Program-made: the position numbers and the translations under genes
Shown here: positions 1-64,000 of the stretch, one piece after another
How the letters are laid out: every line of letters starts with the position of its first letter
Numbering within the stretch: position 1 is the stretch's first letter
Assembly: GCA_010015805.1 (NCBI GenBank)
Contig: ML978124.1
Location: 1,550,001-1,614,000, forward strand
Source: Rhizodiscina lignyota
Lineage: Eukaryota > Ascomycota > Dothideomycetes > Aulographales > Rhizodiscinaceae
Length of the DNA: 64,000 nt
Direction of reading: 5' to 3'
Notes under the pieces: model-generated
The model's database searches: none
What the model saw: only the letters and a program-made list of their open reading frames with translations
Told to the model about the DNA's origin: nothing

Positions 1-718
1 GTTTCCAACCCGCCTTGAGCATGATGAGTCTCCACAGGTCCAGAACCGGGATGTTGAGGTCCTTGCCGACCTCACGGGCTGCATCTGCATATTCTTTCGT
101 GTGCTCCGCAGATCGACGAGCTATCGTGTAGCCCTTCGCTTGGTCGGTTATCCAAGTCTGGTACTCGTTGACTGGTGGGGGAGTGATGATAATTAAACGC
201 GCATTGTGCGCCTTGACAAGGGGATGAGTGAAGATTTTGATGAGATTTCCGGTATACTGCGGGATTGGGACGCTTTGGTTGTTCTGATCAGTGGGCCAGC
301 ACGCATCATTCGCTCCGTAGAATACCGCCTGCGAAATGATCAGGAGTCTGAAGTAGATCGGATGTTACGCTAGAATGAGGTTCCTGCTCTTACCATGAAG
401 CGTAGCTTCTCGTACTCCGGATTTGGCACAACCCGCTCAAGAACCTTGAGTGCTTGATCCGTGTTGTACCCGCTGTAATATTTAAACATATTAGCCCCCA
501 AACGCAAGGACGGGGCGATTTAGAAAGTACCTCATGCCCCTGTTCAATACCTCGAGTTTGCGAACGTAGGCTTTAATCGTCAGTAGTCGACCTTGTGATG
601 CGGTTGAAATCGTCATACCTCCCCTCAGAGCAGCAGCCCAAGCAAATCCGCGGTCTTGACCGTCGGCATCCTGAGTGATGGAGTCGCCAAACAAGAGAAA
701 CTTCTCATAGAGTGACAT
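1..718 (-). CDS. IAH1: GDSL/SGNH esterase, isoamyl acetate-hydrolysing type (partial)
   Basis: Four exons read on the minus strand: 718-619, 570-531, 472-394 and 328-1, with 48-, 58- and 65-bp GT..AG introns. The C-terminus lies beyond the window edge. The start is the ATG at 718. The protein opens with YEKFLLFGDSITQ, the GDSL block with the catalytic serine. Splicing restores AYVRKLEVLNRGMSGYNTD (family block II/III, oxyanion Gly) and AVFYGANDACWP (GxND block, oxyanion Asn). The part seen covers about 180 residues, most of the fold except the final DxxH block. The family (yeast Iah1) hydrolyses acetate esters such as isoamyl acetate and may also act in lipid ester turnover. It is divergent from the CLC gene across about 850 bp. 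The reading is firm for the family; the natural substrate is an inference. Confidence 0.88.
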
Positions 719-1572
719 TGACTGGGCAAAGCGTCAGAACTTGAAGTCATTACCGTCATTGAAACGTACCATGTTGAACGAGGGACTTGAAGCAATGAAA
801 AATGGAAGAACGGCTTATTAAATCTTCACTGAGCAGAGAAGTGCTTCATGAAGACTGTGGCAGTTCCGCCGGGGTCACTGAAGAGGAGCAACAATTCTCC
901 AGTTGAGTTCACCGCTAAAAATGTGGTTGGCGGCTGCGATGGTTCACCACGAAGCCTGTTGAATCATAAACCCAGTGACGAAAGGAGCAACGCAGCTCAG
1001 GGCGGCACTTTCGACGTGCGTGAAATTGACGATTCCAGAAACGGATGATTTCTCGTTGGAGGTGTGCATCAAGGGTCCAGTGTGTTCGCTGCGGCTCTTA
1101 CCGCACATGCATGTGCTTGCACCCGGGCAAGCGGGCCTAAGGAGCGCTTCGGCTGGCGCGCTAGGTTTGAGGTCATCTGCAAGGGATCGGGTGTAAGCCC
1201 GTTGACGTATTTGGCCTGCAACATACATATCAAGGCCCACTGACAAGTCATCCGGCTCAAGTCACGATCTCGTCCGAAGTTGATGTGGTTGCTGCGCTTG
1301 CTGCTCCTCTCAGTCTCGAGGCCAAAAGGCCAAGTCTTCCTTTCTTCACTCCGCAACGGAACAATGCTCGTGGCAGGCAGCTGTCTCCGTCCCATCAGCT
1401 GAACACTCCCCGACAGCTACCCCCGAAGCTCATTGAAATACTCCCCCGCGGGGTATAGAAATTTAGGAGTATGCAGCATTGCTCTTTGAAGCACCTCACC
1501 CGACAAAGTGTAATACTTGCTGATATCGTTTTCAGATGTTACAGAGTTCTGTTACATGTACATACGAGAACA
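719..1572. promoter_or_regulatory. Divergent intergenic region between the esterase and CLC genes
   Basis: About 850 bp lie between two outward-facing start codons, so both 5' regions sit here. Short open frames occur on both strands between 848 and 1395, but they overlap each other antisense, have no recognisable domain and no supporting splice structure. I see no TATA box or operator that I would defend. Confidence 0.5.
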
Positions 1573-4500
1573 ATGCCGCGATCCATATCTTCCTACTTCG
1601 ACGGCGTGGGCAGAGAAAGCCGGGATGGCGACGACGATGATGCAGATGGCCTTGACATTAACTTTAACCGCGCGAGGACCGCTCCACAATCTCCTGCTCT
1701 TTCACGCGTGCATAGGACAAGGTCGAGCGAAGCCGACTTCACACAACATAACCCTACTCGAGTCCAAACCGTAGATGAGACCTCGAGCTTGCTTGGGAAT
1801 AGAGATAGCATGATGCACTCGTACACCAGCATACCCGGCACACCGAGGCCATTTCAATATCGGCAGAGGAGCTACAGGGCACCCGGTAGCTTCAAGGCAC
1901 CTAGGAATCATAGCAGACGCGGATCATGGAGCATGCGGCTTGTCAATGCTTTGGACGAAGAACAGCGAGGGGCAACTGGTAGGCACTTTCACCCTTGATG
2001 AACCTCTTCTCAAATCAAAGCAAACGCTAAAACATTAGCGTAGAAAATAGCATGCATGCCTCGAAGCCGTCCCTCTATACCGATGAGCGTGTGTGGTACG
2101 ACCAGTTCACCTCGACAGATTGGGTTCATGATAGCATTGCCGATGCGTACCGAGTAAAGGCTTTGAGAAGCCGGAAAGACTTTAAGGGAAGACTATTGGC
2201 TTGGTTTGATGGTGCTCAAGGTTGGGTACTCGTCGCCATTATCGGATGTCTCACTGCACTCCTCGCCTACTTCGTCAACGTGACGGAGAGCATCTTATTC
2301 GACTACAAGTACGGCTATTGTAATGTTGGCTGGTATCTGAGCAAGAAGAAGTGTTGCTCCGGAGCGTCACTATGCGACGATTGGATTCCCTGGTCAGAGC
2401 TCATACGTTCGACCAGTGCAGAGAACGACACTGTTGAGTTCATCGTATTCACTGTCGCTGTAGTGATCCTCGCTGGACTCTCCTGTCTCCTGACGTTACT
2501 CACAAAGACTGTCATCCCATCTGCCATCTCTCTCAGCACATTGGATGAGAATTTAGGGGCAGACCGCAACTCGGATGAGGAGGATGAGGACAGAAAACAG
2601 AGCTTGACGCCAACGCAGAATTTCGACAAATCACAGCAACGCCCCCCGATGGTATATTATTCTGCTGCAGGGAGCGGCGTGGCAGAGATCAAAGTCCTCG
2701 TTTCTGGCTTTGTGTTGCACGGCTACCTGGGTGTGAAGACGCTCACTATCAAAAGCTTGGCTCTGATCCTTAGCGTTGCATCTGGCATGAGCCTTGGTAA
2801 AGAAGGACCGTATGTCCATATCGCAACATGTGTGGGTAATATCGCTTGCCGTCTGTTTGCAAAATATAACCACAATGATGGCAAACGACGAGAAGTGCTT
2901 AGCGCGAGCTCAGCAGCTGGTGTTGCCGTGGCGTTTGGCGCTCCCATTGGCGGTGTTCTTTTCAGTCTCGAAGAAGTCAGCTATTACTTTCCGCCAAAAA
3001 CTCTCTTTAGAACATTCTTCTGTTGCATTGTAAGCCACCTGTCATCCCTAGCATGAAAAGAAAGCTGACGTATCGTAGGCAGCGGCATTGTCCCTCAAGT
3101 TTCTCAATCCATACGGAACCGGCAAAATCGTCTTGTTTGAAGTGCGCTACCTGACTGACTGGAAGTTCTTCGAAATAATCGCATTTATCTTGACTGGCAT
3201 CATTGGCGGCGCAATGGGCGCCCTGTTTATTAAAGCATCGCGATTCTGGGCGAGAACATTTAGGCGCATTCCAACGATCAAAAGGTATCCATTGTTTGAA
3301 GTATGCCTCGTCGCGCTTATTACCGGCTTACTTAGCTACTGGAACCGCTTTACAAAGTTACCTGTCACCGAGCTCCTGTTCGAGCTTGCCAGTCCATGCG
3401 ATGCATTCACTAGCTCAGGATCCGGCCTCTGCCCGACGCGAGAGCAGATACCAAATGTGATAGGGTACCTGGCGATAGCCTTTTTCATCAAGGCATTCCT
3501 TACCATTATCACTTTCGGAATCAAAGTGCCTGCGGGCATATATGTGCCATCCATGGTGGTTGGTGGTATCATGGGTCGTATTGTGGGATTAATTGTCCAA
3601 TACCTGGCTCTCAACTATGCCTCTACAGGCCTCTTTGGCAAATGTGCTCTAGATGCGGACCCGGAATCCTGCGTTGTTCCTGGAGTCTACGCCATGGTAG
3701 CTGCAGGTGCGACCATGTGCGGTGTCACTCGTCTGTCTGTGACATTGGCTGTTATCCTGTTTGAGCTTACAGGCAGTTTGGATCATGTCCTTCCGTTTTC
3801 TCTTGGTGTGCTCGTCGCAAAGTGGACAGCCGACGCACTGGAACCTCTGAGCATATATGTAATGATTTGTCCATTTCAAAGTCGAACATCACTGACTTGT
3901 GTCATCTAGGACCTTCTCACTGACATGAACTCCTACCCTTTTCTCGACAACAAAGTCCGTCCCATTTTCACGACCACTCTTGGAGACATTATCCCTCGCG
4001 GCGTTCGCGAGTCTCGCGTTATTGACATCTCGTCCTCACCACTAGTCGCAGCGACTATACTGCGCGTGAAACTCGACCACCTCCAAATGTCCGGTGAACT
4101 TGATGGCGGCCTGCCCATTGTTCGTAATGGGATCCTTGTTGGCTTGATCCCCGCGCCCGATCTGGAGTTCGCTCTGGACAAGCTTGATGGGCAAGAGGAA
4201 GATTGCCTGTGCCTCATGAGCCCGCAGGTTGGGTGGGCTGGAGGCCCTGAGCAAGATGACTCTCCCGAGCTGCAGGAAGTAGAAGACCGTACTGATTTCA
4301 CTTCCTACATTGATCCGGTATGCCCTACTTCTGCGAACCAAAGGAATCAAAAACCTAATCGGATCATGGCTGACAAACACTTAGGCACCTGTCTCCCTGG
4401 ACATTCATAGCCCTATGGATCTTGTATACGAGTGCTTTGTCAAATTGGGATTAAGATACATATGTGTATTGAGGGATGGTCATTACGCTGGATTGGTAAG

Positions 4501-4624
4501 CTCGCCAACTTTATCGCTCTTACTATTACTATGGGAATTGACTTCGGTCTAACTTTGAATATAGGTGCACAAGAAGAAGTTTGTCAAGTATACCAAAGAG
4601 GCGGGAGCTGGCTTGCACGGTTAG
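1573..4624 (+). CDS. CLC-family chloride channel / Cl-/H+ exchanger with CBS domains
   Basis: Six exons: 1573-1978, 2044-3029, 3079-3858, 3910-4317, 4385-4495 and 4565-4624, giving 916 aa. About 140 N-terminal residues are Ser/Arg-rich and disordered. The conserved block YTDERVWYDQFTSTDWVHDS then precedes the membrane domain. Selectivity motifs are GSGVAEIKV (near residue 343), GKEGPYVH (387; gating glutamate kept), GGVLFSLEE (444; proton glutamate kept) and PAGIYVPSM. Both glutamates point to an exchanger rather than a pure channel. Exons 4-6 hold the paired CBS domains, ending VHKKKFVKYTKEAGAGLHG. The closest known class is yeast Gef1 (Golgi/endosome acidification and copper loading); the location here is inferred. 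The first intron uses the acceptor CGTAG just before AAAATAGC, chosen because it is the only one that keeps frame. Confidence 0.92.
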
Positions 4625-5118
4625 ACAGGCTTACGGTTCCTTTCTGTTTCGTCATTCCATTGGGACATGTGCGCATTTCCACTGCTTCCCGATTCGTTGC
4701 GTGTACGAATCTTGCATATTGAGAACCCACACAGTAGACTGTTTGCAGGATACCCGACATTTCTTCACCTGGTGTACCCGACGTCCTTGGCTAGCATTAT
4801 GCGCTATCCACTTTCTAGTCATTGCTTTGCGCGCATTTATAGACTCTCCAATTATACCTCGATTGATTTGGTACTGTCTACTCAGACAAGCGTTGGGCAT
4901 CGATTGAAGGGGACTGTTTGCTCGCGAAGACCCCGCCGATTTCAGTAACACGACGCCTCGGCCAGGCGCAGCATCGCCTGCAAGTCGGTCATTCGCAGGC
5001 TGTCGATTGTCAGCGAGGACCTCATGTTTGCCAGGCATTGCGACCTGATGTCTCAGTTCTGCCTTTTCAATCCCTCCTCAACGTCCTCTTGAGTCCCGTT
5101 CATACACTAATCTAGGTA
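4625..5118. other. Intergenic, CLC 3' end to next start
   Basis: This 490-bp stretch holds the CLC 3' flank and the leader of the next gene. It contains no coding signal with codon bias or a domain. A run of CT-rich sequence precedes the downstream ATG at 5119. Confidence 0.4.
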
Positions 5119-6936
5119 ATGGCTGCACCCACATCTCCGACATCGACCACCGCAGTCGTCGCTCTCGGTGCCGTCTTCGGTGCGTTGGGCCTTGCTGCCG
5201 CGTTGCTGCTGCTCGAGTGGTGGGTGCGCAAGAGAAAATATGGATGGGGCGGCTTTCCATGGGGTCCACAGTACCGAGCTGAGCACGCGAGGGACCTAGT
5301 AAGAGAGAGGGGAGCATTTGGGGCAAGAGCTGGAGATGGCGCGAGGTTGGTGAAGGCGAATATTGCAGATGGAGACTTGGAGGCGCAGAGGGGAAGGATG
5401 GGGCATGTCGGCAGTTCTCAGGTCGCAAGGCGAAAAGGCTCCGGGCAGCTTTGGTGGAAGACAAGTGCTGATGAGCGAGACGATGAAAGTGCGTTGAAGA
5501 GAGGGAAGGATCGACGAGCCAGGAGCGAGCGTCCGCCTGGTGGTGCAGCCAGAGATAGTGTTCGGAGAAGGGCGATTGCGAGACGGGACGAGGAAAAGAG
5601 GTCGAGGTTCTGCCCCCGAAGAGATTTTGAGACGTCTTCACTCGAATACGACGACGACATGAGCACAGTGTTTAGCAGCAGTGATGAGACTGAGCCAGAA
5701 CCTTGGCGACGACGGAGCAGCCGCCCAAGAGTTCCATATCATTCTCGCTCACAGTCGAGAGCTACAACGCTTGTTGAGCGTCCACAACGGACATATCAGA
5801 GTGAATACAATAGGGCCCCAACGGGTTATGACGGAGGGCGGAAGTTCGCCGCAAACGCTGAGAATGCTGGACCTTGGTTCAACTCAAATGTAGTAGCAGC
5901 GCCCCAGCGTTGGAATCCTCAGTACCCAATAGTCAATCAATACGGTCCTTGGCCCCCTGCATACCCAGAAGAGCCGCGATATGGGCAGATGTGGCATAGT
6001 CACCCAGGCGCTGCTCCTGGTGCTGCTCTGTTCCTCCCTCAAGCTCAAGCGAATCTTCAATGGCCAGGCGTGGCACCAACATGGCAAGATCAGCGTAGTA
6101 TGCCAACTGTTCCGCAACCAGTGTCCTTTCCGGGACGGCAAACTTGGGACAGCAACAGAAATATGCAGCGAGGCTTCACCAACCCTTACCCGTCAAGGGA
6201 AGACTATCATACAGGAGGCAGAGTCTTCGAGACAGAGGACTTTCCAATGTCGTCACCGGAACTTGAGAGCAAGCCAGCCCCAGTGGCACAGCCGAGACCG
6301 AGTCCTCCGAAAGAGCTGGGCTCTCCAGAGCACAAAGGGCAGACTAATAGCAAGTTCCCTGCAGCGAGCCGTGGGAAAATGGAGACAAGAGCAAGTGCGA
6401 GACCGAGGCCAGCATTGGGCAAGAAAACCTTCTCGGCAGCATCGGTTCGAGGGCCCAAGGCAGGCCGCAAGATATCGGCACCTGGACAGGCAAAAAGACA
6501 AAAGGCCATGCCAAAAGCCTCGATGGAGGTTGAAGAGTTAGTCGAGGGGTCGGGGCAAAGCCAGCACTATCCCGCAAGCCTGACCGTGAAAGACAATGCC
6601 CCGCAACCGGTGGAAGGGGGCGCAGGGGCGGAAATCATCAGTCTGATAAACAACTCCTTGATGGAGCTTCCGCCAGTACAAGAAGATGGGGACGAGGAGA
6701 TCATTATCATGCCAGATGTCGAGGTAGAACAGAGGGCAATCGCGCAGAATGCACGCATTCCACCCTTCGGAGGAGTGTCACTGCCACCGGCCCTGATTGG
6801 CATGGGAACTGCGAGGATGGGACCAAGACTATCTATGGCTATGAGAGGTGGTGCGACGCGAAGAGGGAGTGGAGCTCGCGTTGCCAGGCAGAAGATGGCT
6901 GAGCAGAGTGGGAGGATTGAAGAACTGGGATCTTGA
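5119..6936 (+). CDS. Single-pass membrane protein with long disordered tail, unknown function
   Basis: An intronless reading frame of 605 aa. Residues 12-34 form a clear hydrophobic helix (VVALGAVFGALGLAAALLLL) followed by WWVRKRKYGWGG, so the bulk probably faces the cytosol by the positive-inside rule. The rest is low complexity: Arg/Glu/Asp-rich to about 200, Pro/Gln/Tyr/Trp-rich to about 400, then Lys/Ala/Pro-rich. A short acidic hydrophobic patch near 535 (EEIIIMPDVEVE) may be a binding motif. I recognise no catalytic domain. It reads as a lineage-restricted fungal protein. The open frame, strong hydrophobic start and absence of in-frame stops over 1.8 kb support it as coding. Confidence 0.7.
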   Translation: MAAPTSPTSTTAVVALGAVFGALGLAAALLLLEWWVRKRKYGWGGFPWGPQYRAEHARDLVRERGAFGARAGDGARLVKANIADGDLEAQRGRMGHVGSSQVARRKGSGQLWWKTSADERDDESALKRGKDRRARSERPPGGAARDSVRRRAIARRDEEKRSRFCPRRDFETSSLEYDDDMSTVFSSSDETEPEPWRRRSSRPRVPYHSRSQSRATTLVERPQRTYQSEYNRAPTGYDGGRKFAANAENAGPWFNSNVVAAPQRWNPQYPIVNQYGPWPPAYPEEPRYGQMWHSHPGAAPGAALFLPQAQANLQWPGVAPTWQDQRSMPTVPQPVSFPGRQTWDSNRNMQRGFTNPYPSREDYHTGGRVFETEDFPMSSPELESKPAPVAQPRPSPPKELGSPEHKGQTNSKFPAASRGKMETRASARPRPALGKKTFSAASVRGPKAGRKISAPGQAKRQKAMPKASMEVEELVEGSGQSQHYPASLTVKDNAPQPVEGGAGAEIISLINNSLMELPPVQEDGDEEIIIMPDVEVEQRAIAQNARIPPFGGVSLPPALIGMGTARMGPRLSMAMRGGATRRGSGARVARQKMAEQSGRIEELGS

Positions 6937-8713
6937 AAGTGCTATCCAAATGTAGGAGAGGTATGGTACAAAGTCTTTAAGGTTCGTAGCGTTAGGCCAC
7001 GAATAGTTTGAAGCAGACTGCCGCACACGGCAGATGTCATTGCAGAAGCTCCTGCCTTCTTGCCCGCTCAAGCCTTGGGTATCACATGCAAGGTACGCTC
7101 ACGAGAAACTAACTCCTTCGTATTGCTGCAGAGTGTCAGTTCTTCAGCTGTTGCTGAAGGCATATTGGGGACTCCATCGAGTAGGATGCTGAGCTTCCCG
7201 GAAGCAAACTTGGAGAGCAGTTCGACGTTAGGTTCGATGAATGTCCTCTGGATTTTCACCTGTAGCTATATACACTCTCCAGCTCCAAGAGTGTTTGTTA
7301 TTCATGACGTAAACTGACGTGGTGGCATCGGCCATCTCGAGCTGGGAGCTACCTCAACGTTCCCGCGGAGTCAATCTACTTCAATAATTGCTGCATTCAG
7401 AGATGCATTTGCGCCTGTCTCAACGCTGGCTATTGCACAGTTCCTCGCAAGTCGCATGCAGTGATCTTGACGAGGACATGGAGCCAGTTTTCTTGCCATG
7501 CAGCTTCTACGTCGCAAGTAACCTCGCGGCCTGAAAGCGGTTTCGAGACGTACGTAGTTCATTCGAATTGGCTTTCCCAGCTATTCCCAGAACGAGTTGG
7601 CCTCCGCATTCGACGAGCCGGTCCCAGACTTTGCTTCGCGTCGCGCGACGCGGGAGCAGCCTTCGGTGGTCGGGGTTTGCGCGTCAGGGTCGTGGGGAGC
7701 TTCAAGCACGGCGAATAGAGAAGACGATGGAGTTGGCTTTGCATGTGGGAAAACTTGATCTGAGCTGACGATCAGCAGTTCCTACGCATGCAGTCCGCCC
7801 TACAAGGCGAAAATAGCTGACCGGCCTGCAAGTTCTCGTCTCTCAAAAACTGCCACGCATGGACGTGCAGCTGCAGTGCGGCTCGTCAGACACAGGGAGA
7901 AGAGTCGGAAGAGTCATCGGCGTGCGAGGGGAAGGGTCAGTAGGCGCGTTTTAAAGGGCAATGGACACGGCCAGACGCTGATTCGAGTCTTGCTCCTGGT
8001 CGGAGGCAAAGGTCGTGACTCGTATTTCGATGCCGTGGGCGGTGGTGCGGAAATTAACTGCGAAAGACGCCCTGGCCCGATGCGCTGCAGCAAATCACAG
8101 GGCTCGCGCGGCGAGGGCAACCAGGTGCAGATTACGCCCAAGTATTCGGCTTGCCGGTCATTCGGACGCAGGCATCGTCTTTGCATGGAAACAAGAAACG
8201 TGCCGGTGCTGGGTCGGCCTGGCAAAAGACGCTTGTCAGATGTGAAGCAGGCCCAGGAACGCCTGGCTGGCTGGCAAGCTCTAGCGCGCCTTCGCTTCCA
8301 CGACGCAGAAAAGGACTACGAGCGTCAGCGCAGCGTCGCCTCATACACAAACGCAACACTGCTTCCAATCATCTGCGCAACCTCTACATGAACACTGCAT
8401 TGCTTCTGCCCATACTTGCCCGGCGCACCGTTTAGTAATGCGCTAATCGCAGCTGAGCGACGGTGTAGCTCCCATAAGCTGACCACCGCAAGCACCGCCT
8501 CTGCCTCCCAAAATCTACAGCACCTCCGACTCGAACTGCTTCTTCATCTGCCCACCGCCCTCTGCACCACGCCTTTTGGAACTCTTGTGCAACCGCAGAG
8601 CCCGAGAGCTGGGATGCTCCACCCGTTGCCATGAAGCGCAAATTTCACATTTCGCTCGGCCATCTGGTAGGCTGTTTTTGCTTTTGTTGCGAGAGGCCCG
8701 GATATCCACCACC
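6937..8713. other. Intergenic, 1.8 kb, no supported gene
   Basis: Several open frames of 60-170 codons occur, the largest at 7876-8391 (+). They overlap each other on both strands, are rich in Arg and Cys, and show no domain. The final 300 bp before 8714 is rich in C/T and A/C, typical of a fungal leader. Confidence 0.4.
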
Positions 8714-10495
8714 ATGACGAGATTTGGACGCTCAGGTACTTACTTTGAACAGCGCATGCCGACAAAGGCCGAGACTCGCGCACTCGAGGAATCCATCAAC
8801 AGCCGATACTCCCCACCCTCTTCCCCGTTGATCGAGCGACGACCGCTCACGCCAACCACAGAAGCCGAGCTCAAGGCTGCGTGTGCAGCAGTTGCCCGGG
8901 ACTATAAACCATCCGACACAGAACTCGAGCATGACAACAGAGTTGCCGAGGTCAATGCCCAGCAGATCGCGAGGGCGAAGAGGGAGGAAGCTGCTCGCCG
9001 GGAGAGCCAGTCGCGATACGTGAATTCGAGATTCGACGGATTTCCCAGCACAGCACCCCACGTGTCACGCCCAACAAAACATTCCTACCAACCAGACGCT
9101 CCGATACAAGAGGTGATTGCAGAGCCCCAAGGGGCGGAGCCAAGACATGCTGCAAATGTGGGCAAGCAGCGGGAGTCGCGTCAACTAAGGAGTAGTCAAT
9201 CCGCATATCCACCAAGACGATCTTCATTACTCCCACCTCCCGTTGCTACCGAAGCAGACCTTGCGAAGATCAGTGAGAGACCTGTGACTGCACCTCAAGA
9301 TCATCCATCGGACAGTAGCTCTTCGACTCCGAGGACAGGGTCCACGGATCACCGTTTTGGACAACCATCAACAGACATGACATCTGCAGCATGGACCGCT
9401 CCGAGCTCGAAACACACGTCGTCGAACCAACTGCCTGCGGATCAGGCTGCCGCCATGCGTGCTGACGCCCAAGCATCGGACTGGATGAAGCAGGAGATGG
9501 AGAGACGTCGGTCTCGCCGCGAGCAGGCGCAGCAGAATCCACCGTCGGAGAAACAGCCTTCACCAAGTCGAGGAAGTAGTCGAGGCAGAAGCATTCGTAG
9601 CGATCTGAGAGAGTACATGCGGCCAAGGTCGACGAGCCGTGGACGACCTCCCTCCAGCGGACAAGACAGTAATTCCTCGAACCATGGCTGGCGAAGCTGG
9701 GGTTTCCAGAGGCGAATGAGTTACTCTCACTTGGTTTTAGGTCGGCCAGGCAGCACCACCTCGCTTGCCGAAGTAGTAAAGGGCGGGGATAAGAACCCGG
9801 GGGTCGACCTTAATCGGGAGCTGCCGCCACTGCCAGGACTAGACCAGTGGAAGGGACCAGAAGATGAGACTGAGGAGAAACCCGCGAATGGTGTGCATAT
9901 CGCCGCGCTCATGCGTACGGAGAGTAAAGGTCGCGCGAACAAGAAGTCGGCGAGCTTTTCGGAGAGCATGCCCAACCTCTTGCCAAACGGTGCAAGCAGA
10001 GCTGACAGCGTTGCTGTTGCTCAAGCTGTTCCGCTGCGCGTGTTTCCAACTTCGAGGGAGATGCAGCCTCGCAGTTATTCGTCCTTGGCCCAGAGGAACG
10101 ACGGCCTACATCATGCGGTCACGTCCCCGGTGGGAGCGCCGTCAGTAACAGGTGCTAAGCACGTGCGTCATAAAACCTCATCTTCGACAGCCAGTGCACC
10201 GAATTTCAGTCGCAAACTGAGCACCGATCAGGGAGGTCGGCCGCGCGGCTCGATTACTGCTCTACCGTCTATGACCTCGACCACGCCGTCGACCGACAAG
10301 AAGGGATTGAATCTCAAGAAGATGTTTTCTGGCTTTGGAAAGACTAAGGAGCCCAAGTCTGCTGGCAGACCTGGAAGCAGGGGCGCGAGGAGGGCAGAGG
10401 GTGACTGGATGGCCGAAGTCGAGTCAAACGGAGGCGTGAGAAACGGGATGCTTGTAATTGACGAGGCGGCTGGCGCGCCTGTCGTGAGGTATTAA
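8714..10495 (+). CDS. Ser/Arg/Pro-rich disordered protein, unknown function
   Basis: One exon, 593 aa. The open frame extends upstream of 8714, but no in-frame ATG precedes it; the ATG at 8714 sits in the strong context CCACCACCATGA, so it is taken as the start. Residues 1-90 (MTRFGRSGTYFEQRMPTKAE onward) look the most ordered, with a predicted helix rich in Glu/Ala/Arg. The middle is Ser/Pro/Arg-rich with RGSSRGRSIRSDLREYMRPR-like runs. The C-terminus ends with a basic/hydrophobic segment KKGLNLKKMFSGFGKTKE and a short conserved-looking tail. No enzyme motif is visible. The composition resembles fungal scaffold or cortical proteins, but I do not assign a role. Confidence 0.7.
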   Translation: MTRFGRSGTYFEQRMPTKAETRALEESINSRYSPPSSPLIERRPLTPTTEAELKAACAAVARDYKPSDTELEHDNRVAEVNAQQIARAKREEAARRESQSRYVNSRFDGFPSTAPHVSRPTKHSYQPDAPIQEVIAEPQGAEPRHAANVGKQRESRQLRSSQSAYPPRRSSLLPPPVATEADLAKISERPVTAPQDHPSDSSSSTPRTGSTDHRFGQPSTDMTSAAWTAPSSKHTSSNQLPADQAAAMRADAQASDWMKQEMERRRSRREQAQQNPPSEKQPSPSRGSSRGRSIRSDLREYMRPRSTSRGRPPSSGQDSNSSNHGWRSWGFQRRMSYSHLVLGRPGSTTSLAEVVKGGDKNPGVDLNRELPPLPGLDQWKGPEDETEEKPANGVHIAALMRTESKGRANKKSASFSESMPNLLPNGASRADSVAVAQAVPLRVFPTSREMQPRSYSSLAQRNDGLHHAVTSPVGAPSVTGAKHVRHKTSSSTASAPNFSRKLSTDQGGRPRGSITALPSMTSTTPSTDKKGLNLKKMFSGFGKTKEPKSAGRPGSRGARRAEGDWMAEVESNGGVRNGMLVIDEAAGAPVVRY

Positions 10496-10917
10496 TTGGT
10501 TCTTGGGGATTCACTTCTTCTGGGGTTCATATTTGACAGCAGACCGTTTAGTGTCTCGCGTTGGCCTTGTTATGCCCTGGCGGTGGAATGCGTTTTGACG
10601 AAGCGATGACGATCCAATGGGCATGGTTTGACTGAACGAGGGCGCAAAGCCACTCCTCTTTCTTGATAATGAAGGTTACTGTAATGGAATTAATGTCTTC
10701 TGACAGCTGTTCATTTGCTTCACATTGCTCCTTGGCCCCTTCCTCCGTGCCTCTCCTTGCAGCGGCGTCATAGGGGATCGGTCGACGTATCACGTGGACG
10801 GCGGCCTCGTGGGCCTGGTGAGTGGATCTTACAGCTTCATCTGCCCCTGCCTTGATTTGCGTCTGCGAAACATTTTCGACACCGCGCCCTACCAGGCGCC
10901 GGGTGCGAGCAGACAGC
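10496..10917. promoter_or_regulatory. 5' region of the protein kinase gene
   Basis: About 420 bp between tandem genes. An in-frame extension upstream of 10918 exists but contains no ATG, so the region is probably the leader and promoter. No further element is supported. Confidence 0.35.
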
Positions 10918-13121
10918 ATGTATCAGCAGACTGACCGCCCACCCGCTCTCCTGGCAGATGCTTCAACTGCTGCACACGACAAGAGAGTGAGTACTCCCGA
11001 CGCCCAGGCAGGTGCAGAGCAGCCAGCTTCATCATCAGCGCCAACACGGGAACAGCCTCAGTATCGCGAGTCTCTCGACCAAGTCGCCGCCGACAACCAG
11101 CGAGCCTTTGATTTGAACGCCGGTTTCAATGTCGCTCCGACGCGTCTGACCGAGTTTACCGTCCCGCCTCTCAACCTGCCCTTATCACACAACGACCTTC
11201 CGCAGACCCCCTCCATCTCCGGCCCCGAACACTTTCACCAGGGTCTCCATATCATTCCGCCCTCAGTCATCGCAGACGACGATACTCACGGCGCACGCCC
11301 GCCTCCAATTGCTACAGACAGACCCCTCAAAACTGTTTGGTCGACCGCAAGCATGGCGAATTCGCTCTCTCCCGCCCCCAGCTCCGTCTCGTCGCCCGCC
11401 CTTGCTGCCATGTCTGACATCACTCCTCTCCCCTCCCCGCTGATGGTGGGGAGTAGTTCGCCGCCGTCCTGGAGGCGCGCGCAGACGTCGAGGCCCGGAT
11501 CGCAGGGAGAGAACGTGCCTCTGTCGAGGGACCAGCAATTGCTCGGGTCAAGCAACAACTCGCCGACGAAGAAGAAGGCTTATGGAACTCTGACGCCAGC
11601 TTTGCTGGAGGCGAGCCGGCAGTATACGCAGGGACAACGTGGAGTGAGGAATCACAGCAGGAACAGGAGTCTGAGTGAATACACGCCCGAGATCCTCCAC
11701 AATACACGGCCGCGCCATGTCACGCTGACAGAGAGCTCCGCTCCACCGAATACCGCGACTCTGCTGCATCGCGAGCATTATCTAGCCGAAGAGCGTGGTT
11801 TCGCCATCGCAGCGCCGCCGCATTTCCCGCAGCCAACCTTGCCTACACCACCTCCGAGCAATGTGAGCACGACCGAGAGCGAGGGCGAGGAGATCAAGGA
11901 CGAAGATGCTGGTGCTCAGGTCGAGGTCTACACGATTCGCAACTCCTCTGGCAGCAAGCGACAGAAGACCTACAGACCGGTCCGTTTACTCGGTCAGGGC
12001 ACATTCAGCAAGGTCGTCCTCGCGACCTCCGATCCGCAGTACCTCTCCTCGAAGACTGTTCCTCCAGAGCCTGCACTGAATCCCAAATCACTTGTTGCTA
12101 TCAAGATAGTCGAGCATGGCCCTGCTGGCGGCGCAGACGAAGAGCGTGTGGAGCTCGGTCTTCACCGTGAAGTCGAGACGCTGATGAGCCTGTCTCACCC
12201 CGCCCTTGTACGAATCAGGACATTCGACCTGGACACGAGTCCAGCTCTGCTCATCCTCGACTACTGCCCAGGCGGCGACTTGTTCGACCTGGCAACACAG
12301 GCTCGTGAACCGCTGCAGCAGGGTATAGTAAGGCGCATCTTTGCAGAGCTGGTCAGCGCGGTGAAATACCTGCATGGCCAATGGATTGCCCATCGTGACA
12401 TCAAGCTGGAGAGTATGCTCTCCCTTCTCTCAACACGGCTGCTCTCCAATACTCTACTGCTGACGAACTATCAGACGTCCTCGTCAATCTGTCTCCCACG
12501 ACCCTCCTCCACCCGCCTCCAGACTTCCTCGCCGCACTCCCGTCCCATCCCTACCCCATGATCACCCTAACTGATCTCGGCCTGTGCAAACGCATCCCGC
12601 AACCGCCGGACTCCCCTCTCCTCACCACCCGCTGCGGCTCCGAAGACTACGCCGCCCCCGAAATCCTGCTCGGCCAACCGTACGATGGCCGCGCAACAGA
12701 CTCCTGGGCGCTAGGCGTGCTGCTGTACGCGCTGATGGAGCGCCGCCTCCCATTCGACGCCCCGCCCGGCATGAAGGGCCGCAAAGGCCGGCCCGCGCAC
12801 CGCATCGCGCGCTGTGAGTGGGTGTGGTGCCGCTTCGGCGACGAGGACGGCGACTGGGAGGACGTCGAGAAGAATCGGGAGTGGGGCGGCGCGCGGAGGG
12901 CGGTCGAGGGCCTGCTCAAGAAGGTCAGTAGGGGCCGGGCGAGTCTGGACGACGTCGCGGAGATGGAGTGGGTGAAGCAGGCGATTGAGGTTGACAGCGG
13001 GCTTAGGAGGCCGGTGGAGGAGGAGGAGGAGGAAAGGGAGGAAAGGCCGATGAGGTATCCGTTTAAGAGGATGGATACCGGCCTGATTATTAGGAGGAAC
13101 GAGGGCGATGAGGAGAATTGA
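10918..13121 (+). CDS. Serine/threonine protein kinase with long disordered N-terminus
   Basis: Two exons, 10918-12412 and 12475-13121, 713 aa. The 62-bp intron interrupts the catalytic loop; splicing gives HRDIKLENVLVNLSPTTLL, whereas unspliced reading loses the loop asparagine. Residues 1-345 are Ser/Pro-rich and probably regulatory. The kinase domain starts near 350 with LGQGTFSKVVLA, followed by VAIKIVEHG (ATP lysine), HRD, then DLG in place of DFG near 532, and TTRCGSEDYAAPEILLG (APE). A family insert follows PFDAPPGMKGR, and the C-terminus is strongly acidic and basic by turns (EEEEEEREERP). The arrangement matches a fungal CAMK-like group; I cannot name an ortholog. The second exon is markedly GC-rich. 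All catalytic residues are present, so activity is expected. Confidence 0.88.
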
Positions 13122-14506
13122 TCGTTAGTGAGGGGATGTGAAGGGGAGGGCAATGGGTGAATGGGTGTATGGGAGATTCGTTCAAGAAGATGCATGCGGA
13201 GCTGGTTCCGAGGACCAATGAGGACGATGAGCGGAGCTGATTGCTAATGAGGAGGCTGCAAAAGCAAAGGCAATGGATGTAGGGGGAAACCCGGAGGTGG
13301 TGACAAAGAGGGTGAATGCCGCTTTTTCTTCTTTTCTTTTTCCCTTTGCATCTGTTATTGATACCACATTGCGCGAGTGTTCTCCGATTTTGGAAACAGA
13401 CGGGAGGGGAGCTGGGCGTAATCTTGGCAACGTTTTTTGCTGGGGAGTGAGTACCACTCATTGCTATGTACTCTTTTTAAGATTTTTCACTCTGCATGGA
13501 GAGGGGCTTGTACTATAGACTTGTTTTCAAATAGGTTGAAAAAAATTCAAAAGTTTGAGTGTCTCAGAACGCCCTATTTTAGCCCTTTGAGCTGTCGTCG
13601 GGTGTCTCTCCACTTTCAATCTTTTTCAAATTGCGGGATGTCATCATCTTGCTTTCACTCCCGAGCATCGGGCCTCGTACGACTTCCGGAGGCATGATCG
13701 GAGGCATGATGCGGGAAGATCCGTAGTAGTGGGATGGGAGATCGTGAAGTAGACGATCCACGAGTCATTGATCATATGCCCTAGCTTAGCCAGGACACGA
13801 TCCAACCCGAATTCGTCACAGCCCACATGGAGTTCGACGCAGCCAAAGTCAACTGTGGAAGGTTCTCTGTGTACTATCACACCACTTCTGCCCCGTCGGT
13901 GTGATGGAACGTGTTTATTTTGACCGCAGCAGGGCCGAATTGCCATCTCGAGCAAGATCTGAGATGTTTCCCGCGGGCTTTATGGCCACGGCGCTTCGCA
14001 GCGTGGGGTCATGTTGGACATTGGCTCCATGGCTTCGGCGTTGGGACCTTCGAGATGTGCCAACATCCGGCACGAAGATATCATGAACCGCCTCCTTCTC
14101 CAATGGCCGTTATCCCATCAAGCACGCTTCGTCCCCCGCTCAGACGTAGCCTGTGGGTATTGTCTGCAGGCGAAGAGATTCAGGAAGGCCGTGGGACAAT
14201 CCACTTGTGCTTCCATAACTCCAGCCTCCTTCAACGGCGGCCAATTGTATACGGCAACAGGCTCGTAGGCTCGAAGTGCGATAGCGGCCCCAGCACGATT
14301 AGAATCGAGAATCCTGCAAGCACACAAGCATAAAGGCTCGTCTACTTCCGTCGATGCTACGATATTTGTAACGCGACAATCGCCGTTTACTGTGTACATG
14401 TAATTAGCGCAGGGTCATGTATTATGTTCGCGTATTACAAGAGACTGTAGACAACCCACTATGAGCGAGTATTCTTGTGTTGAGACTGCAATCGGATATT
14501 GCACTC

Positions 14507-14508
<2 letters not shown>

Positions 14509-14537
<29 letters not shown>

Positions 14538-14541
14538 CAGG
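14509..14541. repeat. AAGGTC hexanucleotide tandem repeat (five units)
   Basis: Five perfect copies of AAGGTC run from 14509 to 14538, followed by a partial unit. Read on the minus strand in one frame it would encode alternating Asp-Leu, but no gene holds it. Confidence 0.85.
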
Positions 14542-17500
14542 TTGATAATGTTGCGCCGAATCCACTTCTCCGGCATCGACGATTTGCGGCTCCGACGATT
14601 TGCGGCTGCGGCTCCGTTGAGTCGACGGTACCCTCTCGGGAGCTTCTAGATCTCCATGTCGTACATAGATCCCGCGTTTGTGCATGTGAAGGCAATTCTG
14701 TTACGCTGCCCTCTTTCCGTATGAGAGGATAGTTGGGCTCCATGTGTTCCGTTAGCAGAGGGACAAGCCGAACAACGCAAGCTAAGATTGCCGATGTCAG
14801 GGTTTATGACTACCTCCCGATGGCCCTGCACCAGAATCTCGGATGGATGGAACGAAAGCCCGTAGCAGGCTAGATAGCGGTCCGAATGTGGTGTGGTGTC
14901 GCATGATCAGATCGCAGCCGTCGAGGATATCCTTCGAATGTGACACAGACGAGAGCCGCCGCAACCTGGTTACGGTATAGTCTGTGACACGTTAAAGGGT
15001 AAGCATACACACATGCTGCCGGTCTGAACCGGGCTCCCGAGCCGACCAAAAATAAAATAATAACTTGGGCTGGAAAGTTCTATCACAAGTCAGATATGTT
15101 GCGATTGTTCAATCAGGCAACTCACTAGTAATGTGAGTGCAAAAAATGATTGGCCGAGCTTCGCCGCAATTCGCCACGGACTGTGGTCCGCTACTTAGTG
15201 ACACATGGTGTGGAGATCTGGATTGAATGGAGCAGAAAAAGCAGAAACGAGAATGAGTAATTTGTTACTCACAGTTTTCCAGGGATTTGCTTTAACTGGG
15301 ACACGGACGGGCGGCATCAAGTCCGAAAAGCTGGATTTCCCGATGTGCTGTTTATGGAGAATGCGATTTCCATCCTTCAGATATCCATGAGTAAGGCTAG
15401 ATTCCTGGCGGCATCTCCGGATGCGTGGCTAATGCGTGGGTTTATGCACCTTCGGCGGACCGCTTTCTCAGCCGCATTTGGGCCTGTCCAGAGCTAATGT
15501 AGTTTCGCATGTAGGTCCGAACGCTGCAGCGAGACCCCACGTTGGCGTTGTCTTAACGCACCAGGCCTCGAAGGAATCAACCCACAGTAGTTCGCGGAAC
15601 TAGACTAACGAGTATCTGCTACTGAGCCGTAATGACAAGTATTTTGGTGAGGTTAACGTTTTCCCGCCAATAGTTCCACCAGAGCTCTTGCTCGCCAAAG
15701 TATATGTCTTTCTAGGCAGCTGGAGTGGCGGGAACTCCGAGCGTTCACCGCATAGACGAACTGATCGGGTGACGAGGGGGACGAGGATGACGAGGAAAGA
15801 TAGGCAGCTACTACCTATCAGCTACTCGCGGAGGTTGCGATATGCAGGGTGTTGCACGCGTGGTTACTTGGAACATGTGCCTGGCCTATTGTGTACGGCG
15901 TCACCCCCAGACCGGTGTGTAGTGATGCAACTGAGCACAGATATGCCCAGGAATATAGCCAGTAGCTTTCGGCCGGAAAGGCAGTGATACTACCCGAAGA
16001 CCGGCTAGATATTCCTTCAGTTCAACGTTTGAGCCCTGAAACCGAAGTGGCGATTGAGACACGACATACCGCACAAATCCACCGCACTCGAAGTGAGGGG
16101 CAACTGTACGGTGTGTGACGAACCATACCAAGCCAAATCGAATATTTTAAGAAATCAATAGACTTGCTTGCCAGAGTTACAGAGCGTGGCTGGCGATCTT
16201 TGCATATGCAATGTCTCACAAAGAGCTAAAGATCGTCGGAGTGGAGTGATTCGTCGCGAAGATAGTCCATAACCGAAGGACGACATCCAGAGTCGCTGAG
16301 CTCCGAGATTTTCAGAACCAAAAGAAGGAGATATGCGCAAGTAAAGAGCCGGAATAATCTGAGCGGATGTGTATGAGAGGTCGTGGTTTTTGATTACACT
16401 CTCCGCCACCAACTGGATTTAGTAATGAAACTTGCACTAATCCCTTAACAGTATAAGTTTCGCGGCTTATGTCAGCTTGGCAACCTCAATTCTTCAACGG
16501 TGACTTCGGATACTTGCAATGTAATGTGATCTTCGATTTGATCGAGATCCTTTTCCCGCATCCGCCTCGTGCCTTGGTATTTGCCTTGGTATCATGTGGA
16601 GTTCCACACTTCCGCGGACCCCATTGTGCGTTCAAGCTTGTCCCACGCCTTTGCTGTGGACCTTGTCGGAGGAAGCATGGCCAAGGTTCTCTTTCAGATA
16701 TCGCTTGGGTATATGATTGACGTTAGCCTGGGATCGCTTGTCAACCGATGCCTCTTGCAAGTTTAATTCCCAAATGCGCTAGAGCAACCACATGGCAACC
16801 AACCCCATCTCTGTGAACATCTCTTTCTCACGCACCACTCCTCAATGAACCAGTCTTTCCTCCACTTCAGTCACCCTTTCAGTTTCCTCGAGGCTAATAT
16901 CTTTCTGAAATGTAGACCGCGGCCTAATATCGTCCGTGTGGCGATGCTGGTGACGGGAGTTGGCGGTTGGCTGTGTGCGACGAGATCGGCCGCTTGAACT
17001 GAGCTCGCTCTTGCCTGTGCCGATGCGGGGCAGGAAGACTGATTTGGGTGTATCCCGTGAGCAAAGATTTGCGTCTTTTGCATCACTGTCTTCAGCATGA
17101 TACGCTGGGTACGACGTCGTGGGCTACCGCGCTTCTTTGACTCCCTCGAGCCGTATCACTCAACGATCGCCATGTCGAGTCTTATCTTGATTCGGTATTT
17201 CTGAGCTGAAGCGAGTTCTGAAGATTCGGACCGATTGTGAGAAATGCAGGAGAATGCGTACGAGCGTTTCGAAAGAGATAGTGAAGCGATGAAGTGTGAA
17301 TAACGGCAGCGATGCCTGGATGCCTGCTTCGATACACATTTGTAAGCTATGATGCAAAGAGCGCGTGCGTCCACGAGTAGACCCAGCCTGGGAGTCTTCT
17401 CCGCTCTCAATGTTTTGCCTACCGGAAGAATTTCCAGTAGCGGTGGGTATCTGTTGGTTCAGGCTGTAGATGACTCTCATTTTTGGAGAAGATTTTTCTT

Positions 17501-17679
17501 TTGTGTAACGCGAGAGAACAGGAATTTCAAGCCTCTTCTTTAACATACTCCGAGACATTCGCGGCTTCTGGAAGATCCCGTGGGATGGAGCGTTCCGTTA
17601 ACTGACCAGTGGTTGCTGGTAGTGACGTTATCTCATGCTGTACTCAAGTGGCGGCGGGATGGCCGAAGGAAAGTCTCGA

Positions 17680-17700
17680 TCTCACGATGTTATCGTGAGA
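17680..17700. other. Perfect 9-bp inverted repeat with 3-nt loop
   Basis: TCTCACGAT, spacer GTT, then ATCGTGAGA. It lies in non-coding sequence about 770 bp upstream of the transcription factor start. It could be a palindromic binding site or a chance hairpin. Confidence 0.6.
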
Positions 17701-18465
17701 GACACGACGCAGTATATGTGCTCCGAGATTGAGGAGTAGCCATCTGATTGGGTCGGCCGGACTCCACAGGTCAAGAAGTTAGTGGAAGGTCGAGCCTTGA
17801 ATGAGGACTTGGAGGAACATTCATGAGAAAGACAGGCTCACCGTAGTAATCGCATAAAACAATTAGATTAAATACTGTACAGCATGCCGCTATTCTTTCC
17901 GGCATGGATGAATCGGAAGCGTTCTCGAACGAGTGCCCCTTTGAAGTATTGATATCTCCGCCAACTCTGAATTCGGCAGGTCTTTTAGCCGTAGTTCAAT
18001 CCCTTGGACTTTTATGACCGACTTAACAAGTTAAATGGCCCTCAAAACTCGTCGTGTGCTCGGGTTTAACCGTAAGGGCTAACTACCGTCGGACGTTACC
18101 CCTGAAGTACATCGATTGGATGGTTGCTCGCTGCAGTTCGCGTTTGGGTCTGGCCGCACATCTGCATCTCAGCGCTGCCACGTTTAGTGTGCACTAGCCG
18201 TCAAATTGATGAATATTCACCGCCCAGATCCTGCAAGGCACACCAAAGGCGATATTGCACCCACGTCGCTCGGATGAGGCTTTCCATCCCGCTCCGTGTG
18301 ATTGTCTAGGTCTTCTGATGGCTTGTTGAAAGACAGAGTGTTGCTGAATCTAATAAGAGTAGCCGCCGGAAGCGAAAGTTTCTGTTAGCGGTTAGTAGTA
18401 TCTGGTCGCGAGACTCACAGTTAAATCGCTCAGACACAGCTAAATCTGCTCAGACACATCTCAAC

Positions 18466-20983
18466 ATGAACGGAACACCTTTTCTTCCACCCGCGTCTCC
18501 GTCAAGGCGTGCGAGCGACCCAGCATCCTCTAAAGCTTCCAGGTTGATGGATGAATCTACCCGTCGTGATCGCGCCGCGATTGCCGCGCAAGCCTGCGAG
18601 ACTTGCCGGTCACGAAAATCGCGCTGTGATGAAGGTCGACCGAAGTGTGGCTCGTGCCAAAGGTTGGGAATGGAGTGCAAATATCGCGAACCCCAACCGA
18701 CAAAGTGAGCTTCTATCCATACCCGGCGGTCATTAGTGAAGAGATGGTCATTGACACAGTACAAAACCAGAAAGGACAAGAGCTTGGAATACCTGCTCGC
18801 AAAGATGAAAGAGCTCACCCAGAAAGTCGATCGAATGCAGGACCTCGGTAGTAAAATGGATGCCATCGGTCGCAACTTCCTTCCAGGCAATCCTTTGTTC
18901 GAGCCCCGGCCGTCTGACTTCGAAGGGGTTCCGATATCCCCGTCGACGACGAGTAACTCCGGTCCAGTCTCTACGCATAGTGTATATTCGGTTGCCAGCA
19001 GTAGCGTAGCACCAGTTGCAGGAGCGGCGGCGGAGCAGCCACCCATTCCTCAAAGGGTACTTGCGTGGCCAAAGGTGACCAGCCTGTTGATCAGTGCTGG
19101 CTGGGCTGATTTCGAAAATATGCAGGGGTTTCAATTGTTGTGGCAGGGAGCGATACCTCAGTTTCTACAACAGCTCGAGATGAACCAACATCTCAGCCCT
19201 TTACCGAGTGAGCCCAGATGCCATACCCAAGCACACCCCACGTACTATGGAAGAGAAATCATCATAGGGCTATCACCAGAGATGATGAACCAATATGCCG
19301 ATCTCTACTACTCCACGTTAGGGGTAAGGCACCCCCTGCTCAGTCGCGAGGAATTTGATCATGCCATAATGCCAATAGTAGCACAAACTGGATTCGGCTA
19401 CAACGATTGCCTATCCATTACCGCCCTCCTCGTGTTTGCGCTGGGTAAACTATCGTTCGACGGAATGTTTGCCGATCCAGTCAGGCCCGACAGTGGAATA
19501 CGTGGCGGCAGCGTTGCTGTTCCCCCAGGACTTGAATTGTTCAATGAAGCTCGCAAACGTATTGGATTCATTGGGGATCAGTGCGACCTCGAGACTGTCC
19601 GGATGTATCTGTTGTTAGGGTGCGTATACAATATCCGATCTGTCCTCTCCGCTGGATGGTATTGACAAACGGATATAGCTTGTATTACGAGTCCTGCTTC
19701 CGCCACATTGTAAGTGGACTTACGGAGTAGCTTGCCGATGTTGGTAGTTTTGACGCGCTGTCTAGGACTACTGGAGATCCTCGATCAATGCGTCCATCTG
19801 TGCCCAAGCGTTACTCGGATAGTAGGTGTTCGTCCGTTGGCAAGCACGTGTAGGGTCGGAGAGTAACATTATACAGTAACCCGGCTAAACCGTTTAGCAA
19901 TTCGTCGGTGGGAGATTCAGAGCGACTTCTAAGCGCATATTGCAAAGTGTGCAAGGCTATCGAGAAGTATGATCTCCCATTTCCCTGCAATTCCATGTTA
20001 TCAGTCTTCATTAAAACCGCAATAGCTCTTGTCACTTCGTCCTCGGTTTACCCATGACCGCTATTTCCGAGTATGAGGAACTTGTGGCAGCACCTGGTAT
20101 GAACGAGCTCAACGCAAACCCAACTGTGGAGCAACGTCCACTCCAGATGATGGTGGCGTTACTGAACCTACACCGAATCGTTGCTCAGGTTAGGTCTCAT
20201 ACTGTACAATGTAAGTGTTTCCAGACTGTTATTCGGTATGTGGAAGAGGCCGAGAATGACCTTGCCTTCCCTGTGCTGTCTGTCATCCTCGGAAGTGTAG
20301 TGTCTGACGATTCGTTGATGGCAGGGGCATCGATAAACCAAGTAACTGGTGGGAATGACCTACATGCCAGGATACACCGAGAAGTTACCGAAATATCTAA
20401 CTCGCTCGAGTCATGGCGCCGAGGCCTCCCACACGACCTGCACTGGAAGGATGCAGATCGACTTGCAAATCTGGCGCCTTCCGCTGCAGCATCGCAAGGT
20501 ACGCTATCGTATATTCAATCACCTCCCGATCTGCGCTCTTCTGCTATGGCCGAAACTATCCAGATAGCTCATTTTCGCTCATGGTACTATTATGCCCGGC
20601 ATATGATGTTTCGGCCTTTTCTGTTCAAGGCATTGCACAGTCCTGAGTCTATGACAGCGCAGGATTGTTTGCTCGCCGCACACTGTCTCCAGGCCGCATT
20701 GCTCTGGCCAATTGCTATGCAACCATGCGCAAATATGAAGCGAGTTGTTCCAAGTCTGTTCAATTGGACATATAGCTTCGTGGAGCTGCTGTTGATTCTT
20801 CGTACGATTCGCGAGAGTGAGATGCTTGGTTCAATCTGTGACCAGTATCTTGATGCTGGCGAGCTAAGTCAGACGGTATTTGCGCTTCACGACTGGGTGA
20901 AGGATATGAGCCAGGTTGACGGCTTAGCCCGGTGGGCTTCCGAGCTAATGGCGAAGCTCTACCCGGAGCTTTACTTTGCTTGA
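18466..20983 (+). CDS. Zn2Cys6 fungal transcription factor
   Basis: Proposed exons: 18466-18704, 18771-19619, 19679-19709, 19766-19821, 19877-20003 and 20072-20983, total 737 aa. The zinc cluster near residue 43 is CETCRSRKSRCDEGRPKC followed by GSC and QRLGMEC, the exact CX2CX6CX6CX2CX6C spacing. The first splice joins PTK to KDKSLEYLLAKMKEL, the usual linker and coiled-coil dimerisation helix. The middle region includes YADLYYSTLGVRHPLLS, LYYESCFRHI, DYWRSSINASICAQALL and KYDLPFPC; the C-terminal part has LESWRRGLP and HMMFRPFLFKALHSPE, all typical of the fungal-specific factor domain. Exons 3-5 are small and were chosen for frame and motif continuity, so that part is less certain. The target genes are unknown; it stands alone beside gene-poor DNA. 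Confidence 0.8.
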
Positions 20984-23900
20984 CGATTACCGTCCGACAA
21001 CCGTAACGCTTCGGCAAGGTGTTCTTGAGGGGCTTTGGGGTGTATCGCAGAATGCTTTGGTTCCGGTATCTCGCATATATGGGTGGTGAGAGCATTTGTC
21101 TGCCTGCTGATGGCGTTAACCTACTATGTGACTTGAAGAGTATGGCATAAGGGAGCGAGAACTCACATGTCTTCGTAACTTTGTTGAGGCTTAGCATATC
21201 GTGCCTTTCCCCGATAGAAGGAAATGAGATTCAACAAGGCTCTACATGAGCAGATAAATGCGGCTAGGTGAACTCGCACATCAGAGGTGAGGAATAAACT
21301 GGAGACACTTATTAGGAGCCTAGACGACCAGAACATCAGTCAAGGGGCAAGATCAGTATCTGAGCAGCTGCCCAACTGCCACTAATGAGACTGCAACTGC
21401 CTTTTAATCATTCGAAGTGGACTATGAAGATCATCGCGGCAACGGAGCGCGCGTCCGGATTGCATGAGGACATGAATCTGCGTGATTGCTGCGGATTTGT
21501 GCACCATGCGCGCGGGAGAAAGACTAGAATGGATCGACATGGGATGGGACCGTGAAGCAGGGAGGAGAAGCGTATTTGAAAAAAGAGTCGCGGTGGACTG
21601 AATGGTAATTACAGTAGTTTCGGTTTAGGGTTAGACGGTTTTTGTCCGTGTGCCAACTTTGGTGAGTCCGCCAACTTCAAGCCCACCCCCTTGCCCGATC
21701 TCCTTACCTTTTTCTTCATTGTGGATGTCTTTTCTTACACTGCTTCAATTGCAATGCCTCGCTCGTCGAAGAGCATTGGAGATGCCACTGATGCCCAACA
21801 TATAGCGCGCCACACTGGAGCCATGTGAGCAACATAAAACTGGTTGCCACCGGATATCCCCGACCTTCGACACTTTTCTTTCCTCTCTTAGAAGACACCA
21901 CAGACACTCCCAGTGAACGCGTCTACCGAGCGCTCCGAACTCGAACTCGTCCCATTCGCGTTCCTTGCGATGATTGATCGACCCTAGCGCGGTTATACAA
22001 AGATCAGCGCTTCGGACGTGCCTGTCTCTAAGATTATCTATCCCCTGCCCAGCATCTCGCACCTTAAAACTACGAAGATGTCCACTTTTCACACGTACAG
22101 TTAGGTTATGCCAGGTGTGATCTCGGCAATCCTAGGTAAACGCGACTCGCTCTGAGGTACAGTGGGAGCATGTCGTCGCTCGAGAGACATACCTGACGTC
22201 TCCTTTCCTCCGGAGCCGCTCGTAAAGAGAGCCGCGGTTCTGCAAGATGCGTCCTTCGAAAGCCGGGCATGGCGCCTCTGACGAGTTTTCGCCGATCAGA
22301 CCTGCACATCCATCCTTGACCGACTTTGAACTGCGTGCAGAATTATTCGCCATGTACCTCCGAAATTCCTCGGAGATGCTCAGATGAGTTCGTGCCATCG
22401 GGTACATCTCAGCGGCTTTCTCAAAAAGCAAAATCTGGAAGGTCTTTCCTCGGACTGCTCTTCTTGTACTGGTAGGGCCAGACGACTGTACCGCCGAGGC
22501 CCTGCAGGGGTAGGAATACTACCTATCGGGTTGAAGAACAGGTCTTCATATACTCCGTATAGCCACGAATAGAGAGCGCCTGCGGCAATGCGCGGCCCAG
22601 TTATCGCCGCAGAGAAATGGACCCTAGATCTCGTCGATCTTCCCCGAATCTTATATACGGGTTTAGCCTGAACGCTGTACGGCCATGGATCTGGGAATCT
22701 TGCCCCTCACGATAGTGAAAATTGTCTTTGTTTTTTCGGAGTCTCTCGGTTCGTCTTCCGACGATTGGAAGCTCTGAGGCTTGGCACTGTCATGAGAAGT
22801 GACAGTTTGATATATGATCGTCAGTTGCAGTCGGGTTCGCCGCACTGACCGCGCTGGCCGCCCTATTCACCTCTCAGATGGAGATTACTCCGAAGAGACA
22901 CCCAGCTCGTGAGCGTCTCAATGAGCGTCTCCTTCTCCACACGGTCTTCCTTCGTCCACGGATGGACTCAACACGTGCTAAGAGACGTAGTCGACAGAAT
23001 ACTGCAGCTGTATACGCAAGGCTGGTGGCTTTCGTTTTCTGATATCCCCGCCAGTCTTCCAAGCAAAGTTCGGCCGGGGTATTTCCATAAAGTCTTCTTC
23101 AATTTCACTACTTTCGTTCCCGTTGGAGAATGCGAAAAGTATGGATCCATATTGTGACTTGTCATTCGCGATGGGGACTCCGAGATGGAACAGCTCTGAA
23201 CTGAAGGCAGGCACGCGACCATTTCCTGTAGACCCAGCCAATGCCGATTGCAGGACTCGTCGCTCTTTCAACACTTCTTCGCGTCTGACCTGCTCCAGTG
23301 GAGCTGTTACTACACTATTTAGTGCAAAATGTAACGCTATGGGGCGACGCGGTTGTCTATATCGCCCTCCTCTTCGGCCATGGATTTGTGCTAGTCGGAC
23401 CGGGTGTCTTAACGGAGGTGATCCTATACGATCACACACGACGCTGCGTGGTTTTTGCCAGTTTCGCTCTATTCTCGAAATAAGCGCAGAAATTGACATC
23501 TAGATGTTTTGATGGAAATGGCTGGGGTATCAGGGAGGAGGCGCGATAATGGTATGCCAGTCTGTTATCCCTTCTGGAGCTTTGAATGTGTCCGTACTAA
23601 CAACTCTGTAGGCCATTGTGGTTCCAAAAGCTGGTGTAGTGAATAACGCGCGCGAACAATGGTCTTGGCGTTATGATGCGGTCGTTGGTGTTATTGTTGA
23701 CGGCATGACGCGCTTTCAATGCCTTTCACACCAGATCTTAGCCAGCAATCTCTCCGTTTTTCATTGCACGCTCACACACAAAACGTCTACGGCCAACATT
23801 GAATTTGATAAACTTTCAAAAGCTGTTCTCCACGTCATCAAGGTAATTCCTACTTCTATATTCTGATCCTCTACAACGAAGGTGTTGACAGCTATTGACG

Positions 23901-24071
23901 CACTTCCCTTTCTCGCACGTTTTACTCACAAGCGATTTGCTAACAGTCTATAGCTCCTTCGAGCCTCTCACAAGATCACCTCAGTAAGCTATCGAACGTA
24001 TCAAATACCTCAAAATCTGCGTCTGACTGTCTATTCAATCAAACAGCCACCTACTCCGCAACAACCACATC
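20984..24071. other. Intergenic, 3.1 kb, possible gene relics
   Basis: Overlapping short frames on both strands, none convincing. A minus-strand stretch around 22400-22620 reads as a hydrophobic helix then LFFNPIGSIPTPAGPRRYSR, which resembles the membrane anchor and proline hinge of a fungal P450, but nothing downstream supports a P450. A TTTAGGGTTAG telomere-like motif lies near 21624. No other element is defensible. Confidence 0.35.
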
Positions 24072-24410
24072 ATGGCGTCGAACGCCGAACACACGACCTC
24101 TCAAACTGTACGTAAAAAATTCCCACAAAGCTTCAAGCAGTCTTAATACATGTAGTAGCAAGCCACCGAAGAGCCAGGCGCTCAGCTTCGCGCTGAGCTG
24201 GATGCGGAGATGAACAAGCTGCTGGAGCTGGAGGACCGCGTGCTCCAGTTCGGGATTGCCGTCATCGTGGCGAGAGAGGAGGTGCACCAAGAAATGTCGG
24301 CGCACCGGAGGCAGAGGGTGCTGGGGTCAGGGGAGAGGGCCCAGGCCCGGGCTCTGGAGAGGCGTGCGTCTGAAGCACTGGGAGAAGAGGGACGTGGTGG
24401 AGGAGAGTGA
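24072..24410 (+). CDS. Small coiled-coil protein, unknown function
   Basis: Two exons, 24072-24107 and 24159-24410, 95 aa. Exon 1 encodes MASNAEHTTSQT; a 51-bp intron starting GTACGT ends at the second of two consecutive TAGs, because using the first would bring an in-frame stop. Exon 2 is mostly one long amphipathic helix (ELDAEMNKLLELEDRVLQFG, then VAREEVHQEMSAHRRQ) with heptad-like Leu spacing, and it finishes Arg/Glu/Gly-rich. The size and helix suggest a small structural subunit of some complex. I cannot name a family. The coding call rests on a good start context (CATCATGG), a frame-keeping intron and helical composition, so it is moderate. Confidence 0.55.
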
Positions 24411-25093
24411 GGAAAGAGGGGAAGACGACTTCTTTTGTTGCGTTTGAGATACCCAGTCACACTCTGGACGAGTCCAGTTTTGAAATCAACAAGCCGTTCC
24501 CCTCCGTGCCAATTGACTCTTACGTCGTCCGCCCTATCTACAATTTCTTGCGCACAAGCTAGCAAACCTGTGTCTTTCGAGCCTGCTATAGATGCTCAAC
24601 TCCAAGTTCCAGCGCGTTTGACCAGGCATCCTAGCCTATTTCAACAGCTATTCGCACTTCGTTCAATTCAGCTTCATGTTTATCTCCAACTTTTACGCCG
24701 CGAAGCATAGCCTACGCTACGTCTTCAGACAGAGACACTCGAAGACTATGGCAACTGGCATTGAGAAGAGTGAAAGCAGTTGCCTCAACGACTATTCAAG
24801 TCCTCTCTCAAGGAGATACTATGCAAGAGTGATCTCGGCATTGCACAAAGATTCTAGGCTTATCGAACGCTCATCAAGCACTACGTTCCATTTTAGCGAA
24901 GCTGTGGCACACGGCGTTGACAACGTGTCTGAAGTTGGACAATAGGCAGTACAAGTAAAACTTTCATGTGTATGGTCATATTTCATTGTTGCCATAAGGA
25001 ATTTAGAAGATATCCGTCCATTTGTGCTCTCCTTTGAAGATAGTATGTTACAAGAAAGGTAATTTCGCTCTCAACGCATCAATATGTCCAAAT
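24411..25093. other. Intergenic between convergent genes
   Basis: About 680 bp between the end of the small coiled-coil gene and the 3' end of the transporter on the other strand. No supported feature; two short plus-strand frames lack domains. Confidence 0.4.
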
Positions 25094-27132
25094 TCAGCTA
25101 CACGTTGTGACACCTCCTTCATCTGTATGCGTGTATCAGTTCATGCACATAGACTTCAGGGCTCTTTACTTACGATTGACGATCTTTAAAACTGCCAGCA
25201 CGATGCTGACGACTAGAACGCAGCTGCCGAATGCAACTGTTCCCCATGCCAAGCCCGTTTGCCAATCCCTCTTGGTCCTCAGTTTCAAGAAGCAGAGAGG
25301 TGGAAGGATGTATGCAAGAGCACACGCGCTGGTCGCTCCGATGAGCTCAAAAACGGCGCCTAGATCGCACGTGAGGAGTGAGAGCGTCATCGCAGAGACG
25401 ACAAGTGATGTGCTAAAGATGAGATGGCGTTGCGGGTGAAATGGTTCGTTGGGGAAGTAATAGGTCGTCATGACTTCGCGGCAGACGAACGCCTCGAGCG
25501 GGAGGGTGGTGAGCATGTTGAGGCCAAAGCAGCTGTGCATGGTGAGTCATGTAGTACACGTAGAAATCTGAGCACCGGCTTACAATCGCGCAATATTAAC
25601 CATGATCATATCAGTCGGAAAGTTGTTCAAGACATTGCCCTGAGTCTTGTCGCCAAAAGTGAGGTAGCCCGCTAACGCCATTACCATGCACGCAACCATT
25701 GAAATGCTGGTCGAGAAATGCGTGACTTTTGCAAATCGATCAAGAGTGGGCTTTTTGAGTGACCCGTAAATGAGAAGGCTGTTGTGATCTGGCGGAGATG
25801 ATGAGTAAATAGAAATTCAGATCGAGAGATCCAACATACGGCAAACAAACGCTGGTCTCAGTTAGCAGACTTGGAACGGCAGGTTTCGGCGAGCCTTGAA
25901 CATACCAAATGATATAACTCCAATTGCTTGAAAGACTCCGCTGTTAATAAAAATGGAGCCTCGAAGTCTCCCTTTCATGTCACTAGGAACGCGTGGCCCC
26001 TGCGTGAGCACTGTGATGATAATTACCAGCATGCTGATCAAGGCCAGTGTACTGGCTTTCGCAAGCTACAGCATGTCAGCGAAGGCCCGTCGCACAATGA
26101 AGTCCACATAAACTCTACCTTCGCAATGTCTCTGTACAAAGAAAGGGGATATGATACCCCAAGAATGAAGAGTACAATTATTGCCCGTCTATCGGTGAGG
26201 AGCCAAAGGAAGGGCGTGGTGGGTAAGGAAGGGAAGATCGCTATGAAGACGTGTGGAATCGTGTCGCCGACGATGATGCAAAATGCCACCATACCACCAA
26301 AAGCACTAGAAGTAGTATTATTAGCCAGGTAAATTGGGTTAGGTAGTGGGTTGAACTACAATGCCCATTGAGCGATGGAGATTGCTATCAGGCCAGGTCG
26401 ACCAAAGCAATGCTCTACTGTGGCCTGAAAGGAATTTGCGCCGCTCATCTTTGAATTGACCACGATCAGTCGTATAGTCCAGTCTACCACAACCGTGAGG
26501 GCAATGAGCAGAATAATGCCAGTCAACAGACCAGCCTGTCGCAGAGCATATGGCTGCCCTATGATTCCCGCGCCGCTTTATGCAGTTAGTATCTCGTTTC
26601 CTCGAGTATGGCACCAACATGATCCTCACATAATACTATTGGCCATATTCATGAAGGCGTTCCGCAAACCGCTCTTAGGTCTGGCACTTTCGAGAAGGTC
26701 CTCTGGTTGGAAGCCAACGTCGGCACTGGCGACAGTAACACTCGGAGCCTCAATGTCTGTCAATAGCGGGAGCCTCTGAGCATCGCTGTTGCGCCGACTG
26801 CCATCGTCATCTCCTGCATTACTCGTCATGAAATCCTCATCCTCTACCCAATTTGGATCCGCATGTCCGTTAGCTCCTCTCGTCGGAAGCACATATTCCT
26901 CCACATCGAACCTGACTCTGTTCGGCGTCCGCGGTGTGCCAGGCGGTCGGGTCTGGGCGAAGGAAGACTGGCGGCGGGGAGGGAAAGGCAATGACGACCG
27001 TGACTTCGAAGGCGGCAGAGGTGGGGAATGCTCTACGTTGTCGCTCTCCTCCGAGCCTTGTGAGAGGAGAGAGCGGGTCTCTTCATTGTCTGACCCGTCC
27101 ACGTTTGCGATACGTTCTTCGTCTTTGGCCAT
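25094..27132 (-). CDS. Vacuolar-type amino acid transporter (Avt5/6-like, Aa_trans family)
   Basis: Eight exons on the minus strand: 27132-26630, 26575-26360, 26305-26119, 26065-25906, 25851-25840, 25788-25584, 25532-25174 and 25122-25094. The frame closes exactly at 556 aa. The first 160 residues are a cytosolic, Ser/acidic-rich tail. The transporter domain starts at NSIIGAGIIGQPYALRQAG, the substrate-gate helix of the family, and continues with FAFGGMVAFCIIVGDTIPH, SFAFVCHHNSLLIYGSL, GYLTFGDKTQGNVLNNFP and CFGLNMLTTLPLEAFVCRE, about 11 membrane helices. Relatives export neutral or acidic amino acids from the vacuole by proton coupling. Exon 5 is only 12 nt and supplies the residues AFVC; its upstream intron has a good GCTAAC branch point. 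It shares a 388-bp divergent promoter with the gene at 27521. Confidence 0.92.
25840..25851 (-). other. 12-nt micro-exon of the amino acid transporter
   Basis: CGTTTGTTTGCC lies between a 54-bp intron (GTATGT..CAG) and a 51-bp intron (GTATGT..CAG). It joins codons so that ISF-AFVC-HHNSLL is formed, the conserved family sequence. Without it the frame is kept (12 nt) but four conserved residues are lost, so skipping would give a deletion variant. Confidence 0.88.
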
Positions 27133-27520
27133 GGCATTATTGCGATTTCCTCATGGCAAGGGTGATCAAGGATGCCGAAGTGGATAGCAGCTTATTGATG
27201 GCACAATGACAATGGCTGATGGGGCTCAAAGTCTTTGAGGCTGACCTGACCCGCGGGATGCTTGGCGAACGCAAACAGGGGTCATATTGCTCCGCTCCGC
27301 CCTCACTTCTAGATCTACCTTTGTATCAATCTCTCATAGCCGCAAATTTCGAACAATTGACAGTAATCTAATTCTAGCCGGACGACTGGAGATAGGAGAC
27401 CGCTAAAGATCTATCAAGTAATCTGGAATCTAGTCTTTTGAGGAGTTTCTGGAGGGCACTCAACTTTTCGAAAGCGAAACGATGATCGACCTTTTGATGT
27501 ACATCCAATGACATCCTGCT
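27133..27520. promoter_or_regulatory. Bidirectional promoter region, transporter / orphan gene
   Basis: 388 bp separate two outward-facing start codons, so both genes share this control region. I see no defensible factor site. Confidence 0.5.
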
Positions 27521-28555
27521 ATGAACGCAATCGTGTGGTCGCCGCGTTTCTCCTGCGTTACTCTTGCGAAAAGGGCGACATACTCATCGCAAACTCATGC
27601 GCTGCGTGGGAACACTATTTGCGAAACAAGCTCCCAGAGATTGACCGATATCCGGAAGCTATCTGTAAACTTTGATCAACCTTCACAATATCGGCCAAAG
27701 AGGGACCGCCAGCTGGATTCTGAGCTATTAGCTTTACAAAATCCTCAAGAGCAACAGGTAGAAGATGTGGCGTCTGTTGGCCGGGAGCCCAGGGCGGGAA
27801 CGGTCTCGAAAACAGTCGAGTACAAGACTGATCCACGCGTAAAGAAATTCCGTTTGAACCGCGGAGTTCATGCACTTCTCCCTTTCAGATATCGTGTTAC
27901 TAAGGATCCGGTCCGCTACTACCAGTCTCCCGATCGACCAGATGCGAGAGAGCAATCTCCTGGATTCTACTGGTCAATCATTCGTAAACATTACGGCAGC
28001 TCGCCCGGCAGCGATGATGTAACCGGAGCTCGACAGTGGAGTGCTCAATTCGAACAGCATGCAATCAAAGCAGAAGTCTCGTATGTCGAGCATCAGGAGA
28101 AGGATGATGAGAGTCGTGGCCATTCTGCACGATACGAAGATGATTCTAGCATGGCAATGTACATCCCACCTTCTGCTGCCTCTGAAAATCATACGACGAA
28201 CCTTGGGCTTCCGGGAAGGGCATTCACGAAAGGATGTTCTAGGCCTGACGAGAATCGTGATGGGATGGTCTCGTCTCCTGCAGAGAGCGACACTCATGTT
28301 GCGGGCGAGGGTCTACTCGACAGCCGTACCCCTATGAAAAATTGCCGAAATACTGCAGAAGTCCGTGAATCACAACTACTCATTGAGAAAATTTTTGCAA
28401 GACCTGCGGCAGGGACTCCTACGACAGACGCGCACCGGCGTTGGCAGGCTCGTCGCACATCCAATTCATTGACGAAAAGCACAAGCATCCTTGGTAACGC
28501 ATCGTCTCGACCCAGCCGGAGGCGAGCCGGCCGACAGGACAATGGTCCCTTGTGA
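27521..28555 (+). CDS. Basic orphan protein, possibly mitochondrial
   Basis: One exon, 344 aa. The N-terminus (MNAIVWSPRFSCVTLAKRAT) lacks acidic residues for its first 35 positions and has Arg/Ser/Thr, which resembles a mitochondrial presequence. Residues 100-160 (EYKTDPRVKKFRLNRGVHAL, then PFRYRVTKDPVRYYQSP) look the most conserved; the remainder is polar and disordered, with a basic C-terminus (RRRAGRQDNG). I do not recognise a domain. The long open frame supports coding, but the start context is weak and an unseen intron is possible. Confidence 0.55.
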   Translation: MNAIVWSPRFSCVTLAKRATYSSQTHALRGNTICETSSQRLTDIRKLSVNFDQPSQYRPKRDRQLDSELLALQNPQEQQVEDVASVGREPRAGTVSKTVEYKTDPRVKKFRLNRGVHALLPFRYRVTKDPVRYYQSPDRPDAREQSPGFYWSIIRKHYGSSPGSDDVTGARQWSAQFEQHAIKAEVSYVEHQEKDDESRGHSARYEDDSSMAMYIPPSAASENHTTNLGLPGRAFTKGCSRPDENRDGMVSSPAESDTHVAGEGLLDSRTPMKNCRNTAEVRESQLLIEKIFARPAAGTPTTDAHRRWQARRTSNSLTKSTSILGNASSRPSRRRAGRQDNGPL

Positions 28556-31446
28556 AGAATTTTCAGCTCATTCTCAATAGGCCCAGACGGACAGAAAGAG
28601 AGGGTACTCCCCAATACAATGCCTCTGTCTCGTCTGTGGCATTTCCCGTGCGGCAAATGGGATCCGCCCCGGCTTCAAAGGACGGGAGCCCGCATACACG
28701 TGGCAGCCGTTCTACAGGTCGCAGAATTATGCCCAACGTCTCCGGTCCAAGACTCAATTCCGCTCTCGGACCTTGTCCTGGATGAACTGGCGTTTCAACG
28801 TCCAGTATGATACAATGCACAGCTACCGTGTTGTACGTTGTACCTTTGTACCTGGGAGATGACCCGACAATTGCCTTGCTGGAAAGTGGTCACAAACTGG
28901 GATCGTGACAGGCAGCACAACAGCGACAAGGTGCCGGAGCCTTGCCGTGTAGCACCGGCGCTGCGGATGACAGCTACACGGTTGAGGTACCGACAACAGC
29001 CTAATAACTTCGGTATTCCATTGTGCAATGCTCTTACAAGTTGTTGGGAGAGGGCATTGACAGCATTGAACCGGTAGGTCAGGATCGCCGTGGTCTGGCA
29101 GAGTTGTAAATAGGCATGGATCCGATTGAAAGGAACACAGTAAACGCTACGTTTCAGTCGCTGCCTTGGAGAAGAACGGGCAGCCTGTAAAAAGCACTTT
29201 GCAAATGTGGATAAAGGGCCAGAATTTACATAAGGAGAAAATACTGCTCAACACTTGAAAGTCGCCCCTGAGGTCAGAGGGCTCTGTGTCGTGGCACGGC
29301 CCCAGAGGTCTGTTGCGTCTGAAGGGATGGTCCTGATCACGACCGGGTAAAGGCTGTATCTTGGTTTTTTCAACCCATTGTGCCACGAAAATTGTGGAGA
29401 GTATTGAGGTACCACTGTCTCAGAGAAATTTTGTCTTACGCTGTGCTGCTTTTTGTCCCTACGTCCAACGGCTTCCTGCCCTTGCGGGTCCTCCAGGAAC
29501 CAACGCGCACAAGGACGCCGCTGAGCATCCTCTGCACAAGCGTGCTGTACGTAGCGGAGGGGACTCCTCGCTTAGGACGTCCAGTGACGATCTCAGAGGC
29601 AAGGTCTCGGTCTCGTTAAATCGCATCGGCACTAGCATCACCAACTAGGAAGCTCGAAAGCTCATCTTCAGTCTTTGGCATGGCGCTTTTGCATTCCCGA
29701 CGCCAAAGATTTCGCTTGCATGTGGCGTCGTCCGTCCAGCAGCGCCTGATTCGCTCGGTGCTCGTCCGCGCCGAATGATGGGCATGATGGGCAGCGGGTG
29801 TAGAAAAGGCGCGGGCCGAGCAAGGACAGATCTCGCGAGACTCGCACGAGCCCGTACGCGACTCATGTAGCTTCGTGGCGCCGGCGACGAGCGGCACACG
29901 AGACGAATAGAGGCCTCGATCATGGGCTGGATGAAAATTGAGTTTTGCTAGTTGTCTAGCTTCGGACCAGACCGTGAAGCGCGTGCCTTCATTTCATCTT
30001 GTCGCGAAGACACAAAATCATGATGAAATGGCGCCGTCTATGGCGACCCAGGCGGGCGTTCGCGTGCTACGCTAGGCATTGGGGTCTACCAGGAGCCGGA
30101 GCGTTTTGGGGAGTTCATTTGGAGGCGAAGGAGCTGCAGGATTGCTGCTCGAGATAAGCTGCGCCTGGGGCATTGGGAGAGCGAGCAAGAACGAGATATG
30201 ATTATGGCAACACTATTGCGTATAATCCCACTGGAAAGCGAGAGAGCCACACTGACCAATCTCTCTGATTCTGTCATCCGTATCTGCACAGATGCTCTTT
30301 GAGCTGCGCTGCCTCAGGCTAGATACGGCAGCCACATTCTCCGCACTGCTCTGGGCGCCCCCACCGGGGCAATCCACACACTCGCAGAGCTGATCGTTTG
30401 CTCCTCCGTACTCGCCCAGCTAGAACCCATGCTAATGCAGTCCCCACTTCTGCCGCACACCACAAACAGTTATGCTAGTGCAGATTCTCGAACCCTGACT
30501 TGGACCGCAGTAGGTACTACTGCATGCCGGCACGGGGCGCAATCTACAGTATCTGCTCTGCCTTTGCGGATTTGAGGCTTGCAGATGCTAGATGATGATG
30601 ATTTAAACGGTAGGTAGAAGGGATCGATGGCGTGGGCTATCGAATATCGGTTGAGCAGCCTGACAACGGGTACCCTAAATAGACGGATTCGGGAAGGGTG
30701 TCTTAGGTCCCGTCGTGGTCGATTTGGAAGGTTACATAATAGACCTCGATGGCGTGCGTGATCATCGCTGAAGAAGACGTGCGAAAGACATGCGAGATGG
30801 CTGGTTAGGTCACCAGGTTCAAGACAGACTTGGTTTAGAATATTGAAAGAACATTGTAAGAGTTGGTCCCTTTGTCATTGAGAGTAGATAAGCTATCGGT
30901 AAGGAAATCGAGTACGAGGGGGTATCCTGCTGCGCTTTCAACTTGAGAACTTTCCAAACGCCCTTTTCTCCCTTCGCAAGGTCTCTGCAGACCGCCCGCT
31001 AATGGCACAGCTATGATTCCATATCAAGTACAAGGCATAGTGAGGGAAAACATGCAGATAATGCAAATGTTCGCCCCTCTTCGGCTCTGTGAATTTGAAT
31101 GAAACGATAAGAATAACTCCCAGTCCCTAGAAGCCCCGGCGGCTCCAGGACGATGCTCGGTGCCATGAAAGGTCATTTACAAACTAGAATGCAAAAATGA
31201 ATATGCTTTTTTGATCGTCTCGACATGAAACTCAATCTTCGAAACTGCGCTCTGCTGCCGTGAACGATTAAATGGTGTACAGATCGGAAAGCGTCTCAGG
31301 ACCGGGAGAGTCCCTGCGAACATAGTATGATTCATAGTAAACGTCCGATGTTCGATGATTGAGGTCGAGTGTGACGTGACATGAGCTTCGCTTCACTCAT
31401 CGTTCGATGGAATATCGTAAGGTCATCTACCGCGAGTCATGCCCGT
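28556..31446. other. Intergenic, 2.9 kb, no supported gene
   Basis: Open frames are under 130 codons and overlap antisense. Nothing matches a family I know. No tRNA or repeat was found on reading both strands. Confidence 0.4.
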
Positions 31447-31992
31447 TCACGCGAGCGTCTGTCGTCTCTTCAATTCGCGAGTGTGGTCGAAGCTGTTGAC
31501 ATAATTTCGAAGCTGGTTGATGGTCTGGTCCGAGAGTCCATGTCCACTTGTACTTGTGCTGATGGAAGAAAGCGACGAGCGCGACGAAGAGGTGGTCAGA
31601 CTTCTCCGTGAACTTGAATGCGAATGACGATACCGGGTGCCCGGTGACACACTTGCACCTGAGTTCGGAGCGAAATAAGATCCATTTGCGGCCGATCGTG
31701 GACTATTGGGTAACGACATGGTACCTGCAGAACCCGCAGGTGTTCGTAAGGCTGAGAAGTTGACTGCTGGAGGCAGGTACATGCCCGAGCTCCTGTTCGG
31801 GCTGGACATTGTCCAGGTTGATCTGGTGGGTGTGTACGATTGCGAATAGAGAGCGGTGTGAGAATCTGCTGACTCGGTCGACTTATCCGAATCTAGTAAC
31901 CGGCATGCCTCAGAACAGTATGGTCCATCGGTAGGGTTGACATTGTCGCAGGATAGACAGAAATCTTGTGACCACTCCATGGCATCAGACAT
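31447..31992 (-). CDS. Ecl1-type life-span regulatory factor
   Basis: 181 aa in one exon. The frame is open further upstream to 32181, but the ATG at 31992 gives MSDAMEWSQDFCLSCDNV directly at the family block and is preferred. Residues C12, C15, C26 and C30 (FCLSCD then YCSEACRLLD) form the zinc-binding motif of the Ecl1 family. The remaining 150 residues are Ser/Thr-rich and disordered, ending in a predicted helix (TINQLRNYVNSFDHTRELKR). In fission and budding yeast these small proteins extend chronological life span and respond to nutrient and zinc stress. The role here is inferred from the family. It stands alone in a gene-poor region. Confidence 0.8.
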   Translation of the reverse strand: MSDAMEWSQDFCLSCDNVNPTDGPYCSEACRLLDSDKSTESADSHTALYSQSYTPTRSTWTMSSPNRSSGMYLPPAVNFSALRTPAGSAGTMSLPNSPRSAANGSYFAPNSGASVSPGTRYRHSHSSSRRSLTTSSSRSSLSSISTSTSGHGLSDQTINQLRNYVNSFDHTRELKRRQTLA

Positions 31993-34900
31993 GGTGTGGT
32001 ATGTGATAGGGGGTACGAAAGTGCAGCCTTTGCTGTGGCCTGGGATATCAGGCGTTGAGAGTGAGGCCGAGTATGAAGGGTAAAGAGCAGCAAGCGATGT
32101 CGGCGAAGGGTACGGCACAGCAGGCTGAGCAACAAGGAACGAAGTAGAATATGGCTGAGTAAATAATAATGCCAGAAGCACTGATGGATGTCTTGACTGG
32201 GTGGGTATGCTTCAATTGGCGTTTCGAGAGATGAATTGAAGTTTGAGGGAAAGCAGACTGCGGATCAGACTGGATGAGTTGTAGGCGGGCACTGGTATAT
32301 GAAAGCTGGAGTCTGTTGGGTGCAAGGTCTCTACCCAAAGCGGCGCCGTGCATGCAGAGAGCACGGGTCAAAGGGTGCACCCCGGCCCCGTGGAGGTTGC
32401 AGCGGCGTGAGCGGTTAACGAAATTCTGGCGTGCTGCGCTGGGTGGCCAAGCTCGACTGTTTTCGAGTGGAGCAGCGCTCGCCAAAATCGTGGTAAATTG
32501 GGTGTAGAGGCGAATGGCTCAAACTTCGTCTTTGCGCCTCTCGATCTGCTAGAGGGTCCCACACACTGCTCTCTCTCTTTGAACAATGTCCAGTCCGTCC
32601 TTGCCCGCATCGGAGGGTTAACGGACGACGAGATTTTGCAATTCCCGCGCCAGCCAGTCAGCCCAGTATCATCTGATGGGACGCGTTCACTGTTTTCGCT
32701 CCGAGCCTCCGTCTGAGTCTTGGAGAAGGCATTCCCCGTGACCTTTTGCAATGGAACTGTGCGCGCATAAGCAGTCAGGATACGACCCGCTCAGTGGTGA
32801 CCTTGTTGGGCAACCCGAGCGTTTCAATAGCAGGCGCCTCAGACGTCCCTATCTGTCGGTAGCCAAGGCCTGCCCCGCAACCGAAAGGCTGCACTTGCGC
32901 GGCAAGAGTTGTGCGAGGCGCATGTCAAACGTGCTTTGTGGCTGGCCTTCCGTTCGCTATCTTAGTGCCGTGATAACCTCATGCGTCACAAGACGAGGTC
33001 GTGCCATGGCTATTCGCTTCTCCAAGACCCTTTCAAGTCGTCTAGAGGCTGTTGGATTGTGGTTCCTGGAATGACGTTTTTAATGCAGTGCGCCAGAGCT
33101 GGAAATGAGTCTGCAAGGACCTCGATTGTCTTGAATACGGAGACTTCCAGCCTGATCGGCACAGCACCCCTCCATCGTCCGCCGTTATCTGTGAACATTG
33201 CCACTGGTTGTATGGCTTGGATGACATGAGCGACCTCAACAACCACGGAGTACATGACGATGAAAATTTTGCCGTTGATCCCCCTCCTCGCCGACCCGGC
33301 ACATAATCCACGGCGAGGCAGCCTATTTGGCGATCAAATCATCACCAGTCAGCCCTAAACGGTCCTTGCGCGCCCCGTGCCGCCGTATAAGGCCAGTCTG
33401 ACAGGAACAAGTCGTGAATTTGACTGCACTTGTTCGCTCCAGCAGCCAGATGAGGCATCAGTCTCATCGACCCTTGCGTGAGTCCGGATTGTCCGCTCAC
33501 TTAACGGACTGCTCTTAGGCATGTGCCTTCGGGCGTAGCTGTGTAACAACCGAATCGACAGGGAAGAAAAGTGTGAATCAGCCCGGTCAAGCAGTGGTTG
33601 GTCAGGCTATGCAAATGCAGACTTCTGCATTAACGCAGGTCGGGGTTGGCACGGCCAGTGCACTATGGCGCGCCATCGCTCAAACTTGCGCAGGACAAAC
33701 CTCAATGAGAACCTTTGGTGACGTGAAAGCAGCGTGAGATGAGCACAGCTTGATAATGGATGATGACGAGGACGACTTGAATCATGGATACTGGCAGATT
33801 GCAGGAGCAGGAAAATGAAAGATTGAAACTTGCTAGGCATCACAAAGCTGGACAGGATGGCGCAATAGTGCTTGACGCCAAATACGTTTGGTAACGCGCA
33901 AGCTAGGCTCGGGCGAATAGGCGCCCGCAAACTAGGCTCGATATCTACTAGCTGCTCTTAGCCCAGCCTCGCGAAAATTGCTCTACCCCAGGTTTCGTTC
34001 GTGGCGCGCACATGGAAGATTGTGCGATCGAAGACGCACAACAGCTGTTCGTGGCCGTGAGGCACATCGTGAGTGGCCCCTCCGACAGATAGCGCCGCTC
34101 TGACTTGGCCTGCGTGGAAGCCTGCCTTTGCCACCCTTCGACTCTTGCACTGCATCGACGATCCGATTTATTTTCCGTATATGTTTGATCGCCATCAATT
34201 AAACATGACAATGTCGACGCACACGCAAGAAAGTCTATGTGTGATCGACATGCAACGCATCTCCGAGGCTCCGGCTATCGCGCATAAACGCTGTTGGCAA
34301 GGAGCAGTGGTCAGCGTATCTGACGAGAATGCCTGTCTTGCGAAGCTGGCGACTCCCAAAACTTCGGATCTCCTCAAAGCTCAGAGAAGCGGCCTGCTTC
34401 TCAGTGCGGTTCAAACAACGGGTCTAGCCCCTCATTGGACTGGTCTGCCCAAGCGAAACGAGCTCTCTTTCGCGCTTCATGATGCAGACCCCGGGCGCTG
34501 CACTCTCCAAAATTTCAGTTGGAAACCTGAACTTGGAAGCACTCGCCTACAAATCCTTCTGGAGCTGAATCGCACGTGGGGGTCCGCGCCGGACCGATAT
34601 CCAGTCCAAGGCATCTCTCCATTCATTTCGATAGCAGGTTCGGCCATTGCTGCACATGAGCAGATAGAGACACACTCACATTCTCGTTGCGGGGTGCATT
34701 GACTTCGTGGCACACTGTGCGACCTTTCTGCTTAATTGCGAACCTGGACCACGTCAAGTCCGAATGAATGAAGCCTGAGAAGAGACCGCACGCGCAAGAC
34801 AGCACGCGGAAACGCTCCGAAAGGGTCTGCACGCATAGGAAAAACGTGCCTCGAGTATGCGTCCTACTGCAAGGCACCCAAAAGGTTCCCAGAACCTACC

Positions 34901-36304
34901 CATCAATGCCCGTACACGTGGTTCTGTTCCTGAAGAGCCTGATACGATGCCAACGTCTTGCCTTCGGAACCACGTCTTGTCAGGAGAGAATCAATCTCGA
35001 TCGAGCATTGTACAGTAGTTGCAGTCGTCGTAAGCTGACCGTTTCCCCGGCCGTATTTGAAAGCGCGCAGCTTCAGAGAATGTATTTTCGTACACCCCCA
35101 GCCTACTTCCGCTCGATTCCGTCCTAGTTTCAGACATGCCTGGATCCCGTTACTCCGCGGTACCGTTTGCACGGTGCTCTCCCCAGTTTCAATCCTATTC
35201 TGGAGAAATGTAAGCTGACCATAAGGCCCCTCGTTCGACATTGGCGGCCGCAGCGGCGCATATACTAGTAGAATGCGCGATAACGTATTTGTGGGTTTCT
35301 TGAAACAAACGGGACGTCCCGTCTTACGCGACGTATAAGGCTGTGCCGCACATCAATAATGTAAGGCACAAAGCGAAGGCATGTATCAAGCGAAGACAAA
35401 TGATTTTATTATGCTCTGTTTCATAAGACAACAGTGGGCAGAAGAGGTCGGCCCCAACATGGCGTATCCTGTCCAGACTAAGATGAGATTGATTGAGGTG
35501 GAATTGAGAGAGGTGCAAGTCCCGCGCTCTATCAAGATGCGTACAGGCTCAAAGTGATGCGTACAGGTTCAAGTGATGCTCCGGCCACTGCGCAGACACG
35601 ATGGAAGAAAGGTTATCTGCCATCTGTAGAATGCTTGATTGACTGTGTTGACTTGAAAAAGAGCAGTCATCTGCAATCTCATAGATGGTTGACAGACCAA
35701 AACAGGCCCACCGGAAGAGAGGCTATCGATAATCGAAGTGATCCTTGACCGACTGCGTCCATCGAATGGAAGAAGCGCAATCTACGATCGAAGTGACGCT
35801 AGAGAGGCTCCGCCTCCGTTGCAGAAGAGTAACAGGTTAAATCAAAAGTGATAGGACAGTCACTTGGCAGACTCGATGGAAGAACTTCCTCCTTAGAGTA
35901 TGAGGCCTTCGGACGACTCCAGGAGCATGGAAGAATATAAAATGTAGAGCGGAACATGTTCGAACAATCGTGGCCAAGCAGCGAAGAAGCAATTTCTAAA
36001 GAAATAGTGCTCTGGACGTAGCATGAACTTCGGAGCACATTTTCGGCCAAAGCATGTACACATCTGTAATGAAAGGTACAGGTTATTTAATTCTGCATCA
36101 TGGCCATCGTTCTTAACGTCAGTTCCGGCTCTTCCAGGATCCTTGACATTCAAAGCATTTGTTTCTGGTCAAATAAACATTGGAGATGCGGAACGATCCG
36201 ACCGGTATGTTATACAACCCGACTGGACCAAGCAAATGAGATGTGATATGAAAATTTGAATGGCTACAAGACATCATCGATAGCATTGTTGAATCAAATA
36301 TCCA
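31993..36304. other. Intergenic, 4.3 kb
   Basis: The largest open frame (34073-34702, +) begins with GTG and shows no domain, so it is not called. The first 200 bp probably hold the Ecl1-gene leader. The only structure found is the degenerate triple repeat at 35567-35884 and an adjacent doubled GATGCGTACAGG at 35537-35567. Confidence 0.4.
35567..35884. repeat. Three degenerate copies of a 42-bp motif
   Basis: Copies begin near 35567, 35735 and 35843. Each opens AAGTGAT, has an ACTGCG or ACTTGG core and ends CGA(A)TGGAAGAA. Copies are about 168 and 108 bp apart. An extra partial copy (ATCGAAGTGACGCT) lies near 35788. Function unknown. Confidence 0.6.
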
Positions 36305-37075
36305 TCACGAGCCACTCTCGCCATTTTTCCTGAATGACACCTTTTCAACTCCCACAGTCTCCGCTCCACTGGCATCTTTCCGTAATTGGTATACATAGAG
36401 CACCAGAACATCACCTTGGACCTGAACATTATAGGTTAGCAACGCATTGAACTACGACAGCACCCTACTTACGTCCATGAGCACAAAACTTGGTGTAGGC
36501 TCCTCCGCCCCTTCACCCCATCCCATGGTCATCGCCCCAGTCGCACTACCAGGATTGACAAAGAACTTCCCTTCCATCTCATATGCCTCGAATTTGTGTG
36601 TTCCTCCCCATAGTAAGATATCTACGTCTAGCTGCCGCGCTGTAATCAATAAACTGTCCGGGTCTCCCGGAGGTATGATCGTGTGGCCATGTGTGAAGCC
36701 AATGCGAAGGGATCCATGATTTACGACTTTCGAGAGCGCAAGGTTGGGAGCGTCGACATCGAATTCGCCTTTTACTATTTGTAGGTCTGGCGCGATGCCA
36801 CGAAGGAACTCGAATGTTTCGCGGTCGGTGAGGTTGCCGAGGCAGAGGATCTGGCCAATCTTGCCAGGAGTGAGGAGCTTCTTAAACTGTGCTCGACATG
36901 AGTCTTTAATCCGTAGACAAACACTAATATTGATCTCGAATTCATACCTTTGCGGGTATGTCCTAGGCATCAATTAGCTTTAGAAATGGAATTGGAGGCG
37001 CATTCTGAATATCCATACCGAAGCTCTATCTGGTATGAACAAGTCGCCCAGGCAGAGCACTAGTCTGCTCGACAT
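36305..37075 (-). CDS. VPS29: Retromer subunit Vps29
   Basis: Four exons: 37075-37019, 36962-36948, 36886-36473 and 36421-36305, 200 aa. Exon 1 gives MSSRLVLCLGDLFIPDRAS, exon 2 only DIPAK (15 nt), and exon 3 FKKLLTPGKIGQILCLGNLT, so splicing rebuilds the metallophosphoesterase-like opening GDLxIPxRAxDIPxKFKKLL. Further family blocks are VKGEFDVDAPNLALSKVV, RIGFTHGHTIIP and LLWGGTHKFEAYEMEGKFFV then NPGSATGA. The fold binds Vps35 in the retromer, which returns receptors from endosomes to the Golgi; Vps29 itself is thought to be catalytically inactive. Length and motifs are normal, with a short insert before PTPSFVLMDV. It is divergent from the aminotransferase gene. Confidence 0.95.
36948..36962 (-). 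other. VPS29: 15-nt micro-exon of VPS29
   Basis: GACATACCCGCAAAG, flanked by CTAG on the upstream side and GTATGAATTC on the downstream side. It encodes DIPAK, conserved in Vps29 proteins (DIPxKFKKLL). Both neighbouring introns are short (56 and 61 bp). Confidence 0.9.
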
Positions 37076-37592
37076 GCCGTAGAATGTCGATTGTGGGCTT
37101 TGGTGAGATGCGAGCTCATGCGCGAGTTGAGATGGCGGACTTGAAGGTGTGGGGGTGGAGCGGGGCGGAATTTGGTCAACGCCACGATTCTTGGAGATGC
37201 GCGCGACTCTCGCGTGCTGCTGCTCATCACATCAAACGGTCTAGCCAGCGGATCCTTGGAACGACGGGAACCAAACTCTGAGGCGCGTCCGAAGAGCTAA
37301 GCAGAAAAATTTGCTCTTATTACACACCGCCAATATTTCAGCATCTAGTGGAAAATTGTCCGTACAGTCATCCGATCACTTATATTTGGCCATCGGAGTC
37401 ACCAAGCCCGGATCTATTGCAAATTCGTCGACTATCACTCAATTCCCTTCGCAATTGACCTCTTTCTGCAAAAACATTCCCCAGGTATTGCTGTACCTGC
37501 AGCACACGCTTTAGCCAGCTTTCCCTGACCAAACCGGCAATCTGGCCGCCCCGCGATCCTCACTACGTCTTGCTACCCGGCTTTACCCCTCG
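37076..37592. promoter_or_regulatory. Bidirectional promoter, VPS29 / aminotransferase
   Basis: 517 bp between outward-facing start codons. The part near the aminotransferase start is C/T-rich. No specific site is claimed. Confidence 0.5.
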
Positions 37593-39107
37593 ATGGTCAC
37601 CAGAGCTTCTCGAGCGGCAGCGCAAGGCCGACTGTCCCTCATTCAGCGACATTTTGAGCCTCTCGAGCCACGACCGCTACTACCACTCAACACTCCCTTT
37701 TCCACCGAACGGTCTTCGAGGCGCGACGACGATATAGTGTTAAAATCGCGGAAAAGGGAAGAGAAAGAGCCAGAGATACAAAAGGTCACGCTTACGGACA
37801 AGCAAACGCAGACGGAAGAGAACATCGAAGAGCCCTCCGCCGAAATGTCGACTCAACCAGAGCACCCCGCGGTCCTTATTCCAGGCCCAGTCGAGTTTGA
37901 CGATGCCGTCTTACAGGCAATGGGCCATTACAGGTGAGCAACTTGCCATTGACCTCGGAATTCATCTCACACTGCTATAGTGAACCGCACACTGGCGCTC
38001 CGTTCGTCAACTGCTTCGGCGACACCCTCTCCATGCTTCGCAAGCTCTTTATAACCGAAGACCCTGCATCCCAACCCTTTGTTCTTTCTGGATCTGGCAC
38101 TCTTGGGTGGGACCAGGTTGCCACAAACCTTGTAGAACCTGGAGATAATGTGCTGGTCCTCCATACCGGCTACTTTGGAGACTCGTTCGCAGACTGCTTC
38201 GAATCGTACGGCGTCAATGCAACCCAATTGAAGGCACCAATTGGGGACCGGCCTCAATTGGATGAGATTGAAAAAGCGCTGAAGGAGAAGTCCTACAAGA
38301 TCATTACAGTCACGCACGTGGATACTTCAACTGGCGTTTTGAGCGAGTTGAAGTCGCTTTCGGAACTCGTACATAGGGTCTCTCCGGATACGCTCATCGC
38401 TGTTGATGGAGTCTGCAGCGTGGGTTGCGAGGAGATCCGCTTCGACGACTGGAAGCTAGACGTGGTCTTGACGGCGTCACAAAAGGCCATTGGCGTCCCT
38501 GCTGGCCTGAGTATTCTGATGGTGTCTGGTAAAGCAATGGACCGGTTCAACAGCAGGAAGTCGAGGCCCAATTCGTACTTTGCGTCATGGAAGAATTGGC
38601 TACCAAGTATGCTAGTCGCTGACAAGCTTTTGTATAACGATTGGGAATTGGACTAACAGAGGCACAGTCATGCAAAACTACGAAGCCAAGAAGCCGTCTT
38701 ACTTTGCTACGCCATCCCCACAGCTTGTTCACGCACTCCACACATCTCTCACGCAGATTTTGTCCAAGCCACTCGAGGAGCGTTTTGCTATCCACAAGGA
38801 GACGTCGCAGAAGATCAAGAAAGCAATTACCGAACTGGGCCTAAAGCAGATTCCGAAGAAGCCGGAAGACCAAGCCAATGGAATGACAACCATTTGGCTT
38901 CCAGGGGGGATGGCACCGCCTGAGATTCTGCCGAACCTAATGAAGAAAGGCGTCATTTTCGCAGGCGGTCTGCACAAAGAAATTGCGGCGAAGTACATCC
39001 GATTTGGACACATGGGTGTCAGTGTCACCGACCCTAAGCGCTCCGATATCGACCACGCAATTGCGGCGCTCAAGACCAGCCTTGCGGAGGTTGGCTACAA
39101 GAATTAA
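37593..39107 (+). CDS. AGX1: Alanine-glyoxylate aminotransferase (PLP class V)
   Basis: Three exons, 37593-37933, 37981-38606 and 38668-39107, 468 aa. The second intron has a GACTAAC branch point. The catalytic core begins at HPAVLIPGPVEFDDAVLQAM and contains SGSGTLGWDQVATN, VTHVDTSTGVL, AVDGVCSVGCEE and the PLP-lysine block LTASQKAIGVPAG (near residue 283). The family moves the amino group of alanine to glyoxylate, giving glycine and pyruvate. About 85 extra N-terminal residues precede the usual start: an Arg-rich opening, then acidic linker. A second ATG (MSTQPEHPAVLIPG) sits at the normal fungal start, so two products with different location are possible. The extension contains RLSLIQRHF, close to the peroxisomal PTS2 pattern. 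The enzyme call is firm; the targeting is an inference. Confidence 0.92.
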
Positions 39108-39847
39108 GGCACAAGAAAGGATGTTCTCATGTTTTCATTTCGTGCATTGGATCTCCCTCGCTTGAGAGCGTGCATAAGAGGCGCGGGTACAAAAGTCTTG
39201 AAAAGCATTTACGCGTAGACTCGCGGAGTCATTGTGTAGATACATTTAGTGCATTCGCAGGCCTCGAAAATTCAATACATAGAGTTGGGTCATCGTGGAG
39301 GTCGTTCGTTAGACTTATTTTCAGTTCGATTGACCTGTCTCCGGGTCTTTTCAAACATATATTTCGTGAACAACTCGAGCGGAACAAAATGCTTTTCGAA
39401 CTCGACGGCTCGAAGCGCGAAAGTTGCTGGCCGCGTGCAACAGAGCCCGTATATATATAGAGCCACCACGACAAGCGCAGCCAGCAGTCGAACTCCAGAT
39501 CAAAAGCCAATCTCTCGCGTCCCTGAGTTTGATCCTCGGCAGTCTCAGAAAATCTCCTCGACCCCGGTCTCGTCACACCGTTCCTGAACGCCTCTTCGGT
39601 CTCGAACCAATCGTCTCTCCGAACGCGTGCTTAGCGCATACCCCCGGCCGCTAGCGCCGTTGCCCTGTAAACACTCGAACCACTCATCCCAGTGCTTCAT
39701 CAACCTGCGATCTGACACACTCGCGCTGACTTGCACCTTCAATTGACCTCCCAATCGCGCTTTCAACCTCGCCTATCGTCAAGAATACACCTACGCGGCC
39801 ATTGCGATCGAGAACAGGGGAATTGGAAAGAATAAGGCACCATAAAC
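39108..39847. other. Intergenic, 740 bp
   Basis: Holds the aminotransferase 3' flank and a CT-rich leader of the next gene. No gene-like signal was seen. Confidence 0.4.
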
Positions 39848-42054
39848 ATGCCGCGACGCACACGCGCAGCCATGCGCGCCGAGGGCATCCTGCCCGACTT
39901 GATCGACTCGGAGAACGTAAAGCTTGTCGATGAGGCTGTGAATAAGCCGTTACCAACCACGCCTACTCAGGAGGAGAGATCACCCCTTGCGGAAGTCGAT
40001 TCGAACAGTGTCGACGGCGCTGTTGTTGATCCAGAATCTGGCGCGCTTGACCGAATCGACGAGGCGGAAGAGAAGGACATGGGAGGTAAAAAGGGAAAGA
40101 GTGGGAAGAAGAAGACACAGAAGACTAAGAAGGGTGGAAAGAATGCGGCGAAAACAAAAGAAGAGAGTGTAGGAGACGGCGGTGTTGCGCTTCCGCAGCA
40201 GGGCGAGGTCGCATCAGACGAGGCTCCTCAGGTGGCAGAAGCAGATAACACCGTTGAAGAGCCTATCAAACAACAAGACCCTGGTATGTTCGTTAACGTG
40301 TTTTCGTGTCAATAAAAGCTAACCTTTCGATAGCTTCGGGCACAATCCAAGACACTCGACCATCATCGCCAGAAGCTCCTATCACTCGGTCAACAAGAAG
40401 TCAGAGGGCAAAACAGGAGGATTTAACGTTTCCTAACCTTCAAGAGCTATCCATGGCGCCAGAACCGAAGGTGTTGAAACAAGAGGGCTTAGTCCCAACC
40501 ACTGTACAAGGAGGCGACGCTTCTGAAGACATGTCACAAGGGCCGCAAGATCCGTCTCACAATGATGCACACGGCACAACGGCTCAATCAGAGAACCAGG
40601 ACGACGCATCTGGTACCAACACCCCAGCCAAGGACTGGGGTTCAAATACCGATACGCTCACTGTTGAAGCTGGACTCTCGGTGGTGTCTTCAAAGACCAA
40701 TACACCAGCTCCCCTATCATCTCAAGGTACACCAAAGCCGGCGTTGCGCCCCGAGGACTCTATCGACGCGCTGGATGCTCTTGAAGATGCCCTCGACCAA
40801 GTAGGCAAGAGCCTACAGAAACTTGATGTCCCACTCTCACCAGAGAAGCCAAAGCACAAGCACGAGCAGGATGAGGAGAGATGGCAACGACTTTCGAAGG
40901 AACGCGCTGCGAGTATGCTTCTACACGAGCAATTTGACACGAGTGCGCGAAATCGACCCACTGGCCAAAAATTGTCCACTGTTCTCAAAGCTCGCAATGC
41001 GGCACTCTCCCGGATTACCAATGGGGCCTCCAAATTGACGGCAAGTTCGAGTAACAAGCCGACGAGCACTCTTGGTCGCAGTGCCAGCGTCCGTGCTGCT
41101 CCTTCTAAACCGACGTCCATCGCTGAGAAATCGTCCAAGCCAACGGCTCCTTCTACAAAGGAAAACGACAACAAAACAACAGACTACCTTGCTTCTCGTC
41201 GTCGGCCCATCAGTCTTCAATTTCCCACCCCGCCACCGCCACCCAAGTCCAACAAAGTACCAACCCGTCCAACATTTCAATTACCCGGCGAAGCAATTGC
41301 AGCGAAACTAAAAGCAGCGCGGGAAGAGCGCCTGAAACGGGAGGAAGAGGAGGTTCAGAAACGAAGAGAGTTCAAAGCACGACCAAATCGGAACAGTATG
41401 CAGCCCTCTATGCCGGTCAAGCAGACTGCTTCGTCGAGGGCTCGACAGAGTCTCATCAATGGCGAGAGCATTTCTTCGAGCGCGACTGGCAGCAATAAGG
41501 AAAATATGAGCATCAAGCGAGCAACCTCGGTCCGCGAAGCGAATGTTACGAAGCGTCTCTCGACCGCTGCTATGAGCGCTGCGGCGAAGCGTGCTTCTGT
41601 TGTGGCGACGCCGTCATCGAGCAGCAGCATCTCGAATCCCAAGCCTCGAACTGGCACTGACAACACAGCTAAGCGCGCATCTGTCATCGCAAACACCTCC
41701 AAGTCACGCAACGCCTCCGTCGGTCCGACTACTTCAGCCACAGCCACCGCTCCTGCAGCTGCGACCACGAAGGCCACGGTGACTGCGGCAGACGTCGTGA
41801 CACAGCGAGCCAAGGCACGCGAGATCTTCAACCGTGACAAAGTCGAGAAGGAACAGCGAGAGAAGGAGCGCAGAGAGAAGGAGGATGCCGCGAAGAAGGC
41901 AAGGGCCGAGGCGGCAGAGAGAGGCAGGCAGGCGAGCCGGGAGTGGGCTGAGAAGCAGAAGAAGCTCAAGAAGGAGAGGGCCACGGCATTGGCAAAGCTG
42001 ACAGGCGGCCCCGAGAGCGGCGATCCTGAGAAGCTGAGGCTGCCCGCGCTTTGA
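39848..42054 (+). CDS. Lysine-rich disordered protein with C-terminal coiled coil
   Basis: Two exons, 39848-40283 and 40334-42054, 718 aa; the 50-bp intron joins DP to ASGTIQD. Residues 75-105 are a dense Lys/Gly run (GGKKGKSGKKKTQKTKKGGK). The middle has RPISLQFPTPPPPPKSNKVP then RPTFQLPGEAIAAKLKAARE, followed by a charged helix; this segment resembles the short basic motifs of microtubule-binding proteins such as TPX2, but the match is weak. The last 90 residues form a long Glu/Lys/Arg helix (EREKER-like) typical of a coiled coil. Fungal relatives are annotated only as lysine-rich proteins. A nuclear or cytoskeletal role is a guess. Confidence 0.75.
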
Positions 42055-43146
42055 GTTGATACGGCAGTCTGGTTTACTCTGGCGGAGCACACTGGGATGG
42101 GACCCTGTTTGGAAATGGCGCTTCAGTTGGATCGCTTGTTGGCATTTTGGTTTGGATTGAGGCTCAACACTGGGGGCTTCACAAGTTTGCTTTGATATTG
42201 CTATCTCAGTTCTTCAGCGAGGAGTACAGGCGTACTACTACCACTTGTAATTGCTTTGAAGGCAGTCTTTTCAAAAATTAGTAGCTATGCCACATTAGCA
42301 ATAGAATCAATGGACGACCATTGGTGCGCTTTTTCTTCACCTGCGTCAGGAGGATGTGTTCCAGAATAACCGCAGCCCACACTTGCAGTTTGCGCGACCT
42401 TGCCAAAATGTTTGGATTTCGTCGCTTTACCTATGCTGTTCTCTTTCTGCAACTCTCAATTCTCTACCATCACTGCGCAATCCTACAGTGTCTCTGTTGT
42501 GGCTTTTGTGTCTACAGGGTCGGATGTGCTTAGAGAGCTCGGGCATATCTTGGACGAAGTGCGGGACCAAGCTTTCTTCGCACCATGTCTTATGTAAATC
42601 ATTACAAAGGACTCGGCTTCGAAGGACGACATGGCTGCCGAACTAGACCGAGACCGAGTCGTATTTCTGTCGATACTCCAGGCTGTATTGACGACGCGTC
42701 CGTCTGTTCGAGGTGGCGGTTTTCACCGTTCGCTTCCTCCGCTGACACAGAGGACAAAGGTCAATAACGTAAGCTAGGTGTAGCCAATCACAAGCAGAGG
42801 GATTTTTGTCTTGCAGAACTCGCCCAGAACTTGGTTGGGCTGTTCGTTCATGAGGAACTGGTGCTTTCGTAGTCTCTCGCGGTGGCTTGAGATGCACGAA
42901 GATCACAGGTTGCGTTGAACAGATGTGAGTCAAATTGGCTTTGAAATCGCCGATAGGTGGTTTCGATTGCATGAGGGGACAGGAATGTTGCGTAGACAAG
43001 GCTGGCCTACGAAGAGGTATAAACAGGACTTCAGGTGATGGTACTCAGACGCAGATTTCAAGACGTTGCGGTCAATTTTCAATCCTCACAGTCTATCTTC
43101 CTAGTCTCCCTCTTTATCTCTGTTCTCAGTCTTGTCGAATATCAAT
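42055..43146. other. Intergenic, 1.1 kb
   Basis: No open frame with support. The 100 bp before 43147 is C/T-rich (leader of the NmrA-like gene). Confidence 0.4.
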
Positions 43147-44306
43147 ATGGCCCCTAAACTCATTGTGATTGTTGGCATTACTGGCAATCAGGTAAGGCTG
43201 TACAGAAGTCATTATGAAAACCAGATTGGATGGGCAAACTGACGTCTGCGTAGGGTGCCTCTGTCGCCGACGCGTTCGTCGATGATCCCGAATGGAAAAT
43301 TCGGGGAATTTCTCGCGACCCTGAAAAAGCTTCTAGCAAAGTATGGAGCGACAAAGGCGTCGAGATGGTTGCCGCCGACTTGAATGATGTCGAAAGCCTG
43401 AAGGTAGCCTTCAAAGGCGCGAATGTCATCTACGGCATTACGGACTTTTGGGCGGCTGCCAGCGATCCTGCGATCTATGCCCGAGCCGAGCAGGAGGGCG
43501 TGCTAGTCAACAAGCTGCTCTACGAGACTGAGATGCAACTTGGCAGGAATGTTGTCGACGCCGCGGCCAGCACTGTCGATACGCTTGACCTGTTCGTGTG
43601 GTCCACGCTTTCGCAGACCTCGAAGTGGAGTAACGGTACGATCACCGATAATTTCCATTTTGAAGCGAAGCAAGGCGGAATGCAGCAGCTTCAAAAGTAT
43701 CCTGAGCTCCTCAAGAATACCTCTTTCATGATGGTCGGCATGTTCATGACGAACTGGAAAACTGGAGAGTTCATGCAACCCCACAAAGTGCGTATAGAAT
43801 TCTGATCGCCTTGGTCCATTAGATTAACCTGGTTCCTTGCAGAAAGACGATGGCACCTGGTATTTCCGACTTCCAATGCGGCCGGAGTCCAAATTGCCCT
43901 TCGTCAATCCTCGTTGGGATGTCGGTGGCTGCGTCAAGGCACTCACCCAAGTCCCACCAGGGAAGACGCTGCTCGGCGTGGCTGAATGGGCTACTGGGAA
44001 GGACTACGCAGAAGAATGGGGTAAGGCGAACGGTGTTACATGTACATATGAGCAAGGCACATACGAAGAAGTGGACGCAGCCATGCCTGGCGGAATCGGT
44101 CATGAGCTTGCCGAGATGTTCAGGTTTTTCGATACCTTCGGGTATACTGGGGGAGATCCAGATGTTATTGAACCCAAGGATGTCAGTACTATTGTCTCTC
44201 CATTAGCTGTTCGATTGCTGACCAGTCCATCCAGCTGCCTGTGAAGGTCCATACTACACCGTTGGCAGAGTACATGGAACGGGAGGACTGGTCTCAGTTC
44301 CTGTGA
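43147..44306 (+). CDS. NmrA-like NAD(P)-binding protein
   Basis: Four exons: 43147-43191, 43254-43787, 43843-44181 and 44235-44306, 329 aa. Exon 1 encodes MAPKLIVIVGITGNQ and splicing continues GASVADAFV, giving the Rossmann glycine motif GxxGNQGxSV of the NmrA group. Then come RGISRDPEKASS (cofactor phosphate region), AADLNDVESLKVAFKGANVI and FVWSTLSQTSKW. The C-terminal half binds the ligand and includes VNPRWDVGGCVKAL. The family has atypical SDR proteins that sense the NADP/NAD balance or act as isoflavone-reductase-like enzymes. The usual catalytic YxxxK is not evident, which favours a sensor role, though that is an inference. The next two genes downstream in the same direction are also oxidoreductases. 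Confidence 0.88.
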
Positions 44307-45670
44307 TGTCTGTTATCAATGCTGCGGATGCCATTGAGAGCGAGTTCCATCTTCGTGGGCCTCCGGGATTTGAGTGCTCCACAGAAGGTAGATTGGATTG
44401 TCAGATGATTCTCACGCCAGATAGGTATCAGAAAATGAATGAAGCAAGAAGTTGACACAACTTTCGGAACCACCCAATCCCTGACCGCAAGCACGTGGTC
44501 ATCCTTACTCGGAAGCAAAGAAGCGGGGGTAAAGATTCGCATGTTAATGCAGCTTTAGGAGATCTGTGGCTATCAAACTCATCATAGCCCGAAAGTGTCG
44601 AATGCGCTACGATACCGGGAAGGAATTAGAGATATGCTGCCGCGGCTGGCGCACCACGTCCCCAATATTGCATGCGCTCGCCGACTGAGCTTACTCGTAG
44701 CCATCAGCAGGCCAGAACAGGCCGCCTTTACCACATACCTATCAGAGGCTCTCATCTTGTATCACCTGCGGTCGCGATATACTATTCACGGAGCAATCGG
44801 AAGGGGAGTCGCTCCGGCTCTCATTCTCGCTCCCTCCCTTCGTCGCTGGATAAGAATGCCTGATTTGGTTATGCGGGCAGCTCAGCCTATCCCCGATCAG
44901 GCGTATATCGAATCGGACAGCTCTCACACCCCACCGCGAGCTCACAGAGCGCCTCGTTCTTTTTCCCTTTTGCGTGCAACAATTGCAACATGGCGGGCTT
45001 GCGCAAACACGCCTCGAACATTCCAAATCTCCCTACCTGCGCTGCTATCGTTAAAGGCCGCGAGCTAGCCGCGAGCGAGACCCTCTGAGCGATTAAAATA
45101 CACCCCGCAGGCGAGCGACCAGTCTGCTTCCGGTGCGATGGTAGACATGTTTTGCAGCTTCTCGCGCGGATTATGGCGTGCCGCGCATCTCCCCGCTTTA
45201 CGTACAGCAGTACCAATGCACGCGATAAGACGTCTACCAATCCAAGGAGCTGGATGCAGCTACTTCTACTCATAGCTTGCTCGTACCTCCAGCTAGGGTG
45301 CGAATGTGTACATGAAGCATGTCATATATTTGTAGTTAAAGAGAGTGTGCTTCCCCCTTCCTTTCTTTCGCCCTCAGACAGCATCAATTGACTCCTCCCC
45401 CCGCTGTCATCATCGCTCCTTCCGCAGGACGGCTGGATTTGCTTTCCCACCTTCCACAGCCCAATGAGAGAGATTTAGAAATTAATTCTCGCTTCACAGC
45501 GCATTTCTGTCAATCCGCCCTCGAGCTGTGGCGCCTACAATAGCTTGCTGTTTCTTCGGCTCCTTTGGCAGGTTGCATGACTCTATTCTCGTTGGCAATC
45601 TGAATTCATCCCGTACTTGATTTTCATTCCAGCAACGAGGACCCTCGCCCCTCGGTTTGCAGAAATTGGC
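44307..45670. other. Intergenic, 1.4 kb
   Basis: One open frame (44595-45068, +) begins with GTG and has no domain. The last 300 bp is C/T-rich leader. No repeat or RNA was found. Confidence 0.4.
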
Positions 45671-47269
45671 ATGGAGAACATGGGGTGGCTACTCCTCCAA
45701 GCGGCTTTGGTGTCTTTACTCGCCATCTATCTTGCCTTCAGCAAGCACGCCCGCGAAGCTGTGCTTCGCCGTCTGCCTCTCCGAAGGAGACGCGACTCTG
45801 GTGCGCGTACGCCTCCAAGGTCGTTGACTCCCGACGTCAAGGAGAAGGATGCCATTCCAGCACCTGACTACCGAAATGTCTTCCCCCCGTCCAGGCGGTG
45901 TGCTTTTCGGGAGTGCCATCATGATGTCGCGGCGAAGCTAAACAAGTCGCCAGAGGAACTTGCGGAATCGCCAGCAGACTCTCGTGACCGCTGCGTTATT
46001 ATCGATCAACCCTTCCATGAGGCGGACCCGTCAAGATACACTTGCACCGAGTTTTCCGTTGAGGAGATCAGGGCTCTGGGTGACTTTCCCGATTATGCTG
46101 CTCTTAGCGGAGTGCCACTTCCCAAGCCGTACGAGGATTTCGACATCACCAAGGCTAAACCGCGTCCTTATCGACCTTTCCGATGGGCGTACCATCAGAC
46201 CATGTCTCTCACGAAAATGGAGCCAGACTGGTGGTTGGAGCTTGAGAGTACCTATGTCGAGCGTATTCATCAGCGTCGGGAGCTCTACAAGAAGTACGGC
46301 AAGAGTGTTCTGGATAATTTGCCAGGCTCCGAGCTTGCTTGCAAGGAGCTCATGGAAATGTGCCTTGCATTCGTCGTGGCGCGATATCCCCAGCACTTCG
46401 AGCTGGACAAGGAGAAGATGCTCTTCCACAACCGCCTCCTGAACACGACGTCAAAGTTGAAGGAAGAAGAGCCGCTCCACGTGATTTTGAACAATATTCC
46501 TGAGGATTTCGCAATCATGCTCCGCGACGCCGAGACCGGGGGCTATGTCTTCCGTGCCGGCGTGATCTGTAGCTCCTTAGGCTGGAACCTGGGTACGAAG
46601 ATGGGGATGAAGCTGTATGAGATCCACGAGCCGATTCCGGACTATAAAGAGAAGATGCAGTTTTCTATGGATCGGTGCGTCTGCTACTGTCGCGGTGCGT
46701 GACTTTACACATATGGAAGCTGATGAATTTAGTTATTTCGCGAAGAAACCGACCGATAAGGCCATCCAACGAGGTTCTTGGGGCCTCGAAGTTGATCAGC
46801 CCCTGTTCATGCCTCCTGGTGACCCTCATGAGCAGCACCGAGGTGAGTAAACTCGGTGTCTTTTACTTTGCGTGAGATACTGACATTGCCTGTTCCAGGC
46901 GTCCAACACGAGGATCTCGAGTTGTCCAGGCTCAACCTTAGAGTAGACTGGCAGACACTACGCCGTCTGCCGCTTTCGGGAGCTGTTATCTTCAACTTCA
47001 AGGGGCTTTTCACGCCTGTCGAAGAATTCCGTGATGAGCCTTACATTCCAAGTCTCTTGCTCAAGGTCCTCCGCGACGGTAAGAGGAGTCTTATGGAGTA
47101 CAAGAATACCTGGCACACGGAGCACAAGGTCATTCCGGCAATGGAGGCCTATCAGAAGGAGCAGATCGAGAAGGGATTGATTGCAGCCAACTGGGAGCCT
47201 CACACGCTCGAAGAGAGTCCGTTCTTCCCAGGCTGGGAGGAGAAATGGCATCGCCAACAAGGTTACTAA
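45671..47269 (+). CDS. HRQ family protein (DUF3445, haem-dependent demethylase-like), membrane-anchored
   Basis: Three exons, 45671-46674, 46733-46842 and 46899-47269, 494 aa. The frame is open upstream without ATG, so MENMGWLLLQ is the start. Residues 5-22 form a membrane helix, then RRLPLRRRRD, so the catalytic part should be cytosolic. The domain shows PFRWAYHQTMSLTKMEPDWW, YVFRAGVICSSLGWNLGTKM, KLYEIHEPIPDYKEKM, FMPPGDPHEQHR and the final block LRVDWQTLRRLPLSGAVIFN. These match PF11927. The bacterial member with a known activity is the haem subunit of an oxidative N-demethylase; the fungal substrate is unknown. It lies between an NmrA-like gene and a FAD monooxygenase in the same direction. 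Confidence 0.85.
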
Positions 47270-48191
47270 ATTCCATTTTATCGGCAGGTGTTAGCTTTTG
47301 TGCTTCCAAGACGTCTGTTATTGCATCTAAAAAAGGAATGATGTTTCGGAAGGGTTGGCATGGATTTCATCGGAAGCGATTGATCGAGGCATATCCTACT
47401 CTAGCTGGCTTACCTCATCTACCGTTGCATACCCAGGCTCACCTTACATAAACCAAAGACTTGACCTCATACCCTACTTACTACCGCTAGAATTCAACCT
47501 TGCCGTTCTTCGCAAGCTGTCCCAAAATGAAAATTGAGACCTCCACCCTCTTTGCCCGACGGGTTTCTCCCGGCGGCGTTGCACAGGGCGCCGCTCCACC
47601 GCCAACGCTAATTTAGCAATCCCAAGCTGAGAGAGGCTCAATTTCGTTGTGCAGCGCACAATTACCCCTGTGGCTCCCGCTCATCACATCCTCACGCTCT
47701 CATGCGTCAGAAGCGCTCCTGTGGCTTGTTATAGGCTACAACAGCAGCAGCTTCTCCGTCGGGATCGTGCCAGTGGCTCTCCACTTCGGGACTTCCCCCG
47801 CTTTGGTTGCTCCGCACGGCACATTGCTGGGTATATCGACTAGCATTTCTACAATAGGGCAATCGGGCTAACCTACGCATTTACTGTTTTTTGCCAGTTT
47901 ATCGGGAAACTTTTCTGAAGGATCTCAAGCTGTCGGCTTCACCTTCATCTTCGTCTTACAGTCAGCTTTCTCATACAATAATAACTCCCGCAACAATCAC
48001 TGATTAACGAAGAGCGAGCCTGTACGATTTGCATTTAAGAGTTTCAATCTTTGGGGGTACGCATCTAGAGATCTTGCCGAGGTCTCATTCATCGTATATA
48101 TCCATTTCTGCCTCCAAAGCTCTCTCTACTTTCTCATCAATTATATTCAACTGTTCTGTATCTGTGATTTATTACGTGAAGTTGTTATACG
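47270..48191. other. Intergenic, 920 bp
   Basis: Contains the HRQ-gene 3' flank and the monooxygenase promoter. A C/T-rich stretch before 48192 fits a leader. No supported feature otherwise. Confidence 0.4.
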
Positions 48192-50123
48192 ATGGAAAAA
48201 CGCCCGTGGCCGCAGGTCGAAAATAAGGACTTTGGGGATGCTGCTGTGGTTATCATAGGCGCCGGCATTGCTGGTGAGTGGTGAAACCACATATCATCCC
48301 GCCGGAGTGTATTGATGGCGCCACAGGCATGTGCACTGCGATTGATCTGATTCGAAAGAATAACTGCCGGAACTTCATCATCCTCGAGAGAGGAAGCGGC
48401 ATTGGGGGCACTTGGAACGACAATCGCTATCCGGTTCGATTTGAACATCATCGTGGGTTGGTAATCGAGGCTAATGATTAACAAGGGATGCTGTTGTGAC
48501 GTGCCGTCCATAATGTACTCTTTCTCGTTCGAACAGAATCCGAACTGGTCGAGAAAGTACCCAGGGCAAGAAGAGATCCTGGTTCGTGCCTCCTCTTTAT
48601 TACCTTGATAGATTGTCTAACTCTTAATAGAACCATCTTCACGCCATAGCAGAGAAATGGGGCTTATACAGGCATACAAGGTTCAACAGCGCCGCAACCG
48701 ATGCGCGCTGGGATGATGAGGAGATGAAGTGGAAGACGACAGTCAAGATATGTGGCGATAAGGACAGCGAGTACTCTTCAGGTTATACGATCACTTCAGA
48801 CTTCCTTGTGTCAGCTGTCGGTCAGTTGAATGAACCGAAAATGCCAAGTATCCCTGGTCTTGATAGTTTCAAGGGCAAGATAATGCACACTGCACGATGG
48901 GACTGGAGCTACGACCTCGAGGGAAAGAGGATTGCTGTTATTGGAAATGGTAATATCCTTGACACTGGATCCCTGAAGCAGTGTACTGATGCTATGCAGG
49001 TGCTACGGGCATTCAAGTCGTGCCCGAACTGGTCAAAGTTGCTTCGCATGTTACTCAATACATACGGACGCCTGGGTGGATCATCCCACGACTGGACACC
49101 TCAGTATCCACTCTGCAGCGGCTAGCGTATCAATATTCTCCGCCATTGCTGTGGCGTCATCGCGCAGAGATCTTCACTTGGATGGACAACACCTTCAAGA
49201 AAGTTGTCTGGAATCCCGAAAATCCCGAGTCGAAGATGGCGCGGCAGTGGAACAGAGCCCTTCTCCAAGCCACATGGCCGAAGGATGAAGAATTGTGGGA
49301 GAAGTTGACCCCGGATTACCCACCCGGCTGCAAACGCATTCTTTTCTCCGACGACTACTATCCGGCGCTCACGAAACCCAATTGCAGCTTGGAAATGCGT
49401 CCGATCTCACGCATCACGGAGAGCGGCATTGAGGTCGAGGGTGGTGATGTGGAAGAGTTCGACCTTATTGTCTGTGCCACTGGATTCCACGCAGGAGCCT
49501 ACTTCGTCCGTGCTATCGATGTCCAGGGTGAAGGTGGACGGCCTATCTCCGATATTTGGAGGCATTACCCGCAGGCTTTGTACGGCATATCCCTTGAATC
49601 GCTTCCCAACTTCGGAATGCTCTATGGGCCGAACACGAACCTCAATCATAGCAGCATCATCTTAATGATAGAAGCTCAGAGCAATTACATCAGCGGTCTT
49701 GTCGAGGAAGTTTTGTACGCGAAGAAGCTTGGCCTACCCCTCGCTATCACACCGAAGAAGGATAGGTTGGAAGAGTTCAATGAGATGGTGCAGGAGAAGC
49801 TCAAGGAAACTTCGTACTCACACCCGACGTGTAACTCTTGGTACAAGAGTCCTGACGGAAAGAGAGTCGTCGCAAACTGGTGTGGATCGGTCGTCGAATA
49901 CCAGACACAGCTCTCCAAGATTGCCTGGAGCGACTATGACGTCAAAGGAGCTGCTGCTGAAGTGGTACTTAAGGGTAAGAAGGAAAAGAAAATCGGAAGA
50001 GTCGTAGAGGAGACTATGGTGAGTAACATGGCTTTGGCGACTGGCGTCTTAGGTGCTGTGGCTGTGGTGGGAGGATGTCTTCTGCATGCGAATGGCTACC
50101 TGAGAAGGTTTCAGCGTAGATAG
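48192..50123 (+). CDS. Baeyer-Villiger-type FAD monooxygenase with C-terminal anchor
   Basis: Five exons: 48192-48273, 48327-48433, 48486-48581, 48631-48949 and 49000-50123, 575 aa. Motifs in order: VVIIGAGIAGMCTAIDL (FAD-binding), GIGGTWNDNRYPGCCCDVPS, NPNWSRKYPGQEEIL, the Baeyer-Villiger fingerprint FKGKIMHTARWD (FxGxxxHxxxW[DP], near residue 175), IAVIGNGATGIQVVPEL (NADP-binding) and DLIVCATGFHAG. The last 35 residues hold a hydrophobic helix (MALATGVLGAVAVVGG) followed by RRFQRR, so it looks tail-anchored. Such enzymes insert oxygen into ketones or hydroxylate small substrates; the substrate is unknown. Introns 2 and 3 both use GTTCG donors, which is unusual, but they rebuild conserved motifs exactly. 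Confidence 0.92.
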
Positions 50124-50475
50124 TGTTGTTCGGAGACCATCGAGTGTGCGAGAGGGCTTTAGGATATATTCCTTTTAACACAGTGTATGTTTTTACAAAC
50201 AGATTTTAATTAACATACGTCGTACACATGCTCAGATTATTATACAAAAGGCGCGAGCTGAATTGTGGTTCGCCGTAGATTAGCCTTGTATTTGGCTAGG
50301 GTTCTGCTATGGTGCGCACAAGATCGAAAGTTCCACCCGACACCTCAGTGACTCCAGGGGTGTTGGAGACATCTGATATGCATGAGCAACCTTCATAAGC
50401 ATCCAAACACCTTCAGTTCTTGCCTGAAATGGTTCCCTTCTCAGTGCAACTATTTGTGAATCCGAAGACGACGAG
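50124..50475. promoter_or_regulatory. Intergenic, monooxygenase 3' flank and TTI1 5' region
   Basis: 352 bp between tandem genes. The early part is AT-rich (3' flank), the later part carries the leader. No site is claimed. Confidence 0.35.
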
Positions 50476-53400
50476 ATGGAGGGGTCCGCCACCGTTTTCC
50501 AAACCGTACACTCCGAACCTTCCAATCGATGATGCTGCGAACCACTGACACTGAATAGCTGAAGCCATTCTGCATCAAACTGAGCCAAGTTGCACTGTCT
50601 TTTTCCTCCGGTAGAGCTACTGCGACCGAAGTGGGTAATGCTCAAGCGGACCTTCTCCAGACTTTGAAGGCCATCCGCCGCTCGAACGATGCTGCCTTAA
50701 ACGACAAGCTGGCAGACTATGTCTTCTTCCCGCTTTCTCACGTCTTAAGACAGCATCAAAAGCTACCCGGCAGAGTGCTCGAGTCCTGTCTCGAATGCGT
50801 TTCAATTTTGCTAAAAACAGCGTGGAGTTCGCATATCGAGCCCAAGCTCGGCGTCCAGCTCCTGATCCTCCTTACCATTTTGGTAGACCCGGATGCCAAG
50901 GAGGACGTCAAAGCAAAGCGTACAGAAGAGTTCCAAACGGTAGTTTTCGACTGCTTTGCCGATATTCTTCGCTCCCTCAGTCAGACGAAAGACGGCCGGG
51001 CTGCGCTCTTGTCTACTTCGAACGTGCCATATCTAGGGAAGGCTGTCTTCGAGCTGCTAGATGGCCTCTCCAATGGTCCATCACAAGTGATTCAGCTTGC
51101 CGCCTTGAGTGCGGTCCAAGCGTTCATTGACGCTGTAGATGATCGAGAGGCGTTGTCCACAAGCTTTTTACCCGGCATCGTCTCGGCTTTTCAAAAGATC
51201 CTCATTCCGTCGACTTCATCACCAAGGTCATATAGGATCTTGGTAGGATGTTTGGATTCACTCACATCACTCCTTGTTCGAGTGCTCGGGGACGAGGTGA
51301 CTCAGGATCTTGCGGCCGCGAGCAAAGACACGGAGCCAGAGGGCCGACCTAATGGCAAACTCGATACCCCATGGCTCACTGCAACGGCCTCACAAATCAG
51401 AATGGTACTTGCAACTGTAGTGAAACTTCGGTCTCACACTCGAGTCGAGGTTAGAGAAGGTCTCCTTAGACTCTGTGTCAGCCTTATCAGCCATTGCAGG
51501 AAATCTCTTGGGGAATCGATGCCCTTCTTAATAGAGACTGCCATCACACTTGAATCTACCAAAGATGCCTCTGGAAGCTCGACAGAGCTCGAGACACTCC
51601 TCAGGATGGACAGCGGCTTGGCGGACCTGCTCCAGACTACCTTATACAATTGGGTTGTTTCGCTTCCTCGCTTTATGCAATCTCCCGATGAGTCAAAGAA
51701 GCAAAATCTCATTGAACAAATTGCGACCGCATTCAAATTACTCTCCGACCTTGGTTTAGACACCTCCATGGTGGATCGTACATTGGCCAGTCATCTTCGT
51801 GACAGCGTCGTCAGTACCTTGCAGACCTTGAAATCTGAAAAGGTACAAGAATCAACAGCAATTGCAACCACCCCTCATCTAGTCGACTCTCTTCTGCCGC
51901 AATCGAGGGTTACTGAGTTCAATGCACTCACCCTTGGACCTCGCGCCTCCGAAGCAACGACAAAAACATTAACCGATTTTATCGGACAGCTATCAGGATA
52001 CGACTCATCGCTCCCGATAGCGAAGCAGCTTGTTGCGTCAATCTATCAAAATGATGGAGTGCCACAGCTAGCCTCTTTCTGGACCTCGTTACAATTCGTT
52101 CGATCCGGTTTGACACAACGATCGGATACGAAAGATTTCCTCAGCATACAGTCGTCGGCCCAAGAGTTGCTTGAGAACTTACTCGAGGAGCTCTATTCCT
52201 TCTCCCTTGAACTCGTGGAGCCGTCCGTCTTTGAGAGAGAGCATGACTGGCGGATGCAAGCCCTTGGACTGGAGACTATCTCATTGAAGGCGCGCCATCT
52301 CAAGGAAGATTTCCAGAACGAGCTCGTCGAAGCTCTCTACCCAATCGTCCACCTCGTGGGCTCGGAAAACGCTGCTCTTCGCCAGCACGCTATGACCTGT
52401 CTGAATGTAGTTGCATCAGCTTGTGGCTACGCTGACGCGAAGGAGCTCATTATCTCCAACGTGGACTACCTAGTCAATGCCGTCGCTCTGAAGCTAAACA
52501 CTTTCGACATCTCACCGCAGGCTCCACAAGTCCTGTTAATGATGGTCAAGCTGTCCGGGCCACGGCTTTTGCCGTACTTGGATGATTTGGTGGAGAGCAT
52601 GTTCGCTGCTTTGGATTCATACCATGGGTATCCGAAGCTGGTGGAGACGTTATTTGGCGTTCTGCTAGCCATTGCTCAGGAGGGAGCTAACACAGAACAG
52701 CTTGCGATTACAATGACGGATGAGCAACTACAGAGTCCTCTGAGGATGACAGTCGAAAGTCTGGCGGAAAATTTACGAAGTCTTAAGCGCAAGAGGGAGG
52801 AGCACGAATCGGAAGACCTTGCCATCAGAGAATCCACGTCACATCATCCTGAACAACCCTGGAATAAGGCTACAGAGGATAATGAAAAGGAGGACGGATC
52901 GCCGGAGCCTGAGACCGAGGACGAGCAGGCCAACGACGATACGGCCGACGTTGAGAACGCCAACCCACCGGCGCCAAGGACATATTCTATCCTTTTGAAA
53001 ATATCAGAACTCACACAACATTACCTCACATCGTCTTCACCTTCACTGCGAACATCGCTATTGGCAATGCTCCACACCACATTTCCAGCACTAGCAAAGC
53101 ACGAAAACTCCTTTCTTCCACTCATCAATACGCTTTGGCCAGTAGTCGTGGCGCGCCTCGATGATCAGGAAACATATATTGTTGCGAACGCCACTGAGAC
53201 TATTGCATGCATGTGCATATATGCAGGAAACTTTATGAGAAGTAGGATCACTGGCCTGTGGGATGAACTGAAGAAGCTTGCAAGGATGAGGGCAGAGCTT
53301 AGTGGCAGGAGGAAAGCGAATAAGACTCTGCCTAAGGTATCAAGACCAGAAGATACCTCCGTAAAGGCACCGTCTCTGGCGATCGCTTCGCAGAGACAAG

Positions 53401-53711
53401 TCGTTCAGCATCGTGAGACAACCACATACGTGGAAGCTCCGACGCGCATGTTGCGAGAAAGCATCATAAACCTCTTCATTGCGATTTTAGATCATGTTGA
53501 AGTAGACGATGACATCTTCGACGACATGCTGGACATTCTGACTCCTTTCCTCATGGCGCGGGTGGATGTGAAGGAGGCTCTCGGGCGGCGGAACGAAGAC
53601 GCAGTTTGGCTTAAGCTACTGCGGCTACAACCCGAACGTGCTGTCGCCATAGAGCAATCTAAGGATGCAGATGAGAGAGGTGGGGCTTGGGGATTTGCTC
53701 TGGTAGAATGA
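50476..53711 (+). CDS. TTI1: TELO2-interacting protein 1 homologue (HEAT repeats)
   Basis: Two exons, 50476-50505 and 50559-53711, 1060 aa. Exon 1 is 10 codons (MEGSATVFQT); a 53-bp intron (GTACAC..AATAG) joins it to LKPFCIKLSQVALSFSSG, the usual Tti1 opening. Without this splice the open frame has no ATG at the right place. The protein is alpha-helical throughout, with HEAT-like repeats, KLADYVFFPLSHVLRQ near residue 60, an acidic linker (residues 720-770) and the C-terminal block MLRESIINLFIAILDHVEVD and DILTPFLMARVD. Tti1 with Tel2 and Tti2 is a cochaperone for the folding of PIKK kinases (TOR, ATM/ATR type). The family call rests on the repeat pattern, the opening and closing blocks and the length. 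Confidence 0.83.
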
Positions 53712-54378
53712 TTAGGTTGCTTGTGGTCGCGAAGGCAAGTAGCAGGGTGGTGTCGCATCTGACAATGTGGAAGTCGCGACACAACCACGCGGCTGACCGG
53801 TATAAGCCACAGCCGAATTCCGCGCTTGTAAATACTGGCTAAATCTTCTCAATAGGTCACGCGTGGTATACCGCCCGAGCGTGGAATTAGATTCTGTTCG
53901 GGCCTTCATCGTGGATTCGTGTCTCACAATTCCCCCTTTTGGTATAGAGTGAATCATCACCGCGTGGCCGAGTAAGCGCAACATGCAAGAGCTGTCAATG
54001 GAACGAGTTCTGGAGACAGAATTTTCAATTGCGCAGACCGTTGCTATTTGAAAGCCGCTCAATGCCGACCCCGAGTGCCAACATATGTTGTAACATTAGC
54101 TGGGCCTCATCACTCGGTGCAGAACGACACCCAACACTTCCGCAATTCGGCCTTGGCATTCCCCTGTCACCGAAAAGTTTAAACGCAACTCGCATGTTCA
54201 TTTTGTTCTGCTTCACTACCACGCTCTCTTCTCTCTTTCTTCACCACAACGCGGACGCTCTCCTCCACAACCACAACAAACACCTCTTTCCCGACACAGA
54301 ACTCAAACATTCTCATCCTACCACCCTCTATTTCGCGTGTTTACTCTAAGAACAGAGTTACGAAGACTGTCAGTCAAG
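53712..54378. other. Intergenic, 670 bp
   Basis: The last 200 bp before 54379 is very rich in C, T and CA (CACAACCACAACAAACACC-like), typical of a highly used fungal leader. No gene or repeat element was found. Confidence 0.4.
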
Positions 54379-56061
54379 ATGTGCAAGGACACATTCATTC
54401 ACTACGCGTGCGGATGCGTGGAGAAGGACGTGCCTGAAATATGCGACTTTTGGCGACAACTTTCGAATCACCCGCTTAACTACTATCTGTGTGACTATTG
54501 GGACATCGGCCAGGACAATCGTCCACATGCGTGTGTGAAAGCGGAATGTCAAGTGGCGTTCCAGCAGGCACAGCTGCGCGCTGCGCAAGCGCAGCAGGAC
54601 GCCGAGCAGCGTCGTCGAGATTTCGAGAATCGATTAATCGCAAGAATTCGTCAAATCGAGCGGCAGATGGTGGAATATACGAGGAACAACGCTCCCGTTC
54701 CGCTGGTGCTGGAACAGGAGTGGTATGGTGTCATCAAAGGATTGATCGAGAGCAAAGGCCCATTGACCTTGATGCCCGGCGGAGCTGCGTGGGTGGACCA
54801 ACTTGACCCAGAGCAGAGGAAGCAACAAGAGAAGGAGGCGTTGCGCATGCTTATGCGTCATCAAAACCTGAAGCTTTCTCGTCGCCTGAGAGAAGAAGCC
54901 GAAAGGCAACAGCAAAGGGAACTTAGGGAAGCTCGAGTGCACATGGCTGCAGCTGGCATCGCAATGCCTAGTGCTGGACCGTCTAACATGGCATTGAATT
55001 ATGAGATGGGACCAACCACTATGTCGAACCCGTATACCGTCTACCCGATGCCGAATACTGGCCCAGGCACCATGATGCCGCCGCCACCGCCGCCAAACCT
55101 TGGAATGGGATCGAACAACCTCATTCACCCATTCGCGGACGACTACACCATGTCTGATGTCGGATCGAGCAGCATGATGTTGCCGGTCCCTCCAATTCCA
55201 GCGAACTTCTTCCACCCCAACTTCACCCCCAACTTCACAACGCCACCTGCCGTACCGACTGCTACGGTGCCGGAATACCGAAGCGGTGGTATTGCAATAA
55301 CAAACCCCTTCTTCAATGCCTATGCCATGGCAAATGCTGGACCATCCGACACAATGTCGAACAGTGGAATAGGACCGAGTACGACGACAATTGGTGAATC
55401 GTCTACCGAAACGTTGGATCATGCTAGCGAAACGTTGGATCATGACATGGGAACAAACACGATGATGATTCCCCAGCAACCGATGAGCCCGTGGGCAAGT
55501 ACTGCAGGAAGCATGTACCACGCGCTCCAAGCTGCTGAGCAACAAGGCCCTGGATTCATCGACCCGTCGACGATCATGAACCTTGACAATGTTGGAGGAG
55601 CGATGGGAGGCTCGCCCGGAGCAGGTCAGATAGCGACCCTTTCGGGAATGTACATCGGTCCGCACGAAGGCCATGCAGACCACAGGGGTAATGTAGACCT
55701 GGACAAGTTACCTGAGGACGCTCTTACTACTGCTGCTGGAACAGGTGCTACAAGGGAGGCGCTTGGAGACGAGATTGATGTGGGACACACCGCTCTGACG
55801 AGCAACCCTACAAGAATGGACACTGCTATGCTTACACATATTAGGAGGCCGGTTTATCTACCGCAGTTCGAGAGCGGTATTACCCGTTCTCAAGCAATGA
55901 GCCGCGCGAGGGCCGCGGTGAGCAGCACTGAGGTGCTTGCTCACAAGATCTTCAGGTCGCAGAGGGAGGGGGGGCCGGTAGAGGTAGGGGAGGGGGTGGA
56001 ACTTTGCTATTTTGCTATTATTACAAGCGTGACGCTGGCACAGCGTGCGCCGGGACTTTAG
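54379..56061 (+). CDS. Cys-motif N-terminus with Met/Pro/Asn-rich tail, unknown function
   Basis: One exon, 560 aa. The ATG at 54379 follows AGTCAAG and gives MCKDTFIHYACGCVEKDVPE, an opening shared by many Pezizomycotina orphans (MCKxTxxxYxCGC). Cysteines continue as YYLCDYW and HACVKAECQ, so a small metal-binding head is likely. Residues 65-200 form a long charged helix (QQAQLRAAQAQQDAEQRRRD, then KQQEKEALRMLMRHQN). The rest is Met/Pro/Asn/Thr-rich with variants of GPSxMxxNxxMxxTTMSNPY, plus a 7-residue tandem duplication (ETLDHAS, ETLDHDM at 55408-55449). The last 35 residues become Gly/Val-rich after a GGGGG-coding tract and may be a recent extension. No function is assigned. Confidence 0.7.
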   Translation: MCKDTFIHYACGCVEKDVPEICDFWRQLSNHPLNYYLCDYWDIGQDNRPHACVKAECQVAFQQAQLRAAQAQQDAEQRRRDFENRLIARIRQIERQMVEYTRNNAPVPLVLEQEWYGVIKGLIESKGPLTLMPGGAAWVDQLDPEQRKQQEKEALRMLMRHQNLKLSRRLREEAERQQQRELREARVHMAAAGIAMPSAGPSNMALNYEMGPTTMSNPYTVYPMPNTGPGTMMPPPPPPNLGMGSNNLIHPFADDYTMSDVGSSSMMLPVPPIPANFFHPNFTPNFTTPPAVPTATVPEYRSGGIAITNPFFNAYAMANAGPSDTMSNSGIGPSTTTIGESSTETLDHASETLDHDMGTNTMMIPQQPMSPWASTAGSMYHALQAAEQQGPGFIDPSTIMNLDNVGGAMGGSPGAGQIATLSGMYIGPHEGHADHRGNVDLDKLPEDALTTAAGTGATREALGDEIDVGHTALTSNPTRMDTAMLTHIRRPVYLPQFESGITRSQAMSRARAAVSSTEVLAHKIFRSQREGGPVEVGEGVELCYFAIITSVTLAQRAPGL

Positions 56062-56176
56062 GGTAGATACCACACGGGGCAAGGGTTTGCCCCGGCCTCT
56101 TTAGGCAAAAATGAACTGCTGTTTTGTTACACGAAATGCGTTTGAAATGCTAGCTATGTGTTGATTTATCTCCCCT

Positions 56177-56344
56177 GCCAGTTTCTGGCGATCGAACGAG
56201 ACCCGTAACGGCGCCCCTTTTACACGACATCAAGAAGCAAATCTTCCAAGGCAGGCCGGGTAGGCTGCTCCCTACCAACCTCGAATATAAACTCACTGAT
56301 ATGCGGAAGTGTTTTAGAAGTGCTGAAGTTGAATCTAAAGAGCC
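56177..56344. repeat. MITE-related repeat, copy A
   Basis: Starts GCCAGTTTCTGGCGATCGAAC, a diverged form of the element end at 57397 (GCTAGTTTCCGGCGAGCGAAC), then ACGAGAC, AACGGCG, GACATCAAGAAG, AAATCTTCCAAGGCAGG and GATATGCGGAAG, matching the body of the intact element. The opposite end is absent. Confidence 0.7.
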
Positions 56345-56387
56345 TTATTTAGCGAGGGAGAAATATCGAACAAGGTCCGGGCTGGCG

Positions 56388-56533
56388 TTCCTCTGGCGCG
56401 ACATCGAGAAGCAAATCTTCCAAGGCAGGCTGCTCCCTACCAACCTCGAACGTATACTCAGTGATATGCGGAGGTTTCTTGGAAGTGCTAAATGTAAAGC
56501 TAATCGAGGCCCTGTTTGGGCAGCCAGGAATGT
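56388..56533. repeat. MITE-related repeat, copy B
   Basis: Tandem to copy A. GACATCGAGAAGCAAATCTT, CCAAGGCAGG, CTGCTCCCTACCAACCTCGA and GATATGCGGAGG are nearly identical to copy A, so A and B arose by duplication after the insertion diverged. Copy A has an extra CCGGGTAGG. Ends are eroded. Confidence 0.7.
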
Positions 56534-57130
56534 CGCATCTTAGGCTGACTTCAATATAGAAGCGATATCGAGATCATGAACTGGAGACCTGAGTATAAAG
56601 AACAGGTGAAGAACAGCTGTTAACAGTACTGACAAAGCCCATGGGGATCATATATATATGAGATATCTAGCTTGCTAAACAGGGCCTTAGTCTTTCAAGT
56701 TTCAACCGCAGCTCGCAGGAGGTACTACCCATTCTCGAGCACCGAGCCACGATACAGGTGCGACCAACCAATTGACGACCACCCGGTCACTTAAGAAACA
56801 AAAAAGTTGAGTCATGGCTATAATATGTCGAATGGCAAGCACGGATACTCTCATTAATCATTACAAGTCATACACCCTAGAGTTACGCCATTTGGATAAG
56901 GACCAGTTGATGTATGTTCAATTGAGCTTTCACTGATGCTCTCCTTTATGTTGAAAAACAAAACCCGTTCTTACTCCATCCTTGCAGGTCTACCAGGCTC
57001 GACTATTATTGACTGGCCTATGAACGACTAATTCATTGACGACTGGCCGGTCAACAGTGTTGACGTACCTGAGAATAAGGTACTCTTGCCATACAAGGAA
57101 CAGGAACCCGCTCGATGGGAAGGCGTTCGA

Positions 57131-57232
57131 AATTTGCTGCATTTGCTGAACAAGCGCTAATCTCACGAAATGAACCTGAGGCAAGACGGGAAGTCGTTTA
57201 GAGGCGCTTGCAATTTGCTTAATTTGCCGAAC
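57131..57232. repeat. Direct repeat spaced 81 bp beside the STE14 stop codon
   Basis: AATTTGCTGCATTTGCTGAAC at 57131-57151 recurs as AATTTGCTTAATTTGCCGAAC at 57212-57232, each preceded at a similar distance by GGGAAG(G/T)CGTT. It suggests an old tandem duplication. Confidence 0.55.
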
Positions 57233-57244
57233 ACTACTGTGAAG

Positions 57245-58505
57245 CTACCTGATAAAAGGTATGCCAATCCAAGTCCTCAATCGATACTGTACGTAGTCGT
57301 CTCCAAAGAATTTGACGAGATGCTCCTCTTCATCTGTGCGAAAATGTTAGCAGCCCATCTGAATTTGCGCTTCAAAGCCCCTCGCCATACGAAGGCGCTA
57401 GTTTCCGGCGAGCGAACGAGACTTGCAACGGCGTTGCCTTCTCTGTGACATGGAGAAGAAATCTTCTAAGGCAGGCGAGGCAAGTTACTTCCTGACAACT
57501 TCGAATGCAACTTCACCGACGTGAGGAAGCTTCTTAGAAGTGCTAGGGGCAACTTTAATAGCGTGGCTCCGCAGACTGTTCGCTCGCTGGAAACTAGCTC
57601 CTTCATATTGAAAAGAACGCGATATCTCGCCCTTTTGTGCTCGTCGACGTCGTCGTCGCAAGAGAGGAAATGGTAGGCTTACGCGCAATCCGATGGTTAA
57701 AGAAATCCCAGAGCACCACAAGGTATACCCAGAAACAGATCGCATTGCCCAGAAACACCTGCAGTCCCACGGCCCACCAGAAGAAGCCGAAATAGCTCGG
57801 ATGTCTCAACACAGCGTAGATGCCCGTTGTAACAAGTCTATGATCCCTCGCCTTCTTCGTTTGAACCTTGTGGTTGAAGCTGGTACCGGCATGCGCCATA
57901 GCCATACTCCTGCATAGCTGGCCTATGGCCATTACAACCAATGCGCCCCATTGTACCGGCTCGTAAGTAAAGTGTGACTGCCAGCGCGGGAAGAAGAGGC
58001 TCGTGACGGTCGTTTCGAGAAGCGCGCAGAAGTTCGCGACGGTATACTGCCAGCCGTTGTTGAAAAGGAGGAAGGTGGAAGTCGTCGCTTTTGGAACGTT
58101 GAATCGTGCGTGCGTCCAGAACTCGAGGAAGTGGAACAGTGCGAGGGCGCCGAGGAGAAAGAACACGCGCCATGCCCGTGATGGGTCCGATGCTTCGAGA
58201 GAAAGAGCAGCATTGGCTGCTAGCGGGATGCTGAGGCCTAATGTAATTCCTAGAAAGAAAGCGCGCAGACCGATGCCAGACTGTGAGCGCTTGTGACCAG
58301 GAAGAAGTTCGTCAAAGACGACAAGTGGAGGGGGGCTGGCGGTCGTATTTCTCGGCAAGGTCGCGTCCCCTTTTGGAGTCCAATTGCCTTTCTCTTCAGG
58401 CCTATCTAGAGGCCATGATATTTGAGGGTCTCCGCCATCGTGGCCATTCGCGTGATGGTAGTCACCGTTGGTAGTTTCGAAGTTCGGAATCAGCGGGTCT
58501 GCCAT
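57245..58505 (-). CDS. STE14: Protein-S-isoprenylcysteine O-methyltransferase
   Basis: Two exons, 58505-57683 and 57333-57245, 303 aa. About 80 N-terminal residues are polar; membrane helices follow (AFFLGITLGLSIPLAAN and others), then FLEFWTHARFN, HAGTSFNHKV, LVTTGIYAVLRHPSYFGFFW and LVVLWDFFNHRIA. Exon 1 read straight through would end in a Thr/Ser tail that lacks the family end. A 349-bp intron (GTAAGC..CGCACAG) instead joins HRIA to HEEEHLVKFFGDDYVQYRLR and TWIGIPFIR, the conserved C-terminal EE/FG/Y block needed for cofactor and substrate binding. A 222-bp MITE-like element lies inside this intron. The enzyme methylates the prenylated C-terminal cysteine of a-factor-type pheromone, Ras and Rho proteins in the ER membrane. 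It is divergent from the acetyltransferase gene. Confidence 0.93.
57387..57608. mobile_element. MITE-like element with 31-bp terminal inverted repeats
   Basis: Left end 57387-57417 and right end 57578-57608 are inverted copies: ATACGAAGGCGCTAGTTTCC plus GGCGAGCGAAC, against ATATGAAGGAGCTAGTTTCC plus AGCGAGCGAAC, 28 of 31 identical. A TA dinucleotide sits at each outer edge, fitting a TA target (mariner-like), although the ends may simply continue. The 160-bp interior has no coding capacity. It is wholly inside the STE14 intron. Related copies are at 56177-56533 and a lone end at 61593. Confidence 0.8.
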
Positions 58506-58909
58506 TGGGACAAGCTAGTTTCGTCCACACAGAAGAAGAAGAAGAGTAAAAGGGTGGTGAAAGAGAAGAAGAGAAGACATGAGAACAAACGACAGACTGC
58601 GGAAAGGGTATCAGAAGCGAAGAACAAAGAAGGTCCAGGGGCTTGGTGTTTGTCAGTCGCGCAAAGCGTAAATTTGGAACAATGACGTTTCTGCACGCGG
58701 CTGCATCTGCATGATTCGCGTTCCGCTCAGGGAAACCCTTGCAAACCGGCACCCAGGCTTGCATGCAGACGCGATACGCGCTAAGCCGGCGTTTACTCTG
58801 TCGATGTAACGAGGTAGCTCGGCCTCGAAATTCTACCATTCCACCGTACTAATTATAAGCCATTGGCTGTCGAACACAGCAATCTTATCAGAACCAGTCG
58901 AGTCCCATC
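58506..58909. promoter_or_regulatory. Bidirectional promoter, STE14 / acetyltransferase
   Basis: 404 bp between outward-facing start codons. The STE14 side is an AG-rich (CT-rich on the sense strand) leader. A TATA-like TAATTATAA lies near 58850, about 60 bp before the acetyltransferase ATG. Confidence 0.5.
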
Positions 58910-59719
58910 ATGGATTTCAAAGAAGAGAAGGCAAAGATGGCTCGTGGCGAGCTGTACCACGCCTTTATTCCGGAACTCGTGGCCGAACGAATGAGATGTA
59001 GTCAAGCCCGTGCTAGGTTCAACGCTACAGCGGACGCAACAAGGCGCCAGAGGGTGCAGATGTGGAGGGAGTAAGTACGTGAACATGTTATTACTATCAC
59101 TGTCATTCTCAGATGCTGACCACTCCAAGTATCACCAACGATCCCACTCCTCTTCCGCCCCCAGCTCCTACAGAAGAGGAAGACGATGCGCTTTTCGATG
59201 ATGACGCATGGGTTGAGCCGCCGATTTTCATAGATTACGGCTACAATGTGCGGCTTGGAAAGAATGTCTTCCTGAATTGGAACACGACAATCATAGACAC
59301 GTGCACTGTCACGATTGGAGACCGTACTCTCTTCGGTCCCAATTGCTCCCTATTCAGCGGCACTCACCCTCTAGACCCTAGCGTCCGGAACGGGACACAA
59401 GGACCGGAGTCAGGCAAGCCGATTTGGATCGGCGAAGATTGCTGGATCGGAGGTAATGTCGTTATCCTTCCTGGCGTGAGGATCGGAAGAGGGTCAACAG
59501 TAGGAGCAGGTAGTGTCGTGACTAAGGTATGGAAGCATGTATGCTTGATTATGGGCAGAATTGACGAGAGCGTAGGATGTGCCAGCCTTCCATGTTGTCG
59601 CAGGCAACCCAGCGAGGATTCTGCGAAAGATCGAGACTACCATGGACCCATCCCAAGCCAATTCCGACACTCAAGATAAAGTCGAAGGTGCCGAGGTACC
59701 CATGGCGAAAGCAACATGA
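58910..59719 (+). CDS. Hexapeptide-repeat O-acetyltransferase (maltose/galactoside type)
   Basis: Three exons, 58910-59070, 59130-59526 and 59576-59719, 233 aa. The N-terminal Mac domain is visible as KMARGELYHAFIPELVAERM and RARFN, followed by MWRDITNDP. The left-handed beta-helix includes FIDYGYNVRLGKNVFLNWNT, TIIDTCTVTIGD, the catalytic histidine in SLFSGTHPLD (near 133), IWIGEDCWIGGNVVILPGV and IGRGSTVGAGSVVTKDVPAF, then VVAGNPARILRKI. The last intron falls between VTK and DVPAF, exactly inside the conserved junction. Relatives transfer acetyl from acetyl-CoA to sugars; the acceptor here is unknown. The tail of 25 residues is acidic. Its 3' end faces the D-amino acid oxidase end 100 bp away. 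Confidence 0.92.
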
Positions 59720-59820
59720 ATGGGAGCATATATTGCTTCCTTTAACCGGGTTGCTTCATTTGTGAATTCTGACATAGAATTAGAGGGCTCTAGACTGCCC
59801 TCGCATCGAATAGAACTATA

Positions 59821-61234
59821 TCATAGCCTCGATGTTACCGTCCTCGGGGATTCTATACTGTCTCTTATCAACCTTACAACCTTCTGCGCCGAACCGATCG
59901 AATTCTGATAGCCAGCGCCAGCATGTCCATAAGCATGGCAAACCGTCTTGTCACCTAGTTTCTCGATTTCCACTCTTACACCTCCGGTCCTTCCCGGCCT
60001 AAATCCCACACATACATCGAGCACTTCAAACCCTCCGTCCTTACCCGTCAAGAGCTCTGGTGCCCACTTCTTCGCCCTCTCGATGATCTCCTTCGTCGTC
60101 TCTTCATCAGGCGTCCCCTGCCAGTTGTTTGCCTGCTTCGTCCCGCCGAGGACACTTCGGCCGCCTCCAGGACGCGGCAGGATATACGTCACGTTCGGAT
60201 TGGCTGGATTTTTGTCCTCGACGGTGGTTATGCGTTGAGCTTCTCCCTTCACTATGATTGTTTGTCCGCGAATAGGAAACATCTTCTCGTCCGGAACTAG
60301 GCGCCCCGCTCCAAGCCCAGTTGCATTCACCCAGACATCAACGGTTTTCAGATGTGGTGGTAATAAGGTTTCCGCAAAAGTGAGGGCAGCCGAAAGTCCA
60401 CCATCGGTCGGTAGTGCCGCTCTAATTAGATTTGCGCCAAGGGAGGTTGCGCGCTGCAGGAGATATTTGAGGTACTGTGGCACGTTGATCATGACCGATT
60501 GAAAGGTTGCGGCGGCATGGATACCCGGTAAGAGCTTTGACTTTGGGATAGCTTTGAAGGACAAGACTTGCGGTGCGAACCAGGTACGATTTGGGTCACC
60601 GCCAGGTACCTCAGGGTCGGGATGGACCCTTTTAGGCGGTTTAGCAGTTGCATATTGAGAGATGAGGCATCTTACCAGAAGAAGTGTGAGTCGTAGAGCT
60701 GCATGATTGTCATTGGTCAGCAACCGCGCGAAGTGAATGACCTGAGTGAGACCAGAGTAGAACGAAGACCGGTGACGAAGGAAAGGCTTACCCCTAATCC
60801 GGACACAGGCGCTGATTTGTCACGCCTTTCATTCTCCAGTACGCTCAGCCAGTAATTGTAGCTCTCGACATCCCACTTCTGCTGCTCGTGGTCGTCTAGG
60901 GGAGCATGAGTTCGCCAATGTGCACCCGCCCTGGCCGGAGTTTGTCAGCCGAAGCATAATATAGACACATAATAAAGTAGATTTTCACAAGCAAAAGAAA
61001 TAGATGCTGGACATGATGGAGACTAACCACGGCGATGTGTATTCTATCGATTTGTCTCCTGGAAAATGCTTTGCAATGATCGTGACGCCGTAGCCAGCTT
61101 CGAGAAGTGAAACCGATGTCTGCAAACCAGTTACGCCGGCGCTGAATATGGTCAGAACGGAGGATTAGGGAACAATAAGTTGTGATTCATTCTGCTGACC
61201 CGATGACCACTATTTGAGAACCTGACGATGCCAT
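59821..61234 (-). CDS. D-amino acid oxidase, peroxisomal
   Basis: Five exons: 61234-61200, 61141-61028, 60930-60792, 60698-60676 and 60628-59821, 372 aa. Splicing gives QIVVIGAGVTGLQTSVSLLE (FAD Rossmann), KHFPGDKSIEYTSPWAGAHW, LYDSHFFWVHPD (the 23-nt exon 4), then NVTYILPRPGGGRSVLGGTK, VCVGFRPGRTGGVRVE (substrate-binding arginine) and GHAGAGYQNSIGSAQKVV. All are standard for the DAO family, which deaminates D-amino acids with FAD, releasing hydrogen peroxide and ammonia. The protein ends SRL, a functional form of the PTS1 signal, so peroxisomal import is expected. A read from the internal ATG at 60723 would lose the FAD motif, which supports the five-exon model. Confidence 0.93.
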
Positions 61235-61592
61235 CTTTGGCACCCGAGCTGATGGCTTCGTACTAACTCTAGAGTAGTGTCTTTTAAAGAATGAGAAACG
61301 TCTTCATATGAGAATCGAGAATTAGAGGTTTACAAAATGCTGGAAGTTAATTCAGAAGAAGGGTTTAAGCGCTGGTGTGACCTGATATCTTCTGATGGAA
61401 AGGCTTTGCGGTGTCGGACCGCTCGATGGAGCACTGGAGTCCGATTTCCCGGAAGAAGGTATAGCGCTTCGTAAGGACCCTATTTTTTCGCCCATGGGCA
61501 AGGGATATCTCTCCGATTGCTATTTAGCCAAGCATGATGGACTCCTTGGACGGCGTTTGTAAGACTACTTATTATTTCAAGTCCCAGAGAGT

Positions 61593-61621
61593 GTTCGCTC
61601 GCAGGAAACTACCTCCTCCCT
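61593..61621. repeat. Lone end of the MITE-related family
   Basis: GTTCGCTCGCAGGAAACTA followed by CCTCCT matches the right end at 57578 (GTTCGCTCGCTGGAAACTA, GCTCCT) with two substitutions, and similarity continues a few bases inward. No matching left end was found upstream. Confidence 0.65.
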
Positions 61622-61879
61622 ATCCCCCTTAGCACTAGGGCATTCCCGGCCTCGGTACAGAATGAGAAATCCTATAATACACGAATGCACGTGCTCACGC
61701 GCTAGGACGTTCTGGGCACTCCTGACACTAAGAGCAACAGCAAATTCGAACAGTTATATTGAACTTAAGTTTTAGGTCTAATGTGGTTTTTCGACATGCA
61801 CACTGAATAACTAGTGGCATAACCGCAAAGGGCCCCCGCCCTTCCTAATAAACTCAGTCAGTCTGGTTTTCCTTACTGT

Positions 61880-61916
61880 CTTCCCGAATCGACGAGTTCG
61901 ATTCCGATTCGGGGAG
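61880..61916. other. 12-bp inverted repeat, 13-nt loop
   Basis: CTTCCCGAATCG (61880-61891) pairs with CGATTCGGGGAG (61905-61916) with a single G-T pair. The loop contains GTTCGATTC, like a tRNA T-loop, but the rest of a tRNA cannot be folded around it. A T-rich stretch follows. Confidence 0.6.
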
Positions 61917-62326
61917 CCAGTTAGGTTTTGCACTTTTATTTTCTAAATTCTTCCTTTTTTTAGAATCTAGATAGTATTTTTTTCTTTAAGAAACTACGCG
62001 TTGTTTTATTTTATTTTGGTTGACTTAGCTGTGATTCTTCATTGTTTGGCTCACTGCGCGGAGCACGTGACATGGCTAAGGGCCTCGGCACCGGATTAAC
62101 CACATTTCCAGTCGAAGGCTGGAAATATCAGTACCCAGAGCTAGGTGTCCTGACACCCCGGAGTTTAGGTACCAAAACTGGGAATGCCAGGCCTAGCGCT
62201 AAGGGAGATACAGCAGAGCGGGGACCTGACTCATTTTGTAATAGAAGAAGGTAGATACTCTTGAACGTACATATCTATTTTCGCATTGAATTATTTGAAT
62301 ACAGCGCGCGACTAGCCCTCTACTTC

Positions 62327-63657
62327 TTACACAATCTTCCGCCTCACGACTCTAACAATGTCTCTAAGACCTTTCAATCTCGAGTCTCTTGTTTCTCCAA
62401 GGTAAAGTGTGGCAACAGGCCAAGCATGAATACCACCTTTCGCTTCGTCGACCTCAACCTCCGGCCCAGCCTTCTTCAGCACACTTATCAGATTTCTCGT
62501 TTCTGGGCCGAGGACCTCTTCTGATCCAAACAAAAACAGCCAACCCTTCTTTGGCGATGCCCGAGACCATCTTGACAGATCCTTGCAGAGTCCAGGTGAA
62601 ACCATAGGATCATCTTGGGATACCTTGCGTCCAATGTATTGGGTACCGTAAAGATGTAAGCTGTCTGCGTTGAGGTAATCGCTCGGTGTATTTCGATTCT
62701 GTTTCGATATTATCGTGACCCAAGGAGAGATCATGATACTCATGGCTGGTAGCTTCGAGCAGCGTTCCGGAAGATCGGCCATATACAATAGCAGGCTCAA
62801 GATCAATGTAGCCCCGGCCGAGTCACCCCCAACGCAGATTTTTGAAGGGTCTTCCACAATTGAGAGGACATGCTGATAGCCCGCGAAACACTGCTGCACC
62901 TGTGTCGGGTAGACGGCGTCCGGCACGAGAGTGTACTCGAGGGTGAAGAGCGCAGGATTTCTATATCCCGACTCTTTCAGTAGCGTAACCCAAGCTAACA
63001 GGAATTCGAGGTAGAAGTAGCTTGACCCCATTGAGAAACCGCCCCCTACAAAAATCAGTCATTCACTCATGCTCCGGTGATGGGTCCTTGATGTCTTACC
63101 ATGGCAATAGTATATCACAATATCTGGCTTCTCATGCTCGTTCGGTATAATCCAAACGCCCTTAAAACCTTTCTATTTCCGGTTCAGTCATTAGCAGCCA
63201 TGAAAGAATAGTCACATACCCGATGAATCTCCCGCCAACGTATTGGAGACGTAAAATACCCATGCCTCAACATCCGGAAGTACAAGAACGGCAGTGCCAC
63301 CTGCTTCGAGAAGAAGACTCTCCCAATGTATGCTGGCATAAAGGCAAAGGCATATCGAACACATCTAATGACAAAGTCCTGGAATGCGGTCGCGTTCTGT
63401 ACAAAGGGTGATCGCCGTTGTCGAGGAGTAAAGTATCTCTCGTGCAGGAATTGATACGGCAATTGCACGCCTACGATTGCCGTCAACATTCTGACTTCAA
63501 ATCAGTATCAACGCGCTCCGATGCTCTTACAGAGGGACGGGGAAGCGCCTAACACCCATTTCGCGGTTTCGAAAAATCCAACATGAATGATTAGCTGCGG
63601 GGCGAGGAAAATCAGAAACACGAGACAGTCTAGATAGGATATCTGAGACAAAATCAT
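62327..63657 (-). CDS. Membrane-anchored alpha/beta hydrolase (steryl deacetylase-like)
   Basis: Four exons: 63657-63554, 63490-63220, 63172-63100 and 63045-62327, 388 aa. Residues 9-30 (LDCLVFLIFLAPQLIIHVGF) make an N-terminal membrane anchor. Then QLPYQFLHERYFTPRQRRSP, GFKGVWIIPNEHEKPD and, across the last splice, YYCHGGGFSMGSSYFYLEFL, the oxyanion HGGG block. The nucleophile is in CVGGDSAGATLIL and the histidine in KGGIHAWPV; the acidic position reads GSEEVLGPE. This fits the HSL/arylacetamide group. Yeast Say1, also ER-anchored, deacetylates sterols; that is the nearest known role, not proven here. The first donor (GTTAGG) was chosen for frame and is the least certain junction. Confidence 0.87.
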
Positions 63658-64000
63658 TTCGTGCCTCGTTGCGCGAACGTCGAGAACTCAAAAGTTAGAG
63701 ATGGAAGGAGGAACGTCCGAAGGAGATGTATGATGACAGGACCGCGCCTACGCCAAGCCGGTTCAAGATCTCTCGCGAATCTTGAAATTTGGGGATGCCA
63801 TTATGTATTCGAGGAAAAGGAGACTTTTGCAAATCATCATGAACTCCAATTACCTTCAAGTGCTCCTTGTAGGGCTGAATCTCAGCCAGCAGAATCGGTT
63901 CCGTTGATAACCATTGACGCCCACGTGACAATTTGACGCGTCGCGCGGAAAAATTAGTTACCGCGAGAAGCTCGGGACATCGGGTAACGGTTTTGTGGCT
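63658..64000. other. 5' region of the hydrolase gene, to window end
   Basis: A minus-strand open frame of 78 codons (63695-63931) has no domain and is not joined to the hydrolase by any splice I could find. No other feature. Confidence 0.35.

Follow-up and report, generated by a model that had tools for sequence, protein, structure and literature searches.

A TA-flanked MITE lies within an intron of a STE14 methyltransferase gene in Rhizodiscina lignyota and is probably removed by splicing

Stowaway in plants is a TA-flanked MITE of the Tc1/mariner kind, and Fot1 is known from a niaD intron. In the fungus Sclerotinia sclerotiorum, MITEs of Mariner families measure 481–813 nt, as given in an excerpt of the report on them (PMC4188875). 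An excerpt of the work on Zymoseptoria tritici places 56% of the copies of the Harbinger element Donna in introns and identifies some introns of that fungus as non-autonomous elements (PMC10936205), and introner-like elements have been described in fungi including Dothideomycetes, according to an excerpt of a further report (PMC4457414). The locus described here lies in a window of 64,000 nucleotides of Rhizodiscina lignyota (contig ML978124.1, positions 1,550,001 to 1,614,000), in which the original prediction had placed a MITE-like element inside the last intron of STE14. The features are as follows, in positions of the window.

57683..58505, minus strand: STE14 exon 1, 823 nt, with the ATG at 58505
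57334..57682, minus strand: STE14 intron, 349 bp, with donor GTAAGC, branch site CTAAC and acceptor CACAG
57245..57333, minus strand: STE14 exon 2, 89 nt, coding for the C-terminus EEEHLVKFFGDDYVQYR...PFIR and the TAG stop
57603..57605, minus strand: TGA closing the unspliced STE14 frame, equal to the first three bases of the MITE body
57390..57605, minus strand: MITE body, 216 bp
57606..57607, no strand: flanking TA on the donor side, likely target duplication
57388..57389, no strand: flanking TA on the acceptor side, likely target duplication
57578..57608, minus strand: terminal inverted repeat arm on the donor side, 31 nt
57387..57417, plus strand: terminal inverted repeat arm on the acceptor side, 31 nt, 90% complementary

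When left unspliced, the STE14 frame runs from the ATG at 58505 to the TGA at 57605–57603 with no stop between, which agrees with the predicted apparent end at 57603. Removal of 57682–57334, which begins with GTAAGC and ends with CTAACATTTTCGCACAG, joins the two exons into 303 codons followed by TAG. An alignment of this 303-aa product to Ste14 proteins had been proposed with the original prediction; PDB entries 5vg9 and 5v7p were aligned over query residues 77–302 (best E 1.6e-37), and the exon junction was gap-free in both alignments, with gaps present elsewhere in that of 5vg9. The conserved C-terminal block had been expected at 57333–57245 behind a consensus acceptor, and homology indeed runs to residue 302 of 303. 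With exon 2 included, the score of PF04140 (ICMT) rose from 88.2 to 97.5 bits (cut-off 24) and the profile end reached moved from 87 to 94 of 95, while PF04191 (PEMT) rose from 32 to 43.3 bits and its profile end from 84 to 104 of 105; the ICMT domain thus runs through the C-terminal block (97.5 bits; 5vg9 to query residue 302). The genome-wide ICMT search returned the STE14 locus at the top with 91.4 bits, and two further places above the cut-off with 29.9 and 25.8 bits. Since the spliced product aligned gap-free at the junction and the Pfam scores rise with exon 2, the predicted gene model is right as far as homology can tell, and with a conserved last exon, the Pfam gain and splice motifs in place, the gene looks intact, as had been thought probable. 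In a prokaryote contig collection, 44 stretches fitted the pattern used for Ste14 relatives and none was a true relative.

The MITE-like element was confirmed to lie wholly within the intron, with its body at 57605–57390 inside 57682–57334. Because the body starts at 57605 and is preceded by the TA at 57607–57606, the stop of the unspliced frame consists of the element's own first three bases; at this site the family consensus reads TACGAAGG and the STE14 copy TATGAAGG. The element, at 216 bp too small for a transposase, has many copies, and its arms are common to the family. Against shuffled sequences, the RNA fold of the STE14 intron scored z -3.87, with 0 of 100 shuffles as good, and the predicted fold holds about 28.5 expected pairs between the two arms and pairs the donor bases with probabilities of 0.22 to 1.0.

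An intron of 349 bp had been taken as several times the local norm, and the comparison introns bore this out with lengths of 49–61 bp (n = 10: nine from CCT/Cpn60 genes and one from a P450 gene). These ten were measured as exon gaps in profile matches, corrected for profile overlap; the remaining P450 gaps were left out of the sample and are not introns, because one open frame is common to both sides. Taking away the element and one TA leaves a residual STE14 intron of 131 bp with no in-frame stop, about twice the usual 49–61 bp. By the motif patterns used, no second strong donor or branch-acceptor was found in the 349-base intron, and the STE14 copy of the element contributes no strong donor or branch-acceptor on the sense strand.

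Using the intron as a query against the 33.4-Mb genome, at least 49 matches were obtained among the 40 of 117 candidates scored, including one self-match and six of arm length only. Besides the self-match, these were confined to query positions 72–303 of 350, and the residual intron found no match elsewhere in the genome among the same 40 of 117 candidates. A terminus pattern allowing up to 3 mismatches matched 198 times in the genome vs 10 times for the reversed control, and an internal 20-mer of the element 142 times vs 7 for its control; the family therefore comprises about 100 copies or more. In the fetched loci, 86 copies were placed in 77 of 79 loci plus the window, one of them a duplicate, giving 85 copies. 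The consensus of 45 aligned copies, which were chosen for likeness to the STE14 copy, is 220 bp long including both TA ends, and the copies diverge by 10–30%; the STE14 copy differs from it by 14.1% on the multiple alignment and by 9.5% by BLAST. No pair among 51 near-full copies exceeded 84.6% identity, which is also the identity of the STE14 copy to its nearest relative among the fetched copies.

Relative to the family consensus, 41 of the 45 copies (L013–L051 plus the window copy) carry more C-to-T and G-to-A changes than changes in the opposite direction, and the per-site C-to-T rate in the family is 0.257 at CpA, 0.181 at CpG, 0.128 at CpC and 0.073 at CpT. This CpA-biased pattern looks like repeat-induced point mutation (RIP), so that the divergence of the family is a poor clock and may overstate its age. 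As the nearest fetched relative is only 84.6% identical, the STE14 insertion is probably not recent, an argument weakened by the RIP-like mutation. Both ends adjoin a TA in 22 of the 39 full copies, one end in 16 and neither in 1. These flanks would fit a TA-targeting MITE, and, since no empty site was seen, the TA could instead belong to the terminal repeat.

Several copies lie close to one another or near genes. Downstream of STE14 and outside the gene, two partial tandem copies on the minus strand, in the orientation of the STE14 copy, occupy 56168–56552 of the window, and their aligned parts are without the outer terminal repeats; single terminus-like matches at 7104–7122 and 61604–61622 (2 and 3 mismatches) belong to no recognised full copy. 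Three abutting head-to-tail copies were found in L067 (1282–1944), and two close head-to-tail copies each in L073 (1463–1953), L079 (1501–1966) and L055 (1497–2031). The copy in L008 (1501–1713) begins about 60 bp beyond a P450 domain match (C6:376632–377171) and probably lies near the 3′-end of a P450 gene. The copy in L006 (1497–1716) directly adjoins a frame of 497 aa with F-box matches, on the side of its stop codon; that frame ends at 1724. A search for two transposase families, DDE_1 and DDE_3, identified one and two places in the genome, respectively. These were rejected as an autonomous partner, with no terminus pair within the 3.2–3.5 kb loci and just two single terminus matches, each with 5 mismatches; one of the loci, L053, holds a DDE_3 (Tc1-like) transposase match in a stop-free open frame of 218 aa, without the termini of the element family.

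Four further copies were located in introns, namely of a GH31 gene (L072), a cytosine/purine permease gene (L062), a TAP-like hydrolase gene (L065) and an MFS transporter gene (L064). In these four, the donor lies 16–23 bp before the element and the acceptor 27–38 bp after it; with STE14 included, the five validated introns have the donor 16–75 bp before and the AG 27–54 bp after. The residual introns of the four other genes are 45–60 bp, an ordinary length. For L072, L062 and L065 the joined peptide also matches paralogs, and support for the junction in L064 comes only from the open frame and from a Pfam match starting at profile position 120 just after it. All 8 stop-free matches to paralogs that cross the junction (GH31 1/1, permease 4/4, hydrolase 3/3) run through it without interruption, two weak hydrolase matches having been dropped, one with a stop and one barely reaching the junction; a search for contiguous matches, however, favours uninterrupted paralogs. 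The validated introns were drawn from the 39 loci that come first in likeness to the STE14 copy, and because Pfam was run on the flanking frames of 14 of these 39, five intronic copies is a lower bound.

All four other intronic copies are oriented as the STE14 copy, and only these four are independent for orientation, because the STE14 copy itself defines it. In a coding-score test at a threshold of 30 or more, 6 of the 85 copies passed in the sense orientation and none of the 85 in the antisense one vs 1.8% of 3000 random positions, and none of the 40 later loci (L087–L126) reached 30; the six include the unverified L007, and the validated L065 was missed by the test. At L070, another of the six, the element may lie upstream of the gene rather than within an intron, the frame there having a PigL_N match, under its cut-off, from residue 11. 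With narrow limits, a splice-motif scan picked out 5 of the 85 copies on the sense strand and none on the antisense strand vs 0.73% at random (sense strand, binomial p 4e-4, taking the copies as independent), the five including the unverified L073 and excluding STE14. The wider limits gave 7 and 2 of 85 (random 1.6%) and the widest 7 and 4 of 85 (random 2.9%), so that the orientation bias fades as the limits widen. Further candidates from the motif scan are L059, L073, L090, L101, L106 and L108.

Taken together, we consider it probable, at about 0.86, that a TA-flanked non-autonomous MITE sits in the STE14 intron and is spliced out, with a 303-aa methyltransferase as the result. The MITE would have inserted between the donor and branch site of an already existing intron and would be transcribed within the STE14 pre-mRNA; the spliceosome would work from the splice signals that the intron already had (donor, branch site, acceptor) and cut the element out along with it, yielding the 303-aa methyltransferase. 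The inverted repeats are predicted to fold as a hairpin, which would bring the donor to within about 115 nt of the branch site instead of 335 nt. We infer from these features that splicing is efficient, that the intron is older than the element and that the hairpin shortens this distance. Indirect signs point to an insertion tolerated by STE14, since the last exon is conserved, the nearest fetched copy is only 84.6% identical, no strong sense-strand splice motif was added and copies reside in four other introns. Counting against the main reading are the residual length of 131 bp and the donor pairing in the predicted fold, which could slow splicing.

An alternative, raised with the original prediction and not supported by the present analysis, is that the element impairs splicing, so that the intron is partly retained and STE14 output is lowered or regulated. 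On retention, the element's TGA would end the protein without its last conserved block, leaving a truncated product that is probably inactive. The intron is long against the ten measured, the donor is partly paired in the predicted fold, the in-frame TGA lies inside the element and has no equivalent in the 131-bp intron without it, and the RIP-like bias leaves room for an insertion younger than the divergence suggests. Since, against this, the fold is a prediction only, the last exon of STE14 is preserved, the family occupies introns of four other genes and no competing strong splice motif exists in the intron, we regard impaired splicing as rather unlikely. Far less credible is that STE14 truly ends at 57603 with the downstream block as a relic, a reading that draws on the unbroken unspliced frame from ATG to TGA: exon 2 extends the homology gap-free to residue 302 of 303, and the branch site and acceptor before it fit the consensus. 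The early stop as the real end of the gene was ruled out by the homology across the junction.

Two further proposals concern the family as a whole. An introner-like origin, in which the insertion created the host introns, would be in line with the uninterrupted paralogs in three host genes (8 of 8 stop-free spanning matches) and with the one orientation of all five validated copies. Yet that search favours uninterrupted paralogs, every one of the 5 validated introns has its donor and acceptor beyond the ends of the element, the four flanks are alike, by eye, only in the splice consensus, and the residual introns, STE14 aside, are of ordinary length (45–60 bp). The element does not carry its splice sites, and it was rejected as an introner on that account; we hold this origin very improbable, though the GH31, permease and hydrolase introns may have been gained. 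A somewhat less remote but still doubtful idea is that the family is adapted to introns, settling in short ones in one orientation, being spliced out cheaply and escaping purging. In that orientation the element would carry fewer cryptic splice sites, its hairpin would draw donor and acceptor closer to each other, and the low splicing cost to the host would allow the element to escape purging. Strong splice motifs occur in 27 of 51 near-full copies in sense vs 39 of 51 in antisense, and a sense-strand donor-like motif in one of the five intronic copies, L072; a better-kept hairpin was not detected in intronic copies, with no difference in arm score (p 0.73) or fold energy (p 0.20) between the 3 full copies in introns and the 36 elsewhere.

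With the spliced-out MITE as the preferred reading, the practical consequence is that an automatic gene caller with an intron-length limit would stop the STE14 model at 57603, and the conserved C-terminus would be missed. With five host genes in one genome, it could be measured how a hairpin element affects fungal intron splicing. Intron-dwelling elements are already known in Zymoseptoria, as far as the excerpted report goes, and the STE14 case merits a corrected gene model and is no surprise. A narrow search found no literature on the element family and, in the excerpts it returned, no account of the STE14 intron structure; the matches listed for the 11-letter terminus core were unrelated by title, and no published family was matched among them.

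In comparison with the known systems, the STE14 product is like the Ste14/ICMT methyltransferases 5vg9 and 5v7p in core and C-terminus (query residues 77–302) and shows nothing unusual against them. Like the MITEs of the Tc1/mariner kind, the element is short and non-coding, with inverted repeats, TA at its ends and many copies, but no autonomous partner with the termini of the family was found among DDE_1 and DDE_3 transposases, and at 216 bp the family differs from the Sclerotinia MITEs of 481–813 nt, the range in the excerpted report. As with Donna in Zymoseptoria, a DNA element has copies in introns of unrelated fungal genes; whereas Donna is a Harbinger element with 56% of its copies intronic in the excerpt, the present family is TA-flanked, and its 5 of 85 copies validated as intronic, a lower bound, form no majority. 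With the introner-like elements, as excerpted, it shares related sequences within introns of unrelated genes, and it departs from them in that the element does not contain the splice sites and the introns are mutually different.
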